Below, piece after piece: positions 1 to 64,000 of a stretch of 64,000 nt of DNA. The DNA is from Aeoliella mucimassa (GTDB lineage: Bacteria; Planctomycetota; Planctomycetia; Pirellulales; Lacipirellulaceae). The stretch lies in contig NZ_CP036278.1 of the NCBI RefSeq assembly GCF_007748035.1, positions 1,116,001-1,180,000 of the forward strand, given 5' to 3'. The position numbers and the translations under genes are program-made. Each line of letters starts with the position of its first letter. The stretch's first letter is position 1. The notes below the pieces were generated by a model. It ran no database searches, was not told where the DNA came from, and saw nothing but the letters and a program-made list of their open reading frames with translations.

Positions 1-975
1 GAATGTCAGCCGACCTTTGTCGAGCACACGCATCACGACCTTCTCGCCGAGCACGGTCGGCAGCGTCGAAATACGCAGGTCGACTTCTTTGCCGTCGACC
101 ACCACCTGGCAGCGACCATCCTGCGGCATGCGTTGCTCGGCAATATCGAGCTTGGCCATCACTTTCACACGGGAGACAATCGCCGGGTAAATGTCGCGCC
201 GAGGGCGGAGCATCTCGACCAACTGGCCATCGATGCGAAACCGCACCACGCCGAAGCTGCGGCCTGGCTCGATATGAATGTCGCTCGCGGTCTTGCGAAT
301 CGATTGCAGAATCAGGTAGTTCACCAGATTGATGACAGGGCTACCTTCCACCAGGTCTTGCACCGAAGCGATATCGACGCTGGTGATGTCGGTCTGCAGT
401 TCAACCGCATCGCTGTCCATGTCGGCCGTCACCGCGTCGACCGCGAAGTCGTCTTCGTAGCCACGCTTGAGCATCCGCTGGATCGAAGCCTGGAACGCGA
501 ACACCGGCTTCACCCGGAGGTCGGTCACGTGTTCGATGATGTCGATCTGATCGAGATCAAACGGATCGTGCATGGCGACGACCAACGTGTCGCGCACCCG
601 GAACAAAGCGAGGGCGAGCAGTCGTTCGGCCAGTTCACGAGGAATCAGTCGCACCGCTTCGGGATCCAGCAAGCCTTCACGCAGCCGAGCGGCCGGCACT
701 CGCAGCTGGGCTTCGATGTAGGGCAGCAGTTGCTCTTCGCTGACCGCACCCATTTCGAGCAAGGTCTCACCGAGCGGAAGCTGGCTATTGGCCTGTTCGG
801 CCAGCGCCTTTTCCAGCTCTTCCGGCTTCAGCAGATTGGCCCCAATCAGCTGCTGACCAAGCGGCCGGCGTACATTGCTGTGGGCAATCGCTTCGGGCGT
901 GGCTTCGCCATCCATCGGAGCGGTGAGTTCCGAAATGGAGCTAGGCGCGGCTTCGCGTGGGTAAGCAGTGCTCAT
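1..975 (-). CDS. PilB/GspE-type secretion ATPase, N-terminal part (cut by window edge)
   Basis: Assembly ATPase of a type IV pilus or type II secretion system, expected to act at the cytoplasmic face of the inner membrane. The frame is open from an ATG at 975 down to base 1, giving 325 residues with no stop. An MshEN/T2SSE-N-like region lies at about residues 38-150 (LGQQLIGANLL, LGETLLEMG, EEQLLPYIEAQL). The conserved start of the ATPase core follows (VNYLILQSIRKTASDIHIEPG, RISTLPTVLGEKVVMRVL). The Walker A and B motifs would lie beyond the left edge. The start overlaps the stop of the STAS gene as ATGA, so the two are probably translationally coupled in one minus-strand operon with a histidine kinase and response regulator. 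The nearby pseudopilin supports a secretion or pilus role. PilB and GspE cannot be separated from this part. Confidence 0.88.
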   Translation of the reverse strand, partial: MSTAYPREAAPSSISELTAPMDGEATPEAIAHSNVRRPLGQQLIGANLLKPEELEKALAEQANSQLPLGETLLEMGAVSEEQLLPYIEAQLRVPAARLREGLLDPEAVRLIPRELAERLLALALFRVRDTLVVAMHDPFDLDQIDIIEHVTDLRVKPVFAFQASIQRMLKRGYEDDFAVDAVTADMDSDAVELQTDITSVDIASVQDLVEGSPVINLVNYLILQSIRKTASDIHIEPGRSFGVVRFRIDGQLVEMLRPRRDIYPAIVSRVKVMAKLDIAEQRMPQDGRCQVVVDGKEVDLRISTLPTVLGEKVVMRVLDKGRLTF

Positions 976-1307
976 CGTGCAAAGCTCCCCACGCCTGCCT
1001 TGGCGTTGTCAAAGATCTCAAAACGTTTCTCAACCCCAGTCAGTCGCAGTACATCAGCCACCAATGGCGAAGGGCTGGCAAGTTTGATCGAACCACCAAC
1101 ATGGTTGATTAGATCGCAACAGTCGAGCAGCGATTCCAACCCAGCGCTGTCCACCAGTTGTACGTTCGTCAGGTCGAGCACCACCATCGGTGCACCGGCA
1201 GCAGCGACTGGTTCGATCGTGGTCGCCAGCTCAGCCGCTTGTTCGGCATTGAGTGTCCCCTCGAGGCACAGCACGTCGACCGCGCCTTGTGTTTCGCAGC
1301 GAATCAT
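972..1307 (-). CDS. STAS-domain protein (anti-sigma factor antagonist type)
   Basis: A single-domain STAS protein of 111 residues, the usual length for SpoIIAA/RsbV-type proteins. In such proteins a serine is phosphorylated by a partner-switching kinase to control binding to an anti-sigma or output protein. The conserved segment LVDSAGLESL places the candidate phospho-acceptor at Ser54, and VVLDLTNV before it forms the expected beta strand. The gene is joined by four-base overlaps to the histidine kinase upstream and to the PilB/GspE ATPase downstream. No RsbW-like kinase or PP2C lies in the same operon. The C-terminal histidine-kinase ATPase next door is not of the RsbW type, so the switching partner is unknown. 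Confidence 0.88.
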   Translation of the reverse strand: MIRCETQGAVDVLCLEGTLNAEQAAELATTIEPVAAAGAPMVVLDLTNVQLVDSAGLESLLDCCDLINHVGGSIKLASPSPLVADVLRLTGVEKRFEIFDNAKAGVGSFAR

Positions 1308-3166
1308 AGTCGGGCCTCCTGGTAGAGCGGAAGCGAGACCGTGAACGTGCTACCGACATCCACTGCGGACTTCACCGTGATTTCACCACCATGCAGGCGG
1401 ACAATCTCGTTGGCCAACGCCAGCCCTAAGCCGGTACCGGTTTCTTTCTGGACCCGAGGATCTTTGCTGCGGAAGAACTTCTCGAAGACGTGCGGCAATT
1501 CGCTGGTCGGAATGCCAACCCCAGTGTCTTCGACACTTACGGTTAAATGGTTGTCGGCCTTGTTTACGATCAGCCCAACACGGCCCCCTTCGGGCGTATA
1601 TTTCGAAGCGTTGCCCAGCAGATTCACTAGCATCGTGGCCACTTTGTCTTTGTCTAAGTGGGCTTCGCCGAGTTTCTCGGGCAGGTCGACCCCCAGTTCT
1701 TGCGACTTCGAGCTGGTGAGTGGCCTCACTTTTTCCACTACCTCTTCGAACAACCGTTCGAGGTGGACGTTTTGGCGATTGATCGACAGCGAGCCAACTT
1801 CCATGCTGCTTACGCTCAGCAGGTCGTCTACAAAACGGGCCAACCGCGTTGCTTCGCTGTTAATGGTATTGCAGAACTCTTTTTGCTGCTCGATGTCAAC
1901 GTCTTCCATCAAGGCCAGCGTTTCGGAATAGGCTTTGATGTTGGCCAGCGGCGTACGCAGTTCATGCGTCGCCGAATCGATGAACTGACCGCGCATTTCC
2001 TCGGCAAGCTTCTGTTGGGTGACGTCGCGAATCGACCATAGATGGCCATCCGAACCCTCTTTCACCGGTTGTCGTTCCACCCGCAGCACTCGCTGGCGCT
2101 GACCGCTGGTGCGAGTGAACTCGGCACGCGCGGAGCGTTCGGGGCTCACGTCGAGCAGTTTGCCGAGTTCATCGACGTTGTCGATATGCCCTGCGAGATA
2201 GTCGCGAATCGGACACCCAGTCGGGCTATCGGTCGAACTCGTCGTGCCGAGCAAAGCATCGAGCGCGCGGTTCGCGAACTGAATGCTCCCTTCGGCATCG
2301 GTGTAAGCAAAGCCTTCGACCATGTGATCGAGCACTTGCAGCGAGTCACGCTGCTTGCGTCCCTGGATGGCGTTAGCCACTCGCTCCGCAATGGATTGTT
2401 TGGGATGGTCGGGTTGCTGGTGTTGCAATGCGTCGACGATGCGGTTCCAGCCAACGCTAATCGAACAACTCGCAGGCAGCTTTGTAAGAGGTGGCAAGGT
2501 GCCGGTGTTCGACACGCTAGCTTCGCGGAGTTGCCGGTCGACTTGTTCCAAGGGACCTGTCATGCGGCGAATCACAAAAGCCCCGGCGGCAATCATGGCC
2601 AACGGAACGAGGATCGCTGGCGGAGCTACCTCGGCGGCTGCTTTCGCGGTCGACCAGAAGTCGGGGCCTGGGGTAGCCATCCAGAGCGTGCCGAAGGTCT
2701 CGCCTTGCACCTCTAGCGGCACGTGCATGTTGAGCACTGTTTGAGCGTCGGCGGTCTGGGACTTAGTGGCCGTTACCGCGCCCCAGCGTAGCTGCTCGCC
2801 AATAGGCGGCTCTTGTTCCAGTCCAACCTTCCCAGGGTCAGTGTGGGCGATAATTTGATTCTTGGCGTCGGTGATCGCGCACCATTGAATCTGATGAGCC
2901 TTCGAAGTGCGATCGACCAGATCGGGCAATCCAGAGGCTCCTTGCCGCAAGTAGACGATTTCGGCTTCGGCCGCGGTTTGCCCCAGAACGAGCAAGCTGC
3001 GGTTTTCGTTGCGATGAGACAGCACCGAGTAAACCGCGTACACCACCCCTAGTGATAGCCAGGTAATGGCTACCATGCAAAACAACAGGTAGCAGGAGAC
3101 TACCTGTCGCGGAAAGCCAAGTTGGAGTGATCGGCGAAACAAAGTGGGACTCTTCCCTCGAAACAA
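1304..3166 (-). CDS. Membrane sensor histidine kinase (HAMP-PAS-HisKA-HATPase)
   Basis: A 620-residue transmembrane histidine kinase. Hydrophobic segments at about residues 22-47 and 183-200 flank a periplasmic sensor region of about 130 residues. A HAMP-like stretch follows, then a PAS-like domain (about 275-385), the dimerisation domain with phospho-acceptor His401 in SATHELRTPL, and a HATPase domain with N box (NLLGNASKYT), G1 (DTGVGIP), F box (FEKFFR) and G2 (GTGLGLAL). The response regulator ends 40 bases upstream and is the likely partner. Downstream the gene overlaps the STAS gene by four bases. The signal sensed is not visible. The operon suggests it controls the adjoining secretion or pilus ATPase, which is inference. 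Confidence 0.93.
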   Translation of the reverse strand: MFRGKSPTLFRRSLQLGFPRQVVSCYLLFCMVAITWLSLGVVYAVYSVLSHRNENRSLLVLGQTAAEAEIVYLRQGASGLPDLVDRTSKAHQIQWCAITDAKNQIIAHTDPGKVGLEQEPPIGEQLRWGAVTATKSQTADAQTVLNMHVPLEVQGETFGTLWMATPGPDFWSTAKAAAEVAPPAILVPLAMIAAGAFVIRRMTGPLEQVDRQLREASVSNTGTLPPLTKLPASCSISVGWNRIVDALQHQQPDHPKQSIAERVANAIQGRKQRDSLQVLDHMVEGFAYTDAEGSIQFANRALDALLGTTSSTDSPTGCPIRDYLAGHIDNVDELGKLLDVSPERSARAEFTRTSGQRQRVLRVERQPVKEGSDGHLWSIRDVTQQKLAEEMRGQFIDSATHELRTPLANIKAYSETLALMEDVDIEQQKEFCNTINSEATRLARFVDDLLSVSSMEVGSLSINRQNVHLERLFEEVVEKVRPLTSSKSQELGVDLPEKLGEAHLDKDKVATMLVNLLGNASKYTPEGGRVGLIVNKADNHLTVSVEDTGVGIPTSELPHVFEKFFRSKDPRVQKETGTGLGLALANEIVRLHGGEITVKSAVDVGSTFTVSLPLYQEARL

Positions 3167-3206
3167 TTCACATATGTCGCTTGTGGCGGCACGAAAGGCA
3201 TCAAAC

Positions 3207-3599
3207 TCAGACGGTTGCTTTTGCCGCTAGTAGTTCCTGTACTTTCTTCAGTACCTGCGACGGGCTAAACGGCTTCGAAAACGTTGCTGCAATACCGAGT
3301 TCCGCACATAGCTGAGGTAACTCTAGCTCCATTCCTTTGGCGGTAAGCAATACAATCGGGGTATGCTCATACCGATCCAAGCTACGCAGGTTGGTGCAGA
3401 GTTCCACGCCGGTCATGTACGGCATTTGCTGATCGGTAAGCACAATGTCGAAGTCCTCCGCTTGGGCGTGTTGCCAAGCTTGGGCTCCGTCGCTGGCTTG
3501 TGTCACCGCGTAGCCGGCGCGTGCCAGGGTAAACTCGAGCACTCGCAGCAACGCGGCATTGTCCTCGGCGATCAGCACTTTTGAGGCAGTATTTTCCAT
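3207..3599 (-). CDS. Single-domain response regulator (CheY-like)
   Basis: A stand-alone receiver domain of 130 residues without an output domain. The acidic pair Glu12/Asp13 (AEDN), phospho-acceptor Asp56 (VLTDQQMP), Thr86 (LLTAKG) and Lys109 (FSKPF) are all present, so it should be phosphorylatable. It is the first gene of the minus-strand operon with the histidine kinase, STAS protein and PilB/GspE ATPase. Without an output domain it probably acts by protein contact or as a phospho-relay intermediate. Confidence 0.92.
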   Translation of the reverse strand: MENTASKVLIAEDNAALLRVLEFTLARAGYAVTQASDGAQAWQHAQAEDFDIVLTDQQMPYMTGVELCTNLRSLDRYEHTPIVLLTAKGMELELPQLCAELGIAATFSKPFSPSQVLKKVQELLAAKATV

Positions 3600-3949
3600 C
3601 GCTCTAATATGGGTTACAGCTAGCTGTCAGGCTGCGCAACACTTGGCGCATCGCCTACCGTGTAACTCATCGGCCCCCTACGACTGGTAACTTCCCTACA
3701 ACCGTTCCAGCCGGCAGATGCTAGTTAATCGGGAGTTCTTGCGTAATCTGTGGATGCTGCTTGAATCGCCTGACTTGCCAGTCGGTGCTTGGCTGGCATA
3801 TTGCCGCATGCGCTGAGTCAGTTTAGGTAGACTGGTGAGCTACTCGAAGAAGTTGCATGCTAGCAGATTGCTGCCCGATCAGAATTCGAGCGCCAGCGCA
3901 AACCCGCTCGCCTGCCCCCTCGGTGAGTCCAAGGTGGGAGCGAGTATGG
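3600..3949 (-). other. Intergenic region between pseudopilin and response regulator
   Basis: About 350 bases lie between the stop of the pseudopilin gene and the start of the response regulator, both on the minus strand. I see no convincing coding frame, RNA gene or strong hairpin. The promoter of the response-regulator operon should lie here, but no clear -35/-10 pair stands out. Confidence 0.5.
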
Positions 3950-4363
3950 TTAGTACGAGCTGTAAGCTGTGGAGCTCGAGTCGGTAGCCGAGGTATTCGG
4001 GAAGAAGGCACCAGTGCTGGTGTTGAATCTCCAACCTTGAGTGCCGTTAGGTACGTCGCTGGTACCGGTAGCGATCTCGTTGTTCTTGTTTCCGACCGGG
4101 CAGCTGGGGAATTCGCCGCGCAGGTAGGGTTCCAGATCGGAGTGGAAATTCGCAGTGCTCGACGAGTCGGGCAGCTCACCGCCATTCTGGGCGGCGTACA
4201 TTTCAATCGCGTTGCGAACTACAGACAGTGTTTGTTTCAAACTGTTTTCGGTGGCATCGGCCGATGTATTCAGGAACTTGGGGGCGGCAATACCTGCCAG
4301 GATCCCCAGGATCATGATCACGACCACCAGTTCTACGAGCGTAAAGCCCTTCTTCTTGTCCAT
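3950..4363 (-). CDS. Type II secretion major pseudopilin, GspG-like
   Basis: A prepilin-like protein of 137 residues. The start chosen is the ATG at 4363, giving MDKKKGFTLVELVVV: a short basic leader, prepilin-peptidase cleavage after Gly6, and Glu5 of the mature protein, followed by the usual hydrophobic helix. The upstream GAGAGGAAG is a good ribosome site for this ATG; a longer frame from 4414 would bury the leader. The body has the GspG-type pattern (TLSVVRNAIEMYAAQNGG, then FPSCPVGN and a Ser/Thr-rich tail). Such proteins form the pseudopilus of type II secretion systems. The PilB/GspE ATPase about 3 kb downstream on the same strand fits the same apparatus. Confidence 0.88.
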   Translation of the reverse strand: MDKKKGFTLVELVVVIMILGILAGIAAPKFLNTSADATENSLKQTLSVVRNAIEMYAAQNGGELPDSSSTANFHSDLEPYLRGEFPSCPVGNKNNEIATGTSDVPNGTQGWRFNTSTGAFFPNTSATDSSSTAYSSY

Positions 4364-4657
4364 GGTATGAACTTCCTCTCGACGCCTTATACCTAGGGAA
4401 CATGCATCTATCACGTTGATGCAAGCTGGCTAAATACACCCACGTAGCAATTTGAAAACAGCCAGCTTGTCCTTGATTTCTTCAAGCTTAGGTTGCAGGA
4501 ATGTCTCAGGAAGTTTTATGAAATAAAAAAATGAGATTCTGTTGTAACGGTTCTGCGGGATTCCGAAGGGTAGCGAAGTCGCTTGGTGTTCAATCGATCA
4601 ACAATGCGGTCTTTTGCAATTGACCTACGCCATTACTAGCCTATTTTTTGGTATCCA

Positions 4658-6331
4658 GTGAAGGTGACAGATTTACTAATCGCTTTCGGTTGGATGGGGG
4701 GGAGCTGTTTTCGATTGGCCTTGGTTACCCATATGTACGTTGCTCCCTGCAATCAAGTAGACGACTCCGTGTGCGTAGTGCGCCAGCAGATGTTGGTTTC
4801 GCTGCTCGACACGTTTGATACCGACTTTCGACTAGTCGCGTCGACCGATCTCGACGACTGGCGGTACTTGGCCACCGACGAGTTGGTGGTCATCAATGAC
4901 GCGCAAGTGGAACCAGAAGTCTCGGCCATTTGCGAGAGCATTCTGCAATCGCAAGAGCCGGTTGTTACCCCCTCGACTATCGGCGACGGGTGGCTCGTCG
5001 CGATACCACTACCGAACGACGTCGGTGGTATGCAAGTCGCCGTAGCGAGTATTGAGGGACAAGACCCTGAGATGCTCCGTCGGCTGGCAAAGCTCTGGTG
5101 TTCGTCGAGGCAGTATCAGCATCAAGTCGACAAATACGCTCAGGAATGCGAGCAGCTCACCGAGATTTTGAGCGAAGGACTCGAGGAGCTAACGTTCTTG
5201 CGGTCGATGGTCGCGTTTCTCGATATGTCGGATCATACGCACGATCTAACTTCGCTGGCCGAATCGACCTTTCCGCTGCTAAACGACAACATGCACGCCG
5301 ATTGTCTGGCGTTGCTGCTGACTCCCGAAGGTTTGGGGCCACTGCGAGCAGTACCTGCCCTCGTGTGGGGGCCTAAGCCAGTGGATGGTCATTTGCTAAG
5401 TCGTGTCGTCGAGTTGTTTGGCCAGTCTTATTGTGATCAGCCAGTGGTGAAGAACCACATTCATCGCTTGCCTGAAGCCAGCGAACTAAATGGCGTTCGC
5501 GACTTTATTCTTACTCCGATTAAATCAGGTAGTACACACTACGGCTGGATGCTGGCCGCGAATCGCCAGCTGCCGGAAGGATTCGATCCAAGTAGCGACT
5601 GGGAGCTGAGTCACTACGAGTTCGGCACCAGCGAAGCCTCGCTACTATGTACCACGGTCTCCATTCTTGCGACGCACGCGAGCAACTGCGATTTGTTCCA
5701 AGAGAAAGAGCAAATGCTGGTAAACGTGGTGCGGTCGCTTGTGTCGGCGCTCGATGCCAAGGATCAATACACCTGTGGCCATAGCGAACGTGTTGCCTTG
5801 TACGCTAAGGTGCTCGCCGAACGGGTGGGCTACGACGAAGAAGCCTGCGAACGTATTTATATGACCGGACTGCTTCACGACGTTGGCAAAATCGGCGTGA
5901 GCGACGCGGTGTTGAAGAAGCCAGGCCGTTTGACCGACGAGGAGTTCGCCGAAATCAAGCGACATCCGGATGAAGGCTGGTCGATTCTTCAAGACCTTGC
6001 ACAGTTAAAGTACGTGCTTCCAGGTGTGTTGCACCATCATGAAGAAGTCGATGGCTCTGGCTATCCCGATGGGCTGTCAGGAGACAAAATACCGCTAGAT
6101 GGGCGGATTCTTGCCATCGTCGACGCCTGGGATGCGATGACCAGCGATCGTCCCTACCGCAATGGTATGCCGACGCAAAAGGCACTGAGCATTCTCGAAG
6201 AAGGTGCTGGATCACAGTGGGATTCGCAACTCGTTCAGGCGTTCCTCGAAGTGATCGACCGAATTGAATTGATTCGCAACACCTATCGACTACATGAACG
6301 CCCCATCCGAAAAATGGGATGCGGCATCTGA
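4658..6331 (+). CDS. HD-GYP domain protein (putative cyclic-di-GMP phosphodiesterase)
   Basis: A protein of up to 557 residues with a C-terminal HD-GYP domain. The metal-binding pair occurs in LLHDVGKIGV (about residue 407) and the signature follows in HHHEEVDGSGYPDG (about 458-471), with the usual IVDAWDAMTSDRPYR afterwards. Family members hydrolyse c-di-GMP. The N-terminal 340 residues look like a divergent GAF-type sensor region and I do not recognise a receiver domain. The start is uncertain: the GTG at 4658 has no obvious ribosome site, and the ATG at 4733 (MYVAPCNQ) is a reasonable alternative. The gene converges on the PP2C gene with 42 bases between them. Confidence 0.9.
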   Translation: MKVTDLLIAFGWMGGSCFRLALVTHMYVAPCNQVDDSVCVVRQQMLVSLLDTFDTDFRLVASTDLDDWRYLATDELVVINDAQVEPEVSAICESILQSQEPVVTPSTIGDGWLVAIPLPNDVGGMQVAVASIEGQDPEMLRRLAKLWCSSRQYQHQVDKYAQECEQLTEILSEGLEELTFLRSMVAFLDMSDHTHDLTSLAESTFPLLNDNMHADCLALLLTPEGLGPLRAVPALVWGPKPVDGHLLSRVVELFGQSYCDQPVVKNHIHRLPEASELNGVRDFILTPIKSGSTHYGWMLAANRQLPEGFDPSSDWELSHYEFGTSEASLLCTTVSILATHASNCDLFQEKEQMLVNVVRSLVSALDAKDQYTCGHSERVALYAKVLAERVGYDEEACERIYMTGLLHDVGKIGVSDAVLKKPGRLTDEEFAEIKRHPDEGWSILQDLAQLKYVLPGVLHHHEEVDGSGYPDGLSGDKIPLDGRILAIVDAWDAMTSDRPYRNGMPTQKALSILEEGAGSQWDSQLVQAFLEVIDRIELIRNTYRLHERPIRKMGCGI

Positions 6332-6373
6332 CGCACGTCCCTTGCTGTCGAAGAGCTATCGACTAGCCGAACG

Positions 6374-7231
6374 CTACCGGCACACAACAATCGTCAGGTC
6401 GTCGGCCTTCGACGGCATCCCTTCCTTCGGTTCGATCATTCGCTCCCGAGCCAGGGCTCGCAGTGCTTCGCAGGCCTTGGCGACCGGGCCTTTGCGGGCG
6501 ATGCTAATGATCTCCTTGGAGTGAAGATTATCGAACAGCCCGTCGCTGGCGAGCACCAACGTATCGCGTTGAGCGAAGCGGGTTTCCGAGCCAATCTCAA
6601 TCCGCAGATTCGCATCTCCCACGACGTTTGAGACGAGATGCCGTTCCTCGTGATGCATCGCATCGTTCGCGTCGAGCAGGCCTGCTTCCACCCCATAGCC
6701 GACAGGGGAGTGGGCCATTGTTTCGAGTTTCAGCTTCCCCCGCCCACCGAAGAGCAAGATGCCTGAATCGCCGACATGATAGGTGCGGATGGTCGAGTTG
6801 GTGACTTCGGCAATGGCGAGCGTCGTCGCGGCCCCGCGTCCGAGTTCCAGCACGTCGCGATTAGCGGCTTCGATGCCGTTGAGGATCGCCGACCGCAGCA
6901 TCACATGCTCGGGATCAGCCTGGCTCATGGCCAGGCGTATGCGGCGCACCGCCAGGGCCGAGGCTTCCTCGCCGAGGGCGGAGCCTCCCAGGCCGTCGGC
7001 CACGACCAGCACGGCCGCGTCGTCGCCCCAGGGCAGCAGGGCTGCGGAGTCTTCGTTGGCGGTTTCCTTGGTCGGCGAGCGCTGCGAGACCATGGCGACC
7101 ATGCGATCGGACAATGGCATCTCAACCGGCGCGTCCATGTTGGATGCCGTCAGCAGCTTTGCGCGAGGCATCACCCGGGCGTCAGCCTCCGCTACCGCTA
7201 CCGAATTGTTTTCAGTGCCTTCGTGCACCAT
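6374..7231 (-). CDS. PP2C-family Ser/Thr protein phosphatase
   Basis: A 285-residue PP2C (PPM) phosphatase. Metal-binding motifs are visible: ANEDSAALL near residue 60, VVADGLGG near 80, GDSGILLF, LASDGLFDN and the final ADDLTIVV. It begins 34 bases inside the 3' end of the zinc-ribbon kinase gene, so the two are almost certainly co-transcribed and probably form a phosphorylation/dephosphorylation pair. The first about 35 residues are not conserved PP2C, and ATGs slightly downstream are possible starts. Kinase-PP2C pairs are common, but this kinase partner is unusual. Confidence 0.93.
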   Translation of the reverse strand: MVHEGTENNSVAVAEADARVMPRAKLLTASNMDAPVEMPLSDRMVAMVSQRSPTKETANEDSAALLPWGDDAAVLVVADGLGGSALGEEASALAVRRIRLAMSQADPEHVMLRSAILNGIEAANRDVLELGRGAATTLAIAEVTNSTIRTYHVGDSGILLFGGRGKLKLETMAHSPVGYGVEAGLLDANDAMHHEERHLVSNVVGDANLRIEIGSETRFAQRDTLVLASDGLFDNLHSKEIISIARKGPVAKACEALRALARERMIEPKEGMPSKADDLTIVVCR

Positions 7232-8499
7232 GGACAGTAACTCCAGTGATCACCCGCCACGCCCCAGCCACATCGCTGGCAAGTCTGGCCCGATCCGTGT
7301 AGCTGCCAACGGCGTCGTACTTTCGTCTGACACCAGGGGCAGTACCGCATGAACGGCATCAGTAGTTTACGTTCGCATTTGGCATTCGTACACTTTGCCG
7401 TGTAGCGCTTGTCCGAATATTGTCGCTCGGACGAAGGTTCGAAGCCAGGGCCGTAGCACCAAGGGCAATAAACCCAGTCGAGCTTCATGCCACGATGGCA
7501 ACGGGGGCAGCATTGGGGATACTTTGTATCGTCATTATGCTTTTTGCGTTTTTTGCCGCACCAAGGACAGGCGTGCATCGATTCGGAGACAGGACCGCTA
7601 CATTTGTCGCATTCGTATTTAGCCTCTAATTCGGCCCCGTAGAGTTTGAGGAACTCTTTGCGCTGCACCGCTCGCCAGTCGAGGGCCCGCGAGGTCTTGC
7701 CGGTTGGTGTCTTCGCACTGGTGGCCTTCAGCGCTCGCGAGCGAACCGAGTCGTAAGCGTGCTCGAACTGCACTGCGTCGCGGAAACGTCGCCGGGCGTC
7801 CGATTCCATGGCTCGCTGCAGCACCGAGATGAAGTCGGGATGCACCTTCGCCCGCAGGCGGTCGTACCCTTCTAGCGGCCACTCGTAGGGGAAGCTTGGT
7901 AGCCGCCCGGTGAGCATGCGATAGATCGTGATGCCGAGCGAGAAGACGTCGGACCGCGGCGATACCTGCCCCATCGCTTGTTCCGGCGCTACGTACCCTA
8001 GCGTGCCCGCTCCCGAACCTTTGAGCGTATGCTGGGCAACGCGAGCGATGCCGAAGTCGGTGAGCCGAATCTGGTGCCCAGGGAAGATCAGGAAGTTGTC
8101 AGGCTTGATATCGCAGTGCACCACTCGCTCGCTATGAGCGTAGGCCACCGCGGCAATCATCTGATCGGCGTAGTCGAGCGCAATGCTCGGCGACAACCGT
8201 CGCGACAACCGGTCGTCGAGGCTCATATCGCCCAGCGCGGTGATGATCACAAACTTGCCATCGATGTAATCGGCGTACTTCAGCGGCAAGATGTTCGGGT
8301 GGTCGAGTCGGGCGACCAGGCGAACTTCCTGCCGGAACTCGTCGAGCATGTTCGAGCTGATCAGATGCTCGTACGGCATCTTGATCGCAACCCGAATGCC
8401 CTCAATGGTGTCCCGCGCTTGATACACTATGGCGAATCCCCCTTCGGCGATTTTCCGCTCAATGATGTATTTTCCAAATCGCTGACGGGCGCGAAACAT
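7198..8499 (-). CDS. Ser/Thr protein kinase with C-terminal zinc-ribbon array
   Basis: A 433-residue soluble protein. The kinase domain (about 8-265) has a glycine loop (IAEGGFAIVY), catalytic Lys40 (VAIKMP), a catalytic loop reading HCDIKPDN with Asp130, DFG at 148-150, and APEQ. The Arg of the usual HRD is replaced by Cys129, so it is a non-RD kinase that may not need activation-loop phosphorylation. From about residue 300 there are repeated CxxC pairs, four of them CPWC (CDKC..CPWC, CPRC..CPWC, CTNAKC..CPWC, CQRC..CPWC), suggesting four zinc ribbons. No membrane segment follows the kinase, unlike most bacterial members. The PP2C gene overlaps its 3' end. The ribbons could bind nucleic acid, ribosome or protein partners. 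Confidence 0.92.
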   Translation of the reverse strand: MFRARQRFGKYIIERKIAEGGFAIVYQARDTIEGIRVAIKMPYEHLISSNMLDEFRQEVRLVARLDHPNILPLKYADYIDGKFVIITALGDMSLDDRLSRRLSPSIALDYADQMIAAVAYAHSERVVHCDIKPDNFLIFPGHQIRLTDFGIARVAQHTLKGSGAGTLGYVAPEQAMGQVSPRSDVFSLGITIYRMLTGRLPSFPYEWPLEGYDRLRAKVHPDFISVLQRAMESDARRRFRDAVQFEHAYDSVRSRALKATSAKTPTGKTSRALDWRAVQRKEFLKLYGAELEAKYECDKCSGPVSESMHACPWCGKKRKKHNDDTKYPQCCPRCHRGMKLDWVYCPWCYGPGFEPSSERQYSDKRYTAKCTNAKCERKLLMPFMRYCPWCQTKVRRRWQLHGSGQTCQRCGWGVAGDHWSYCPWCTKALKTIR

Positions 8500-8888
8500 A
8501 GTGATTTAGGTCTCTGAAGCGGCACACAACAACCAAGTTGCCACCTCGCAGGTAGCTGTTCGATTGAGGGGCGAAGTTGTGGAGGCCGGGGAATAACGAG
8601 TGGGTAAGTTCAGTGTCGGCAGTCGTTTACGAGCAACAGCACCAATCCGCCGCTGATGGGTAGCTTATCTTACATAGTATCGCCAAAACCCCCAAATAAA
8701 GGGAGACGTGTCTGGATTGCGGGCGAAGTTCGCGACGATTTTCGCTGAACCGATGGCTGCTTGCTTTCGTAGTATCAAAACTGACCGATCCCTTGGCTGC
8801 GATAGCATTCGTTTCGTTTGGACTTGGGATTGGTGGGCAGCGGTGCTACAACCACCAGCGTCGCTTTTTCCTCTAGTCGAGAACTGCA
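8500..8888. other. Divergent intergenic region between kinase and Cys-rich genes
   Basis: About 390 bases separate the minus-strand kinase gene from the plus-strand Cys-rich gene. It should hold both promoters. I see no convincing coding frame, hairpin or repeat and cannot place promoter elements with confidence. Confidence 0.45.
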
Positions 8889-9371
8889 GTGCAACGCTTC
8901 CGCCGGAATTCGGTTGTCCTTTCCTTGGTGAGCCTGGCTTGCCTGGGGATGGTGATGACGTTGTTCGACGGTGGTTTGCCCTGTGTTTGCGGCGGTCAGG
9001 CGCACCTGGCGGCGTTGGTTGATTCGACTAGTCCGGTGCGGTCGGCCGGTCCGGCTTGCTCGCATTGTTGTGCCGACGCAGGCTGTGGGGCGACCTGTTG
9101 CCAGGAATCGTCCGCGTGTTGCGACGACTGTGGCTCGCACGAGTGCGAGTGTCCTTGTTGTCAGCCGCCGGAGCCGCGCGAGCCATTTGCTCCCGGGCCG
9201 AGCGACGATTCGTCGAACCATGGTTCGACGGTCAGCCTGCTCGATCTCCTGGCGGTGCCTTGCGATATTTTCAAGCTACCACCCGCAAATCCGGAACTCC
9301 GGTACTGCGAGTTGGCCTCTCTCGAACACTTCACTCCCCGACGCGAACGGCTCTGTCGGTGGATCTTATGA
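8889..9371 (+). CDS. Exported cysteine-rich protein
   Basis: A 160-residue protein from a GTG start, with a basic N-terminus and a hydrophobic stretch (SVVLSLVSLACLGMVMTLF) that looks like a signal peptide or anchor. The centre is packed with cysteines as CC and CxC groups (SHCCADAGCGATCC, ACCDDCGSHECECPCC), then comes a Pro/Ser-rich linker and an unremarkable C-terminus. The composition recalls metallothioneins, which bind Cu, Zn or Cd through thiolates, but I recognise no named family. A second, denser Cys-rich exported protein follows after 75 bases on the same strand, so the pair is probably one transcription unit. Confidence 0.6.
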   Translation: MQRFRRNSVVLSLVSLACLGMVMTLFDGGLPCVCGGQAHLAALVDSTSPVRSAGPACSHCCADAGCGATCCQESSACCDDCGSHECECPCCQPPEPREPFAPGPSDDSSNHGSTVSLLDLLAVPCDIFKLPPANPELRYCELASLEHFTPRRERLCRWIL

Positions 9372-9445
9372 TGCACTCGCTGCGATTCACTCCAAGCGAT
9401 TTGTATCTATCTGTGTTCCATTGATTTCCTAGAGAGAAATATAGC

Positions 9446-9802
9446 ATGAAAACTCTGTTCACTTTGGTTGCCTTGTTGGCGGTTGGATCGATTGGTACCT
9501 ATGCGGTTCGCGCCAACGGCACGAGCGACTCCGCTCCGTCCCCGGCCGATTGTTGTTGCGGCGAGGACTGCCCTTGCGAGTCGTGCGACTGCGATGGCAC
9601 CACCTGCGACGAATGCGATTGCGTACTCTGTGAGTGCGAGGATTGCGACTGTGCGAAGTGCACCGCCGAAGGTTGTTGCGAGAAGCCTGGCTGCTGCGGC
9701 GAAGCTACAGCAACCATCTCGGCTCCGGCCACCTGCGAGTCAGGCACTGGTTGCTCCGGCGGTTGCTGCCATGCGACCGATGCCCAAACCGATGCCATCT
9801 AA
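9446..9802 (+). CDS. Exported metallothionein-like cysteine-rich protein
   Basis: 118 residues starting at an ATG preceded by GAGAGAAATATAGC. A clear signal peptide (MKTLFTLVALLAVGSIGTYAVRA) is followed by a mature region in which I count 23 cysteines, mostly as CxC, CC and CxxC with Asp, Glu and Gly between (for example CCCGEDCPCESCDCD, CECEDCDCAKC). This density is metallothionein-like, but classical bacterial metallothioneins are cytoplasmic and shorter. An extracytoplasmic metal-binding or redox-buffering role is inference. A perfect 14-bp terminator hairpin follows 27 bases after the stop. Confidence 0.72.
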   Translation: MKTLFTLVALLAVGSIGTYAVRANGTSDSAPSPADCCCGEDCPCESCDCDGTTCDECDCVLCECEDCDCAKCTAEGCCEKPGCCGEATATISAPATCESGTGCSGGCCHATDAQTDAI

Positions 9803-9828
9803 GGGTGCTCCTTAGTCGTTAAAACCCG

Positions 9829-9870
9829 AAATCGCCCCTGCGGTCGACCGATCGCAGGGGCGATTTCTTT
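9829..9870. terminator. Bidirectional intrinsic terminator
   Basis: A perfect 14-bp inverted repeat (AAATCGCCCCTGCG at 9829-9842, its complement at 9853-9866) with a 10-base loop. T-rich DNA follows on the plus strand and the AAA at the left arm gives T residues on the minus strand. It sits between the Cys-rich gene and the convergent MFS gene and can serve both. Confidence 0.85.
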
Positions 9871-9928
9871 GTAGTTATCACTCTCCCCGTGCATGCAGCA
9901 AATGGCAACGCAGGGGGCAAACGCGGTG

Positions 9929-11308
9929 CTATTCAGGCAGCGGCTTGTCCTTGGTTTCCGGGGCAAACGGCAACGCCGAAAGGCCAATCAGGTAGATCGA
10001 GCACATGATAATCGCGGCATAGCGCTCTTTCGTTGGCGAGGCAAGATCACCAAACATTGCAGTGCTGATCCAGGCCGAGGTCAAACCGCCGGCGGCCGCG
10101 CCGAACCGTCCCAGGTTGTAGCAGAACGACGTACCGGTGCTCCGCAGTCGGCTCGGGAACAACTCCGGCAGGTAAATCGCGTACAGCGAGAACATGCCGA
10201 GCTGGGTACCGAACATCAATGGCATGATGATGTAAGCATGCATGGGAGAAGATAGAATCCAATAACCGCCAGCGGTGATGAAGAAGGCCGAGATAAACGC
10301 CAGGGCGAACGCGGTGCGGCGGCCCATGAACTCCGCAATCTTGGCGAACACCCACATGCCGATCGCAGCCCCGAGCATCTGCAAGAGGAAGGCCGTGTTT
10401 CTGGCGCTTTTCACCTCGGCAGCAACATCGATGGCCGGTAAGCCTTGTTCCAGATTCGCGGCGTTGACCTCTTCGTAATGCTGGCTAAACACCACTCGCT
10501 GCAAGTCGGTCGTGAACTCGCCGATGGCCCAGAGACCGATCACGCCGGTCGACGCCAATACCGCACCCACGATTAAATTGCGTCGCCACTGGGTGTCGCG
10601 AAGCAACCCAGCATAGGGAGCGAGCAATGCCCCCTTCGGTAGCGTGCCGGCTTCTTTCGCCCGGAGCCATGGCTCAGGTTCTTTGAGGAAGAACTGGGTC
10701 AGTACCACCAATGCTGCGGGAATGGCACCCACCAGGAACATCCATCGCCAGCCATCGCCAGCGGTAATCGTGCCGGAGTTCTCCAGATTGTCGATAATCG
10801 ACTTCACCCCCACCGCGGTGATGTTGCCAACGACCGACAGAATCTGCAGCATCGCTAGCGCGCCGGCGCGGGCGCCATTTGGTACGGTTTCGGCAATCAG
10901 TGCGACCGCCAGGCCGAACACGCCGCCGACGCCGACCCCGGTCAGGAAGCGGAATAAGGCAAAGTCCCACACCGCATGGCTAAAGAAGTTGGCCCCGGTG
11001 CAGATCGAATAGATAAACACGGTAAGGGTTAGCATTTTGGCCCGGCCGAATCGGTCGCCGAGTGCGCCGAAAATCAAACCACCGATGCCCCAGCCGACCA
11101 GGAAGATCGCGGTCACCTCTTTGCCGAGCGCCTGAACGTCGGCCCCTTCGACCGTTGCGGTCAGCTCCTCGAGCGCCGGGACGCGAGCGAGCGAGAAGAG
11201 TCGCTGGTCGAGACAATCGAAAAACCAGGCGGCCGAAGCCACGGCAAACACGAACCAGTGATACGCGGTAAGCTGGCGATACCAGGGAAGCGAGGCGTCA
11301 GACGACAT
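9929..11308 (-). CDS. MFS transporter, sugar/organic-acid symporter type
   Basis: A major facilitator superfamily permease of 459 residues from the ATG at 11308, which has GGAG at a suitable distance upstream. About twelve hydrophobic segments are evident. The loop 2-3 signature is present (GALGDRFGRAKML), with an FDCLDQRLF motif in helix 1 and ELFPSRLRSTGTSF in the C-terminal half, both typical of the metabolite:H+ symporter group (sialate, shikimate and aromatic-acid carriers). Expected substrates are small organic acids or sugars, and the sequence does not decide. No catabolic genes adjoin it. Transcription ends at the terminator at 9829-9870. Confidence 0.88.
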   Translation of the reverse strand: MSSDASLPWYRQLTAYHWFVFAVASAAWFFDCLDQRLFSLARVPALEELTATVEGADVQALGKEVTAIFLVGWGIGGLIFGALGDRFGRAKMLTLTVFIYSICTGANFFSHAVWDFALFRFLTGVGVGGVFGLAVALIAETVPNGARAGALAMLQILSVVGNITAVGVKSIIDNLENSGTITAGDGWRWMFLVGAIPAALVVLTQFFLKEPEPWLRAKEAGTLPKGALLAPYAGLLRDTQWRRNLIVGAVLASTGVIGLWAIGEFTTDLQRVVFSQHYEEVNAANLEQGLPAIDVAAEVKSARNTAFLLQMLGAAIGMWVFAKIAEFMGRRTAFALAFISAFFITAGGYWILSSPMHAYIIMPLMFGTQLGMFSLYAIYLPELFPSRLRSTGTSFCYNLGRFGAAAGGLTSAWISTAMFGDLASPTKERYAAIIMCSIYLIGLSALPFAPETKDKPLPE

Positions 11309-11587
11309 CGAGGGCTCCAAGCATTTGAGATGCGTAAGTGGGAAAAGTCGTAGCGAGTCGCCGCTCGCCGACGGGTGTCGAATATTCCGAATTCAACTCA
11401 ACTAATCTGCTTAGTTTAGCTGCTAGCCCGCCCGAAACCACTGGTCCGCGGGCAGAGTCGTTGCAGCAGCCGACTTTTTTTACGAAGAATTGGAATTGAG
11501 GTCCAAAGAACAAGAAGCCACTCGCCTGTCGAGTGCGGTGCGGAGTCGACTGCCGACGAACCACCACCGAGCGGGGGGCGAACGGGG

Positions 11588-11738
11588 AAAATAGATTCCC
11601 ATTTACCCAAAACACGATCGAGTGGGAAAATTGATTTGGCCGTTCTGCCACGGTGCAAGTAGTTGGTGTGCAGTAAGTTACGTCAACACCTTTGGCGAAG
11701 TTGCCCAAAATAGATTCCCACCGGTGGGAATCTATTTT
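11588..11738. repeat. Palindromic intergenic element, copy A
   Basis: An element of about 150 bases in a gene-free stretch. It ends in a perfect 32-bp palindrome (11707-11738; each arm AAAATAGATTCCCACC) and begins with a related unit, AATAGATTCCCATTTACCCA followed by TGGGAAAATTGATTT. The same parts in the same order recur at 49724-49944, including the flank GAAGTTGCCC just before the perfect palindrome. It looks like a small dispersed non-autonomous element or REP/MITE-like repeat. No protein-coding sense is apparent. Confidence 0.78.
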
Positions 11739-12250
11739 CAGGCGGCGAGGTCTGGGGCAATGATGACTCCTGCCTACGGATTGTTGATGAGGCATGGGTT
11801 CCTTTTTTTCTGACTCCAAGGTCTTGAACTGGTTGGCGACGGTCAAAATCTTCTGGCGACCGAAAGATCTCGATCGCAACTCGTATGGTTTCAAGCAGCG
11901 CAGCAGTGAACGCCAGCCTGAATCGAATTCGCGACCAGGGATCGCTCCTTCCATCCGCTTGCACGTCAACCTGCTGATGGTGTTCTCCTCACACTTCGTT
12001 AAACCATATCCGTCTCCAATCACAGGCGTACAAAAACAAACCAATCGATATCTGTCCATTAGAACACCACTGGTGGCCATTTCCCAGCGAAAACTTTCAC
12101 GATTTGAAAAGCCGTGAATGGAAGCTGGAGAGAGCTTAGCGCGGTGAGATTCGCCGGCCTGGAGAAGCGTGCGGCCGGGCTGCGCCTGTGAGAATTGGCT
12201 GAAGAGATGTTGTCGCCAGGTGGCGACTTGCCACAGTGCGTTCTATCAAT
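11739..12250. other. Gene-free stretch downstream of palindromic element
   Basis: Together with 11309-11587 this forms about 950 bases without a supported gene between the MFS start and the terminator at 12251. Open frames exist on both strands, but they lack family resemblance and ribosome sites and read through the palindromic element. The promoter of the MFS gene should be near 11310-11400. Nothing else is recognised. Confidence 0.5.
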
Positions 12251-12301
12251 AAAAAAACAGCCCGTCGGAAGGGTAAGGGAATAACCCTACCGACGGACTG
12301 C
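12251..12301 (-). terminator. Intrinsic terminator of the large membrane-protein gene
   Basis: On the minus strand a 13-bp stem with one mismatch (arms 12263-12275 and 12285-12297, extendable by CAG/CTG) is followed by a run of seven T (12258-12252). It lies about 240 bases after the stop of the 950-residue membrane-protein gene. A second GC-rich hairpin (CCCCGCGTT arms, 12314-12346) sits just before it. Confidence 0.82.
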
Positions 12302-12537
12302 CACGCACATTCCCCCCGCGTTCAGTAACCCCCTGATAACGCGGGGAGAGGGAATGGTGTGGAGGGGGGCGTTGCGGGCGGTACGATGGGCCCGCGTAGC
12401 ACCCCCTCCTGCGGTTCCTCCCTGGGTGAGAAGGAGGACTCGGTTGTTACAAGGCGAGCATACTGGCTCGCGTTACGATTACTTCGTCGGAGCGATGGAA
12501 AGCTTGGAGTACTTCCTGCTTTTTTCGCTCGGTGTGG

Positions 12538-15390
12538 TTATCGCCATTCGAGCACCCGGAACATGCCTTCGTGCTTGCGGATGCGATCGGGCAGCGACAG
12601 CAACCGGTCGCGGTACACACTCAGCAGCACGGCGACTCCGAAGAACGATCCGCCACCTACCATCATGTAGAAGGCTGCGTTCTGCAGTTCTGGCAAACGG
12701 AACACCAAGGCGACCAGGCTAACCACCCAAGTGAGTAGGGTAGCACTGCCGAGTACCGTGGTAACACGTATGCGGCACAGCACGCCGGCTCCCAAGAGCA
12801 GCAGACCTAAGACCAAGGCACCCAGTTCGTGCAGCATCAGGAAACCAACGGTCGGTTGGTAGTCGCCAAAGCGTTGGGCCATGAGTCCCAGCACCAAGGG
12901 AGCGGTGCTCAGCAGGCTGCCGACCAGCAGTTGCAGATCGACCATCGGGTCGCGACTCTCGCCTTCGGTTCGCCACCGCAGGTGACCAGCACCGAGCAGC
13001 AGCACGCCGGCTGCCAGGGTGAGCAGTTCGCCACGTTGCCAGAAGGTGAGTGCCGACAGCATGTTGATGACAACCACCATGCCGAGCAGGTGCAAGCCAG
13101 CGAGCAGTCGCATGGCACGTTTCCACTCCACCGAAGGAGCGAGCCACGAAGCCAGCAAGGCGGTACCTATCTGCACGCCCATCAGCATTACCAGGCTGGT
13201 AGCCGCATCGTTCACTGCAACTCGTCCCATGGTCAGGAACAATCCACCCGCACTGCCGAGCGATACCAGGACCAATCCCACGTGCATCAGTACCATCGAG
13301 GTGGTCAAGCGATCTTCGTCGGCCGCTTCGTCTTTGGCAAACAGCCGCGACAACAGCATGGTAACCAAGCCAGCAACGCCGGCGGCTATGATCGGGGCAA
13401 AGTCGCCGAGTCCCGCGAAGGCCAACATCTGCCAGGCAGCCAGTCCGCCGCAGAGCACCGACAGGGCAGCCGTGGCTGGTTGGCCTTTGCGTTGTGTCGC
13501 CAGGGCCAGCGTGCCAGCGGTCATGCCGTAGAACAAGCTGAGTGTCAGCTGATCGTAATCGGCGAGTTCACCTGCCAGGCCGGCGAGGCTCGCGGCCGAC
13601 AGTGCCAGCAGCACGACGGTGGTCGTTACCAGTGAGTAACCCAAGTGACGAGCCGGGCTCGCGGACGACGACAACCGAGTGGCAAACTCCATGGCCAACG
13701 CCAGCACTGCCAGGCAAGGGAGCAGCATCGCCAGCGAAGTCACACCCGCGGAAGTCAGCGCGGTGGTTGCGAGTCCAAGCACCGGCAACGCCAGGGCGTA
13801 GCTGTAAACCACTTGCAGGGTGCCGGTAGCAGTGCGTCGCAGGAACATGGCCAACACGCAGGCCAGCGAGGCCACCGCCATCGCGATGGCGTAGTACGCA
13901 TCGAAGGTGAAATCGACAGGGGCTCCAGTTTCCACCAGCAGCCCACGCAGTAAGGCCAAACCACCCCAGGCAGCAGCACCGAGCGTGCACACCGCCCCCA
14001 GTCCACTGAACATGTGGCTCAGCGTGTCGAGTACTTTTACCTTCTGTTGCGAAACGGTCGAGAGCAACAGCGCGGCCAGTCCGGTCGAACCAAGCACCAG
14101 CATGGCAACCGATTCGATGCGAGGAAGGTTGAGCAAGTCGAGCAGCATCACCTCGCACCACAGCAGCGTCAGCACGGCCGAGTGAGCGTAGCGACGGCCT
14201 TGAGGATTCACGACCACTTGCGAGTAGAGGTAGGTGTAAGTGCCGAGGCCAGCCAAGGCAAACGCCCAGAGCTGTGCCCACGCTTGTTCGGCGACAACCG
14301 GTTCGGCAAACCAACCGAGGTCGGCAAACAGCGGAGCGTAGAACCAACCGACCAACCGCCCGCCGAGCAGCACGAGCAACCCGGCTGCCATCACAAAGTG
14401 GCCGGCAACAAAGAACGCCCGGCCGAACTTCGCCCTGCCAAAGGGGCCATCGTTTTCGTTAAACAAACGCTCGGCATGCACACAAGCGGTACCGAGCACC
14501 ACGAGGAACGTCGAGGGAGCGATGACCTCCCAGAAGTGCGATACGCTGTTATCGGCCAGGAATAGTAGGCCAGTCATCGTGATGCCACCCACCAGGGCGT
14601 ACACGAACTTGGCATCTTTCAATAGCCTGGCGACTCCCGCGTAGATGGCGCAACAGATCACGGCCGGCACCCACAGGTGACCCCCTCCCTCGATGGTGAT
14701 CAGCCCTTGAGCCGAGTAGAGCCACAAGTTCAATGGCAGCACCAGGCAAGCAAGCAACGTCATGGCGTTGCCGGCGGTTTGGTAGCGACTACGGCGAACC
14801 ATCGCGACACCACCAGCGAGCAACGCAAGGTTGGCTCCACCGACACAGCTGGCGAGCACCTTGGGGTTCGCAAATACGCCGCAAGTCCATAGCCAGAGCA
14901 CGAGCCCCAGCACCAGCAGACCGCCGCCGGTCATCATGAGAGCTTGTAGGCTGCGCGGGTCGACTAGGTATTCGATGAGGGTACGGAAGTCGAGTTGCTT
15001 CTTCGCCGCGGGGCCAGGGCCGGTAACGTGTACCGACTTGGACAGTAGTTCTTCAACTTCTTGCTGGCGAGTCGATAGCTCGCCGATGAACTGTTCGGCT
15101 TGCTCTTGTGTCAGGCGGTTGTGCGACACCTGGCGGCGAACCTCCTGGCTCACAAACTTGAGCTGTTGAAGCTCGGCCGCCAGCGGTAGCTGATCGTTGA
15201 GGCAGAGCTGGCGGGCGGGGAGGGCTCCCGAGTAGTCGAGATTCGGAGAGAGCTCCGACGCCCATTGGTGATAGGTCTGCGACAGCGTGTCGGCCTGCTG
15301 GGGTGAGATCCGCCCCGACTCGCGCCATGTAGCGACATGTCGCTGCAGGGAGTCGATGGCCTCCATGAGTTCGTTGTAAGAGTGGTTCAT
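12538..15390 (-). CDS. Very large polytopic membrane protein of unknown function
   Basis: 950 residues from the ATG at 15390 (MNHSYNELMEAIDSL). The first about 145 residues are soluble and helical, with Gln/Glu-rich heptad-like segments (LSQTYHQWASEL, RLTQEQAEQFIGEL, TRQQEVEELL) that look like a coiled-coil or SHOCT-like region. After about residue 155 the chain consists of roughly two dozen hydrophobic helices rich in Leu, Ala and Gly with short loops. The architecture resembles DUF2157-type membrane proteins with a helical N-terminal region, but I cannot assign a family firmly. It has a consensus sigma-54 promoter about 65 bases upstream and faces a divergently transcribed sigma-54 activator, so its expression is probably conditional. 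A terminator lies at 12251-12301. Confidence 0.85.
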   Translation of the reverse strand: MNHSYNELMEAIDSLQRHVATWRESGRISPQQADTLSQTYHQWASELSPNLDYSGALPARQLCLNDQLPLAAELQQLKFVSQEVRRQVSHNRLTQEQAEQFIGELSTRQQEVEELLSKSVHVTGPGPAAKKQLDFRTLIEYLVDPRSLQALMMTGGGLLVLGLVLWLWTCGVFANPKVLASCVGGANLALLAGGVAMVRRSRYQTAGNAMTLLACLVLPLNLWLYSAQGLITIEGGGHLWVPAVICCAIYAGVARLLKDAKFVYALVGGITMTGLLFLADNSVSHFWEVIAPSTFLVVLGTACVHAERLFNENDGPFGRAKFGRAFFVAGHFVMAAGLLVLLGGRLVGWFYAPLFADLGWFAEPVVAEQAWAQLWAFALAGLGTYTYLYSQVVVNPQGRRYAHSAVLTLLWCEVMLLDLLNLPRIESVAMLVLGSTGLAALLLSTVSQQKVKVLDTLSHMFSGLGAVCTLGAAAWGGLALLRGLLVETGAPVDFTFDAYYAIAMAVASLACVLAMFLRRTATGTLQVVYSYALALPVLGLATTALTSAGVTSLAMLLPCLAVLALAMEFATRLSSSASPARHLGYSLVTTTVVLLALSAASLAGLAGELADYDQLTLSLFYGMTAGTLALATQRKGQPATAALSVLCGGLAAWQMLAFAGLGDFAPIIAAGVAGLVTMLLSRLFAKDEAADEDRLTTSMVLMHVGLVLVSLGSAGGLFLTMGRVAVNDAATSLVMLMGVQIGTALLASWLAPSVEWKRAMRLLAGLHLLGMVVVINMLSALTFWQRGELLTLAAGVLLLGAGHLRWRTEGESRDPMVDLQLLVGSLLSTAPLVLGLMAQRFGDYQPTVGFLMLHELGALVLGLLLLGAGVLCRIRVTTVLGSATLLTWVVSLVALVFRLPELQNAAFYMMVGGGSFFGVAVLLSVYRDRLLSLPDRIRKHEGMFRVLEWR

Positions 15391-15454
15391 TTCAGTTTCC
15401 CTTTTTCCCTTGTTGTGCGTGGGGGGACGCAAGGGGTCCCATTGCTAGCTCTCT

Positions 15455-15473
15455 AAAGCAACGGGTGTGCCAA
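15455..15473 (-). promoter_or_regulatory. Sigma-54 (-24/-12) promoter for the large membrane protein
   Basis: The minus strand reads TTGGCACACCCGTTGCTTT, with GG at 15471-15470 and GC at 15459-15458. These are separated by exactly ten bases and fit the consensus TTGGCACrNNNNTTGCT almost perfectly. Transcription would start near 15446, giving a leader of about 56 bases to the ATG at 15390. The gene diverging from it encodes a GAFTGA-containing sigma-54 activator. Confidence 0.85.
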
Positions 15474-15549
15474 CGATTCTGTAGATGTCGTAAGTCATTT
15501 AATCAGAAAGAGTTATGGATATTCGACCCCTTGGATGACGGCGCGGTGT

Positions 15550-15574
15550 TATAATCCGAAGTACATTGAATGTA
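15550..15574. promoter_or_regulatory. -10 box and candidate activator-binding palindrome
   Basis: TATAAT at 15550-15555 is a good -10 element for the activator gene; no clear -35 was seen. Overlapping the expected start is TACATTGAATGTA (15562-15574), a palindrome with one central odd base. It lies about 115-130 bases upstream of the predicted sigma-54 start, where enhancer sites for such activators usually lie. It could serve activation of the membrane-protein gene and autoregulation. The site assignment is inference. Confidence 0.5.
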
Positions 15575-15612
15575 GGTGGTGTGTACAGTGAGTGATCGCG
15601 AGAGAAATTCCC

Positions 15613-17154
15613 ATGAATGCAGCTGATACGCAGTTTCTGGAGACGCTGGCCAAGCTGAACAACAGCAATCCCTTTAGCCGCGAGCGGTTGGAGTTGGAGC
15701 GGCAGGCCCTCGGCGATGCCTACCGACCCGACGACGACGAGCTGTGGAGTCGCACTCCGCATACCCGATTAAAAGAGCGGCCGAACGTCGCCCTGCTGAC
15801 CGAGCGGGCTGATGAGATGGCGGTCCGCATGCGCGAAAAGCTGCAGGCTGGCGAGACATTCGACCGCCAGTTGCAGGAGCAGTACGACGCCCTCGCCACC
15901 TACGTGCTGTATTACCGTCACGTCGCGGTGCGAAAGATCGACGAGATCGCAGGCACCGCGACCCAAGCAAAGCGGCATCGCGTCTGGCGAGAGTTCTGGA
16001 GCGAGTACCAGTTGTTCTTTTCCGGCACCGCGAGGGTGGGGCACGACCGACAGGCGGCCGCCCATTTGTTCGCCTGCTTGTTTCAAGTGCGGCGAGCGTT
16101 CAAGCACATCTTCGATTGTATCCTCGGCGAGTCGCTTCCCGTGGCTCGACTCCGCGAACAGGTATGGCAATCGATTTTCACGCACGACCTACAGCGGTAT
16201 CGACGGAGCCTGTATCACTCGCTTCGCGAACTGCCAACGCTGATTACGGGACCGTCGGGCACCGGTAAGGAGCTTGTCGCCCGCTCGATTGCCATGTCGC
16301 AGTACCTGAGCTTCGACCCTGAGCAAGAACGGTTTGTCGAAGATCACTCGTGCGCATTCACCCCGCTCAATCTCTCCGCGTTATCGCCGACGTTGATCGA
16401 GTCGGAATTGTTTGGTCATCGCCGCGGAGCGTTTACCGGTGCCGATGCCGATCGCGTGGGCTGGCTCGAAGCGTGTCGGCCGCACGGAGCGGTGTTTCTC
16501 GACGAGATCGGCGAGCTCGACATGACCATCCAGGTGAAACTGTTGCGTGTGTTGCAGCAGCGTACCTATTGTCGCATCGGAGAGTCGAACGAGCGAACGT
16601 TCGCTGGTAAGATCATCGCAGCGACCAATCGCGACCTGGCGGCCGAAATGCATAGCGGACAATTCCGGCACGATTTGTTCTATCGATTGTGCGCCGATCT
16701 GATCGAAACCCCGAGCCTCGCGGCCCAGTTGGCCGATCGTCCTGCTGCGCTTGAGGGATTGGTGTTGCTGCTCGCCGAGCGAATTGCTCCCGGCGAGGCG
16801 AACACCCTCGCCAGCGAGGCCCTGCAGTGGATCGCCAAGAACCTGCCGGCCGACTACGCCTGGCCGGGGAATATTCGCGAACTCGAGCAGTGTGTCCGCA
16901 ACATCTTGGTGCGAGGAGAGTACCGCCCCCACACACCACAGCAAGTGTCGCGAGTCGAATGGTTGGCAAACGCCGAGTCGGGCAAGTTGTCGGCCGAGCA
17001 AATGCTGCGTAGCTACGCAACCTGGTTGTACGCGAAGCATGGCACTTACGAAGCGGTGGCCAAGCAAATGGAAATCGACCGCCGCACGGTGAAGAGCAAA
17101 ATCGACCAGGCGATGCTCGCCAAGCTGCAAGGCTCGCCAAGCAAAAGAGCGTAG
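15613..17154 (+). CDS. Sigma-54-dependent transcriptional activator with novel N-terminal domain
   Basis: 513 residues from the ATG at 15613 (MNAADTQFLE), which follows GAGAGAAA; the GTG at 15592 is less likely. The AAA+ domain has Walker A GPSGTGKE (about 211-218), the sigma-54 contact loop GAFTGA (about 271-276), Walker B VFLDEIGELD, sensor I AATNRDL and the PGNIRELEQ motif. A Fis-type helix-turn-helix ends the protein (YEAVAKQMEIDRRTVKSKI). The first about 200 residues are helical (RLKERPNV.., FDRQLQEQYDAL..) and are neither receiver, PAS, GAF, FHA nor CARF as far as I can tell. It diverges from the membrane-protein gene that carries a -24/-12 promoter, its most likely target. Confidence 0.92.
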   Translation: MNAADTQFLETLAKLNNSNPFSRERLELERQALGDAYRPDDDELWSRTPHTRLKERPNVALLTERADEMAVRMREKLQAGETFDRQLQEQYDALATYVLYYRHVAVRKIDEIAGTATQAKRHRVWREFWSEYQLFFSGTARVGHDRQAAAHLFACLFQVRRAFKHIFDCILGESLPVARLREQVWQSIFTHDLQRYRRSLYHSLRELPTLITGPSGTGKELVARSIAMSQYLSFDPEQERFVEDHSCAFTPLNLSALSPTLIESELFGHRRGAFTGADADRVGWLEACRPHGAVFLDEIGELDMTIQVKLLRVLQQRTYCRIGESNERTFAGKIIAATNRDLAAEMHSGQFRHDLFYRLCADLIETPSLAAQLADRPAALEGLVLLLAERIAPGEANTLASEALQWIAKNLPADYAWPGNIRELEQCVRNILVRGEYRPHTPQQVSRVEWLANAESGKLSAEQMLRSYATWLYAKHGTYEAVAKQMEIDRRTVKSKIDQAMLAKLQGSPSKRA

Positions 17155-17178
17155 GGCAGGGCAAGCAATTTCCCGATG

Positions 17179-17931
17179 CTAGCCTGCCTGGTCGATAGCG
17201 GTAAGCACCTCGCCGATCGAGCCGGGGATTACCAGGTCGGCCATCGTGTCGAGCGGCGTTGGATCGCGGTTGATGATCACCAGTCGGCTGCCGCTGCGTT
17301 TGGCGATCACTGGGAGTTCGGCTGCCGGATTTACTACTAGCGACGAACCGATCGCCAGCATCAGATCGGCTTCCTGCGACCAACTGGCCGCCTTGCTGAG
17401 CACCGCGGTCGGAAGCGACTGCCCGAACGAAACGGTTGCATGCTTCAGCCGACCCTTCGGGCACTCGGTGCACTTGGGAGCTTCGTCGGTCTCGAGATAC
17501 TGCGCGACCAACGGTTCGGCGTCGAAGCGGGCGCCGCAGTCTTGGCATTCGATCTGGCGGGCGGTGCCGTGGAGCTCAAGCACCTGCTGGTTGCCAGCAA
17601 TCTGATGCAGCCCGTCGATATTCTGGGTGATGACCCCGCGGATGTTGCCGGCCGACTCCCACTTGGCGATCACCAGGTGGCCAGCGTTTGGCTGCGAGTC
17701 GGCAAACTCGCGATGTCCCATCGCTTTTTGATGCCAGTATTCGCGGCGGGCATCGGGGCTCGCCATGAACTCGTCGTAGTAAACCGTACGAAAGCGAGTC
17801 CAGATTCCACCGGGTGAACGAAAGTCGGGAATGCCGCTCTCGGTGCTCATGCCGGCTCCGGTAAACACCACCGCATGTTCCGCCTCGGCGAGCCACTCGG
17901 CAACCTGAGTTGCAATTGCGTTATCCATCAC
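17179..17931 (-). CDS. cobB: NAD-dependent protein deacylase, Sir2 family
   Basis: A 250-residue sirtuin. The NAD-binding motifs GAGMSTESGIPDFRS (about 21-35) and TQNIDGLHQIAG with catalytic His are intact. The structural zinc site is given by CQDC and CTEC, followed by GSSLVVNPA and VIINRDPTPLD. It should deacylate lysines of cytosolic proteins using NAD+. The symbol cobB is given by family only. The gene converges on the sigma-54 activator gene (24 bases apart) and is separated from the upstream lipoprotein gene by a terminator, so it has its own transcription unit. Confidence 0.95.
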   Translation of the reverse strand: MMDNAIATQVAEWLAEAEHAVVFTGAGMSTESGIPDFRSPGGIWTRFRTVYYDEFMASPDARREYWHQKAMGHREFADSQPNAGHLVIAKWESAGNIRGVITQNIDGLHQIAGNQQVLELHGTARQIECQDCGARFDAEPLVAQYLETDEAPKCTECPKGRLKHATVSFGQSLPTAVLSKAASWSQEADLMLAIGSSLVVNPAAELPVIAKRSGSRLVIINRDPTPLDTMADLVIPGSIGEVLTAIDQAG

Positions 17932-17944
17932 ACGTATCTCTCAC

Positions 17945-17996
17945 TCAAAAAAACAATAGGCGATGGCGATTCGGGGCCCTCCGAGTCGCCATCGCC
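17945..17996 (-). terminator. Intrinsic terminator after the small lipoprotein gene
   Basis: A 16-bp stem with a single wobble (GGCGATGGCGATTCGG at 17959-17974 against 17981-17996) and a six-base loop. On the minus strand it is followed by TATTGTTTTTTT. It lies 27 bases beyond the lipoprotein stop and just before the sirtuin start. Confidence 0.88.
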
Positions 17997-18023
17997 CTTG
18001 CATTGCTTCGATGGCGAATAGAA

Positions 18024-18278
18024 TTATTCGCTGTCGCCGGTTACGGCTTCTTCGGCATCGTCGGCAGCATCTTCAGCACCGTCGACCATGTCGCTCACGC
18101 CTTCTTCCACTGCTTCCGCAGCTTCCTTGGCACCTTCCACCGCGTCGCCAGCGGCGCTTTCGATGGCTTCGCCCGCAGCGGCACCAGCTTCTTCGGTCTT
18201 CTCAACGGTATCCGACGAGCAGCCGAGCCCACAAACCAGGGCACCAGCTACCGCAAACATAAATGCAAACTTACGCAT
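18024..18278 (-). CDS. Small Ala/Glu-rich lipoprotein
   Basis: 84 residues from the ATG at 18278, with GGGAG as ribosome site; earlier in-frame starts would spoil the leader. MRKFAFMFAVAGALVCGLGC is a lipoprotein signal with a lipobox ending at Cys20. The mature part is strongly acidic and composed of short repeats of Ala, Glu and Asp (EEAGAAAGEAIESAAGDA, EAAEAVEEGVSDMVDGAED), probably one long amphipathic helix. Such small entericidin- or LEA-like lipoproteins are common but functionally vague. It is divergent from recQ and ended by its own terminator. Confidence 0.8.
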   Translation of the reverse strand: MRKFAFMFAVAGALVCGLGCSSDTVEKTEEAGAAAGEAIESAAGDAVEGAKEAAEAVEEGVSDMVDGAEDAADDAEEAVTGDSE

Positions 18279-18558
18279 TACAATAACTCCCAAACAGGAA
18301 CGAAAAATGGAACTGTGTACTAGGATAAACCGATTTTGGCTGTCATGCACTAGGGGGCTGGGCGATTCTGGGGTGTTCCTGCTGGTTTTCTATTGCCTGT
18401 TTTTCCTGGTTTAACGTTGCAATTCGGCCGGCAATCGCTATGATGGGGTGGTGTACTAATGAATATTAATCGCATCTGCTGACATCGTGTCGGGGAGCAG
18501 CTGATCACGATCGATGGTAGAATTGTCGGCAGCAATACGGTTGCCAACGAGAAGCGTT

Positions 18559-20547
18559 ATGTCCTCAACTGCGGAAGACAGAACATTGGATTCCACCACA
18601 CTCAATATTCCCGATCAAGCGGCCGAGGTGCTGAAGAGCACGTTTGGCTTCACCTCGCTGCGGGCGGGGCAGGGGGAGGTGATCCGCTGCCTGCTGGCAG
18701 GGCGATCGTCGCTCGCGGTGTTCCCCACTGGCAGTGGCAAAAGTCTGTGCTATCAACTACCCGCTTTGGTGCTCGACGGTTTAACGGTGGTGGTTTCGCC
18801 GCTGATTGCACTGATGAAGGGACAAATCGACTTCCTGCAATCGAAAGGCATCGCCGCGGCCCGGCTCGACTCGTCGCTCACTCGCGACGAAAATCTGCAA
18901 GTGTTCGACGATCTGCATGCCGGACGTACACAGCTACTGTACGTTTCGCCCGAGCGATTTGGCAACGAACGTTTTCTGAAATTGCTCGAACAAGTCAATG
19001 TCGCCTTGCTAGCGGTCGACGAGGCGCACTGCATCAGTCAGTGGGGGCACAATTTTCGGCCCGACTATTTGCGAATTGCGTCGCTGGCGAGCAAGCTGTC
19101 GATCCCCCGCGTCTTGGCGCTCACCGCCACGGCTACGCCGGAAGTGTCGGTCGACATCGCCGAGGCGTTTTCGATCGACGAGGGCGACGTGGTGCAAACC
19201 GGATTTTATCGACCGAATCTGCACTTGCACGCGACACCTTGCAAGGACGACCACGAACGCCGACAGCGATTGGTCGAACGAATCAAAAGCCGCCCCGTGG
19301 AACCGGCGATTGTGTATGTCACTCTGCAGCGAACCGCCGAGCAGGTGGCCGAAACACTCATGGCCGCTGGCATCAAAGCCAAGGCGTATCACGCTGGGCT
19401 TGGCACCGAACGCCGTGCGGCGATCCAGGACGAATTCATGGCCGCCGGCGATCAGGTGATCGTCGCGACCATCGCGTTCGGCATGGGTATCGACAAAGCA
19501 AACATTCGAGCGGTCTATCACTACAACCTGCCGAAGGGGCTCGAGAGCTACATGCAGGAGATCGGTCGGGCGGGGCGCGATGGGCTTTCGGCACATTGCG
19601 AGCTATTTGGCTGCGCTGACGACGTGATCACGCTCGAGAACTTCAGCTATGGTGACACCCCCACCCGCACCGCAGTGGCCAACCTGGTGGACGAAGTGCT
19701 GGGGCCGGCCGATGCACCGCACACCGATTACGTAGAGGTGTCGCACTACGAGCTATCGCATCATCACGACGTTCGCGATCTGGTGGTGCGGACCTTGCTC
19801 ACTTACTTGGAACTGGAAAACGTATTGCGGCCGACCGGTGCCTTGTTTACCCAGTATCGGTTCAAGCCTTTGCGGTCGTCGGCAGAGATTCTCGCTCGTT
19901 TCGACGACGCCCGGGCGAGCTTTATCGCCAACGTGTTCAAGCAGTCGAAGCGGGGCAGGACTTGGCTGACCATCGACGTCGCCCAGGCGAGCAAAACTCT
20001 GGGAGAACCTCGTGACCGCATTATTGCCGCGCTTGACTATCTCGATCAGCGTGGCGACCTCACGCTCGAGTCCACCGGCATTCGGCATGGCTACCACATC
20101 GCCAAGCAGGTGGCCGATCGCCAGGGCTTGGTCGACCTGCTGGTCGAACGTTTCAGCTCGCGTGAGCAAGACGATTTAGAACGCATCCAACACGTGGTTA
20201 CTTTGGCCGAGGCCGACGAGTGCCTGACGCAAACGTTGCTTGCCTATTTCGGCGAGCATCGCTCGTCGTGTGGGCATTGCGATCGTTGCCTGGGGGGCAA
20301 AGGTCGCCCGCTGGTAGCCGCCCCGCCGGAGCTTGTTGCCAGCGATCGCAAGGTGATCGAGCAGATCGTCGCCGAGCGACACGAAGCGCTCGCGACCGCC
20401 AGGCAGACCACCCGGTTTCTGTGCGGAGTGACCTCGCCAGCAGCTTCGCGGGCGAAACTCCGCGGTCATCCCAGCTTTGGCAAGCTCACGCACTTGCCAT
20501 TCGGCGACGTATTGGCCGTGTGCGAAGAGTTAGGGCTTGCCGATTGA
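18559..20547 (+). CDS. recQ: ATP-dependent DNA helicase RecQ
   Basis: A 662-residue RecQ-family 3'-5' helicase from the ATG at 18559, preceded by GAGAAGC. Helicase motifs are complete: FPTGSGKSLCYQLP (I), VDEAHCISQWGHNFRPDY (II plus aromatic loop), LTATAT (III), FGMGIDKANIRAV (V) and QEIGRAGRDG (VI). A zinc-binding CGHCDRC and an RQC-type winged helix follow. The C-terminus (about 70 residues) is not an obvious HRDC domain, so the enzyme may be of the shorter type. It acts in recombination and fork repair. It is preceded by a divergent lipoprotein gene and convergent with the PmoA-like gene. Confidence 0.95.
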   Translation: MSSTAEDRTLDSTTLNIPDQAAEVLKSTFGFTSLRAGQGEVIRCLLAGRSSLAVFPTGSGKSLCYQLPALVLDGLTVVVSPLIALMKGQIDFLQSKGIAAARLDSSLTRDENLQVFDDLHAGRTQLLYVSPERFGNERFLKLLEQVNVALLAVDEAHCISQWGHNFRPDYLRIASLASKLSIPRVLALTATATPEVSVDIAEAFSIDEGDVVQTGFYRPNLHLHATPCKDDHERRQRLVERIKSRPVEPAIVYVTLQRTAEQVAETLMAAGIKAKAYHAGLGTERRAAIQDEFMAAGDQVIVATIAFGMGIDKANIRAVYHYNLPKGLESYMQEIGRAGRDGLSAHCELFGCADDVITLENFSYGDTPTRTAVANLVDEVLGPADAPHTDYVEVSHYELSHHHDVRDLVVRTLLTYLELENVLRPTGALFTQYRFKPLRSSAEILARFDDARASFIANVFKQSKRGRTWLTIDVAQASKTLGEPRDRIIAALDYLDQRGDLTLESTGIRHGYHIAKQVADRQGLVDLLVERFSSREQDDLERIQHVVTLAEADECLTQTLLAYFGEHRSSCGHCDRCLGGKGRPLVAAPPELVASDRKVIEQIVAERHEALATARQTTRFLCGVTSPAASRAKLRGHPSFGKLTHLPFGDVLAVCEELGLAD

Positions 20548-20577
20548 GCGTCGATTGGCCGACTAACCGAGAGAGGG

Positions 20578-21552
20578 TTATTCGGTCTTGCTGTACGCTT
20601 CATACACTTCGGCAATCTTGGCTTGCTCGCTGTTGCCTTTGTGCAAGACGATGCGATGGCGAAGCACAATCGGTTCGCCTTCGGCACGTTCGAGCCCACC
20701 GGTCTCGGCACCGCCCGAATAGTTGCTAGCCCCAATCGGATTGGAAGCAAACAGCCCGTAATCGCGGACATGCCAGCGAGGCTCGGCCTTCAAGCTGCTG
20801 GGGTGGGCGAGAATCGCGATGCCGACGACATCGTCTTTCACGGGGCCAGAATAGTCGACCCAACTGGCCGGCTTGCCCCAGGCTTCGGTATCGACATCGC
20901 CATGGCTATTGAGAATAGTACCGCCGAGTTTCTCGGTCACTTTCATCGTGCCGGCAACTCGCACCGCAAAGGCTCCCTCCTTGGTGTCGCCGATCACGAG
21001 CGGCCCTTCGGGCGACCAGAGCTTAATCGTGTAGTCGATCCATCGCATGTCGCCATCCACGCCGAAGCGGAGAGTGCGTTCGTCTTTCGCCACTACCTTA
21101 TCGTTGCGGTCTACGTAGTCGTTTTCGGCAACAATCAGCACGGTCTCACCATCGAGTTCAATCTTGGAGAACTTCTTATGCACTTGCTTGCCATCATGTT
21201 CGGCCAGCTTGTCGAGTTCCTTCGGTTCGTGCCAGAAGTTCAGCCCGTTGATACCTTCGTATCCAAACCAGATGGAGCGATGATGGGGGTGGTCCTTCTT
21301 TTCATGCTCCACGGCCGGCTTGATCGGATAGTTGCGCGTGACCGGCTCGCCAGTCGGGCCGATCACCGGAAACAGGATCGGCTTGTTACCACCGTCGGTG
21401 AGGTATTTGGTGAACAGTTCGCCGTCGATGGTGATCGCCGCCCCATCGTCGTCGAGCTTCACACCCAGCTCCGCTGCAAATATCGGGCTGGCGATGCCAA
21501 TCGCAAGCGTGATGAATGCAAGACGATAGAGATTGCAGGGGACGCGCATCAT
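20578..21552 (-). CDS. Exported PmoA-like protein (DUF6807 type)
   Basis: 324 residues with a signal peptide (LYRLAFITLAIGIASPIFAAE). It has the hallmarks of the family named PmoA/DUF6807 that is abundant in planctomycetes: TRNYPIKP, DHPHHRSIWFGYEGING, a run of beta strands, and the closing RWHVRDYGLFASNPIG. The family is probably carbohydrate-related and is not methane monooxygenase despite its name; its activity is not established. Two adjacent ATGs (21552, 21549) can start it. It follows the uronate-isomerase-like gene on the same strand with 93 bases between, next to the uronate operon. Confidence 0.82.
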   Translation of the reverse strand: MMRVPCNLYRLAFITLAIGIASPIFAAELGVKLDDDGAAITIDGELFTKYLTDGGNKPILFPVIGPTGEPVTRNYPIKPAVEHEKKDHPHHRSIWFGYEGINGLNFWHEPKELDKLAEHDGKQVHKKFSKIELDGETVLIVAENDYVDRNDKVVAKDERTLRFGVDGDMRWIDYTIKLWSPEGPLVIGDTKEGAFAVRVAGTMKVTEKLGGTILNSHGDVDTEAWGKPASWVDYSGPVKDDVVGIAILAHPSSLKAEPRWHVRDYGLFASNPIGASNYSGGAETGGLERAEGEPIVLRHRIVLHKGNSEQAKIAEVYEAYSKTE

Positions 21553-21645
21553 GGAACTCTCGACGGGTTGGTGGTTGACTGCCACGGATCTCACTCGATC
21601 ATACCCACTTTATCTAGTCGAGTGGTAGCGATTCTTCTTGAGAAT

Positions 21646-22971
21646 TTACTTACCAGCAACGAAATCGGCAAAGTTATCGTGCAACAGAAGTTTTGCATCG
21701 CGACGCACTTCGTCTTCCGACACTGGCCAGCCAGCCGTGGCGAGATCGGCGTACTTGTCGGCCAGCACGTTGGCGATAATCGTACGGCTGTGCGACCACT
21801 TGTAGACCAGTTGCTCGAGCACGCGGGCGTCGGAATGCTGCGGAGCAAACGAAGTGCCCAGCAGTTCCATCCGCATGCGGGTGATCTCTTCGATCAGCGA
21901 AGGATTGTTGAGGAACCACCAGCAACCGAATGGCATCAAGTTGTCGAACTTGCGAGCCGTCACGGCGAGTTCGTGCTGGTTTTCCCGCGAGAGCAGGGTG
22001 ACCAGGAAACGGTTGTTGGGGAAATCGGCACAAAGCTGGGCGACCGACGAGACATCGGCCTGACCGACCGAGTCGCCAGCGACTTTCAACCGAGGATTCG
22101 TGGCCCGAGTGACGCCGATCATCATGGCCATCGGAAGATTGCGTTCGGCCAACAGCGGCAGCACTGCCTGGCGGAAGATGATGTTGCCTGGATCGGGATC
22201 GTCGGAACCGCTGTAGTAATACGTCGGCGGCAGACTCACCGCGCAATAGACCGCTCCCGTGCGATCGATCCACTCTTCGAGGAACCGACGGACACCAGCG
22301 ATGGTCTTCTGATTGATGGTAAGCCCCACGCTGAAACCCCAGCCGGCCAGTTGTTTGGCCGCGGCTTGCCAGTCGCACAGCAGCTTGTCGAACCGCAGCA
22401 CCGGCACGAAACGCGAATCGGTGCCCAGGCTACCGTCCGACAACCAGCGTTCGCGTTCGTTGTCGTCGAACACGTCGTTGGTCATCGTGATGCGCGACAC
22501 GCCGGAGACTTCCATCACGCGATTGATGTGCTCGTCGGCATTCTGCTCGGCAAACCACGCCCGATGCACGTTGAGATCGCGTTCGGCCGGATCGAGTCCC
22601 AGCATCTTGAGCGTCGTGAGCACCCCGCGGCAGGCTTCGCTCACCGGCGAGCGTTCGAGGAACAAGTGCTTCCAAATGTGGTCGGCCTGCTCTTGTTTGC
22701 TAAGGTTCCAAAAGTCTTTGTAGGCAAATCGTCGCGATGGCACCACGCGAAACACTTCGGCCACCAGGTAGTGGTAGGTCAGCAGTTCGTCGATACCCCA
22801 GAGCATGAGGCCCCGCGGATCGGCCGCCTGCCGCCCGGTGCCGGCCAGGGGAGTGCCGAACGTTGGGGGATAGAGATGCGTGTGCAGATCCCAAACCGGG
22901 GTTTCGTTAACAATTCGTTGAACGGAGTTGCGAAGCTCGCAGGCCGTCGCAGGCAAAGTGGCAGAAGACAT
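21646..22971 (-). CDS. Uronate isomerase-like protein (UxaC family)
   Basis: 441 residues from the ATG at 22971 (MSSATLPATACEL). An amidohydrolase-fold protein with the N-terminal metal motif WDLHTHLYPP and family features such as MLWGIDELLTYHYLVAE and YKDFWNLSKQEQADHIW. UxaC enzymes interconvert D-glucuronate and D-fructuronate. This is a divergent member, so a related aldose-ketose conversion is equally possible. It diverges from the GH88-type operon and precedes the PmoA-like gene, which makes uronic-acid metabolism the natural context. An upstream extension to 23106 is open but lacks family similarity. Confidence 0.82.
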   Translation of the reverse strand: MSSATLPATACELRNSVQRIVNETPVWDLHTHLYPPTFGTPLAGTGRQAADPRGLMLWGIDELLTYHYLVAEVFRVVPSRRFAYKDFWNLSKQEQADHIWKHLFLERSPVSEACRGVLTTLKMLGLDPAERDLNVHRAWFAEQNADEHINRVMEVSGVSRITMTNDVFDDNERERWLSDGSLGTDSRFVPVLRFDKLLCDWQAAAKQLAGWGFSVGLTINQKTIAGVRRFLEEWIDRTGAVYCAVSLPPTYYYSGSDDPDPGNIIFRQAVLPLLAERNLPMAMMIGVTRATNPRLKVAGDSVGQADVSSVAQLCADFPNNRFLVTLLSRENQHELAVTARKFDNLMPFGCWWFLNNPSLIEEITRMRMELLGTSFAPQHSDARVLEQLVYKWSHSRTIIANVLADKYADLATAGWPVSEDEVRRDAKLLLHDNFADFVAGK

Positions 22972-23201
22972 GGTTTGCAAAAGAGGGAGCAAGTTATGCG
23001 AAGGGCGGCATGCCATCCGAGTTGGAATGCCGTGATGAGGGTCCCGCCGCGAGACAAGTTCGATTCTAAACCATCGCTCCCAGCCAATCGACCCGGCGGT
23101 AGGCAACCCTCACCGAAAAGCTAACTCTGGGTTACAATTTCGGAATAGCCGATCTCTTATTTTCACCTATTCAGATAAACAGACGTGAAGGGCCGATTTT
23201 G

Positions 23202-24593
23202 ATGATCGATACCGCACAGTCCCTCTCGCCATCCGATCTATTGCCAGCCATCGAGCGCATGTGGCAAGCTTCGGCCGACCGCTTGCAACGCATCGAATCG
23301 CGCTGGGAGACCGGGGCACCGTCGCCGGTGTTTACGGTCGATGGCAAATACCAGGCCCAAGGGTGGACCGAATGGACCCAGGGGTTCCAGTATGGCAGTT
23401 GCTTGCTGCAATTCGACGCGACCGGCGACGAGCAGTTTCTCGACATCGGTCGTCAGCAAACCATCGATGCCATGGCGGTGCATGTGACCCACATCGGGGT
23501 ACACGACCACGGCTTTAATAATGTGAGCACCTACGGGGCGTTGCTTCGATTGATGAACGAAGGACGCATCGCCGAAGATGCCTGGCAACGACGGTTTTAT
23601 GAACTCGCGCTAAAAGCCTCGGGGGCGGTACAAGCATCGCGGTGGTCCCCCACCCGCGACGGTGGCGGCTACATCTATTCGTTCAATGGCCCGCAGTCGC
23701 TGTTTGTCGATACCATTCGTTCGTGTCGGGCGCTGTCGATGGCCCACCAACTCGGCCACGCGTTCATGGGCGAGCGCGACGAGCGGATCGACTTGCTCGG
23801 CCGACTCGTGAGTCATGCGGCCGCAACTGCGACCTACAACATCTGGTATGGCGAAGATCGCGACGAGTACGACCTTCGCGGGCGCACCGCGCACGAGTCG
23901 CTATTCAACCCGAACAACGGCGACTATCGAGCTCCCTCCACGCAGCAGGGGTACTCTCCCTTCAGTACCTGGACCCGAGGGCTCGCCTGGGCGATGGTGG
24001 GGTATCCCGAGCAACTAGAGTGGCTTGCGACTCGCGACGATACCGAACTCGAACCGCATGGCGGCCGCGAGGCGATTGAAGACATGATGCTCAAGGCAGC
24101 CACGGCCACGTGCGATTTCTACATCGAGCATACCCCCACCTGCGGCGTGCCTTACTGGGACACCGGTGCCCCTGGACTCGCGCAGATGGGCGACTACCTC
24201 GACCGTCCGGCCGAACCGTTCAACGATTACGAGCCGGTCGATAGCTCGGCCGCGGCGATCGCTTGTCAGGGACTCTTGCGATTGTCGAAGGTCATGGAGT
24301 CGCGCGGGCTGGCGTCGGCCGAACGATACCAGCAAGCCGGTCTTAAGGTGCTGCAGTCGCTGCTCAGCGAGCCGTATCTCTCGACCGACAACCAACACGA
24401 GGGATTGCTGCTGCACACCATTTATCATCGTCCCAACGGTTGGGATCACATTCCCGAGGGGAGCAAGATTCCCGCTGGCGAGTCGTGCATGTGGGGCGAT
24501 TATCACTTGCGCGAGGCAGCCCTGTACGTCGGACGACTCGCCAAGAACGAAACCTACTACACCTTCTTCGGCCCGGGAGCAACCAAGGTATGA
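23202..24593 (+). CDS. Unsaturated glucuronyl hydrolase-like enzyme (GH88/GH105 type)
   Basis: 463 residues, cytoplasmic (no signal peptide), from the ATG at 23202 with GAAGG upstream. The alpha/alpha-barrel features of GH88 are visible: EWTQGFQYGSCLL, DHGFNNVSTYGALLRL, SFNGPQSLFVDTIRSC, PFSTWTRGLAWAMVGYPEQ, PYWDTGAPG and DSSAAAIACQGLLRL. These enzymes hydrate the 4,5-double bond of the unsaturated uronic acid left by polysaccharide lyases, releasing a 4-deoxy-5-keto-uronate. It is first in a five-gene operon; its stop overlaps the SDR start as ATGA. GH88 and GH105 cannot be separated with certainty by eye. Confidence 0.88.
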   Translation: MIDTAQSLSPSDLLPAIERMWQASADRLQRIESRWETGAPSPVFTVDGKYQAQGWTEWTQGFQYGSCLLQFDATGDEQFLDIGRQQTIDAMAVHVTHIGVHDHGFNNVSTYGALLRLMNEGRIAEDAWQRRFYELALKASGAVQASRWSPTRDGGGYIYSFNGPQSLFVDTIRSCRALSMAHQLGHAFMGERDERIDLLGRLVSHAAATATYNIWYGEDRDEYDLRGRTAHESLFNPNNGDYRAPSTQQGYSPFSTWTRGLAWAMVGYPEQLEWLATRDDTELEPHGGREAIEDMMLKAATATCDFYIEHTPTCGVPYWDTGAPGLAQMGDYLDRPAEPFNDYEPVDSSAAAIACQGLLRLSKVMESRGLASAERYQQAGLKVLQSLLSEPYLSTDNQHEGLLLHTIYHRPNGWDHIPEGSKIPAGESCMWGDYHLREAALYVGRLAKNETYYTFFGPGATKV

Positions 24594-25372
24594 CCACTCA
24601 GGCGAAACGCGTCGCCCTCGTTACCGGCGGCAGTCGAGGTATCGGGCTAGGGGTAGCACAATCGCTGGCCCGCGCCGGCTTTAACGTGGTGATCAACGGC
24701 CGTCGTCCCGAGAACGACGTGGCCGAGTCGCTGGCGAGCTTGCAGTTGCTGGGAGCCGACACGCTGTATTGCCAGGCCGACATCAGCCAGCTCGACGATC
24801 ATGCAAAAATGCTCGATACGATTCGCGAGCGATTCGGCCGGCTCGATGTGCTCGTGAACAACGCCGGCGTCGCACCCGACGTGCGGGCCGATCTGCTTGA
24901 TGCATCGCCGGAGAGCTTCGACCGCTTGATCCGCATCAATCTTCGCGGACCTTACTTCCTCACCCAGGCGGCAGCCAAATGGATGATCGAACAGCGGCAG
25001 GCCGACTCGAGTTTTCAGGCGGCCATCGTCAATGTTTCGAGCATCAGTGCGACTGTGGCTTCGGTGAATCGGGGTGACTACTGCATCTCGAAAGCTGGGG
25101 TCGGCATGGCCACACAGCTGTGGGCCGCCCGGCTCGGCGAGTACGGAATCCCTGTGTACGAAGTCCGTCCCGGGGTGATTCGCACCGACATGACAGCCGG
25201 TGTGAGCGACAAGTACAATAAGATGATCGCCGAAGGGCTGACCGTAGAGCCACGCTGGGGCGAACCCGACGATATCGGCCGCGCGGTAGTGGTGTTGGCT
25301 TCCGGCACTCTCACTTATGCGACGGGAGCGGTGCTGCCGATCGATGGCGGCTTGACCCTGCGGCGACTCTGA
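24590..25372 (+). CDS. Short-chain dehydrogenase/reductase, probably in uronate catabolism
   Basis: 260 residues from the ATG at 24590, overlapping the hydrolase stop. A classical SDR with the nucleotide motif TGGSRGIG (about 12-19), NNAGV, catalytic Ser in VSSIS and YCISK, and PGVIRTDM. Often annotated as 3-ketoacyl-ACP reductase. Between a GH88-type hydrolase and KDPG aldolase/KDG kinase, a role in converting the 4-deoxy-5-keto-uronate to 2-keto-3-deoxygluconate (KduD- or DEH-reductase-like) is more plausible. That assignment is by context. Confidence 0.85.
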   Translation: MTTQAKRVALVTGGSRGIGLGVAQSLARAGFNVVINGRRPENDVAESLASLQLLGADTLYCQADISQLDDHAKMLDTIRERFGRLDVLVNNAGVAPDVRADLLDASPESFDRLIRINLRGPYFLTQAAAKWMIEQRQADSSFQAAIVNVSSISATVASVNRGDYCISKAGVGMATQLWAARLGEYGIPVYEVRPGVIRTDMTAGVSDKYNKMIAEGLTVEPRWGEPDDIGRAVVVLASGTLTYATGAVLPIDGGLTLRRL

Positions 25373-25401
25373 TCAATCGACCTTAAGAACGAAAGACAGC
25401 C

Positions 25402-26766
25402 ATGAAGCCTACCGCCTGTTACTCGCTTGCCTGCTGGAGCATTGTTGCTTTGCTTGCCGTGGTGTCGCCGGTTGGTGCCGAAGAGTTAGCGCCTGCCGCT
25501 ACTCCGTTCGTGCTCACCAACACGCCGGCCTCGCCGAACGGAGGGTGGTGTTGGTACCAGGACGAGCGCGCCATCGTTGATACAGCGGCGGCCGACGACC
25601 CATTGCTGTTGGTCAGCAGTGTTTCGGCAGGCGAAGCAGCCGAACGCGGCGACATCGATCTGCACTGGCGGAACCTTCGCACGGGTGAGCAAGGCACTTT
25701 CGAGCTCGACGACCAATTGGAGCAAGACGATCACAACGTGGCCGCGCTCTACCTACGCCCCGACGGACGCTACCTGGCTTTGTGGGCGCGTCACAACAGC
25801 GATCGAAAGACCTACTGGCGAGTCTCCGAGAATCCGCACGATCCCACTGCGTGGGGGCCGATCAACACCATCAACAACGGCGCAGGCACCACGTACAACA
25901 ACGTTTACTACTTGCCGGGCGATCGAAATGGCGAAGGGCGGCTATATAACTTTACGCGGGCGAGAAACTTTGACCCCAATGTGCAGGTTTCTTACGACCA
26001 AGGCACCACCTGGCAGTACGCTGGCAAACTGATGACCGAAGGAGGCGGCGGCGACCGTCCCTACGTCCGCTACGCTGGTGATGGCAAACGCATCCACCTG
26101 ATGACCACCGAACGCCATCCGCGAAACTTCGCCAACAGCATTTTTCATGGCTACGTCGCAGACGGAACGCTGTTCGATAGTCACGGCGACATGATCGATT
26201 CCTCTATCCTCGATGACCAAGGGGAAGCACCTGCGAAAGTTACCTGCGTGTTCCGCAACGGCAGCACGTACGATGGCCTGGTGATGAATCGGGCGTGGAC
26301 CACCAGTTTGGAACTAGATGCCGAAGGCCTGCCAGTAGGAGTGTTCACCGCCCGCGTAAACGATAGCAACGAAGACCATCGCTTCTTTTACGCAAAGTTC
26401 GATGGCACTCAATGGCAGGTGCATCACATGGCCGAAGCGGGTGGCTACCTCTATCTTCGCGAGGACGATTACACCGGACTGGCGGCCATCGATCCCGACG
26501 ACACGAGCGTGGTCTATCTGTCGACCGATGTCGATCCTCGATCCGGCGACGAAACCGAACATTACGAAATCTACCGCGGCAAAACGTCCGACATCGGGGC
26601 AACCTGGCAATGGTCGGCGATTACTGAGAACTCCGCGGTCGACAACTTACGGCCGATCGTGCCGGCGTACCATCGCGATCAAACCGTGCTGCTGTGGTTG
26701 CAAGGCGATTTCAGTACGTATACCGAATACGCAACCGAGGTCGTTGGGCTGGTGCTCGACGAGTAA
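25402..26766 (+). CDS. Exported BNR-4 beta-propeller protein, putative uronate polysaccharide lyase
   Basis: 454 residues with a signal peptide (cleavage near VGA-EE). BNR_4-type propeller motifs: SPNGGWCWYQDERAI, DDHN..RPDGR..RHN, TYNNVYYLP, TWQYAGKL, TERHPRNF, EDHRFFYA, DYTGLAAIDPDD, YEIYRG and DNLRPIVP. Known relatives of this fold include ulvan lyases of PL24/PL25, which use two His, a Tyr and an Arg on the propeller face. Here His111 and His131, a Tyr in TYNN and an Arg/His in TERHPR are conserved with the second copy at 43433-44857. Position inside the uronate operon favours a lyase, exported to start depolymerisation. That function is inferred, not shown. Confidence 0.8.
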   Translation: MKPTACYSLACWSIVALLAVVSPVGAEELAPAATPFVLTNTPASPNGGWCWYQDERAIVDTAAADDPLLLVSSVSAGEAAERGDIDLHWRNLRTGEQGTFELDDQLEQDDHNVAALYLRPDGRYLALWARHNSDRKTYWRVSENPHDPTAWGPINTINNGAGTTYNNVYYLPGDRNGEGRLYNFTRARNFDPNVQVSYDQGTTWQYAGKLMTEGGGGDRPYVRYAGDGKRIHLMTTERHPRNFANSIFHGYVADGTLFDSHGDMIDSSILDDQGEAPAKVTCVFRNGSTYDGLVMNRAWTTSLELDAEGLPVGVFTARVNDSNEDHRFFYAKFDGTQWQVHHMAEAGGYLYLREDDYTGLAAIDPDDTSVVYLSTDVDPRSGDETEHYEIYRGKTSDIGATWQWSAITENSAVDNLRPIVPAYHRDQTVLLWLQGDFSTYTEYATEVVGLVLDE

Positions 26767-26811
26767 CCGCGAGACGGTCAATTGCTTCTCTGGATAGCGA
26801 AGGATTCACGA

Positions 26812-27447
26812 GTGAGTCACGACATTTATAAACAGCTTGGGCAGCATCGATTGGTGCCGGTGATTGCGTTGGATCAAGCCAGCGACGCCGATCCGTTGGC
26901 GGCTGCTTTGGTAGCAGGCGGGCTGCCGGTGGCCGAAGTCACGTTTCGCACTGCGGCCGCGGCCGAGTCGATTCGCATCATGGCCGATCGCGGCGATCTG
27001 CTCGTAGGTGCTGGTACCGTACTCACGACCGAGCAGGTCGACCAGGCTCAGGCCGCCGGGGCTCAGTTCATCGTCTCACCGGGGTTCAATCCCAAGGTGG
27101 TCGCCCACGCGATCGACCAAGGCATTCCCATCTGCCCGGGCGTGTGCACCCCCAGCGACGTGGAAGCCGCCATCGAGCAAGGGCTCGAAGTCGTGAAGTT
27201 CTTTCCGGCCGAAGCTTTCGGTGGTCTGGCAACGCTCAAAGCCATTGCGGCTCCTTACAAGCAAATGCGGTTCATTCCCACCGGCGGCATCGGGCCGGGC
27301 AATGTTTGCGACTACCTGGCGTTTTCGCGAGTCGTAGCTTGCGGCGGTAGCTGGATGGTGAAGCCCGAGTTGTATGCCGACGGTAGTTTCGGCCAAGTCG
27401 AGCAGGTGGTCGCCGAAGCAGTCGCACTCGTTCAGAAGGTGAGTTAG
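26812..27447 (+). CDS. eda: KHG/KDPG aldolase
   Basis: 211 residues from a GTG at 26812 with AAGGA ten bases upstream; the frame opens earlier but has no good site there. A class I aldolase: Glu42 and Arg46 in VAEVTFRT, the Schiff-base Lys129 in EVVKFFPAE, the phosphate-binding PTGGI and final GGSWM. It splits 2-keto-3-deoxy-6-phosphogluconate to pyruvate and glyceraldehyde 3-phosphate, the last step of the uronate route. Six bases separate it from the KDG kinase. Confidence 0.94.
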   Translation: MSHDIYKQLGQHRLVPVIALDQASDADPLAAALVAGGLPVAEVTFRTAAAAESIRIMADRGDLLVGAGTVLTTEQVDQAQAAGAQFIVSPGFNPKVVAHAIDQGIPICPGVCTPSDVEAAIEQGLEVVKFFPAEAFGGLATLKAIAAPYKQMRFIPTGGIGPGNVCDYLAFSRVVACGGSWMVKPELYADGSFGQVEQVVAEAVALVQKVS

Positions 27448-27453
27448 AGGATT

Positions 27454-28554
27454 ATGGCTTCTCTCGATATCCAAACAGCCGACGCTTGTCGATTCGATCA
27501 AGTCTCGTTGGGCGAGGTGATGCTTCGCCTCGACCCAGGCGAGGGACGCATCCGCACCACCCGGCAGTTCACTGCCTGGGAAGGGGGCGGCGAGTACAAC
27601 GTCGCCCGTGGGCTGCGTCGCTGCTTTGGCATGCGAACCGCCATTGTCACCGCTCTGGCTGATAATGAAGTGGGGCGACTGGTCGAGGACCTTATGCTTC
27701 AGGGAGGAGTTGATCTCTCATTCCTCAAGTGGGTGCCGTACGATGGCATCGGCCGCACGGTGCGGAACGGGCTGAACTTCACTGAACGCGGGTTCGGCGT
27801 CCGAGGTGCGGTGGGGTGCAGCGATCGGGGGCTCACGGCCGCTTCGCAGCTCACCACCGGCGACATCGACTGGGATCATCTGTTCGGCGAACTCGGCGTA
27901 CGCTGGTTCCACACCGGAGGGATTTACGCCGCGCTGTCCGATACCACCCCTGCAGTGGTCGAGGAAGCCCTTACTAAGGCCAAGCAGTATGGGGTGATCA
28001 CCTCGTACGATCTGAATTACCGCCCTTCACTTTGGAAGGCAATCGGCGGGCAAAAGCGGGCGCAAGAGGTGAATCGTCGCATCGCCAAGCTGGTGGACGT
28101 GATGATTGGCAACGAAGAAGACTTTACCGCCTGCTTGGGGCTTGAGGTCGAGGGGGTCGACGACCATCTCAGCGAGCTGCCGCTGGAGGGGTACAAGCGA
28201 ATGATCGAGCGGGCGGTGGAAGAATACCCCAACTTTCGGGCGACCGCTACCACGCTCCGCACGGTGCACTCCGCCAGTGTGAACGACTGGGGAGCTCTTG
28301 CCTGGCACGATGGCAAGTTCTACGAAGCAACCCACCGCCCGAAGCTCGAGATCCTTGACCGCGTCGGCGGCGGCGATAGTTTTGCCTCGGGGTTCATCTA
28401 CGGCATGATCACCACCGGCGACCCTCAACAGGCCGTGGACTACGGCGCCGCACACGGTGCCCTGGCCATGACCACTCCAGGCGATACCACAATGGCAACA
28501 CTGAAAGAAGTGGAAAAGCTGGCCGGCGGAGGCTCGGCTCGCGTTGATCGGTAG
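27454..28554 (+). CDS. kdgK: 2-keto-3-deoxygluconate kinase, PfkB family
   Basis: 366 residues, ATG preceded by AGAGGATT. PfkB signatures: N-terminal GGGEYNVARGL, central SYDLNYRPSLW (the DxNxR motif of KDG kinases) and the C-terminal DRVGGGDSFASGF with the catalytic Asp. It phosphorylates KDG to KDPG, which the preceding aldolase cleaves. It is slightly longer than typical KdgK (about 310-340). Last gene of the uronate operon; no strong terminator is visible before the toxin-antitoxin pair. Confidence 0.9.
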   Translation: MASLDIQTADACRFDQVSLGEVMLRLDPGEGRIRTTRQFTAWEGGGEYNVARGLRRCFGMRTAIVTALADNEVGRLVEDLMLQGGVDLSFLKWVPYDGIGRTVRNGLNFTERGFGVRGAVGCSDRGLTAASQLTTGDIDWDHLFGELGVRWFHTGGIYAALSDTTPAVVEEALTKAKQYGVITSYDLNYRPSLWKAIGGQKRAQEVNRRIAKLVDVMIGNEEDFTACLGLEVEGVDDHLSELPLEGYKRMIERAVEEYPNFRATATTLRTVHSASVNDWGALAWHDGKFYEATHRPKLEILDRVGGGDSFASGFIYGMITTGDPQQAVDYGAAHGALAMTTPGDTTMATLKEVEKLAGGGSARVDR

Positions 28555-28622
28555 AAGAATTGCTGAATTTTCTCCACTTAAGATTGCTCGGCACGTAGAA
28601 TTGTAATTAGGAGGAACCCTTC

Positions 28623-28823
28623 ATGACACAAATTGAATCGATTCAGGCTGCTATCGAATCTCTTTCGAGCGAAGAGTTTGCCGCGCTACGAATATGGTTT
28701 GAGCAGCGTGACTGGCAAGCTTGGGATCAGCAAATTGAGAGTGACAGCGCTAGCGGCAAGCTCGACTTCTTGAAAGAAGAGGCAAGACGTGCCGAGCAAG
28801 CTGGTGATCTCCGAGAATTGTAA
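28623..28823 (+). CDS. Putative type II antitoxin
   Basis: 66 residues, acidic and helical (SIQAAIESLSSEEFAALRIWFEQRDWQAWDQQIE), starting at an ATG with a strong AGGAGG. The pattern is that of short addiction-module antitoxins found before RelE/ParE-like toxins. Its TAA shares bases with the ATG of the next gene (TAATG), the usual coupling of such pairs. It has no evident DNA-binding domain, so autoregulation may need the complex or may be absent. Confidence 0.78.
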   Translation: MTQIESIQAAIESLSSEEFAALRIWFEQRDWQAWDQQIESDSASGKLDFLKEEARRAEQAGDLREL

Positions 28824-29077
28824 TGCATCGAACGACCCCAGAATTCTGGAGACGATTCGAGCGTCTGCCTATTCGTGTTCAACAACTTGCAAGAAGCAAT
28901 TTTGCGTTATTGCAGAGTGACGCGAGTCATCCTTCGTTGAGATTCAAGAAAGTGGGCGACTTTTGGTCTGCTCGCGTAGGGCAACATTACCGAGCTTTGG
29001 CTGTAGAAGGCCAGGAAGGGTTTGTTTGGGTTTGGATCGGTAGTCACGCCGACTACGATAAGATTCTCGGGCGGTGA
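28823..29077 (+). CDS. Putative RelE/ParE-superfamily toxin
   Basis: 84 residues, basic, with the small RelE-type fold pattern: FERLPIRVQQLARSNF, LRFKKVGDFWSARVGQHYRALAV and the final WIGSHADYDKIL. The C-terminal Arg/His/Tyr set is consistent with a ribosome-dependent mRNA interferase. Coupled to the antitoxin by a TAATG overlap. The two genes use more A+T and differ in style from neighbours, as mobile addiction modules often do. Confidence 0.8.
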   Translation: MHRTTPEFWRRFERLPIRVQQLARSNFALLQSDASHPSLRFKKVGDFWSARVGQHYRALAVEGQEGFVWVWIGSHADYDKILGR

Positions 29078-29092
29078 GATTCTCGAAGTAAC

Positions 29093-29437
29093 TTATAAGG
29101 CCGAATCTCCCTCTGGCCAGCGGTGGTGCAAGTAGCCAACTTGTTCTTGGTTGGCGCAGTAGATTTCGAAGCGGTGCCTGATGTCGGCATCGGCAAGAGC
29201 ATCGGAGACGAGCATTCCATCGGCCAACATTCTCTTCAAGCTTTCAGCATCTGCGTCGATGCTTGGATCTCCCAGGTCTCTCCCATATTCTTGAAAGACA
29301 AAATGCTCGCAAGCCAGGATGCGAATCGAATACTGCCCAACATAGATTCGCAGGTCAGCATCCCGCAGTATTTCCGCCATATCCTGTTTGCTGGGCCAGC
29401 CGTCGACCTCCCCGAATAGGATGAAATAGTCTTGCAT
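29093..29437 (-). CDS. Hypothetical protein
   Basis: 114 residues from the ATG at 29437 (MQDYFILFGEVDGWPSKQ). Acidic soluble protein with no signal or membrane segment and no family I recognise. The upstream open frame to 29713 crosses the divergent DinB gene and lacks plausible composition, so I use the internal start. It lies between the toxin gene (convergent, 15 bases apart) and dinB (divergent), possibly as accessory cargo with the addiction module. Confidence 0.55.
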   Translation of the reverse strand: MQDYFILFGEVDGWPSKQDMAEILRDADLRIYVGQYSIRILACEHFVFQEYGRDLGDPSIDADAESLKRMLADGMLVSDALADADIRHRFEIYCANQEQVGYLHHRWPEGDSAL

Positions 29438-29577
29438 CTTCGCTGACAACGAATGAGTTAAGTCAGAATTGCTGGAGATAGAATGCTGATAATATACCAA
29501 CCCGTATCTTGACGTTTTACTATACGTGTGTATCTTAGTTGCTGGTGGGGTTACTGCAAATATCAAAGGAGCGTCCG

Positions 29578-30081
29578 ATGTCTTACGCCGAGATGATTCT
29601 TCCGGAATTCGATCAGGAAATGGCGAGCACTCGAAAGGTGCTGGAGTTGGTGCCCGACGATAAAATCGACTGGAAAGCGACGGAGTCGTCGCACTCAATT
29701 GGTTGGAACGCAAGCCATATCGTCAATCTCCTAACTTGGACGGTTGCCACCTTCGATGCGGATTCGTTCGATGTCCACCCCGTGGGGGGCGAGATGTACG
29801 TGACGCCCCAGCTGAAATCGAATAAAGAGATTCTAGAGTCGTTCGACGAGAATCTCGCCGCTGCCCGTGCCGCCATCGAACGCACGAGCGACGAACAGGT
29901 AATGCAGCCTTGGTCGCTCCTAAAGCAAGGGGAAGTCGTGTTTACGATCCCTCGCGCAGCTGTTATTCGCTCTTTCGTGCTGAACCACACCATTCACCAT
30001 CGAGCGATTTTACTCACCTACCTGCGCCTGAACGGCATTAAAATCCCCGGCATGTACGGCCCTGGCGACGAAGGCGTTTAA
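29578..30081 (+). CDS. DinB-family four-helix-bundle protein
   Basis: 167 residues starting at an ATG with AAAGGAG upstream. Three metal-binding His fit the DinB/YfiT pattern: NASHIVNLL near residue 42 and NHTIHHRAILLTYLR near 142-150. Members are metal-dependent thiol transferases or damage-induced proteins of mostly unknown substrate. Monocistronic, convergent with oadA (28 bases apart). Confidence 0.85.
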   Translation: MSYAEMILPEFDQEMASTRKVLELVPDDKIDWKATESSHSIGWNASHIVNLLTWTVATFDADSFDVHPVGGEMYVTPQLKSNKEILESFDENLAAARAAIERTSDEQVMQPWSLLKQGEVVFTIPRAAVIRSFVLNHTIHHRAILLTYLRLNGIKIPGMYGPGDEGV

Positions 30082-30109
30082 GCCTCGCGAGACCTAGTTA
30101 CCGCTGCAG

Positions 30110-31939
30110 CTAACCGATCAGCGCCAGGTCTTGTCCGTTGGCGATCTGCTGGCCGGGTTGAACCATGATTTCTTTCACCACTCCGTCGCAGGGAGCCGCG
30201 ACGGGGACTTCCATCTTCATGGCTTCCAGTACAAACATGGCTTGGCCCGATGCCACTCGGTCGCCTCGGCTGACATTCGAGCGAAGCAATACTCCTGGCA
30301 TCTTGGCGTGCACCACCGTCGTTGCAGTGGTGCTCGCGGCGGGGGCGCTACCGCCATCGCTCGCGCTGCTACCGGAGCGTTCGGCGAGCGACACTTGATA
30401 CACATTGCCGTCGACTACCACGTTGTTGCCGTTGAACGCGAGGAAGTAATCCTTGCCATCTACGGTGACCGTGTATTCCGCTGATTTATTTGGATCGGCT
30501 GCGGGGGCCTCGGCCGCTGCGGCTTCAGCTTGCTTGTCGACCTTGCGAACACCCAGTTCGGAGTTTCCTTCTAGGAAAGCTAGGCCTTTGTCTTTACAGG
30601 TTGCGACGATAAACAGATTCTCGTCGGTCTCAGGCAAGTTGCGTTCCTGTAGCTTCTTGCGCGCAGCCTCCAGGCCCTTGGTTGGATCGGCGTCGTTGCG
30701 TTCTAGCGGGGGATCGGTGGTTGGTTCGAGTTCCAACTGCTCGGAAGCCAGCTTCATGATCTCTGGATCCGGCGGCACCGGAGTCTTGCCGAAGTAGCCG
30801 AGCACCATCTGACCGTAAGGCTCGGCGATTTTTAGCCAAGGGCCGAACATCACGTTGTTAAACGCCTGCTGGAAGTAGAACTGCGAGACCGGCGTGACCG
30901 AAGTGCCATAACCGCCCCGTTCGACCACGTCGCGCATCGCGCGAATCATGTCGGGGTACTTTTCCATGATGCCGTTGTCGCGAAGCATCTGGGTGTTGGC
31001 CGTCAGCGCCCCGCCGGGCATTGGGCTCCAGGGAATGAGCGGCTCGACCGCTACCGCTTCGGGCGGCAGGAAGTAGTCGCTCATGCATTCCTTGAAGACT
31101 TCTTCGGCTTCGCGGACCTTATCGATGTCGATATCCAGCTCGTATTCGCTACCTCGGAGGGCGTGCCACATCACGAGGATGTCGGGCTGGCAGGTACCGC
31201 CCGAGCAGGGAGCCATCGACAGGTCGATTGCGTCGGCCCCCGCATCCAACGCGGCCTTGTTGGCCAAGACACTCACGCCGGCAGTCTCGTGGGTGTGGAA
31301 GTGGATGTAGGCGTCCTTCGGCAACATCTTCCGCGCCCGCTTGATCGTCTCGTACACCTTCGACGGTACCGCGGTGCCCGAAGCGTCTTTGAAGCAGACC
31401 GCATCGTAAGGGATGTCGGCATCGAGAATCTGCTGCAGCGTGTCGGCGTAGAAGTCGGCATCGTGTGCGCCCTCGCAGCCGGGTGGCAGTTCCATCATGG
31501 TGACCACCACCTGATGCAACAGGCCAGCATCGACGATGCATTGACCGCTGTAGATCAGGTTGTTGACGTCGTTCAGGGCGTCGAAGTTGCGGACGGTCGT
31601 GATGCCGTGTTTCTTGAACAACTCGGCATGCATCTTGATCACGTCGCTCGACTGCGATTCGAGGCCAACCACGTTCACCCCGCGGGCGAGGGTCTGCAAG
31701 TTGGCATCGGGACCCGCGGTTTCGCGGAAGGCGTCCATCATGGCGAACGCGTCTTCCTGACAGTAAAAGTAGAGCGACTGGAACCGGGCTCCGCCGCCTG
31801 CTTCGAAGTAGTCGATGCCGGCATCGCGGGCGGCCTCGAGGGCGGGCAGGAAGTCCTTGGTCAACACCCGCGCTCCGTAGACGGATTGGAATCCATCGCG
31901 GAAGGCGGTGCACATGAAGTCAACTTTTTTCTTCGACAC
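30110..31939 (-). CDS. oadA: Oxaloacetate decarboxylase alpha subunit (biotin carboxyltransferase)
   Basis: 609 residues. The N-terminal TIM-barrel carboxyltransferase begins CTAFRDGFQSVYGAR and contains CFKDASGTAVPSKVYE and HFHTHETAGVSVLA (metal-site His pair). A conserved PYC-OADA region follows, then a linker (AAAAEAPAAD, SGSSASDGGSAPAAS) and a biotinyl domain with EAMKMEVPV, Lys575 being 35 residues from the C-terminus as usual. It removes CO2 from oxaloacetate (or a related acid) and passes it via biotin to OadB. Last gene of the oadGBA order on the minus strand; biotin ligase lies just upstream. Pyruvate carboxylase subunit B is an alternative name, but the OadB/OadG neighbours decide. 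Confidence 0.93.
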   Translation of the reverse strand: MSKKKVDFMCTAFRDGFQSVYGARVLTKDFLPALEAARDAGIDYFEAGGGARFQSLYFYCQEDAFAMMDAFRETAGPDANLQTLARGVNVVGLESQSSDVIKMHAELFKKHGITTVRNFDALNDVNNLIYSGQCIVDAGLLHQVVVTMMELPPGCEGAHDADFYADTLQQILDADIPYDAVCFKDASGTAVPSKVYETIKRARKMLPKDAYIHFHTHETAGVSVLANKAALDAGADAIDLSMAPCSGGTCQPDILVMWHALRGSEYELDIDIDKVREAEEVFKECMSDYFLPPEAVAVEPLIPWSPMPGGALTANTQMLRDNGIMEKYPDMIRAMRDVVERGGYGTSVTPVSQFYFQQAFNNVMFGPWLKIAEPYGQMVLGYFGKTPVPPDPEIMKLASEQLELEPTTDPPLERNDADPTKGLEAARKKLQERNLPETDENLFIVATCKDKGLAFLEGNSELGVRKVDKQAEAAAAEAPAADPNKSAEYTVTVDGKDYFLAFNGNNVVVDGNVYQVSLAERSGSSASDGGSAPAASTTATTVVHAKMPGVLLRSNVSRGDRVASGQAMFVLEAMKMEVPVAAPCDGVVKEIMVQPGQQIANGQDLALIG

Positions 31940-31962
31940 GATCTATCTCTTGGTTGTTGTTT

Positions 31963-32043
31963 AAACCACGGAGATCACAGAGGACACGAGGAGCGTTGCG
32001 GGCGAAAGCTCGCAGGCTTTATCTTGGTGCTCTGTGGTTCAAA
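31963..32043. repeat. Imperfect inverted repeat with 'ACCACRGAG' ends
   Basis: Between oadB and oadA, TTAAACCACGGAGATCAC at the left is matched by the complement of CTTGGTGCTCTGTGGTTCAAA at the right, with a GC-rich inner part. The left arm continues as CACAGAGGACACGAGGAG. A similar CCTCCGTG-type stretch occurs at 52127-52150. These are typical intergenic 'accacggagg' repeats; role unknown, possibly RNA structure between the two oad genes. Confidence 0.55.
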
Positions 32044-32065
32044 TCTCTTGAGCTGTTACACGAAT

Positions 32066-33193
<1,128 letters not shown>

Positions 33194-33242
33194 CGAGAAG
33201 TTCTTGCGAAGAGTGGCGAATCGTGTGTGGGGAGTTGGTGTC

Positions 33243-33569
33243 TTACTTTACTTGGTTTGACGCACTGTGTTTTTGCATCTCGGTGTGCAATACCATGCCG
33301 ATGGCGGCCACGATGCGTTCGTGGTCGGTGGCCGACTGTTCCTCTCGCGCCGGAGGAGCGGGGTGCGAGTGCATTTTGGGAAGGATCGGATCGAGCCAGT
33401 CCAGCACACGCGGAACGAACGCAATGAATAGCGAGATCACTACCAGGGCGGCAAACACGATGGCCATGCCGGTAAGCGAAATGGCGATGCCGTTGCCTTC
33501 AACCACGGCTTGCCACCCACCGGCGGTAGCTTCGGCTTCGGCGGCTGCTAGTAACGAGAAGGAAATCAC
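33243..33569 (-). CDS. oadG: Oxaloacetate decarboxylase gamma subunit
   Basis: 108 residues with one membrane helix (GIAISLTGMAIVFAALVVISLFIAF), a short linker (RVLDWLDPILPK) and a charged C-terminal tail (EERIV-type helix, AAIGMVLHTEMQKH). This matches OadG, which anchors the alpha subunit to OadB. First gene of the oad operon, with a duplicated direct-repeat site about 60 bases upstream. Confidence 0.85.
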   Translation of the reverse strand: MISFSLLAAAEAEATAGGWQAVVEGNGIAISLTGMAIVFAALVVISLFIAFVPRVLDWLDPILPKMHSHPAPPAREEQSATDHERIVAAIGMVLHTEMQKHSASNQVK

Positions 33570-33627
33570 GGAGTTTGCCTTGTCTATTTGCGAGTGGAAC
33601 TGCAGTACTTACGTAATTGGCAAGCTA

Positions 33628-33669
33628 CAGACCATACCATAGTTATGAGCAGACCATAACATAGTTATG
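33628..33669 (-). promoter_or_regulatory. Tandem 20-bp direct repeats before oadG, candidate operator
   Basis: Two copies of CAGACCATAMCATAGTTATG (33628-33647 and 33650-33669) differ at one base and repeat every 22 bases, about two helical turns. Each contains the imperfect dyad CATAAC..TATG. They lie 59-100 bases upstream of oadG and just after birA. Spacing and position suggest a cooperative regulator site for the oad operon; the regulator is unknown. Confidence 0.65.
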
Positions 33670-33705
33670 GCAATATACATTTTGAATCGGGGGGAAGCAG
33701 GTGAT

Positions 33706-34488
33706 TTACGCAAAATTGGCCACCACACCCCCGTAGCAATGCTCGGTTCCAGCGGGTGTTTGAACCACGAGTGCCCCGTCGTCGGCAATCGAATCGCAAG
33801 TGCCGGTAATATCGCCTCGAGGAGTGGTGATCTGGATCTGCCGCCCGGTGAGCAGCGAGTGGGCTCGCCATTCGTCGGGAAGCTGTGGGTCACGAGCCAG
33901 AAAACGCTGTAAATATTGGTCTATTTGTTGTAGACAGGCCACCAGCACTGCGGTGCGGTCAAACGCCATTTCGGGGTCGCTCTGCACGTCGATCATGCTG
34001 GTGGCCGTGCGACGCAGTTCCTCCGGTGCGTCGCGAGTGGTGTTGTTCACGTTCAGACCAACTCCCACGACCAGGCGTTTGGTAGTGCCGGCCAGTTCGA
34101 TGAGAATGCCAGAAACTTTGGCTTCGTTCAGGAAAACATCGTTCGGCCACTTCAGTGTGACGTCGCCCGCGATGAACTGCTCGACCGCCGAAATGATCGC
34201 GAGCCCCATCGTCAACGAGACCTGAGGCAGCACGCTCAGCGAGCATTCCAGCGGCGGCGTTAGCACCGACCAGGTGAGTGACCCCTCGCCCGACCACCAC
34301 CGATTCGAGCCACGTCCACGCCCGGCCGATTGTTGATCGGTCACAAACAGCTCGGCCAATGGGTTGGTTGATTTCGCCGCATGGGCCAGGGCGGCGTTGT
34401 TGGTCGAGTCGATTTGGTCGAAGAAGTGAACCCGGTCGATCCAGGTGTCTTGGGTGATACGAGCGAGTTCGAGGGGAGCGGAATGCAT
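33706..34488 (-). CDS. birA: Biotin--protein ligase (no DNA-binding domain)
   Basis: 260 residues from the ATG at 34488. A GTG two codons earlier is possible. Catalytic-domain motifs: DQIDSTNNAAL, the biotin/ATP loop GRGRGSNRWWS, LKWPNDVFLNEAKVSGILIE and VVGVGLNVN. It starts directly with the catalytic domain, so unlike E. coli BirA it lacks the N-terminal helix-turn-helix and should not repress. It attaches biotin to carrier lysines such as that of OadA, encoded 1.8 kb downstream. It follows rhaB by 32 bases and is probably co-transcribed with the rhamnose genes or provides a link to oad. Confidence 0.93.
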   Translation of the reverse strand: MHSAPLELARITQDTWIDRVHFFDQIDSTNNAALAHAAKSTNPLAELFVTDQQSAGRGRGSNRWWSGEGSLTWSVLTPPLECSLSVLPQVSLTMGLAIISAVEQFIAGDVTLKWPNDVFLNEAKVSGILIELAGTTKRLVVGVGLNVNNTTRDAPEELRRTATSMIDVQSDPEMAFDRTAVLVACLQQIDQYLQRFLARDPQLPDEWRAHSLLTGRQIQITTPRGDITGTCDSIADDGALVVQTPAGTEHCYGGVVANFA

Positions 34489-34520
34489 ATGCACCAGGAT
34501 TGTGAATATACTCGGAAGAT

Positions 34521-35996
34521 TTACCGACGAGCCCGCAGGTCGCTGAATCGTTCGATGGCGGACTGCAGTTCCGGCGAGGGCTGCGGATGATAGTACTCTA
34601 CCGGAAGCGAATTGCGAACCACCTGCCGAAGCTCTACCAGATCGCGGATGTCGCCGAGCGCGATGGCCTGGATCAGCACATTGCCGATGGCCGTGGCTTC
34701 CACCGGCCCGGCAACGACCGTGCGGCCAGTCGCGTTGGCGGCAAACTGATTGAGCAGCGTGCTTTGACTTCCCCCGCCGACGATGTGCAGTTGGCGAATC
34801 GTGCGGCCAGTCAGTTCTTCGAGGATGCCGAGCGACTTACCGTAGAGCAGCGACAGGCTTTCGAGAATGCAGCGAGTGAACTGGCCCGGCGTTTCGGGAA
34901 CCGGCTGCGAGGTGCTGTGGCAATAATCGACGATGGCCGCAGGCATGTCTGGTGGTTGCAGGAACCGGTTGTCATTGGGATTCACCAGCGACCGAAATGG
35001 CTCGCTCGCTTCGGCCATCTGGTTGAGTTCCGCGTAGTCGTGGCACACTCCATCGCGTTCCCACGATCGGCGGCACTCCTGCAACAACCACAGTCCAATG
35101 ATGTTTTTCAGAAAGCGGGTGGTTCCGCCAAAGCCGGCTTCGTTGGTGAAGTTCTCGGTGCGAGCTTTCTCGGAGATGAGTGGCTCGGGCAGTTCGACAC
35201 CAATCAGCGACCAGGTGCCCGAACTCAAATAGGCCCACTCTTCGCCTTCGCCCGGTACCGCCGCAACTGCTGCACCGGTGTCGTGCGAGCAGGTGGCGAT
35301 CACCTGCGCGGCAGCCAGCTTGGTCTCCGCTTGCACTTCTTCGGTCAGTGAACCCAGTACGGTGCCCGACGCCACGATCTCGGGAAACGCATCGCGGGGC
35401 AGCCCACACGCTTCGATAAGTTTGTCCGACCAGTTGCCAGCAACGGGGTTATACAACTGCGTGGTGCTGGCCAAGCTGACTTCGCACTTGGCAACACCGC
35501 TGAACAGGTAGTTCAGGTAGTCGGCAATCGTAAGAAATCGATCGGCCAGCTTGATTAGCTCAGGGCATTGCTCCACGTCGGCCAGCATCTGGTACATGGT
35601 ATTGAGCTGCATGAACTGGATGCCGGTCTCGCCGAAGATCGTCTCGCGGCCAATGTTCTCAAGTGCGTTTTGATAGGGAGCCGTGGTTCGCGGGTCGCGA
35701 TAGTGATGCGGAACGCCTAGCATCGGCTGCCCGGCACCCATCCATACGTAATCGACTCCCCACGAGTCGACACTCAAGCCGGCGGCGGAGATACCGCGCT
35801 GGGCGAGGATGCGCAACCCCTCTTTCAGGTGTTCGAAGATGCCGAGCACGTTCCAGCGCATCGAGTTGGCAACCCGAATCGCATGGTTGGGAAAGCGATG
35901 GACTTCCTCGAGCGTGAGTTTTCCATCGGCCAGCCTGCCGAGCATCACCCGCCCACTTTCGGCACCTAGATCGCAAGCTATGTAATGTTTAGTCAT
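34521..35996 (-). CDS. rhaB: Rhamnulokinase
   Basis: 491 residues from the ATG at 35996 (MTKHYIACDLGAESGR). An FGGY-family sugar kinase: N-terminal phosphate loop DLGAESGRVMLG, VDSWGVDYVW, CSHDTGAAVAAVP, SSGTWSLIGVE and the C-terminal IVGGGSQSTLLNQFAA. The GAESGR and DSWGVDY variants are those of RhaB, which makes L-rhamnulose 1-phosphate. It sits in a minus-strand unit with rhaA, a permease and a small membrane protein. Confidence 0.93.
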   Translation of the reverse strand: MTKHYIACDLGAESGRVMLGRLADGKLTLEEVHRFPNHAIRVANSMRWNVLGIFEHLKEGLRILAQRGISAAGLSVDSWGVDYVWMGAGQPMLGVPHHYRDPRTTAPYQNALENIGRETIFGETGIQFMQLNTMYQMLADVEQCPELIKLADRFLTIADYLNYLFSGVAKCEVSLASTTQLYNPVAGNWSDKLIEACGLPRDAFPEIVASGTVLGSLTEEVQAETKLAAAQVIATCSHDTGAAVAAVPGEGEEWAYLSSGTWSLIGVELPEPLISEKARTENFTNEAGFGGTTRFLKNIIGLWLLQECRRSWERDGVCHDYAELNQMAEASEPFRSLVNPNDNRFLQPPDMPAAIVDYCHSTSQPVPETPGQFTRCILESLSLLYGKSLGILEELTGRTIRQLHIVGGGSQSTLLNQFAANATGRTVVAGPVEATAIGNVLIQAIALGDIRDLVELRQVVRNSLPVEYYHPQPSPELQSAIERFSDLRARR

Positions 35997-36046
35997 GATC
36001 GAAAAGCCGTGAGGGCGCAGCAAGCGGCCCTCGGTCGAGGATAAGT

Positions 36047-36244
36047 TTAGATTTTCACCTGATCGGCGTCGACTTTTATATTGCGGCCCATCCAAAGCGG
36101 AGTGGCAACAAACCAAGCTACTGTGCCGATGAGTGCTGTTAACTGCACTGCATTAAGAGGCATGACGCCCCCCATGTAAAGCAGTGCCGGAAGAATCGTG
36201 GCAATTAATGCCAGATACGAGATGGGTTTCAGCAAAGTTTGCAT
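36047..36244 (-). CDS. Small two-helix membrane protein
   Basis: 65 residues with two hydrophobic stretches (PISYLALIATILPALLYMGG and NAVQLTALIGTVAWFVATPLW) joined by a short loop, and a polar tail (GRNIKVDADQVKI). It is only 14 bases downstream of the permease gene and 50 bases before rhaB. No named family is recognised. By position it may be an accessory subunit or stabiliser of the permease, as seen for small partners of other secondary transporters; this is inference. Confidence 0.72.
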   Translation of the reverse strand: MQTLLKPISYLALIATILPALLYMGGVMPLNAVQLTALIGTVAWFVATPLWMGRNIKVDADQVKI

Positions 36245-36258
36245 CGCGAATCCCCCTG

Positions 36259-37716
36259 TTATTTAGAGGCCAGTTGATCGTAGCTAGGAACCGGCCGTTG
36301 CATGAATTTGGAGAGTACCAAGTACAGCACGCCGCAGACCAGCCAGCAGGGAATTACCAGGTAAGCAGCAAAAATGCGTTTCTCCTCGACTGGATTGAAA
36401 ATCAAATACAACCCTACCGCTACCGGCAGCACCCAGGCAATCAGCACTGCAGCGTTGAACGAACTCTTGCTGTGCATGGCGTATTCGTCGGTAAGGCCGA
36501 ACTTTCGCATCAGATAGTAGTCGACAACAATCACGGCTCCCATGGTGCCAAGCACGGTACCGTAGGTTCCGACAAACCCAAGTAGTTGTTGCGACAGATT
36601 CGGGAACGCAGCCGCGGCGGTCGCAACTGCTCCGGCGACCAGGGTCATTGCCACCCGCGAACTTTTGGGGAAGATGCCTTGGAAGGCGAGTCCCGCGCGG
36701 TAGATCGTCGGGTTGGCTGTGGTCCACCCCGCAATGATCACGCAGAGAATGCCAGTCCAACCGAGGGCCTGGAAGGCCAGCATGCCCGGGTCGGCGATCA
36801 CGGACTTGCCATCGCTGGAGATCAGTGCATTGGATGTGCCGCTCTGTTGAGCGACCTTAATCGCGGCTCCCATCATGAAGGCCGCAGCGATCCAGGCCAT
36901 GTAGTGACCGAGGAACATGCCGATCGACGGAGCCCAGCCCGACGACTTGTCGCGAGCAAAGCGGAAGATCGTGAGGTCGGCCATGCCGAAATGCATCGCA
37001 CCGTTGCACAGCCAGGCGAAGACCACGATTTGCCAAAAAGAGAATGACTTCTCACCTTCGACCGATTGCACGAACTGAATGCCGTTGGTCCAGGCTTCGG
37101 AGAGCGATGCGTAGTTGCTGACTTCCATGCGTCCCATTGAGACGATCCCGCACGCGGCGAAGATCGCAATCATCCACGGTGCAGAAATGTTCGCCACGCG
37201 AGCGACCATCTCATAGCCAGCAGCAGCAATCACCGCCATCACTGCACCAACGGCGATCACGAGTAGCGTAAACTCTGGTTTGCCGAGGGCGAGTAGATTA
37301 CTAGGGACGGAAAAGTCGATTTTTAACGGAACACCAACCGCGGTTGCCGAAACGGTAACCATGGCTCCTGCAAGAAAGCAGAAGAGAACCCCATTCACGA
37401 CGTTGTAGAGCTTGACCATCGAACCGCCGCCGATGCGTTCGAGTTGGTAATAGAGCGTCATGCGTTTCGACATGGCGATCGGAGTTACCAAGAAACGCCA
37501 GGTAAGCACCGCCAGGATGTTGCCAATCAGCAGACCGAGGATCAGGTCCTGCAAGCTGGCGCCCGCAGCGAGAAACAACGGCCCAATGGCAAACTCGGTG
37601 CCTGCGGCGTGCTCGCCAGCGTACATGCCCCAAAACTTTCCGGGTCCCATCAAGGCATGATCGGGTACCGGTTCGCGCTCGTATTCACCCTTTGAGGTGC
37701 TATTGTCATCTGCCAT
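36259..37716 (-). CDS. NCS1-type permease in the rhamnose operon
   Basis: 485 residues from the ATG at 37716 (MADDNSTSKG). About twelve membrane helices, with features of the nucleobase:cation symporter-1 / purine-cytosine permease superfamily (GPGKFWGMYAGEHAAGTEF, AAGYEMVARVANISAPWM, GWTTANPTIYRAGLAFQGIFP, TYGTVLGTMGAVIVVDYYLMRKFG). NCS1 carriers usually take nucleobases, allantoin or hydantoins with Na+ or H+. Between rhaA and rhaB, a carrier for L-rhamnose or a rhamnose-containing product is the simplest reading, which would be an unusual substrate for this family. Confidence 0.85.
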   Translation of the reverse strand: MADDNSTSKGEYEREPVPDHALMGPGKFWGMYAGEHAAGTEFAIGPLFLAAGASLQDLILGLLIGNILAVLTWRFLVTPIAMSKRMTLYYQLERIGGGSMVKLYNVVNGVLFCFLAGAMVTVSATAVGVPLKIDFSVPSNLLALGKPEFTLLVIAVGAVMAVIAAAGYEMVARVANISAPWMIAIFAACGIVSMGRMEVSNYASLSEAWTNGIQFVQSVEGEKSFSFWQIVVFAWLCNGAMHFGMADLTIFRFARDKSSGWAPSIGMFLGHYMAWIAAAFMMGAAIKVAQQSGTSNALISSDGKSVIADPGMLAFQALGWTGILCVIIAGWTTANPTIYRAGLAFQGIFPKSSRVAMTLVAGAVATAAAAFPNLSQQLLGFVGTYGTVLGTMGAVIVVDYYLMRKFGLTDEYAMHSKSSFNAAVLIAWVLPVAVGLYLIFNPVEEKRIFAAYLVIPCWLVCGVLYLVLSKFMQRPVPSYDQLASK

Positions 37717-37797
37717 GAGGGTCCGCCCAAACAACGAATGAGTAGAAAAGGTTGTTTTCCAGCAAACTTCGATCGAAGCCGATCGGTGTTCTTGGAG

Positions 37798-39099
37798 CTA
37801 TGCGTTGACGCTTGCCGCGGAGCACTCGGCCTCTCTGGAGAGTAAGGTCGATTGCTCGTAGTCCTTCACCTTGTTCAGCCAAGCCATGCCGACTGGTGCT
37901 TCGGATTTCAAACAATGGTAATCCCAGACGGCGCCGAAAGGTAGCACCTTGGCTTCTTCCATCAACGCCAACCGAGCGGTGAAGTCGCCTGACTGCTCGT
38001 AGGCTATCAGCTGTTCGGTCGGTTCGAGTAAGGCCATGAGCAATGCTTTGAGCATGTTGCGGGTGCCGATGGCCCAGGCGGCGATGCGATTAATACTGGC
38101 GTCGAAGTAGTCGAGCCCAATATGGGTGCGGGCGAGATAGTCGCCGCGAACCAGTTCGAGGGCGATCGCCTGCAGGTCGTCGGTGTAGGTGACCACGTGG
38201 TCGCTGTCCCAACGCACTCCACGGCTAACGTGCAGCAGCATCTCGGGTACGTGCATCAGCACCGACGAGAACTTGTCGGCAATGCCTTCGGTGGGGTGGA
38301 AGTGTCCCGCGTCGAGGCACAGCAGTGTTTGCCGAGTGATCGCGTAGCCGAGGTAAAACTCGTGAGAGCCGACCACGTAGCTTTCGGAGCCAATGCCAAA
38401 CAGCTTGCTCTCGACCGCGTCGAGATGAATCTGGGGATCGAATTTCTCCGCAAACACCTTGTCGAGCGAGTCGAGCAGGCGCAGGCGGGGGCTCTTGCGA
38501 TCGGCCGGCGTGTCTTTGTATCCATCGGGGATCCAAGAGTTGGTTACGCACGCGGTTCCGGTCGCTTGCCCCATGGCGGCCCCGATCTTTCGGCACGCGA
38601 TGCCATGTTCGATCCAGAAGTCACGAATCGCTTTGTCGGGGTGGGCCAGCGTGAGCCCGTCGTTCGCCTTGGGGTGGGCGAAGTACGTGGGGTTGAAGTC
38701 GAGGCCAATTTGCTGATCCTTCGCCCAATCGATCCAACCGGTAAAGTGATCGGTATCGATTTCGTTGCGATCGGGAACGTGGGAACCAAACTCGCCGTAG
38801 ATGGCATGCAGGTTCAGGCGATGCTTGCCGGGGATCAACGAGTAGGCCAATTCAAGGTCGCTGCGTAACTCGTCTGGCGTGTTGGCTTTACCGGGGTAGT
38901 TGCCAGTGACGGCCAGACCACCGCCGAGCTCGTCGCCCGATTGTTCGAAGCCAACCACGTCGTCCCCTTGCCAGCAATGCAGCGAGATCGGGATGGTGGC
39001 CAACCGGGCCAGGGCTTGTTCGGTATCGACGCCGAGCGAAGCATATCGCTCACGGGCCAACTGATACGCCTGTTCTACCGACGCGCAAGAATCGCTCAT
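37798..39099 (-). CDS. rhaA: L-rhamnose isomerase
   Basis: 433 residues, close to E. coli RhaA (419). Motifs agree: [57 protein letters not shown], a metal-site [12 protein letters not shown] and [16 protein letters not shown]. It converts L-rhamnose to L-rhamnulose for RhaB. First gene of a minus-strand operon, divergent from an AraC-type regulator. No rhamnulose-1-phosphate aldolase or lactaldehyde dehydrogenase lies in the window. Confidence 0.96.
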
Positions 39100-39179
39100 A
39101 GATCACCGCCAAGTGAGAAAAGTTGAGTAGAGTGTGTCGACTACGGTTGCAGCCTACCAGGGCGGCGGTAGCGGTTTCC

Positions 39180-39208
39180 TTGACAATTGTGCCGCCGACT
39201 AGCACAAT
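39180..39208 (+). promoter_or_regulatory. Promoter of the AraC-type regulator with overlapping dyad
   Basis: TTGACA (39180-39185), a 17-base spacer and CACAAT (39203-39208) form a near-consensus sigma-70 promoter about 70 bases before the regulator's ATG. Inside it is the inverted repeat TTGTGC (39187-39192) / GCACAA (39202-39207), whose right arm covers the -10 box. This is a likely operator for autoregulation or for the divergent rhaA promoter. Confidence 0.65.
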
Positions 39209-39279
39209 AGTGCCAGGATGTTTGGCCCCTGGTAGGGACGCTTTCCTGCGCTGTTCCTCTTGTCGATGCTTGGTCGGCC

Positions 39280-40158
39280 ATGGCGATCACCCTAAAAAAA
39301 CACGACTGGTTTCACGCCGATGGTTTTCCCATGGCCGTGGAGCGTCGCGACCCGCAGCAACCGTTTGGGGTGCACACCCACGAGTTTAGCGAGCTGGTCA
39401 TCATCACTGGCGGGCGTGGGCTGCATGTCACCGGCGACGACTCCTGGCAACTCAGCGCCGGCGATGTGTTTGCCATCGGCGGATCGATGCCGCACGACTA
39501 TTTGAACATGGATCGCTTGAGGTTGATCAATGTGTTGTTCGACCAGAACGAGTTATCGCTCGACCTGCTGGATCTCAGCTCGTTGCCAGGATACCACGCG
39601 CTGTTTCGCCTGGAACCGGCTTATCGCAAGCGGCACCAGTTCAACAGTCGGCTGCGGTTGAAACCTACCGAAGTCGCCACGGCCATCGGCTTCGTCGATC
39701 AACTGGAAGACGAACTGCAGCGTCGCGGGCCTGGGTTCCGATTCATGGCGACCGCGATGTTCATGCAGCTAGTGGGCTACTTGTCGCGTTGCTATAGCCA
39801 GTCGAACAACGCCGACTCTCGGGCGCTGTTGCGCATCGCCAGTAGTATCACACATCTCGAAACGCACTACTCCGAGTCGATCCATTTGGAGGAACTCGTC
39901 GCCATGGCCAAGATGTCGAAGCGTAGCTTCCTGCGAACCTTCGAAGCAGCAATGGGGTGCACGCCGATTGCCTACCTGATCCAGCTACGTACCACGCAGG
40001 CGGCAAAACTGCTGCGGCAGACGGATCGGAGTGTGACCGATATTGCCTACGACGTCGGCTTCAACGACAGCAACTACTTCACTCGGCAATTTCGCAAGCA
40101 TTTTGGCATGTCCCCACGCACCTATCGGCAGCGCGAGTCGCTCGCCCACAATGCATGA
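39280..40158 (+). CDS. AraC-family regulator, probably of the rhamnose genes
   Basis: 292 residues. The N-terminal cupin-like sensor ([29 protein letters not shown]) resembles RhaS/RhaR. Two helix-turn-helix units follow ([24 protein letters not shown] and [32 protein letters not shown]). Divergent from rhaA with 180 bases between, so it probably activates that operon on binding rhamnose. A single gene replaces the E. coli RhaR/RhaS pair. Confidence 0.9.
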
Positions 40159-40307
40159 TGCCAACAGAGACGGAAGTAAGTTTGACTTTTCTGCTGGTCA
40201 CCCTATTCTCTGTAGCCACGGACCCGCCCATACTTAGGCGGCTGATTATGTGTGGATAGTCAGCAAGGCGAATAAGATGAGGCCCTCTAGAGCACAAACG
40301 AGAGAAC

Positions 40308-41699
40308 ATGGGACTTTTTGACACGCTGCGATTCGGCGCCCGGGCGTTATCAATCAAATCGATGAGCACCGCCAGTCGCGAAGCGATCGAGTCGCGTCAG
40401 CACCGTCGGCTGGAGCACCTGCTGCGGCACGCGAAGGAGCACTCTCCCTATCTGGCGGAGAAGTACGCAGGCATCGATTGCGACGACTTTCAGCTCAGCG
40501 ACTTGCCAACCTCGAACAAGCAGGAGGTGATGGAACACTTCGACGACTGGCTGACCGTCGACGACGTGACTCAAAGTGAAGTCGAAGAGTTCCTGGAAGA
40601 TCAGGGGAATCTTGGCAAGTTGTTCAAGGACAAGTACGTGCTCGGGCACACGTCCGGTAGCTCAGGCCAGGCTCTTCTGCTGGTGAAGTCGCCACTCGAC
40701 TTCGAGTTGCTGTTCGCCCTGCAGGCCGCGCGCGGGCATGCGGAGTCGCTTGATCTCAAGGAGCTACTAGTACGCTTTACCGAGCCAGTGCGACTAGCGG
40801 CGGTCACGCTGAAGCCCGGCTTCTATCCTTCGGGCTCTGCGTTCCAGTATATGCCGGAAAGCGTGCGGCAGTTCATCGAAGTGCTGCAGCTGTCGCTGAA
40901 CGACGAAAACCTGGGTGCCCAGCTGGCCGAGTTCAAACCGACCCACCTTACGACGTACGCCAGCATTCTTCACGAACTGGCCCGCGATATCGAAGCGGGC
41001 GAGCTTGACCTCGGAGGCCAGCTGGAGCAGGTGGTGAACATCAGCGAGAAGCTGCTCGCTGGTCCCCGCGAGCGGTACAAGAAGCTGTTCGACGCTCCGA
41101 TTTTCGACGACTACGGCATGGGCGAGTGTTTGTTCCTCACTGCGGCCTGCCAGACTACTGGTGGCATGCACGTGAACGCCGATTGGGCGATCGTGGAGGT
41201 CGTGGACGACGACAACCAACCGGTGCCCGATGGGCAGCCAGGCACTAAGGTGCTGATCACCAACCTGGTGAACCGCATCCAGCCATTCATACGCTACGAA
41301 GTAAACGACATCGTCGTGATGGCCAGCGAGCCATGTGAGTGCGCGAGCAACATGCCACTGATCGCAAGGATCGATGGTCGTAGCTCCGAGATGCTTTATG
41401 CGCTGGAGGATGGCCAGCCGGAGCCGCTCCATCCCTCGGTGGTCGAGCAGGCGGTGGGCCATTCAGGAGTAGCTCGGGAGTACCAAATTGTTCAAGAGGA
41501 GCCCGGCAAGCTACACATTCGCATCGAGCCGCTCGAAGCGAGTGTGGACCTCGACGAAGTGCGAGCCGCGATGGCCGAGCAGCTCGAAGACAATGGCACC
41601 CGAGGCCTGGAGTACACGATCGAAACGGTCGATCGTCTGCAGCCCGAGGAGGATGGCAGCAAGTTCCAACGGATCATTTGCAAGGTCGACCCACAATAA
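40308..41699 (+). CDS. PaaK-like adenylate-forming enzyme
   Basis: 463 residues of the phenylacetate-CoA ligase / CapK branch. Visible are an N-terminal helical region (RLEHLLRHAKEHSPYLAEKY), the nucleotide loop LGHTSGSSGQALL, the motif DDYGMGECLFL, and a C-terminal LIARIDGRSSEMLYA. It should adenylate a carboxylic acid and pass it to CoA or another acceptor; the substrate is not evident. Monocistronic, ended by the shared terminator at 41698-41740. A second member of the superfamily is encoded at 48367. Confidence 0.83.
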   Translation: MGLFDTLRFGARALSIKSMSTASREAIESRQHRRLEHLLRHAKEHSPYLAEKYAGIDCDDFQLSDLPTSNKQEVMEHFDDWLTVDDVTQSEVEEFLEDQGNLGKLFKDKYVLGHTSGSSGQALLLVKSPLDFELLFALQAARGHAESLDLKELLVRFTEPVRLAAVTLKPGFYPSGSAFQYMPESVRQFIEVLQLSLNDENLGAQLAEFKPTHLTTYASILHELARDIEAGELDLGGQLEQVVNISEKLLAGPRERYKKLFDAPIFDDYGMGECLFLTAACQTTGGMHVNADWAIVEVVDDDNQPVPDGQPGTKVLITNLVNRIQPFIRYEVNDIVVMASEPCECASNMPLIARIDGRSSEMLYALEDGQPEPLHPSVVEQAVGHSGVAREYQIVQEEPGKLHIRIEPLEASVDLDEVRAAMAEQLEDNGTRGLEYTIETVDRLQPEEDGSKFQRIICKVDPQ

Positions 41700-41740
41700 A
41701 AAAGACTCCTGGCGAGCCGAACGATGGCTCGCCAGGAGTC
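41698..41740 (-). terminator. Strong intrinsic terminator between convergent genes
   Basis: A perfect 15-bp stem (GACTCCTGGCGAGCC at 41704-41718 and its complement at 41726-41740) with a seven-base loop. On the minus strand it is followed by TTTTTT, making it a classic terminator for the peptidase gene. It begins at the stop codon of the PaaK-like gene and may also end that transcript. Confidence 0.9.
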
Positions 41741-41781
41741 GTGCGTTTCAATCGAGGCTGCAGCCATGGCAGCCGGTCGCC

Positions 41782-43269
41782 TTACTGGGCTTCTTTGTAC
41801 CACTCGACCAGGTCGTCGCGAAGCTTCTTCGCTTCGGCATCGAGGATGTACATCATGTGACCCGCTTCGTACTTCTTGACCTCGACGCGGTCCACGTACT
41901 CAGGTACCAGCATCAGGTGGTCTTTGGTGTACTTGAAGGCAAACTGAGGGGTTGCCAGGTCGTAGTAACCACAAGCGACGAACAGCTTGAGATGAGGGTT
42001 TTGGCTCATCTGGTTCCGTAGCGTTTCGCTGGCGTCGACGTAGCGGTTTTCGAAACGTCCATAGTTCCAGCGGCCAACAGCACCGCCGAGTTCGTACACG
42101 CGATCGTCTTCAAACTTCAGTGTGCCCCGCATGTACTCGTTCATGCCGGCACCGAACGCACCGGTAATCGCAGTGCTGCTGGGATCGTACTGTGGGCGAT
42201 TGCTGGCATTGTCGCGATCGACGCCTTTAAACCGGCTGTCGAAGCGACCAATCGTGTTGCCTTCTTCGCGAAGCAGCTCGCGGCCAAACTCGCTCATCGA
42301 TACGCGCAGGTTGTTGTCGCGAACGTAATCGGCTTCCAGGCCGGTCAACTCCGCGTAGCGGGCGATGGCCTTGTCGAGTTGCTCCTTGGGAAGCGAGGTG
42401 CCTTGCAGCAGTGCACGAGCATAGGTGCCGTAGGCAAAGTGTTCGGCCTCGGCTACTACTTCCTCAAGCGACATGCCTTGCAGCTCGTCGCTCAATTGCT
42501 TGTGGTACCAAGCAGTCGAGGTGTAGCTCGGCAGGAACAGGATGTAAGGCAGGTCGTTGTTGTCAGCAAAACGGATGGTACTGAAGTCGACCACTGGCGA
42601 GATCATCACGATGCCGTTCAGGTACATGCGATAACGATCTTGCAGGGTGCCGCTCAGACCAGCCGAGCGAACACCACCGTAGCTTTCGCCTAGCACGTAC
42701 TTCGGCGAACTCCAGCGTTCGTTCTTCGTGGTGTAGTCGTGGATGAACTGGCCAACGCTACGCAGGTCTTCTTCGTAACCGTGGAACTGCTTGGGATCTT
42801 CCCCCTCGGCCGGGCGGCTGTAGCCGGTGCTCACCGGATCGATGAACACTAGGTCGGTCACGTCGAGTAGCGAGTGAGGATTGTGCTCGGTCGTGTACGG
42901 AGGGGCCGGAGTCGTGGCGTCGTCGGGCACGCGCACGCGTTGCGGACCCAACATGCCGAGGTGCAGCCAAACGCTGGCCGAGCCGGGGCCGCCGTTGAAG
43001 CAGAACGTAATGGGACGGGTGCCAACGTCAGCGTCGTCGCGGGTGTAAGCCACCGAGAAGATCTCGGCCTTTACCTTGCCGCTGTCGTCCTTCATCTGAA
43101 GCTTGCCAGTGGTGGCCGTGTACTTAAAGGTCTCACCACCGAGCGTGATCTCGTGGTGGGTGACCGAAGGTTCGGGAGTTTTAGACTCTGGTTTCTTGTC
43201 TTTCTCCTCGGCCATGGCAAATGGCGAGGCAGTAACCAGCAGGGCGAGCATCAAAAGCAGACGTTTCAT
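41782..43269 (-). CDS. Exported serine carboxypeptidase, S10 family
   Basis: 495 residues with a signal peptide (MKRLLLMLALLVTASPFAMA). S10 features: the oxyanion region FCFNGGPGSASVWLHLG, nucleophile Ser in LGESYGGVR, Asp in CGYYDLATP and His in EAGHMMY. It should remove C-terminal residues from peptides in the periplasm or outside. S10 enzymes are less usual in bacteria but recur in planctomycetes and acidobacteria. Single gene with its own terminator. Confidence 0.92.
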   Translation of the reverse strand: MKRLLLMLALLVTASPFAMAEEKDKKPESKTPEPSVTHHEITLGGETFKYTATTGKLQMKDDSGKVKAEIFSVAYTRDDADVGTRPITFCFNGGPGSASVWLHLGMLGPQRVRVPDDATTPAPPYTTEHNPHSLLDVTDLVFIDPVSTGYSRPAEGEDPKQFHGYEEDLRSVGQFIHDYTTKNERWSSPKYVLGESYGGVRSAGLSGTLQDRYRMYLNGIVMISPVVDFSTIRFADNNDLPYILFLPSYTSTAWYHKQLSDELQGMSLEEVVAEAEHFAYGTYARALLQGTSLPKEQLDKAIARYAELTGLEADYVRDNNLRVSMSEFGRELLREEGNTIGRFDSRFKGVDRDNASNRPQYDPSSTAITGAFGAGMNEYMRGTLKFEDDRVYELGGAVGRWNYGRFENRYVDASETLRNQMSQNPHLKLFVACGYYDLATPQFAFKYTKDHLMLVPEYVDRVEVKKYEAGHMMYILDAEAKKLRDDLVEWYKEAQ

Positions 43270-43432
43270 GGCATGCGGGGGCTAAGAGGAAGGGCAGGGG
43301 GTGGAGGCCGTCGGTACGGTTTCCCGGATGCGGGACTAAACTCAGTAAGGATAGGCCGTGTGAGGTAGGTAGCCCACGATTTTATGGCCCAGACCGCCAG
43401 AATGCCAGTTGCCTGGGCGAAATACGGGATTT

Positions 43433-44857
43433 TTACTGCTTAGGAGGGGCGGGCAAAGGGTCGAGCAGCAACATCACTCGCATATCGTAGTTTTGCGACC
43501 TGATCATCGTCCCTTGGTTCCAGATCAATGCGGTATGTCCCGGTGCCCATCGCGGAATGATCGGACGCAAGTTATCAGCGGCCGAATCGCGGGTGATAGC
43601 CTGCCAAGTCCAGGTGAGGCCTTCGTCGGCCGAGGTGCCACGGTAGATTTCGTGGAACTTGGTCGACTTCCCCGTCTGCGGATCGATCGGCGTGGAGATA
43701 TAGAGCGTATTCGGATCGTTCGGATCGAGAGCCCCCAGGCCGGTATAGTCTTGCTCGCTGCCAAACAGTCGGCCGCCAGCCTTTGCCAGCGGCGACACCT
43801 GCCAGGTTCCTTCGTTGCAGCGAGCGTACAGGAAGCGATGGTCCTCGATCGAGTCGTCCGCTCGCGCTTTGAACAACATGGCAAGCTGCCCGTCGGCGTA
43901 GGCTTCGAAGTCGGCCATCCAAGTGTGAGTCATCGCGACGTCGTCGTACGTGGTGCCACCAGCAAACACTTGTGTCAACTGCGTCGCATCGGCTTCGGCT
44001 TGCGAGTCGAGCGAGGTGTCGACCACCGTGCCGTCGGTGCGATGCAGTGCTCCCGCTTCGAGGTACCCGTGGTAAAGGCTGTTGTTGAAGTGTCGCGGAT
44101 GTCGTTCGGTGGCAACCAGATGAATCCGGTCTTTCTGCGAGGAATACTTCAGGTACCCATTCACGTAGAAACCTTGCGCTCCCTCTGCGGCCGATGGCTT
44201 TACCAATTGTCCCGCGTACTGCCAGTGTTGCCCAAAATCGCTCGACACAATCACGTTCGGGCAGCGATGATGATTGCGCGAAATATTGACCACTTGTTGC
44301 GTGGCTGGCAGGTAGAAAAGGTTGTTGTAGGTGCAGCCAAAGTCGCAGCCCCCTTCGATGGCCGCATTCCAGTCGAACGTGGTTTCGTCGCTCCACTGGT
44401 TGGTGTCGGGGTCGTACAGGCGGAAGTAAGTGGTTGGTCCATTGTTGTGTCCCGCGTACGCAGCCAAGCATCGGCCATCTGGCAGCACAAACAGCGACGG
44501 GCAATTGTGGTCGTCGCCGCCGCCGTACGAAAGCAACCCGTGATGCAGCACGTCGATGCCGATTACCTGGCCAGTCTTCAGGTCGACGCGGGCTACCTCC
44601 ACATCGCCGTCTTTGGCCTTGCCGCCCGCTCCGGCATGATTTGCCAGCGAGCCGACGTACAGCAGATGACGGTCGTTGTCGATCACCGCCCGCTCGTCGC
44701 CAAACCAACTCCAACCGCCATTGGGATTAGCGACGATAGGGGAAGCCGACGGAGTTTCCTCCGCCAGGCACCAAGGCATCGCAGCGACCCAAAATCCAAG
44801 AACCACTAAGCCAAGTGCAATGAAGCGAGTCGATTGCCAAGCGATGAAAGTCCGCAT
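43433..44857 (-). CDS. Second exported BNR-4 beta-propeller protein
   Basis: 474 residues from the ATG at 44857, with a signal peptide (IALGLVVLGFWVAAMPWCLA). It is a paralogue of the protein at 25402: NPNGGWSWFGDERAV, DDHN..LPDGR..GHN (His117 and His137, again 20 apart), TYNNLFYLP, HWQYAGQL, TERHPRHFNNSLYHGY, EDHRFLYA, DYTGLGALDPND, FHEIYRG and DNLRPIIP. Putative polysaccharide lyase or sugar-binding propeller by the same reasoning. It is not in an operon with catabolic genes. The frame is open far upstream, but that part is antisense to the FHA gene. Confidence 0.78.
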   Translation of the reverse strand: MRTFIAWQSTRFIALGLVVLGFWVAAMPWCLAEETPSASPIVANPNGGWSWFGDERAVIDNDRHLLYVGSLANHAGAGGKAKDGDVEVARVDLKTGQVIGIDVLHHGLLSYGGGDDHNCPSLFVLPDGRCLAAYAGHNNGPTTYFRLYDPDTNQWSDETTFDWNAAIEGGCDFGCTYNNLFYLPATQQVVNISRNHHRCPNVIVSSDFGQHWQYAGQLVKPSAAEGAQGFYVNGYLKYSSQKDRIHLVATERHPRHFNNSLYHGYLEAGALHRTDGTVVDTSLDSQAEADATQLTQVFAGGTTYDDVAMTHTWMADFEAYADGQLAMLFKARADDSIEDHRFLYARCNEGTWQVSPLAKAGGRLFGSEQDYTGLGALDPNDPNTLYISTPIDPQTGKSTKFHEIYRGTSADEGLTWTWQAITRDSAADNLRPIIPRWAPGHTALIWNQGTMIRSQNYDMRVMLLLDPLPAPPKQ

Positions 44858-45103
44858 GTGTCTGCCTGGGGCTGGAGTCAACTTAAGAGAATAACCGAGC
44901 CGAACGCCGCGGGGCGGGACCAAACAGTTTCCACCTCGCAGCACGGCGATCGTGATTCTGTCGAGCATAATCGTATCGACCGCTGGAGACAAACCGTGGG
45001 TACTGGGGACCGAGGGAGATTCCTTGGCTAAGGAGTGGCAATTTGCGTCCATCTCGGCGATAATGCAGAGCTTGGGCACGGACTTGCGCAGCCGATAGAA
45101 CTT

Positions 45104-46945
45104 ATGTCGTACGCTTATCTCACACAACTTTCCGGCGAAAAAGCTGGTACTAACTTTCCCCTCGACCCAGCAGGCGAGACACTGCTCGGCCGGGGAAGCA
45201 ATTGCCAAGTGCCGCTGACCGACGCACTTTGCTCGCGGGTGCACGCCCGCTTGGCGGTTTGCAACGACGGTTGGTTGCTCCGCGACGCCCATAGCCGCAA
45301 TGGAACGTTCGTCAACGAGCAGAAGATCGACGAAGCGATTCTGGCCAGCGGCAATGTCATTCGACTCGGCGATACCGAACTCGAGTTCCAAACGTCGGAA
45401 GAGCCCCCCACCGCCGGCACCGGCGAGAACACCGGACTGCTGCAGACTATCGTGCAGGACAAGGAGGTGATCAGCGGCAGTGTCGACGGCGACTCGCTGA
45501 TCGGTCTGCCAGATGCCGAGCAAGTGAAAGAGCTGATGTTGCTCTATCAACTCTGCATCAAACTCTTGGGGTGTAGCGATCCGAACGAAGTGGTGATGTG
45601 CTCGTTGGACTTGCTGGAGAAACGAACCGGTGCGTCGATCGCGGGATTCCTCTGGATGAGCGACGACGGAACGCTGAAGCCGAAGTTTGTGCTGCCGGCC
45701 GATGCAGCGGAACGCGTCACGCTCAGCCCGTCGCTTACCGAACTGGTCAGTGCGCGAGGCCATGCGGTGTGGGTCGCGAATCAGGCCGAGGAAGGGTCGA
45801 ACCTGGGCCACTTTGCCGATGCGATCTGCGCGCCGCTGGTGCAGAAGCTCGGCAAGGATCGGAACACTTTGGGCGCGATCCACGTATATCTCGAAGATGG
45901 CCGGTTTCGGCAGTCCGACTTCGATTTCATTATTACGGTTGCCAATCTGGTAGCCATTGCTCTGGTGCGCGCACGCGAAATTACAAGCCTGCAGAAGGAT
46001 TATCAGCGGCTCCGCGAGAGCACTGCTGGCACCGACGATCTGTTGGGCGAAAGCAAACCGATGCTGGCACTCAAAAGCAAGATCCAACGAGTCAGCCGAG
46101 CTTCGGGGTGCGTGTTGGTACGCGGCGAAAGCGGTGCTGGCAAAGAGCTGGTCGCCCGCGCGATCCACCGCGCGAGTGGTCGCTCGAGCCAAGCCATGGT
46201 AAGCGTCAACTGCGCAGCGATTCCCGCCGACCTGATGGAGAGTCAGCTCTTCGGTCACAAGGCGGGTGCGTTTACCGGCGCCGACCGCGACCACGAGGGG
46301 TTCTTCCAGCAGGCCGACCTCGGCACGCTCTTTCTCGACGAAGTTGGCGAGCTCACGCTCGAGGGCCAGGCCAAGCTGCTCCGCATTCTCGAAGGCCACC
46401 CGTTCCTGCCGGTCGGGGCGACCAAGGAGATTAGTGTCGACGTTCGCGTGATCGCAGCAACGAACCGCGATCTGCAAACCTACGTCGGCGAAGGCAAGTT
46501 CCGCGAAGACCTGTTCTACCGTCTGAGCGTGTTCGAGTTGTATTTGCCACCGTTGCGAGATCGCGAAGGCGACATCGAGTTGCTGGTAAATCATTTCCTC
46601 GCCCACTTCTGTCGTTTGCATGGTCGACCTGGTTTGACACTGAGCGAAGCGTCGCGCAACAAATTGCTGGGATATCGTTGGCCAGGCAATGTACGGCAAC
46701 TCCGCAACGTGCTCGATAGTGCGGTGGTCATGGCCGACGGCGAGCAGATTGAGCCCTCCGATTTAGCACTTCGCGACACCGGCAGCGATAATCTCGACAC
46801 CCTGGCGATCGACCAGTGGGAACGCAAACTCATCATCGAAGCGCTGCAGCGTACCAGCGATAATGTGCCCGAAGCGGCAAAATTGCTTGGCATCGGCCGG
46901 GCAACCCTGTATCGTAAGATCGAACAATACAAGATCGAGCGATAG
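45104..46945 (+). CDS. FHA-GAF sigma-54-dependent activator
   Basis: 613 residues from the ATG at 45104 (MSYAYLTQLSGEKAG). An N-terminal FHA domain (LLGRGSNCQVPL, SRVHARL, SRNGTFVN; about 22-100) that binds phosphothreonine, a GAF-like domain (about 165-320), then the AAA+ core with Walker A RGESGAGKE, GAFTGAD, Walker B LFLDEVGEL, AATNRDL and PGNVRQLRN, and a Fis-type helix-turn-helix (VPEAAKLLGIGRATLYRKI). The FHA domain implies control by a Ser/Thr kinase, of which two are encoded in this window. No target with a -24/-12 promoter is evident next to it. Confidence 0.94.
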   Translation: MSYAYLTQLSGEKAGTNFPLDPAGETLLGRGSNCQVPLTDALCSRVHARLAVCNDGWLLRDAHSRNGTFVNEQKIDEAILASGNVIRLGDTELEFQTSEEPPTAGTGENTGLLQTIVQDKEVISGSVDGDSLIGLPDAEQVKELMLLYQLCIKLLGCSDPNEVVMCSLDLLEKRTGASIAGFLWMSDDGTLKPKFVLPADAAERVTLSPSLTELVSARGHAVWVANQAEEGSNLGHFADAICAPLVQKLGKDRNTLGAIHVYLEDGRFRQSDFDFIITVANLVAIALVRAREITSLQKDYQRLRESTAGTDDLLGESKPMLALKSKIQRVSRASGCVLVRGESGAGKELVARAIHRASGRSSQAMVSVNCAAIPADLMESQLFGHKAGAFTGADRDHEGFFQQADLGTLFLDEVGELTLEGQAKLLRILEGHPFLPVGATKEISVDVRVIAATNRDLQTYVGEGKFREDLFYRLSVFELYLPPLRDREGDIELLVNHFLAHFCRLHGRPGLTLSEASRNKLLGYRWPGNVRQLRNVLDSAVVMADGEQIEPSDLALRDTGSDNLDTLAIDQWERKLIIEALQRTSDNVPEAAKLLGIGRATLYRKIEQYKIER

Positions 46946-47031
46946 TTCTGCGGCCGTACTGGGCCTTGCTGGTTGTGGGAACAGAGCTTTCGCACAACGC
47001 CTAATCCTCTAGCCGATGTTGGGGTAAATGC

Positions 47032-48252
47032 ATGGAGTTTTTTGGTCGCACGAGCGCACGCATGCTGGCTTTGCTCATGGTGGTCTCGACCGCGATGGCC
47101 GACGAGTGGCCGCGGTTCCGGGGACCCAACGGGGCTGGCATCGCCCCCGCGCTGGCGATTCCCGATCGTTGGACTCCGGACGACTTCGCTTGGCAAGTCG
47201 ATCTGGCCGGCTCCGGGCATGGCTCGCCGGTGGTGCATGGTGACCAGCTTTTCGTCACCAGCGGCTCTGAGAGCGGGCAGGTGTACCTCGAAGCCTACGC
47301 TGTTGACTCCGGCAAACGCACCTGGCAGCAGTCGCTCGGCGGGGCTCCGTTCCGCAAGCATCAGCTCAACGCAGTGGCTTCGAGCACGCCGGCCGTGGAC
47401 GACAAGCAGGTGTACGTCACTTACTACCGGCCCGGGCACGTGCAACTGGCCGCCTACACCCACGCGGGCAAGCCGGTGTGGGAGATCGACCTCGGCGAGT
47501 TTACCTGCCAGCACGGCTTCTCGGCATCGCCGATTGTGATCGACGACTTGGTCTGCCTGCAGGGCGACAACCCCAAGCAAGGCTACCTGGCGGCTTTCGA
47601 CTGCAGCACTGGCAAGCAGCGCTGGCAAGCGACTCGCGACACCGGCAAAGAGGCCTACTCCACTCCGGCGACGATGACACTGGCTAACGACAAGCAGGTA
47701 ATCGTCAACTCGTCGCAGGTCGAAGGGATTACCGTGATCGACCCCGCGACCGGCGACAAGCTGTGGCAGCCGCCGCAGGGGTTTCCCGAACGTACGGTCG
47801 GCTCGCCGGTTGTCGCAGGCGATGTGGTGCTCGCCGCATGCGGCAGCGGCGGCGGGGGTAAGCTGATGACCGCATGCCGTATCACCCCGACCGGCTGCGA
47901 GCAGCTCTACACACTTACTAAGAATATTCCGTACGTACCGACCGGCGTGGCCATGGGGGATTTGCTGTTTTTGATTCACGATCGTGGCACCATGAGTTGC
48001 ATCGATCTCTCCACGCAAGAGACCTTGTGGGTCAAGCGATTGGGAGGCGGTTATTATTGTTCGCCGATTCTGCTCGGCGATCGTATACTGTGTGTCTCGA
48101 TGGAAGGCGAAGCGATCATGCTTTCGGCCGGCCGCGAGTTCCAAGTGCTCGGCCGAACCGACTTGGGCGAAGGTACCGAAGCCACGCCGGCCGTGGCCGA
48201 TGGGCGATTGTTCATTCGCACCAGCTCCAAGCTGTTTTGCGTCGCCGAGTAG
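47032..48252 (+). CDS. Exported PQQ-type beta-propeller protein
   Basis: 406 residues with a signal peptide ending near TAMADEW. After WPRFRGPNGAG come repeated propeller blades (GSPVVHGDQLFVTSGS, VYVTYYRPGHVQLAAY, GYLAAFDCSTGKQRWQ, LFLIHDRGTMSCIDLSTQETLWVKRLGG). This is the 'PQQ-like' outer-membrane or periplasmic protein type expanded in planctomycetes; binding of PQQ itself is doubtful and no dehydrogenase active site is seen. It follows the FHA activator by 86 bases and precedes a PaaK-like gene by 114 bases. Confidence 0.87.
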   Translation: MEFFGRTSARMLALLMVVSTAMADEWPRFRGPNGAGIAPALAIPDRWTPDDFAWQVDLAGSGHGSPVVHGDQLFVTSGSESGQVYLEAYAVDSGKRTWQQSLGGAPFRKHQLNAVASSTPAVDDKQVYVTYYRPGHVQLAAYTHAGKPVWEIDLGEFTCQHGFSASPIVIDDLVCLQGDNPKQGYLAAFDCSTGKQRWQATRDTGKEAYSTPATMTLANDKQVIVNSSQVEGITVIDPATGDKLWQPPQGFPERTVGSPVVAGDVVLAACGSGGGGKLMTACRITPTGCEQLYTLTKNIPYVPTGVAMGDLLFLIHDRGTMSCIDLSTQETLWVKRLGGGYYCSPILLGDRILCVSMEGEAIMLSAGREFQVLGRTDLGEGTEATPAVADGRLFIRTSSKLFCVAE

Positions 48253-48366
48253 ATTCAATCCGTATCGTCTGTCATCTTCAGGTGGGTAGTTCATCTGCAC
48301 TGGCAATAAAGACTCCTGCCGCAGCTCGCAGCAAAGCGATCCGCAGCAGAGTAGCAAACTGGTTAA

Positions 48367-49656
48367 ATGGCAAACACTAACGAACATCGTCGAGCCCTGC
48401 AGCGGCTCGACCGCCCGGCGCTCGAAGCCCATCAGTTGAACCGTCTCAATCAACTGCTCGATACAGTGCTGCCGCACAATAAGTTTTACGCTTGCAAGCT
48501 GGCCAGCTCGCCGACGCAGCTCGACAGCCTGGATCAGCTGGCCGAGTTGCCTTTCACGACCAAGGACGAGCTGCTGCCCAAGGGCGAGCCACCCTTGATG
48601 CCGGCCAACCTTACCTGGTCGCTCGATCGCTACATCCGCTTCCACCAAACCAGCGGCACCCGTGGGCGGCCGTTGCCGGTGGTCGACACCGAGGAGGACT
48701 GGCAGTGGTGGCTCGAGTGTTGGCAGTACGTGCTCGACGTTGCCGAAGTTACTGCTGACGATCGTGCCATGCTCGCTTTTTCCTTCGGTCCTTTCATTGG
48801 ATTCTGGACTGCGTTCGGTGCGCTGCGTTGTCGCGGAGCGCTCGCCGCACCCGGCGGCGGCATGAGCACTCTTGCTCGCATCGACCTGATGGAGCGGCTC
48901 AAGACCACCGTGCTCTGCTGCACGCCGACCTATGCACTGCACATGGCCGAGGTTGCCGAGCAAAACCAGATCTCGCTTGCCCGCTTGGCGGTTCGCAAAA
49001 TCGTCGTGGCCGGCGAGCCCGGCGGGTCGATGCCGGCCATTCGCCAGCGCATCGAGTCGAGCTGGGACGCCAAACTCGTCGACCACGCTGGAGCCAGCGA
49101 GATCGGCGCCTGGGGCTACGGCGATCTTGAAGGTCGAGGGCTCCGAATCGTCGAATCGGAGTTCATTGCCGAGTTCCTGAGCGTCGACACTGGCGAGCCA
49201 GCCGAGTCGGGCGAGCTGTCGCACTTGGTGCTCACCACGTTGGGTCGGGCAGGCTCGCCGCTTATTCGCTACCGAACCGGCGACATCGTCCGCCCGGTCT
49301 GGAACCCCGACGGCGTCGACAACTTCGTGTTCCTCCAAGGCGGAGTCCTCGGCCGCAACGACGACATGCTCGTCATCCGCGGCGTCAACATCTACCCGAC
49401 CAGCATCGAGCAAATCCTCCGCAGCTTCCCCGAAGTGGTCGAGTACCGACTGACCGCCCGCAAGCGAGGGCAGCTCGACATGGTCACCATCGAAGTCGAA
49501 GACCGGATGGAGGAAACCGACCGCATCGCCGCGGAGCTGCAGAAGCAACTCGGGCTATCGATCGACGTGCGACTCGTCCCGCCGATGACGCTGCCGAGGT
49601 TCGAAGGCAAAGGCCGGCGATTTGTCGACGAGCGCCAAGTGAGCCAAGCCGAGTAG
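48367..49656 (+). CDS. Phenylacetate-CoA ligase-like enzyme
   Basis: 429 residues, the usual PaaK length. Motifs: LPFTTKDEL, the nucleotide loop HQTSGTRGRPLPV, ASEIGAWGYGD, YRTGDIVRP and RNDDMLVIRGVNIYPTSIEQIL, which are typical of the PaaK family. It should form an acyl-adenylate and then a CoA thioester with an aromatic or similar acid. No paa ring-oxidation genes are present, so the substrate is open. It may be co-transcribed with the PQQ-type gene. Confidence 0.9.
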   Translation: MANTNEHRRALQRLDRPALEAHQLNRLNQLLDTVLPHNKFYACKLASSPTQLDSLDQLAELPFTTKDELLPKGEPPLMPANLTWSLDRYIRFHQTSGTRGRPLPVVDTEEDWQWWLECWQYVLDVAEVTADDRAMLAFSFGPFIGFWTAFGALRCRGALAAPGGGMSTLARIDLMERLKTTVLCCTPTYALHMAEVAEQNQISLARLAVRKIVVAGEPGGSMPAIRQRIESSWDAKLVDHAGASEIGAWGYGDLEGRGLRIVESEFIAEFLSVDTGEPAESGELSHLVLTTLGRAGSPLIRYRTGDIVRPVWNPDGVDNFVFLQGGVLGRNDDMLVIRGVNIYPTSIEQILRSFPEVVEYRLTARKRGQLDMVTIEVEDRMEETDRIAAELQKQLGLSIDVRLVPPMTLPRFEGKGRRFVDERQVSQAE

Positions 49657-49723
49657 CTCACCCACCGAGTCGCTAGCAATCGCCTCCGAGTGCGCGATTT
49701 GCGGAACCGAACTCCGCTTTCCC

Positions 49724-49944
49724 GTTGATTCCCAATTTACCCACTCATGGGAAAATTGAATCCGCACCAACCCTACAAAACCAGGGGTTTTCGCTCCGGA
49801 ATAGGTTCCCATCTCCAAAACGCATCGGATGGGAATCTATTTTCACGCCGCACCGACGACGTAAGTCGTTCGCTGCGAAGCAGTTACGCAACGCCCCGCG
49901 AGGAAGTTGCCCAAAATAGATTCCCACCGGTGGGAATCTATTCT
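49724..49944. repeat. Palindromic intergenic element, copy B
   Basis: An expanded relative of the element at 11588-11738. It opens with GATTCCCAATTTACCCA and TGGGAAAATTGAAT, has an extra dyad (GGTTCCCATC.. / GATGGGAATCTATTTTC, about 49804-49844), a stretch with AGTTACGCAAC like the AGTTACGTCAAC of copy A, then GGAAGTTGCCC. It closes with the 32-bp palindrome at 49913-49944 (one mismatch between arms). Both copies lie between genes. Confidence 0.78.
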
Positions 49945-50335
49945 GGGGAGGGGGTGGAGCGAGGGAGAGGTTATCGAGTATCCGGCGGCCTACAGCTTAT
50001 CGCCTGCAGCCGAACGCCCCGTTTCCCTCCGCGCAGCAGCGATCCCCCCGCCCGCAATAGCGACCAGTCGATCAATCCAAGCACCGCGATGTCAAAGAGC
50101 AGCAGCCAAACGGGTGCAGAAAAGCACCAAGAGAAAATCGCTTGTTTTAGAAGTGTGTATGTGGACGTGTGTTCAAGTATCCATTAGAGCAGATCCGGCG
50201 GCGAAGTAAAGCGAAATATTTGGCCGTTTTGCGTGGGATGATAGCTTGTAAACACCGAAACGCAGACCTAGATTCACGGTTAGCCGAGTCCACGTTAGGA
50301 GGGAGGCTTGTTGCACAGATTCTTGTTGCCATCAC
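49945..50335. other. Gene-free stretch left of the insertion sequence
   Basis: About 390 bases between the palindromic element and the IS. A short open frame (50169-50335) ends in line with the gene beyond the IS, but it has no family resemblance or good ribosome site. It probably contains the original promoter of the gene at 51381, now separated from it by the IS. Nothing else is recognised. Confidence 0.5.
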
Positions 50336-51370
50336 GGCCTTGTTGAACAATTAGTCACAAACCTCCGTAAAAACTAACGTGGAATGGAACCACGTACCTT
50401 TTTTACGGAGATCGAACATGGCTACGAAAGAAAAACGAACCTACAAAGTCACGAACTGGAAGGAGTATAACAAGTCGCTCATCGAGCGTGGAAACATCAC
50501 TATTTGGTTTAGCGACGAGGCGTTGGAGAACTGGGAACATCCTAACGACCAGACAAAAGTCGGTCGCCCTTTTGTCTTCAGCGATACGGCGATCGAGTGC
50601 TTGCTGACGATTCGCGAACTGCTGAAACTTCCCTATCGGCAGACTGAGGGATTCGGCCGCTCGCTGGTGGCGATGTTGGGCGTCGAGGCAGCGATTCCCA
50701 ATTATTCTTCGCTCGCCAAGCGAGCCAGCAAGCTGAATGTTTCGCTCGATATCGCTAACAAGAGGGGCGACATCGATATCGTGGTGGATAGCACCGGCAT
50801 GAAAGTGTTTGGCGAGGGCGAATGGAAGATGCGGACGCATGGCAAGTCGAAGCGGCGGACATGGCGGAAGCTGCATTTGTCGGTGAATCCTGACACCCGC
50901 GAGATTGTGGCGGAGATTTTGACCGAGAACAGTTGCCACGATGCCGATGCGGTTCCCGAAATGCTGGAGCAGGTGGAGCAGCCCGTAAAAAAGTTTCACG
51001 GCGACGGTAGTTACGACAAGTGGAAGGTTTATGAAGGGCTGGAATCCGAAGGCATTGAGCCGGTGATTCCGCCGCAGCACAACGCCAAGATCAAACAACA
51101 TGGCAACTCTGCGGAGGAGCCTTTGCCCCGGGACGAGGCAATTCGTCAGATTCGACGCAAGGGGCGTAGGAGTTGGAAAGAGGAAGTGGGCTATCATCGT
51201 AGAAGCTTGGCGGAAACGACCATGTACCGAGTGAAACAAAGCTTTGGGAGCCATCTCAAAAACCGAGTATTCGAAAACCAACAAACGGAAGCCCGCTTGC
51301 GCTGTAAAATCATCAATCAATTCACCCAACTCGGGCTTCCACAGTTCGAGTGGAGTTAGTCAACAAGGCC
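50336..51370 (+). mobile_element. Complete IS5-family element, IS903 group
   Basis: 1035 bases bounded by the inverted repeats GGCCTTGTTGA (50336-50346) and TCAACAAGGCC (51360-51370). It is flanked by a perfect 9-bp target duplication, TGCCATCAC (50327-50335 and 51371-51379). Terminal sequence, length and 9-bp duplication all fit the IS903 group. It carries one intact transposase gene, and the exact duplication suggests a fairly recent insertion. Confidence 0.95.
50418..51359 (+). CDS. IS5-family DDE transposase (IS903 group)
   Basis: 313 residues from the ATG at 50418, preceded by ACGGAG. The catalytic triad appears as DSTGMKVFGEGEW (first Asp), GDGSYDKWK (second Asp) and SLAETTMYRVKQSFG (Glu with the Y-2-R-3 type signature). 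Length and motifs match IS903-like enzymes. The stop lies within bases of the right inverted repeat. The frame is intact, so the element may be active. Confidence 0.94.
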   Translation: MATKEKRTYKVTNWKEYNKSLIERGNITIWFSDEALENWEHPNDQTKVGRPFVFSDTAIECLLTIRELLKLPYRQTEGFGRSLVAMLGVEAAIPNYSSLAKRASKLNVSLDIANKRGDIDIVVDSTGMKVFGEGEWKMRTHGKSKRRTWRKLHLSVNPDTREIVAEILTENSCHDADAVPEMLEQVEQPVKKFHGDGSYDKWKVYEGLESEGIEPVIPPQHNAKIKQHGNSAEEPLPRDEAIRQIRRKGRRSWKEEVGYHRRSLAETTMYRVKQSFGSHLKNRVFENQQTEARLRCKIINQFTQLGLPQFEWS

Positions 51371-51380
51371 TGCCATCACT

Positions 51381-51989
51381 ATGAAATTCACTATCAAGCG
51401 AACGCTCATCGTTACAACGGTTTTAGCTGTAGGTGTGGCAATTGTGGCAAATGCCGGTCGTTGGGCTCCTTATTTTATCCCTCTTAAAGCCGGTAAATCA
51501 CAGTATGTCTGCAAAGCAGTTGATTTGGATGAATACCATTTCGTGTTTGATAGTGGTTCTCGCATGAATTGCTTGTTGTACCTAGGTCCCGTGAACAGCA
51601 GTGTCAAAGCAATGCATGATGGTCCGTTGTCGCGGGAAGTGTCGAAAGTCGCTGCTACTTCCGATGTATTTCATCCAATCGGATTGGGGTATAACAGTCG
51701 GGCAGATCTGACACTGAGAATGCAAAACGGCAAGTTGTCAATCCGAGACTTGAAAGCGAACAAGGGAATACTCGATGGTTATGTGTTCACTTCTGATCAG
51801 TATGGGCTGAACACGGCTCTTGGCAAAGGCACCATGGAATTGGCTAAAGGTTCAACTGGACGCATAACAATTGCAACATTCGAAGTGGAGGATGATCGGG
51901 CGCATGCTTCCATCGCAACTCAGTACGAAATTGGTATCCTAATGGAGAGGTCAAGAGAGGGGCAGCCATCTAGGACTGCAGGGTTGTAG
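51381..51989 (+). CDS. Hypothetical membrane-anchored or exported protein
   Basis: 202 residues. MKFTIKRTLIVTTVLAVGVAIVANAG is a signal peptide or anchor of the kind common in planctomycetes. The rest is a soluble domain without a recognised family (YVCKAVDLDEYHFVFDSGSRMNCLLYLG, KLSIRDLKANKGILDGYVF). Its ATG comes two bases after the 9-bp target duplication of the upstream IS, so the IS has inserted in its leader and its normal promoter is displaced. A+T content is higher than that of neighbours. Confidence 0.6.
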   Translation: MKFTIKRTLIVTTVLAVGVAIVANAGRWAPYFIPLKAGKSQYVCKAVDLDEYHFVFDSGSRMNCLLYLGPVNSSVKAMHDGPLSREVSKVAATSDVFHPIGLGYNSRADLTLRMQNGKLSIRDLKANKGILDGYVFTSDQYGLNTALGKGTMELAKGSTGRITIATFEVEDDRAHASIATQYEIGILMERSREGQPSRTAGL

Positions 51990-52126
51990 TTACGCGACGC
52001 AGTTTTTCTCTGACGATGTCCACCAAGGCTCAAGAGTATCTCAATTGTTCGACTTCAGATTGGTATGTCTCCTAGGGACCCTTGGATCCAGCTCGCGTTA
52101 AGATATCCGCTCGCGGACAGACTGCA

Positions 52127-52150
52127 GATCCTCCGTGCCCTCCGTGGTTC
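52127..52150. repeat. Short 'CCTCCGTG' intergenic repeat
   Basis: CCTCCGTGCCCTCCGTGGTTC, two near-identical 8-9 base units, is the complement of the ACCACGGAG-type arm seen at 31963-31982. It lies in the gene-free interval between the hypothetical genes at 51381 and 52274. It is probably part of a dispersed intergenic repeat family. Confidence 0.5.
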
Positions 52151-52273
52151 ACTCTTCGGCCGCTCTAGCTCGTTAGCAGGGGCTAGACCCAGGGGGGCTC
52201 CGCTGTCACCTTGAAAGCTGGAGATTTTCGCTTTGAGAGACATCGGTACTGCTTATAGCCAGAGGGGACTGGG

Positions 52274-52858
52274 ATGCAATGGATCGATCACCTTCAGATA
52301 GGGCCTTTCGCTACTGACTATCACCAAAGGTTGGTAGAGACCGAGTTCATGGCATCGTTAGACGAGTTTCTCAATCGCGAGCTGGTGCCTCAGATGGATG
52401 AAACCGATGTCGACGCGGAGGGAACGCTGGTGGCCACGTTTAACGACGAGCGGTTCTGCGGCCCGACAAGTCTAGTGAGAAACTTCTTTACATTCCAAGT
52501 GTCGCTCTTTGGCGCCGCTGGAGAATCAGACCTTGAATCCGACTTGGAGTACCATCCACAGCAGCGGACCTTTACTCCCCGCCGAGGGCACTACTTCTAC
52601 CTATGGACCCCCGCGCGGAAGCGGAACGCTCAAGAGGAGAAGGAGCGGATCGATCGAATGGTGCAAGACTTCAAACGCACCCACCGCACCAACTTTCGCT
52701 GCCCGCTCTGCACCGGCAAAGTATCAGGAGTGGACAATCCCGGGCAGCTCGATGTGCGTTGCACCGAAAATCGATGCTTTGTCTATAGCTATCATAAAGA
52801 TGAGAAGGGGCGAATTCTCCACGGACGCTTTATGGTCAAGCATCCCGCAGCGCATTAG
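52274..52858 (+). CDS. Hypothetical protein with C-terminal zinc ribbon
   Basis: 194 residues, ATG preceded by GAGGGGA. The N-terminal about 130 residues are acidic and soluble with no recognised family. A charged helix (RNAQEEKERIDRMVQDF) leads to a four-Cys zinc-ribbon-like unit: FRCPLCTGK and DVRCTENRCF. No mobile-element or toxin signature is seen. It stands alone between the IS region and the PEP-CTERM genes. Confidence 0.65.
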   Translation: MQWIDHLQIGPFATDYHQRLVETEFMASLDEFLNRELVPQMDETDVDAEGTLVATFNDERFCGPTSLVRNFFTFQVSLFGAAGESDLESDLEYHPQQRTFTPRRGHYFYLWTPARKRNAQEEKERIDRMVQDFKRTHRTNFRCPLCTGKVSGVDNPGQLDVRCTENRCFVYSYHKDEKGRILHGRFMVKHPAAH

Positions 52859-52935
52859 CGACTGCGGGTCTCGATGCTGGTAATGTAAAAACTGCAACTT
52901 AAGTTGCAGTCTTAGTCTTTGACATACCCCAAAAC

Positions 52936-52978
52936 AAAAAGGCGTCTGGAACTGGTGTTGAGTCCAGCTCCAGACGCC
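52936..52978 (-). terminator. Intrinsic terminator after the PEP-CTERM gene
   Basis: On the minus strand a 15-bp stem with one mismatch (arms 52964-52978 and 52941-52955) and an eight-base loop is followed by TTTTTGTTTTGGGG. It lies 68 bases after the stop of the PEP-CTERM gene at 53046. Confidence 0.85.
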
Positions 52979-53045
52979 GATGCAGAAGAACTTATTGGTC
53001 AAGGTTGGCGGGCCACGCGGGTCCAGCATTACCTTGAGGGCTCGT

Positions 53046-53801
53046 TTACTTGCGGCGGCGGGCCACTGCCAGACCAGCCAGGCCTAAACCAGCGAGCAAC
53101 AACGTCGATGGCTCGGGCACCACCCGCAGGTTGTCGAACTCGCCGAGTGTTGCTACCGCACGCATGTCGCTATAGAAGCCAACCGCGGAGCCGAAGTCGG
53201 CCGAGTCGACCAGGTAGCTGTTGATGAGCGCGTCGCCGGAGGCGGTTGTGTAGCCTGCGTCGAACATCAGTGGACCGGTGCGGGTGATGTACAGCCCGGT
53301 GACGGTGGTCACGTCGACATCAGCCGAGAAGTTGCCAAGGCCCGCGCCGGTGGCTGCGTCGTACCCGTCGGTGCGAACTTGCCCCGAACCAGCCTTCACA
53401 TAGGAATAGAGGATGCCTTGGCGGGCGTCGGCGGTGCCGGAGGTCCAGACCGCATCGGCCGGATCATCGGTCGTGGCGATCGCGATGCCAAAATCCTGGT
53501 TGCCACCCACCGCGGGCACGTTGACGTCGACACGCAGGGTTTCTCCAACGGCGATACCGTAATCGCTGCGAAGAAATACGTTTTGTTCGGCCTCGGTACC
53601 AGCCGACTTGGTAACACGAGCCACCCCACCGGCGATGTCGAGCACCGTATCGCCGGTCGCGTTCTGATCAAGGACCAACGACTGGATGTAGTCGCCTGAT
53701 GAGTCGCTGGAAAAGTCATCGATAACCGCGGCCGACGCCTGGTTGGCGATGGCCATGGCAGCCACGGCCGCCAGCAGAGCAGAAAATCTCCCGTAGTTCA
53801 T
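53046..53801 (-). CDS. PEP-CTERM exported protein
   Basis: 251 residues with an N-terminal signal peptide (LLAAVAAMAIANQASA) and a C-terminal sorting signal: VPEPS, hydrophobic LLLAGLGLAGLAVA, then RRRK. Such proteins are exported and processed by exosortase/EpsH-type systems; no exosortase gene lies in this window. The body is an Asp/Gly/Thr-rich beta domain (concanavalin-like pattern, starting AVIDDFSSDSSGDYI). It has its own terminator. Confidence 0.88.
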   Translation of the reverse strand: MNYGRFSALLAAVAAMAIANQASAAVIDDFSSDSSGDYIQSLVLDQNATGDTVLDIAGGVARVTKSAGTEAEQNVFLRSDYGIAVGETLRVDVNVPAVGGNQDFGIAIATTDDPADAVWTSGTADARQGILYSYVKAGSGQVRTDGYDAATGAGLGNFSADVDVTTVTGLYITRTGPLMFDAGYTTASGDALINSYLVDSADFGSAVGFYSDMRAVATLGEFDNLRVVPEPSTLLLAGLGLAGLAVARRRK

Positions 53802-54181
53802 TAGTCGAATCTCCCAAAAGCGATTAACTCAGTAACAGAGATGCAAAATCAAAAGCAGACCCTTCAGGCCCGCGGAATGGTGCCCTCATTCGTGGCGGAG
53901 GAATCCCAGTAAAGACAAGTCTCGCTGCTGGTGGAGCCTACCGGACCCATCGCACGATTGGCGAGGTCATTATAACCCGCGTCGTGGGCGAATTCACGGA
54001 TTGGGAAAGCCCCTTTTTTGCAATCCGACAGGAAGTAGAGACCTGCGGGTAGTTCGTTGAGGGGACAGCCTCGGCAGTTAGGTACTCGTAGCGGGCCATA
54101 GAGGAGTGCCACGCGTCGCAAGGAAAGGAATTGTAGGGACGTTGGATGCCTGTGAGATCGATGCGCCCGGGTAGACTTGCC
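53802..54181. other. Interval between two PEP-CTERM genes
   Basis: About 380 bases. An open minus-strand frame (53864-54121, 85 residues, with CRGCPLNELPAGLYFLSDCKKG) exists but has no recognised family or ribosome site, and I do not annotate it as a gene. The promoter of the gene at 53801 is expected here. No repeat or hairpin of note. Confidence 0.4.
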
Positions 54182-55222
54182 CTAGCGACGAACGAGCCAA
54201 AAACCAACGATCGAGAGTCCCAACAAGCAAATGGCACTCGGCTCGGGCACGGTGACCGAATGGAGCGAACCGGCGGTGAGTGTAGTGCCGAAGTTGCTTT
54301 TCCAGAGCAGGTAGTCGTTGGTATCGACTCCCAGAAGTCCGTCGCCAGCGTTGGCGATGGCTAACTCGTCGGCAGCCCCAAGATGATCTCGCCATACGGT
54401 GTAATCGGCCAGGTCGACCGAGCCATCGGCGTTGAAATCGCCCGGCAGCAGATTCGATTCGCGAATCCTGAAGTTGTCGATGTAAGCGGTCCCGGGTTGT
54501 TCCAGGGAGGGCAGGTCGGTGGCAGCTTCGTAGGCGGCGATGTCTGCGTCGCCAAAACTGGTGGAAGGCCCATCGATAAAGCCGATCGGCGACTCGTTCA
54601 GCCGGAGTTGGTTGACGGAGATGTCGTAAGTGTTTGTTTGGTAATCGAGTTGCAGCTGAAAGTGGTGCCAGGCATCGTCGACCGTGTAGCCGGTTTCGAC
54701 GAAAGAAATGGCATCTTGGTACACCACGTCCCGGGTGGTTGCGTCGACTCCAAACGTGGCGAGTAGGCCAGGAAAGTTGGGGTAGATGCCCTCGTCGTAC
54801 ACCTCGACACCAAAGAATGGGCCATACACGCCTTGGTTCGCGTTGGTCGGGAGCACCTTCATGTCCCAATCGATCATCACGAATCGGGCATTCGGCAGTC
54901 CGCTGCCGGTGAAGGGGACCGACCACCAGTCGTACGAATCGGCCTGACGCTCGATCCGCACGGCTTTGGTGCTGTCGACTCCGATGGAGTTAGCCACCTC
55001 GGCGGAGCCGCCACCATTGCCGGCAGAGAGCCAAAGCGTGGGGCCTTCGAGTTGATTCTTCAACTGGCCCAGGTCGTAGCTCTCGAATCCATTGGTGTTG
55101 AGTAGCTCGCCGGCAATGCTGGTGGTTGGAAACAGCACGAAGAGCACCGGGACGGCAATCAGCCGCGTGGCGGAAGCTAGCAACTTGGCTTTTTTTGCGA
55201 TAGGGCTCTCGTAGCGTCGCAT
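54182..55222 (-). CDS. PEP-CTERM protein with dockerin-like repeats
   Basis: 346 residues. Signal peptide (LIAVPVLFVLFPTTSIAGE), a LamG/concanavalin-like domain (about 40-250), then a dockerin-type pair of calcium loops (DFNADGSVDLADYTVWRDHLG and GVDTNDYLLWKSNFG), and a PEP-CTERM end (VPEPSAICLLGLSIVGFWLVRR). Dockerin-like modules are widespread in planctomycete surface proteins and may bind cohesin-like partners. 42 bases separate it from the cytochrome gene upstream, so the two may be co-transcribed. Confidence 0.88.
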   Translation of the reverse strand: MRRYESPIAKKAKLLASATRLIAVPVLFVLFPTTSIAGELLNTNGFESYDLGQLKNQLEGPTLWLSAGNGGGSAEVANSIGVDSTKAVRIERQADSYDWWSVPFTGSGLPNARFVMIDWDMKVLPTNANQGVYGPFFGVEVYDEGIYPNFPGLLATFGVDATTRDVVYQDAISFVETGYTVDDAWHHFQLQLDYQTNTYDISVNQLRLNESPIGFIDGPSTSFGDADIAAYEAATDLPSLEQPGTAYIDNFRIRESNLLPGDFNADGSVDLADYTVWRDHLGAADELAIANAGDGLLGVDTNDYLLWKSNFGTTLTAGSLHSVTVPEPSAICLLGLSIVGFWLVRR

Positions 55223-55264
55223 GGCGATGGCCTTGTTGGGAGTTGAGCGATTCGGGTGCGGTTG

Positions 55265-56605
55265 TTAATCGTCGAAGTTGTGATGCTCGAACTTCGATCC
55301 GGGACGATTGATGTGACAGACCGTGCAATCGGAGATCGGCCCAGCGTGGCCCTGCAACTCGATGGCTTGCACGTTGTCCTGCGGAGTGACCGCCGGCCCG
55401 ACCGCGTGGGGGCTGCCGTGGCACGAAGCGCACATCACCCCACCATGGCCGCGAGACTCTTTGAACAGCTTGCCGGGCTCTTCGTAGTGGAACTCCGAGT
55501 TCATCGCTTTGTGGCAGCTGCCGCAGGTCGGTTCGTCGACCCACGGAATGCGGAAGGGATTGCCGACGTCGTGCATGTCGCCATGGCACGAGTTGCAATA
55601 GATGCCCTTGGCGTAGTGGACATCGCGCTGGCAGTTGGTCTTGAATCCTGGGTGGCAGGCGTAGCATTCGTTGGTCATGCCCATGTCGAACACTGGCTGC
55701 ATCCGCGAAGCGTGGGAGCTGTGCATGGCGGCCGACAACGTCGACACACCAGGCTGGCCCGCGGTTCCTAAGGCTGGGTCGGCATGGCACGACGCACACA
55801 GCACCGAGTCGCCACCCAGCAGTTGGGTGTTATGTTTCAAGTCGTGCTTCATCAGAATGTCGGCGTCGACCACCGGGCCTGGCATGCCGGGGGCGTGGCA
55901 AATATTGCAGCTAATTTCCCACAACACCGGCACCACCGCATGGGTCAAAGCCATGACCTGACCCTGCGACTCGGCCCATACTTCGGCCAACGGGTAGGCG
56001 TTGAGCGCCCCGTTGTCGGCGATGGGAGTTACTGGAATGCCAGTGGCCGACCAGTCGTTGTTTCCCGTGGCAAGCATCGATCCAGCCAGCGTATTGCCAG
56101 TGAGTCCCACGTCGGCAGGCAGGTGAACGCCGAACAACTCGGGAGCAAAGTCCCAGAAGTTCGTCTTGTTGACCGAGGTCGTGTTGTTGGGGATTCGGTA
56201 TTTGACCTGGATGTTGCGATCAACGATTCGCGGCTCGCGCCCGCGGCGGATGACCTGGGCGTGCAGGTTGTTGAAGGGGGGCAGGATGCAAAGTTGCTCG
56301 AAGTCTTCGTTCATGCAGTGCATGCCGAGGTCGTTGAAGGCCAGGATCACATGGCTATCGACCTTGCTGAGTTGTGGCCGGCGCGGCGATTGAAAGCTGC
56401 GGCGTTGCGACGTGCCTTGTTGAGTTAATGCCGAGGGTTGCAGTTGGGCCTCCTGTTGCTGCGGCTTGCGACGCGTGGTTTGCCGCCGGTCCTGGGCGAA
56501 CGCCGAGGTCAGCCCGTAGAGGCCGCCGGCTACGACAACCAGAATCAGCAACACCTTCAACGATTGACGGGTGGGAAGCAGGCTAAACGGCTTTTGATGG
56601 TTCAT
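55265..56605 (-). CDS. Seven-haem c-type cytochrome
   Basis: 446 residues with an N-terminal membrane segment or signal (LKVLLILVVVAGGLYGLTSAF), then a Gln/Arg-rich linker. Seven CxxCH sites are present: CNICH, CASCH, CYACH, CNSCH, CGSCH, CASCH and CTVCH, all in the C-terminal half. The N-terminal half (HVILAFNDLGMHCMNEDFEQLCILPPFNNLHAQVI) is a conserved region of unknown role. Periplasmic electron transfer is expected; the partner is unknown. A cytochrome beside PEP-CTERM genes is not a standard pairing. Confidence 0.87.
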   Translation of the reverse strand: MNHQKPFSLLPTRQSLKVLLILVVVAGGLYGLTSAFAQDRRQTTRRKPQQQEAQLQPSALTQQGTSQRRSFQSPRRPQLSKVDSHVILAFNDLGMHCMNEDFEQLCILPPFNNLHAQVIRRGREPRIVDRNIQVKYRIPNNTTSVNKTNFWDFAPELFGVHLPADVGLTGNTLAGSMLATGNNDWSATGIPVTPIADNGALNAYPLAEVWAESQGQVMALTHAVVPVLWEISCNICHAPGMPGPVVDADILMKHDLKHNTQLLGGDSVLCASCHADPALGTAGQPGVSTLSAAMHSSHASRMQPVFDMGMTNECYACHPGFKTNCQRDVHYAKGIYCNSCHGDMHDVGNPFRIPWVDEPTCGSCHKAMNSEFHYEEPGKLFKESRGHGGVMCASCHGSPHAVGPAVTPQDNVQAIELQGHAGPISDCTVCHINRPGSKFEHHNFDD

Positions 56606-56705
56606 GATTCTCGGCCATTGGTTGCGTCAGAAGAGGGCACCCAGCTCTCCCCGGCGACAGGGAGACACCTTGCAACAAGGGGAGCCGATTCGGCAGCAGA
56701 GGGCC

Positions 56706-56787
56706 GCCAGAGATTTCTCAAGAAAATCGATAACGCGAGTTATCGGCGGCGAATCACTTGCCAATCGAGGGAGAAATCGCCGTGACG
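56706..56787. repeat. 82-bp repeat, copy 1 (3' end of kinase gene)
   Basis: This segment matches 61681-61762 without gaps at roughly four of five bases, for example TTCTCAAGAAA, ACGCGAG.TATCG.CGGCGAAT and ACTTGCCAATCGA. It spans the last eleven codons of the minus-strand kinase gene and about 48 bases beyond. The second copy likewise supplies the 3' end of an unrelated minus-strand gene, in a different frame. Confidence 0.8.
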
Positions 56788-58253
56788 ACGCCCGCTCTCC
56801 GCTCGCGTAGCCAGGCTGGTACCGCCAAGGCATACATGATGAACTGCAGAGCGCTTCCCATGATCAGCATGGTGTACGACGCCAGTTTCGATGTGAGCGT
56901 GGGATAAGCGTGGGCGAAGAGCAGGCCCTGGTCCGTCGCCGCGTGAACCGCAACTACCAGTTCGGCGCAACTCAGCAGCGCCGCCGGGACGAACGCCCAC
57001 CGATTTCCACGCATAACGAGCCAACCCAATACGAACAGCGGCGTATTGAACGACAGTGTCGCAATCAGCGAGTCGATGGCCGTCCTCACCCCGTCGATCT
57101 CGATGGAACTGATGGCGATCGACGCTCCGGCGATCAGCCACATCCAGACCGAGCTTAGTGCCTGGAACCAGACCGTGGTGACCCCAGCGTTTCGAATCCG
57201 TTCGGGCTGGCGAACCCAGCGTGAAAACCGGTCGCGCCAGTTGACGGGATGGGCGTGGATCGGCTTGCCCGCGAGGAATCGACTGAGGTCTTCGGCTAGC
57301 TCTGCGGCCGTAGCGTAGCGGTTGGCGGGGTCTTTCTCCAGGCATTTAGCGCAGATCGTCTCAAGGTCAACGCTGACTTCGGGCCGCTCCGCACGCAGGG
57401 GGCGGGGGGAACCGCTGTGGAGTTTGTCGAGCACTTCGACGTAGCTCGATCCCTCAAAGGGGGGGCGGAGCGTTAACAGCTCGTACAACACCGCCCCGAG
57501 GGCATAAACATCGGTCGCAGCAGAGACTCGCTTCGCGTCGCTTGAGAGTTGCTCGGGCGCCATGTAAAGCGGTGTTCCCACCAGTAAGCTCGACCGCGTG
57601 TCTTGCAGCCCCGCTTCGGCGATTTTCGCCAACCCAAAGTCTGTTAGTTTCGGCTGGAACTCCGCGAGTTGCTTTCCGTCGTTGTACGAAGCGAGTGGCT
57701 CCAACAATATATTACTAGGCTTCAGGTCGCGGTGCAGGATTCCTTTGCCGTGGGCGTAGTGAACCGCCCCGGCCAAGTCGGCGACCAGCCGAGCCGCGTC
57801 TTCCGCCGTGGCCGGGACCTCGCGGTCTGCAAGCCACCGACACAGATCCGGCCCGGTGCACAGTGCCGAGACGATGTAGGGGGTGGGACCGCTCAGGTTG
57901 GCTTCGTAGCCCGGCACGATCGCTGGGTGGTCGAGCCGGGCTGCCGTTGCCGCTTCGCTATGGAATCGCTGAAAGCGTTCTGGATCGAGCAGTACTTCGG
58001 GGCGCGGGGACTTCAAGGCGACGTACCGCTGCAGCTGATCATCGCTGGCCCGATACACGACGCCAAACGACCCGCGTCCGATGACGTTGCGGATGGTGTA
58101 ACCTCCACAGCGGCGGCCAACCAAGTTCGGCAGCTCGGCGGCAGCCTCGCGTCGTTCTTCAAACCACAGACTGTCTAGTCGCTCGACCAGATGGGCGAAC
58201 GCTGGCGAGTCCTCGGGCTCACTTTCGTCGTTGGTAAGTTGTTCAGAATTCAT
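56754..58253 (-). CDS. Membrane Ser/Thr protein kinase
   Basis: 499 residues from the ATG at 58253. Kinase domain (about 45-330): glycine loop VIGRGSFGVVYRA, VALK, HRDLKPSNILLE, DFGLAK, GTPLYMAPEQ and DVYALGAVLYELLT, all canonical. After a short helix, four or five hydrophobic segments follow (for example FQALSSVWMWLIAGASIAI and NTPLFVLGWLVM), so the C-terminus is membrane-embedded. It overlaps the sigma-factor gene by 11 bases, the ECF-sigma/kinase pairing typical of planctomycetes, in which phosphorylation may activate the sigma factor. Its final eleven codons come from an 82-bp repeat. Confidence 0.94.
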   Translation of the reverse strand: MNSEQLTNDESEPEDSPAFAHLVERLDSLWFEERREAAAELPNLVGRRCGGYTIRNVIGRGSFGVVYRASDDQLQRYVALKSPRPEVLLDPERFQRFHSEAATAARLDHPAIVPGYEANLSGPTPYIVSALCTGPDLCRWLADREVPATAEDAARLVADLAGAVHYAHGKGILHRDLKPSNILLEPLASYNDGKQLAEFQPKLTDFGLAKIAEAGLQDTRSSLLVGTPLYMAPEQLSSDAKRVSAATDVYALGAVLYELLTLRPPFEGSSYVEVLDKLHSGSPRPLRAERPEVSVDLETICAKCLEKDPANRYATAAELAEDLSRFLAGKPIHAHPVNWRDRFSRWVRQPERIRNAGVTTVWFQALSSVWMWLIAGASIAISSIEIDGVRTAIDSLIATLSFNTPLFVLGWLVMRGNRWAFVPAALLSCAELVVAVHAATDQGLLFAHAYPTLTSKLASYTMLIMGSALQFIMYALAVPAWLRERRAGVVTAISPSIGK

Positions 58254-58860
58254 CGACGTTGGTAAGTTCCTTGGCCAGGGCGGCAACAGCCCGCGACCAC
58301 GCCTTCCGAGCCGCAACGACGGTCGTGCCTAGCTCGGCGGCGATCTCTGCGTAGGAGAACCCTTGCCGATGCCGCAGCTCGATTACCTGTCGCTGATTTG
58401 GCGGCAGGCGACCAATAGCCCGTAGCAACTCTTCGTCGGACTCACCACGACGGAAGAGACTGCTGGCGGATTTGTCGCTAGCTACTATACCTGTTCGGAG
58501 CCCCTGCTGATCGAGGGGAACCTCTCGGGACGTCTGCCGTCGTTGCGCATCGCGATACCCCCGCGCGGCGTCGATCAGGTTGCGGTCCAGCAGTCGTCGA
58601 ATCCACTTGCGGTACTCGGCCTCGCTCGTTCCCCGAAACGCATCGAAATCACGGCACGCCTCGAGCATGGTCTCTTGCACGATGTCCGAGGCACCTAGTT
58701 TAGGCGTCAGGTCGGCGCCTAAGTCGCCGGCGGCCATCAACAAGAGGTAGTCGCGGAGCCGCTCGCAGATCTCCCCGAGGGCGTTGGAATCTCCTTCGCG
58801 GGCCTGCGCCAGCAGCGCGGACCACTCATCAACAGGGGGATCGGTGGAAGGGCTCTTCAT
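58243..58860 (-). CDS. ECF RNA polymerase sigma factor
   Basis: 205 residues. Region 2 (GASDIVQETMLEACRDFDAFRG, YRKWIRRLLDRNLIDAAR) and region 4 (LPPNQRQVIELRHRQGFSYAEIAAELGTTVVAARK) are clear, joined by a linker. No anti-sigma factor is encoded nearby; instead the gene overlaps a Ser/Thr kinase gene, as in the kinase-linked ECF groups of planctomycetes. Targets are unknown, the divergent HAF/PEP-CTERM gene being one candidate. Confidence 0.92.
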   Translation of the reverse strand: MKSPSTDPPVDEWSALLAQAREGDSNALGEICERLRDYLLLMAAGDLGADLTPKLGASDIVQETMLEACRDFDAFRGTSEAEYRKWIRRLLDRNLIDAARGYRDAQRRQTSREVPLDQQGLRTGIVASDKSASSLFRRGESDEELLRAIGRLPPNQRQVIELRHRQGFSYAEIAAELGTTVVAARKAWSRAVAALAKELTNVDEF

Positions 58861-59181
58861 AGATAAGGCGGAAACGGTGCGACGATGAGACAGGAAACCC
58901 TGAAAAAAGCTGCGTAGCCGCCTCTCGCTTGCGAGTGGATTGTAATAACCCAGTAACGGGGTCGCAATAATTGGCGAAACGAATTCTGGAGAATCTTACC
59001 CGTCAGCAAACGGCAGAGACTTTCCCCTTCCTGCGGTTGCTCTCTCTCAATTTTCTTCAAGTTTCTTCGTCACATGGGGGGAGTGAGAATCGCCTATTGG
59101 GGGGAGGCTAAATGCCGACGTGCTTCTGCCAGGCCTCCTTCGTCCCCCTCCACGACTCCCTCCCAGACAAGCCGAAGATAT
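58861..59181. other. Divergent intergenic region, sigma factor / HAF gene
   Basis: About 320 bases that should hold the promoters of the ECF-sigma/kinase unit and of the HAF/PEP-CTERM gene. I cannot define -35/-10 elements or an ECF-type AAC motif with confidence. An open extension of the HAF frame starts at 59074 but places the signal peptide far inside, so it is not used. Confidence 0.45.
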
Positions 59182-61746
59182 ATGCCTTTCCGCTTCACTC
59201 CAAGAGTTTCTCAGCCGCTGTTGGGTTTGGCCCTTTTCATCGGGTTGCTCCCCCTTTGCTTCGCAAGATGCCCCGCGAACGCGGCGGAATTTGTTCCGCT
59301 CGACATCGACTTATCGGGTGCCAATCGTGCCACACTGATCACCAAGGGCATTAGTGTCTCGGAGGATGGTTCGGTCGTTGTCGCTACGTCGGTGGGGGTC
59401 GGCCCGACAACTGCAAGCCTGCCAGGCGACCTGGTCCGCTGGACGCGAGAAGGCGGCCTCGAAGTGCTCGCGACCGAAGTCGGGATTGGCGCCGTCGTCT
59501 CGGGAGACGGAAACAAGATCGCCGGTTACTTTCGAAGGGATGGCGAATCTCAGCTATACACGCCGTTCGAAATTTTCGACGGCGTGCTATCCAATCTCCC
59601 CATCCCCGAAGAAGCATGGTACAGCCGAGTCAGAGGGATCTCTCAAGATGGGAAAACCATCATTGGATCAAGCTACCTGACGGACCCTCTCGGCAACGCC
59701 GGAACCGCTTGGGTCGATGGGATGATTTCTCTACTACCGATGAGCCTAACGAGCGCGGTCTCGGCCGATGGCAGTACGATTGTTGGAAACGGAGCGAGAC
59801 GCTGGACTGTCGCTAACGGAATCGAGACACTGCCGCCACTTGCGGGGCTGGATCCTTCGCCGACCACCCTCCCTTCGGCCCTTGGGCTCTCGAGTGACGG
59901 TCGCTGGGCTGTCGGTCGCCAGGGATTTACCACACTTGAAGCCCGTAGTCTTCCGATCGGGCTGATTTGGGACGGACTCTCCTTGCCGCAAGTGCTCGAC
60001 ACGCATAACGCTGAATGGGGATCGTCGGGGCTAGACGTGACCCTCGAAGGGACCGTAGTTGGACAAATCTACGTAAACAGCTCGGACGTGTCGGATCGTG
60101 TGGCCGGGTACTGGACCGCCGCGACCGGTATGATCCCGCTGCAAGACCTGCTCGCAACTCAATACGACTTGGCGGATGAGCTTGCCGGGTGGAAGCTAAC
60201 CGTTGCCCACGACATCACCGACGACGGCCGCTTTATCGTCGGTTCGGCCATTGACCCCAGCGGTAGCAATGCTGCGTTTCTCGTCGACCTGGGAGTCGCT
60301 GTCCCCGAGCCTGGCGCAGTGCTATTGCTCGCGGGTGGCCTGTTCACGATGGTGGCCCTGCGGCTGCGAGGTGTGGGTAAAGGGAGCCACCTCGCTCTGC
60401 TGTTCGGAGCCATCTGTCTGACAGCGTACTCCAGGTCGGCGGAAGCAGCGGAGTTTGTTCCGCTCGACATCGACTTGTCAGGCGCCGGCGTCGTGACCTG
60501 GAAGGGAATCAGTGTTACGGAGGATGGTTCGACGATCGTCGCCTCGACCACGGATACGAAGGAACTGGTTCGATGGACTGTTGAGGGGGGCTACGAGGTT
60601 TTGGCAACCGAGGTGAGGATCGGCGCTGTGATTTCGGGAGACGGCACCAGGATCGCCGGCGGGTACCAGCGAGGTGGTGACGGCACCGGAGACACCCCGT
60701 TTGTCATATTCAATGACGTTTTGACAGATCTCCCACTGCCAGAAGACGCCGTTTGGGGATTTCCAAAAGGAATATCTCAAGACGGAACCACAATTGTCGG
60801 CACGAGCTACCTGGGGGGCTCATCGGGGCACGCTACTCGCTGGGTCGATGGACTAGTCACAAAGCTGCCGTTGAACGGTGCGATGGTGACCTCTGCCGAC
60901 GGAAGCAAGATCGTCGGAAGTAATAGTGGGCCGTATCTGTGGACGGAAGCCTTCGGCCCTGAGGCGTACCCACTGCACGAAGAGGAGGAACTTTCGCCGA
61001 TGGTGAGTACCTCGGCAGTCGGATTGTCGAGTGATGGTAACTGGACCGTTGGGCGCGTGATTTACTTCCCCAGCAATAGTGAGCACCCACCTCTCGGATT
61101 ACTGTGGGATGGGCTCACCTCGCCTCGCGTGCTCGACACGAATGATCCCGCCTGGGGAGCAGCGGGTATCGATGTTACGCCCGACGGTGGAACCGTTGTT
61201 GGAGTCATCTACACGGACGGCGACGATTTGAGAGAACGCCTGGCCGGTTACTGGACCAATGCGACCGGTATGATCCCTCTGCAAGACCTGCTCGCGACTC
61301 AATACGACCTGGCGGACGAGCTAGCCGGCTGGAAATTGACCCACGCCTACGACATCACCGATGATGGCCGCTTTATCGTTGGTTCGGCCATTGACCCCAG
61401 CGGTAACAATGCTGCATTTCTCGTCGATCTGGGAGTCGCTGTCCCCGAGCCTGGCGCAGTGCTAATGCTCGCGGGTGGCCTGTTCACGATGGTGGCCCTG
61501 CGGCTGCGAGGTGTGGGGAGGGGGAGCCACCTCGCCCTGTTGCTCGGAGCCATCTGTCTGGCAGCGTACCCCAGGTCGGCGGAAGCAGCGGAGTTTGTTC
61601 CACTCGACATCGACTTGTCAGGTGCCGGCGTCGTGACCTGGAAGGGAATCAGTGTTACGGAGGATGGTTCGACCACTGATGCCAGAGAGTTCTCAAGAAA
61701 TTCAAAAACGCGAGCTATCGACGGCGAATTACTTGCCAATCGATAG
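59182..61746 (+). CDS. Tandemly duplicated HAF-repeat/PEP-CTERM protein with internal sorting signal
   Basis: 854 residues from the ATG at 59182. A signal peptide (LLGLALFIGLLPLCFARCPANA) precedes HAF-type repeats (GISVSEDGSVVVA, GISQDGKTIIGSS, DDGRFIVGSA). A full PEP-CTERM signal occurs at about residue 374 (VPEPGAVLLLAGGLFTMVALRLR). The chain then runs on through a second signal-peptide-like stretch (SHLALLFGAICLTAYSRSAEA) into a second complete copy, with another VPEP at about 754, and into a stub of a third copy. The stub ends in unrelated sequence (REFSRNSKTRAIDG) supplied by an 82-bp repeat. The unit is 380 codons. Processing at the internal signal would split the product; whether the downstream copy is then made is unclear. 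Confidence 0.85.
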   Translation: MPFRFTPRVSQPLLGLALFIGLLPLCFARCPANAAEFVPLDIDLSGANRATLITKGISVSEDGSVVVATSVGVGPTTASLPGDLVRWTREGGLEVLATEVGIGAVVSGDGNKIAGYFRRDGESQLYTPFEIFDGVLSNLPIPEEAWYSRVRGISQDGKTIIGSSYLTDPLGNAGTAWVDGMISLLPMSLTSAVSADGSTIVGNGARRWTVANGIETLPPLAGLDPSPTTLPSALGLSSDGRWAVGRQGFTTLEARSLPIGLIWDGLSLPQVLDTHNAEWGSSGLDVTLEGTVVGQIYVNSSDVSDRVAGYWTAATGMIPLQDLLATQYDLADELAGWKLTVAHDITDDGRFIVGSAIDPSGSNAAFLVDLGVAVPEPGAVLLLAGGLFTMVALRLRGVGKGSHLALLFGAICLTAYSRSAEAAEFVPLDIDLSGAGVVTWKGISVTEDGSTIVASTTDTKELVRWTVEGGYEVLATEVRIGAVISGDGTRIAGGYQRGGDGTGDTPFVIFNDVLTDLPLPEDAVWGFPKGISQDGTTIVGTSYLGGSSGHATRWVDGLVTKLPLNGAMVTSADGSKIVGSNSGPYLWTEAFGPEAYPLHEEEELSPMVSTSAVGLSSDGNWTVGRVIYFPSNSEHPPLGLLWDGLTSPRVLDTNDPAWGAAGIDVTPDGGTVVGVIYTDGDDLRERLAGYWTNATGMIPLQDLLATQYDLADELAGWKLTHAYDITDDGRFIVGSAIDPSGNNAAFLVDLGVAVPEPGAVLMLAGGLFTMVALRLRGVGRGSHLALLLGAICLAAYPRSAEAAEFVPLDIDLSGAGVVTWKGISVTEDGSTTDAREFSRNSKTRAIDGELLANR
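60424..61672 (+). repeat. 1140-bp tandem repeat within the HAF gene
   Basis: Bases 60301-60540 align with 61441-61672 at a constant offset of 1140 with few differences, covering the sorting signal, the linker and the start of the next copy. The first copy (from 59281) aligns with an offset of 1164 at its start, so it has small indels and is more diverged. The third copy stops after GAGGATGGTTCGACC (about 61672). Confidence 0.88.
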
Positions 61747-61762
61747 AGAGAACGCCGTGACG
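61681..61762. repeat. 82-bp repeat, copy 2
   Basis: Matches 56706-56787. On the plus strand it gives the HAF gene its last codons and stop (61744-61746). On the minus strand it gives the interrupted dockerin-type gene its last 15 codons and stop (61715-61717). Its left end lies about nine bases after the truncation of the third HAF copy, so it marks a recombination junction. Confidence 0.8.
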
Positions 61763-62064
61763 CTGCCCGGTAGACTGCTGCTCTGTCTGCTGACCCCAGT
61801 CGGTAAACGCTGCATCGTAGGCGGAGTGTGTAGGGCGTTGGTGTTGGTTCCGATCCTGTCGGCGGAGCAGGGGAGCTGGCCGGAGGTCGCCAGACGATTG
61901 GGCTACACTTTGCGTGAGAATCGCACCTTGCTCCGAAGCGGTCGCTTGCGATGTTGCTGTTTGACGCAGCGTGGTGGAGAGTGGGGCCAGCGGTATCGTG
62001 CTGCCAGATGTCGTGTCGGGTACTGAGGTTGGGGACGATGTCGAAACACCAGAGGAGGATGCTA
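61715..62064 (-). pseudogene. C-terminal fragment of dockerin-type gene split by IS630
   Basis: When the IS630 element and one TA are removed, the minus-strand frame of 63227-64000 joins this segment in frame (..DATPVAPPVL + ASSSGVSTSS..). It continues through a Ser/Thr-rich linker and a Gln-rich end (AYDAAFTDWGQQ.., ..SIDWQVIRRR) to a stop at 61715. It therefore formed the C-terminus of the gene and is now cut off from its start. Confidence 0.85.
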
Positions 62065-63224
62065 GTACGTCTTTCCTGAAATCCATTCCGCTGCTATATG
62101 CTGCGGAATGAAAAAGCACATTGTTTGCCTGGACCACCAGGCCCGTGGAGGTTTGGAGCAGCTAGCACGCTCAGGCGCCCGCGCGGCGCAAGTGGTGCGT
62201 CGCTGCCAGATATTATTGAAATCGGACTCGGGATGCACCGACGAAGAGATCGCCGAGCATGTGGGCTGCACGACGCGCAACGTCCGAGCCGTCCGAAAGC
62301 GGTTCTGCGAAGAGGGCGTCCAGCGGGCGGTGTACGATGCGCCTCGCTCGGGCCGCCCCCCAGAGTTCACCAAGCGGCAGCAGCAACAGGTAATCGCCCT
62401 GGCGTGCAGCGAGCCGCCCGAGGGACGGGCTCGCTGGACGCTGGAATTGTTGTGCGAGCACGCGGTGAAGGAAGGCTTCGTCGATTCGCTCAGCGTGACG
62501 GAGGTCTCGCTGTGGCTCAAGGAACACGACCTGAAGCCGTGGCGAAAAAAACTTGGTGCGTGCCCAAGCTGAACGACGAGTTCTGTGAGCGGATGGAGGA
62601 CGTCCTCGAGCAGTACGAGAAGCCGCTCGACCCGAACGAGCCGGTCGTCTGCCTCGACGAGCAGCCCTATCAGAGGGTCGACGACGCGCGGCCGCCCGAG
62701 CCCGCGGCACCCGGCAAGATCGCGAAGCAGGACTACGAGTACCGCCGCTGCGGAACCTGCAGCGTGTTCGTGGCGGTCGAGCCGAAGGCGGGCAAGCGAT
62801 TCGTTCAGGCCAAGCGTCACCGCAAGCGAGCCGACTTCGCCCGGTTCGTCCGCGACCTCTTGAAGCGCTATCCCGACGCAGAGCGGGTTCATCTGGTGAT
62901 GGACAACCTCAACACGCACAACGAGAAGTCGTTGATCGAAACCTTTGGCGAGGAGGCGGCTCGGCCAATGCTGGAGCGGATTGTGTGGCATTTTACCCCC
63001 AAGCATGCCAGTTGGCTCAACATGGCCGAGATCGAAATCTCGGCCATACAGCGACAATGCCTGGGACGTCGGTTGGCTTCGCTCGACAAGGTTCAAAGCG
63101 AACTCTCCCACTGTTCACGCGACCGCAATCGGAAGAAAATCAAAATCAATTGGACCTTCCATCGAAAAGACGCCAAACGCGTCTTCCCTGAACTCTATAG
63201 GAAATGACTTCCGGGACGACGTAC
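62065..63224 (+). mobile_element. Complete IS630-family element
   Basis: 1160 bases with imperfect inverted ends (left GTACGTCTTTCCTGAA, right end complement GTACGTCGTCCCGGAA). It is flanked by TA on both sides (62063-62064 and 63225-63226), the target duplication typical of IS630/Tc1-mariner elements. It carries a transposase in two overlapping frames and has landed in a minus-strand dockerin-type gene. Confidence 0.93.
62108..63207 (+). CDS. IS630-family transposase made by programmed -1 frameshift
   Basis: Frame A (62108-62572) encodes the DNA-binding part with a helix-turn-helix (CTDEEIAEHVGCTTRNVRAVRKRF) and WTLELLCEHAV. At a run of seven A (62545-62551) a -1 shift joins PWRKK to TWCVPKLNDEF in frame B, which continues to 63207. 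Frame B has the DDE residues: VCLDEQPYQ, VMDNLNTHNEKS and WLNMAEIEISAIQ. The join KKTWCVP is the usual IS630 sequence, which supports the shift rather than a disabling mutation. Frame A alone would end about 20 bases later with CPS. Confidence 0.92.
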
Positions 63225-64000
63225 TAGTACGGGGGGCGCCACCGGCGTGGCATCTAAACTCAAGGCCTCTAGGGCTGGTGGAGTCGGCATGCTGGCACCC
63301 AGGTTGTCGCGCCATACGGTGTAGTCGGCCAGGTTGACGATGCCATCGCCGTTGCCGTCGGCAAATAGATTGGTGGTACCGAATTCCGATTTCCAGAGCG
63401 AGTAGTCGTTCTCGTCGACGAGGCCGCTGTTGTCGTAATCGCCTGGCAGTTGCACCACGAGAGTAACCGTCGCAGGGGCTGAGGTCGATTGAAAGTTGTA
63501 AGCGGTGTACGTGAACTGATCGGTGCCGACGTATCCCTGTTCAGGCGCGTAATCAAACGTGCCATCCAGGTTGAAGGTCAACGTCCCATGCTGCACATTG
63601 GTGTCGACTAATGCTACCACCGCTTCGCCCGGCGCTGGAACGTCGTTCTCGAGTACACTCCGAGTCGACACCAGATGCTGAGGGACTGCGGATGTGGTCG
63701 GCAACGCATGGAACGTGTCGTTCATGGTTAGCGGCGGTTCGTTGCAACTCGCTTGAGGCCAGTACCAGCTCCACCAATTGCCCATCAGCAAGTCTGCCAA
63801 CTCATTGAGCGAAAGATTCGGCGGGGCGTTGGTGAGCGACTCAATCGCGCTATCCCACATGTAGAGATTGGATTTCGGCTCCGGTACTCCTGGATAGCAG
63901 AATAAATCGGGGTTGTCGGGGCACTGAAACGGATTGCCCGTGGGATCGCTCGGGTCGCCCACAAAGGGATCCGACAACCCGGTGCCGAGCAGGTTGTAAG
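63225..64000 (-). pseudogene. N-terminal side of dockerin-type gene, cut by IS630 and by the window edge
   Basis: The frame is open from the right edge (YNLLGTGLSDPFVGDP..). Visible are a cadherin/Ig-like domain with VLENDVPAPGEAVVAL and GTFDYAPEQGYVGTDQFTYTAYN, followed by a dockerin-like module (GDYDNSGLVDENDYSLWKSEFG, DGNGDGIVNLADYTVWRDNLG) and LDATPVAPPVL. After the IS insertion the frame runs into the element and stops at 63195 after VRRPGSHFL. Before insertion it continued into 62064-61715. A large exported surface protein of unknown role. Confidence 0.87.

Follow-up and report, generated by a model that had tools for sequence, protein, structure and literature searches.

Activators of sigma-54 (EBPs) in Pirellula were reportedly the subject of an older study by Studholme and Dixon in 2004. 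Among the described activators, PspF is not known to carry an N-terminal regulatory domain, and PrsR is a response regulator with a kinase partner. In the accessible part of PMC11237479, PspF is described as consisting of AAA+ and a Fis-type HTH only, and DUF2157 is grouped with the LiaF-type envelope-stress sensors. In parallel, VIT-vWA proteins with GlyGly-CTERM are on record in PMC3237569, in whose available text the word “sigma” occurs 0 times, and rhombosortase-processed proteins reach the cell surface in Vibrio, according to the available portion of PMC6219818. More recently, a 2025 survey of sigma-54 regulons (PMC12316311) often names Planctomycetota, yet the words von Willebrand, DUF2157, inter-alpha, and membrane protein do not appear in its text. 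In the open journal literature, we found no paper joining the VIT domain, sigma-54, and von Willebrand, nor, among the papers listed, any joining sigma-54 with rhombosortase or GlyGly-CTERM.

Here, we describe a locus in the window, that is, the whole stretch of 64,000 nucleotides of Aeoliella mucimassa DNA that was analysed, in which a sigma-54 activator (EBP) diverges from a giant membrane protein (MEM); the host genome has 6.6 Mb in a single contig and one rpoN. Our main reading, to which we give a probability of about 0.8, is that both genes make up a local, self-contained sigma-54 circuit, in which the EBP would turn on the divergent MEM gene and in which the signal and the output would be related to the cell envelope. 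Such a locus offers a regulator family defined by three jointly testable traits, namely a sensor fold without earlier description, an enhancer array that can be recognised, and one output encoded next door. It also gives access to two functionally uncharacterised protein families, the EBP N-terminal domain and MEM.

The divergent locus and its two proteins

An earlier note on this DNA had placed here an activator diverging from a 950-residue membrane protein, and both ORFs are indeed found at those places (Table 1), with a TTG extension of the MEM frame to 15432 and an alternative GTG start of the EBP at 15592 both being possible. The near-perfect -24/-12 promoter, claimed at 15455-15473, was recovered inside that interval and matches the consensus throughout, save for the G that follows CAC, a weakly conserved position. 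The 13-bp palindrome claimed at the enhancer position turned out to be exact and to form the core of a conserved 15-mer (site 1), of which a weaker copy (site 2) is found at a distance of 22 bp. Between the -24 end of the promoter and the start of site 1 there are 87 bp, and site 2 matches 9/13 palindrome positions. When the region was shuffled 200 times with its dinucleotides preserved, no shuffle equalled the -24/-12 score of the window, calculated with weights of our own that were modelled on the sigma-54 consensus, and none of 200 shuffles reached its palindrome score; given that the consensus for scoring the palindrome was drawn from the same 22 loci, the independent test of this element is the k-mer count described below. 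A TATAAT hexamer was considered as a conserved sigma-70 box before the EBP gene and rejected, since it is present in the window only and absent from the other 21 loci examined.

Table 1. Coordinates of the genes and elements discussed (window positions, unless a locus or residues are named)
Feature	Position	Strand	Remarks
Giant polytopic membrane protein (MEM)	12538..15390	-	950 aa; presumed target gene; ORF from ATG
Sigma-54 activator (EBP)	15613..17154	+	513 aa; ORF from ATG; divergent from MEM
EBP, N-terminal helical domain	residues ~1-204		
EBP, AAA+	residues ~205-433		
EBP, C-terminal helix-turn-helix-like end	residues ~472-501		
-24/-12 sigma-54 promoter	15457..15473	-	TTGGCACACCCGTTGCT; 17-mer; kept at 13/13 MEM-paired loci
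Upstream activator site 1 (putative)	15561..15575	+	GTACATTGAATGTAG; 15-mer; exact palindrome TACATTGAATGTA (15562-15574) at core
Upstream activator site 2 (putative)	15583..15597	+	GTACAGTGAGTGATC; weaker
TATAAT, possible sigma-70 -10 box of EBP gene	15550..15555	+	6/6 match
Coiled-coil membrane protein	L070, 9112-10269	+	
Coiled-coil membrane protein	L147, 3639-4802	-	
Coiled-coil membrane protein	L179, 1483-2589	-	

As for the surroundings of the pair, two adjacent small ORFs (8889-9371 and 9446-9802, both +), which are very rich in cysteine, start in a signal-like manner, and match nothing in Pfam, lie beside an MFS transporter (9929-11320, -), and at the other end an ordinary Sir2-family gene (17179-17931, -) is convergent with the EBP gene, with an equally ordinary RecQ-like helicase gene (18514-20547, +) beyond it.

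In the circuit that we propose, the EBP would bind GTAC(A) half-sites that are arrayed at intervals of about one helical turn immediately ahead of its own gene, and a signal would relieve or activate its N-terminal helical domain, whereupon the AAA+ ring would hydrolyse ATP and open the sigma-54 polymerase waiting at the divergent -24/-12, the outcome being that MEM is made. The sequence itself supplies the domains, the promoter, the site array, the conservation of all these, and the fact that the screens yielded no second strong target; from here we infer that the EBP binds these sites and activates from them, and the same sites may also repress the EBP's own promoter.

The AAA+ sigma-54 interaction domain of the EBP is clear (PF00158, 4.5e-46), with the Walker A motif GPSGTGKE at residue 213 and the GAFTGA motif, already named in the earlier note, starting at residue 272. 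Its C-terminal end at 472-501 gave only sub-threshold HTH_28 and Sigma70_r4 matches, and this stretch is conserved in 22 relatives. The N-terminal domain of about 200 residues, which the earlier note had not recognised, likewise found no match in our HMM and structure searches: there is no Pfam match in the window protein, the best E value among 22 relatives is 0.047 (noise), no PDB sequence relative is better than E 0.22, and as candidates for a known fold the best Foldseek matches, TetR-type regulators and 14-3-3, were rejected with E of at least 0.48 and TM of ~0.2-0.3. An AlphaFold2 model of this domain (pLDDT 87.9, pTM 0.85), made with 73 sequences, i.e., the window and 72 of the 80 named loci introduced below, has nine helices, and an all-helical bundle is thus confidently predicted. 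Its best-kept motifs are NPF...R...E near residue 19 and, before the AAA+ domain, HLFAC..Q.RRAF and WQSIFTHD..RYRR. A receiver domain gave no Pfam match in the EBP at E <= 1. An anti-phage system was also considered and discarded, the EBP matching RtcR-type models only, and best over its AAA+, and MEM matching none.

MEM is polytopic, as had been claimed, with 23 hydrophobic segments in a Kyte-Doolittle scan and ~26 long helices from residue 145 onwards in a low-confidence model. No fold could be assigned, as this model is too weak (pLDDT 64.8, pTM 0.47, 7 sequences, leaving out L149, whose open frame departs from the MEM frame midway) and gave no PDB match at E <= 0.001, and the family searches that had been suggested for MEM returned no Pfam or NCBIfam family, nor any Pfam family across 15 MEM members. 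Two candidate relatives that are alike by eye were rejected, DUF2157 with an hhalign probability of 1 and no Pfam match, and DUF2339 with a probability of 50 over 30 columns and no Pfam match; since neither homology was borne out, what ties MEM to the envelope is its membrane-protein nature. The MEM N-terminus (~residues 1-120), helical in the low-confidence model, is lineage-specific, given that the homology match limits place it in only 5/13 paired proteins (the window's own, G003, G001, G018, and G005) and in one unpaired homologue, G049.

Conservation of the gene pair, the promoter, and the upstream sites

Among 59 related genomes, a full-length EBP is found in 21 and a MEM homologue in 21, the EBPs in several high-GC loci having been located by tblastn, since the longest-ORF rule missed them. 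The EBP and MEM genes are adjacent and divergent in 13 of these genomes, so that the two are neighbours elsewhere, as the earlier note had asked, in 13 of the 21 EBP-bearing ones. The best segment of the 13 paired MEMs has 41-59% identity (or is the window itself) vs. 32-38% in the 8 unpaired MEM homologues, which have neither the -24/-12 and palindrome pair nor an EBP neighbour. Regarding the 8 EBP genomes with no adjacent MEM, a VIT-vWA gene is immediately divergent in 5, it lies beyond an intervening 385-aa coiled-coil gene in G042, a rhombosortase is found ~0.7 kb from the EBP in G017, and no EBP partner was identified in G056. The near relative G001 also carries a second EBP copy (L074), 47% identical and having its own -24/-12 and palindrome, beside which no MEM or VIT partner was seen. 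The coiled-coil protein seen in G042, a membrane protein that has cysteine pairs near its C-terminus, is encoded in 3/109 loci searched (Table 1), being divergent from the EBP in L070 and the nearest opposite-strand gene of note in L147.

A divergent -24/-12 at p <= 0.02 vs. shuffles is present in 19/22 EBP loci (21 genomes, one with two EBP copies), 3/22 having no significant box, and in all 13 MEM-paired loci, which settles in the affirmative whether the box is conserved in other genomes. Among 79 named EBP loci (7 of which belong to the first locus set as well, and with L202 dropped for having no upstream DNA), a divergent -24/-12 at p <= 0.05 is found in 51 and a box in the EBP direction in 6, with only 5/12 of the MFS/DUF loci having the divergent one. 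The palindrome at p <= 0.05 is present in 15/22 EBP loci and in 53/79 named loci, and in 9/13 of the MEM-paired loci, i.e., it is missing at significance from 4/13.

The independent k-mer count was carried out with no preset motif on 72 held-out loci of planctomycetes and several other phyla, after dropping from the 80 named loci the 7 that duplicate relatives, plus L202. TGTACA and ATGTACA came out as the top k-mers, the former upstream of the EBP in 44/72 loci vs. 2.4 expected and the latter in 37/72 vs. 1.1 expected. Measured from the -24 end, the sites gather at distances of 84-88, 95-97, and 106-111 bp, and the site pairs are spaced by 11, 21-22, 32, and 43 bp (71/72 pairs under 60 bp), which gives about one GTAC half-site per helical turn, the 11-bp step being partly inherent in the palindrome itself. 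A good box together with a good site is present in 34 held-out loci, and 26 of their distances lie within three intervals vs. 6% expected, these intervals, one helical turn apart, having been picked after seeing the 79-locus result, and 16/34 fall in the two intervals preset from the first 22 loci (83-89 and 107-111). Because the loci are related, neither the locus counts nor the spacing figures are independent. A lone -24/-12 can of course arise by chance in a genome of 6.6 Mb, but a fortuitous box and palindrome between mere neighbours is hardly credible, being contradicted by the conservation, the spacing, and the k-mer results, and with the EBP-MEM pairs forming one clade with one output.

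Further targets and the wider EBP family

It is general knowledge that EBPs often control several operons, and the EBP described here might accordingly be a wider regulator with MEM as one of many targets, the divergent gene being merely the nearest. The genome contains TACATTNNATGTA with at most one mismatch in 12 places, and only the focal one of these near-exact palindromes has a -24/-12 scoring at least 22.5 within 260 bp, which leaves 11/12 of them with no strong box and argues against additional targets. Neither is the palindrome enriched genome-wide, with 339 matches at two mismatches vs. 452 for the reversed control. A combined box and site pattern did give five matches in the genome vs. 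1 in the control, as a wider regulator would have it, one of the five being the focal locus; the four extra matches, however, are located within open frames and their palindromes reach 8/13 at most, and over the 59 genomes the same pattern gave 69 matches vs. 81 in the control, 11/69 at EBP loci. Given that this pattern recovers the EBP locus in 9/13 MEM-paired genomes and in G038, and therefore misses 4/13 MEM-paired loci, targets with weaker sites are conceivable and could be missed. We regard the wider regulator as distinctly unlikely and, with no second target found in the screens, consider the local EBP-MEM circuit well supported by the sequence of this genome.

The single dedicated output that the earlier note had proposed for the activator therefore fits this genome and does not hold across the EBP family, which elsewhere adjoins other genes, above all VIT-vWA, making MEM the output of one clade and not a family-defining one. 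The EBP N-terminal domain is found in 44/392 genomes of the phylum, one match each, and in a named genome collection 202 loci encode an EBP relative (253 candidates, 80 kept), mostly from Planctomycetota by their record titles, and also from Sumerlaeota, Hydrogenedentota, Lentisphaerota, Methylomirabilota, Verrucomicrobiota, Acidobacteriota, Nitrospinota, and others, with many metagenome bins. In the 80 named loci, where classes can overlap, VIT-vWA is present in 27, in each case as the EBP's neighbour on the opposite strand, and 24 of these also have a rhombosortase; MEM is present in 10, all of them devoid of a rhombosortase gene, MFS-acyltransferase-AMP-ligase proteins in 9, DUF2339 in 5, DUF2157 in 3, two lipoprotein kinds in 3 and 1, and no identified partner class in 27; L178 encodes a rhombotarget lipoprotein over the NCBIfam cut-off. 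The MFS-acyltransferase-AMP-ligase fusions near the EBP are seen in Acidobacteriota (L173, L193, L204, L213, and others), and at these loci the GTAC sites are often present and the -24/-12 is often absent. VIT genes away from any EBP (G018 with two, G007 with one, and G013 with a partial gene) were rejected as extra targets, since no palindrome precedes any of them, although one G018 copy has a fair -24/-12; lacking the site pair, they indicate that what the EBP controls does not amount to a genome-wide regulon.

In a tree of 89 EBPs, obtained by a quick method with midpoint root (78/80 named loci, omitting the short L203 and L216, plus the window and 10/21 other wide EBP loci), the 17 with MEM form one clade with SH-aLRT 99, and VIT is scattered with 20 changes. 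This single clade implies that MEM probably joined the EBP once, and VIT with rhombosortase may be the older output.

The company of the EBP family, i.e., VIT-vWA with rhombosortase, DUF2157/DUF2339, MFS-acyltransferase-AMP-ligase fusions, and the rhombotarget lipoprotein, suggests that both the signal and the output would concern the cell envelope, our best guess for the role being cell-envelope maintenance. Since the outputs of the family are all at the surface or membrane, we propose with modest confidence that MEM is an envelope effector. More tentatively, and at somewhat less than even odds, these EBPs may be a widespread undescribed class of sigma-54 activators, whose all-helical N-terminal domain would read a common envelope cue and drive lineage-specific envelope effectors from the same helically phased GTAC enhancer. 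If so, the effectors would be a rhombosortase-processed VIT-vWA protein in many lineages and membrane-lipid or DUF2157/DUF2339 proteins in others, with MEM as a new giant membrane protein family in one planctomycete clade.

Comparison with described sigma-54 systems

The EBP resembles RtcR in its AAA+ domain, which is closest to RtcR among the NCBIfam models (193 bits) and also matches the PADLOC RtcR_PspF2 model (215 bits), but the former score compares with a whole-protein cut-off of 650, and the RtcR matches cover the AAA+ (one PADLOC model reaching residue 497) and none of the N-terminal 200 residues. In place of the CARF N-terminus of RtcR, the EBP has 207 N-terminal residues with no Pfam match, and unlike the NtrC-type response regulators it has no N-terminal receiver domain.

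The phage-shock operon shares with this locus an activator divergent from its sigma-54 target, pspF with pspABC, with shared sites between them, in the available part of PMC11237479. By analogy, MEM or its cytosolic N-terminus might hold the EBP at the membrane in an inactive state, in the way PspA holds PspF, MEM then being sensor and output together, and some EBP-family loci do contain DUF2157, which that text places together with LiaF among the sensory domains for envelope stress (PMC11237479). We hold this variant of the phage-shock circuit to be unlikely, however, as the target MEM is not PspA and the EBP-MEM pair contains none, the EBP carries a large additional domain of 200 residues at its N-terminus, the MEM N-terminus is not conserved in 8/13 paired proteins, and the other outputs of the EBP family are unrelated proteins.

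The rhombosortase/GlyGly-CTERM system has its parallel in the rhombosortase (TIGR03902 over cut-off) beside the VIT-vWA genes in the VIT branch of the EBP family, but the genome of the window has no rhombosortase over cut-off (best 29 bits vs. the TIGR03902 cut-off of 84). The RpoN-dependent PEP-CTERM system of PrsK/PrsR type differs in that its proteins carry PEP-CTERM and in that the EBP has no receiver domain, and it is comparable, in the accessible part of PMC9850573, in having sigma-54 control of a sorted surface protein, as in the VIT/rhombosortase branch, where sigma-54 would be linked to rhombosortase-processed surface proteins.
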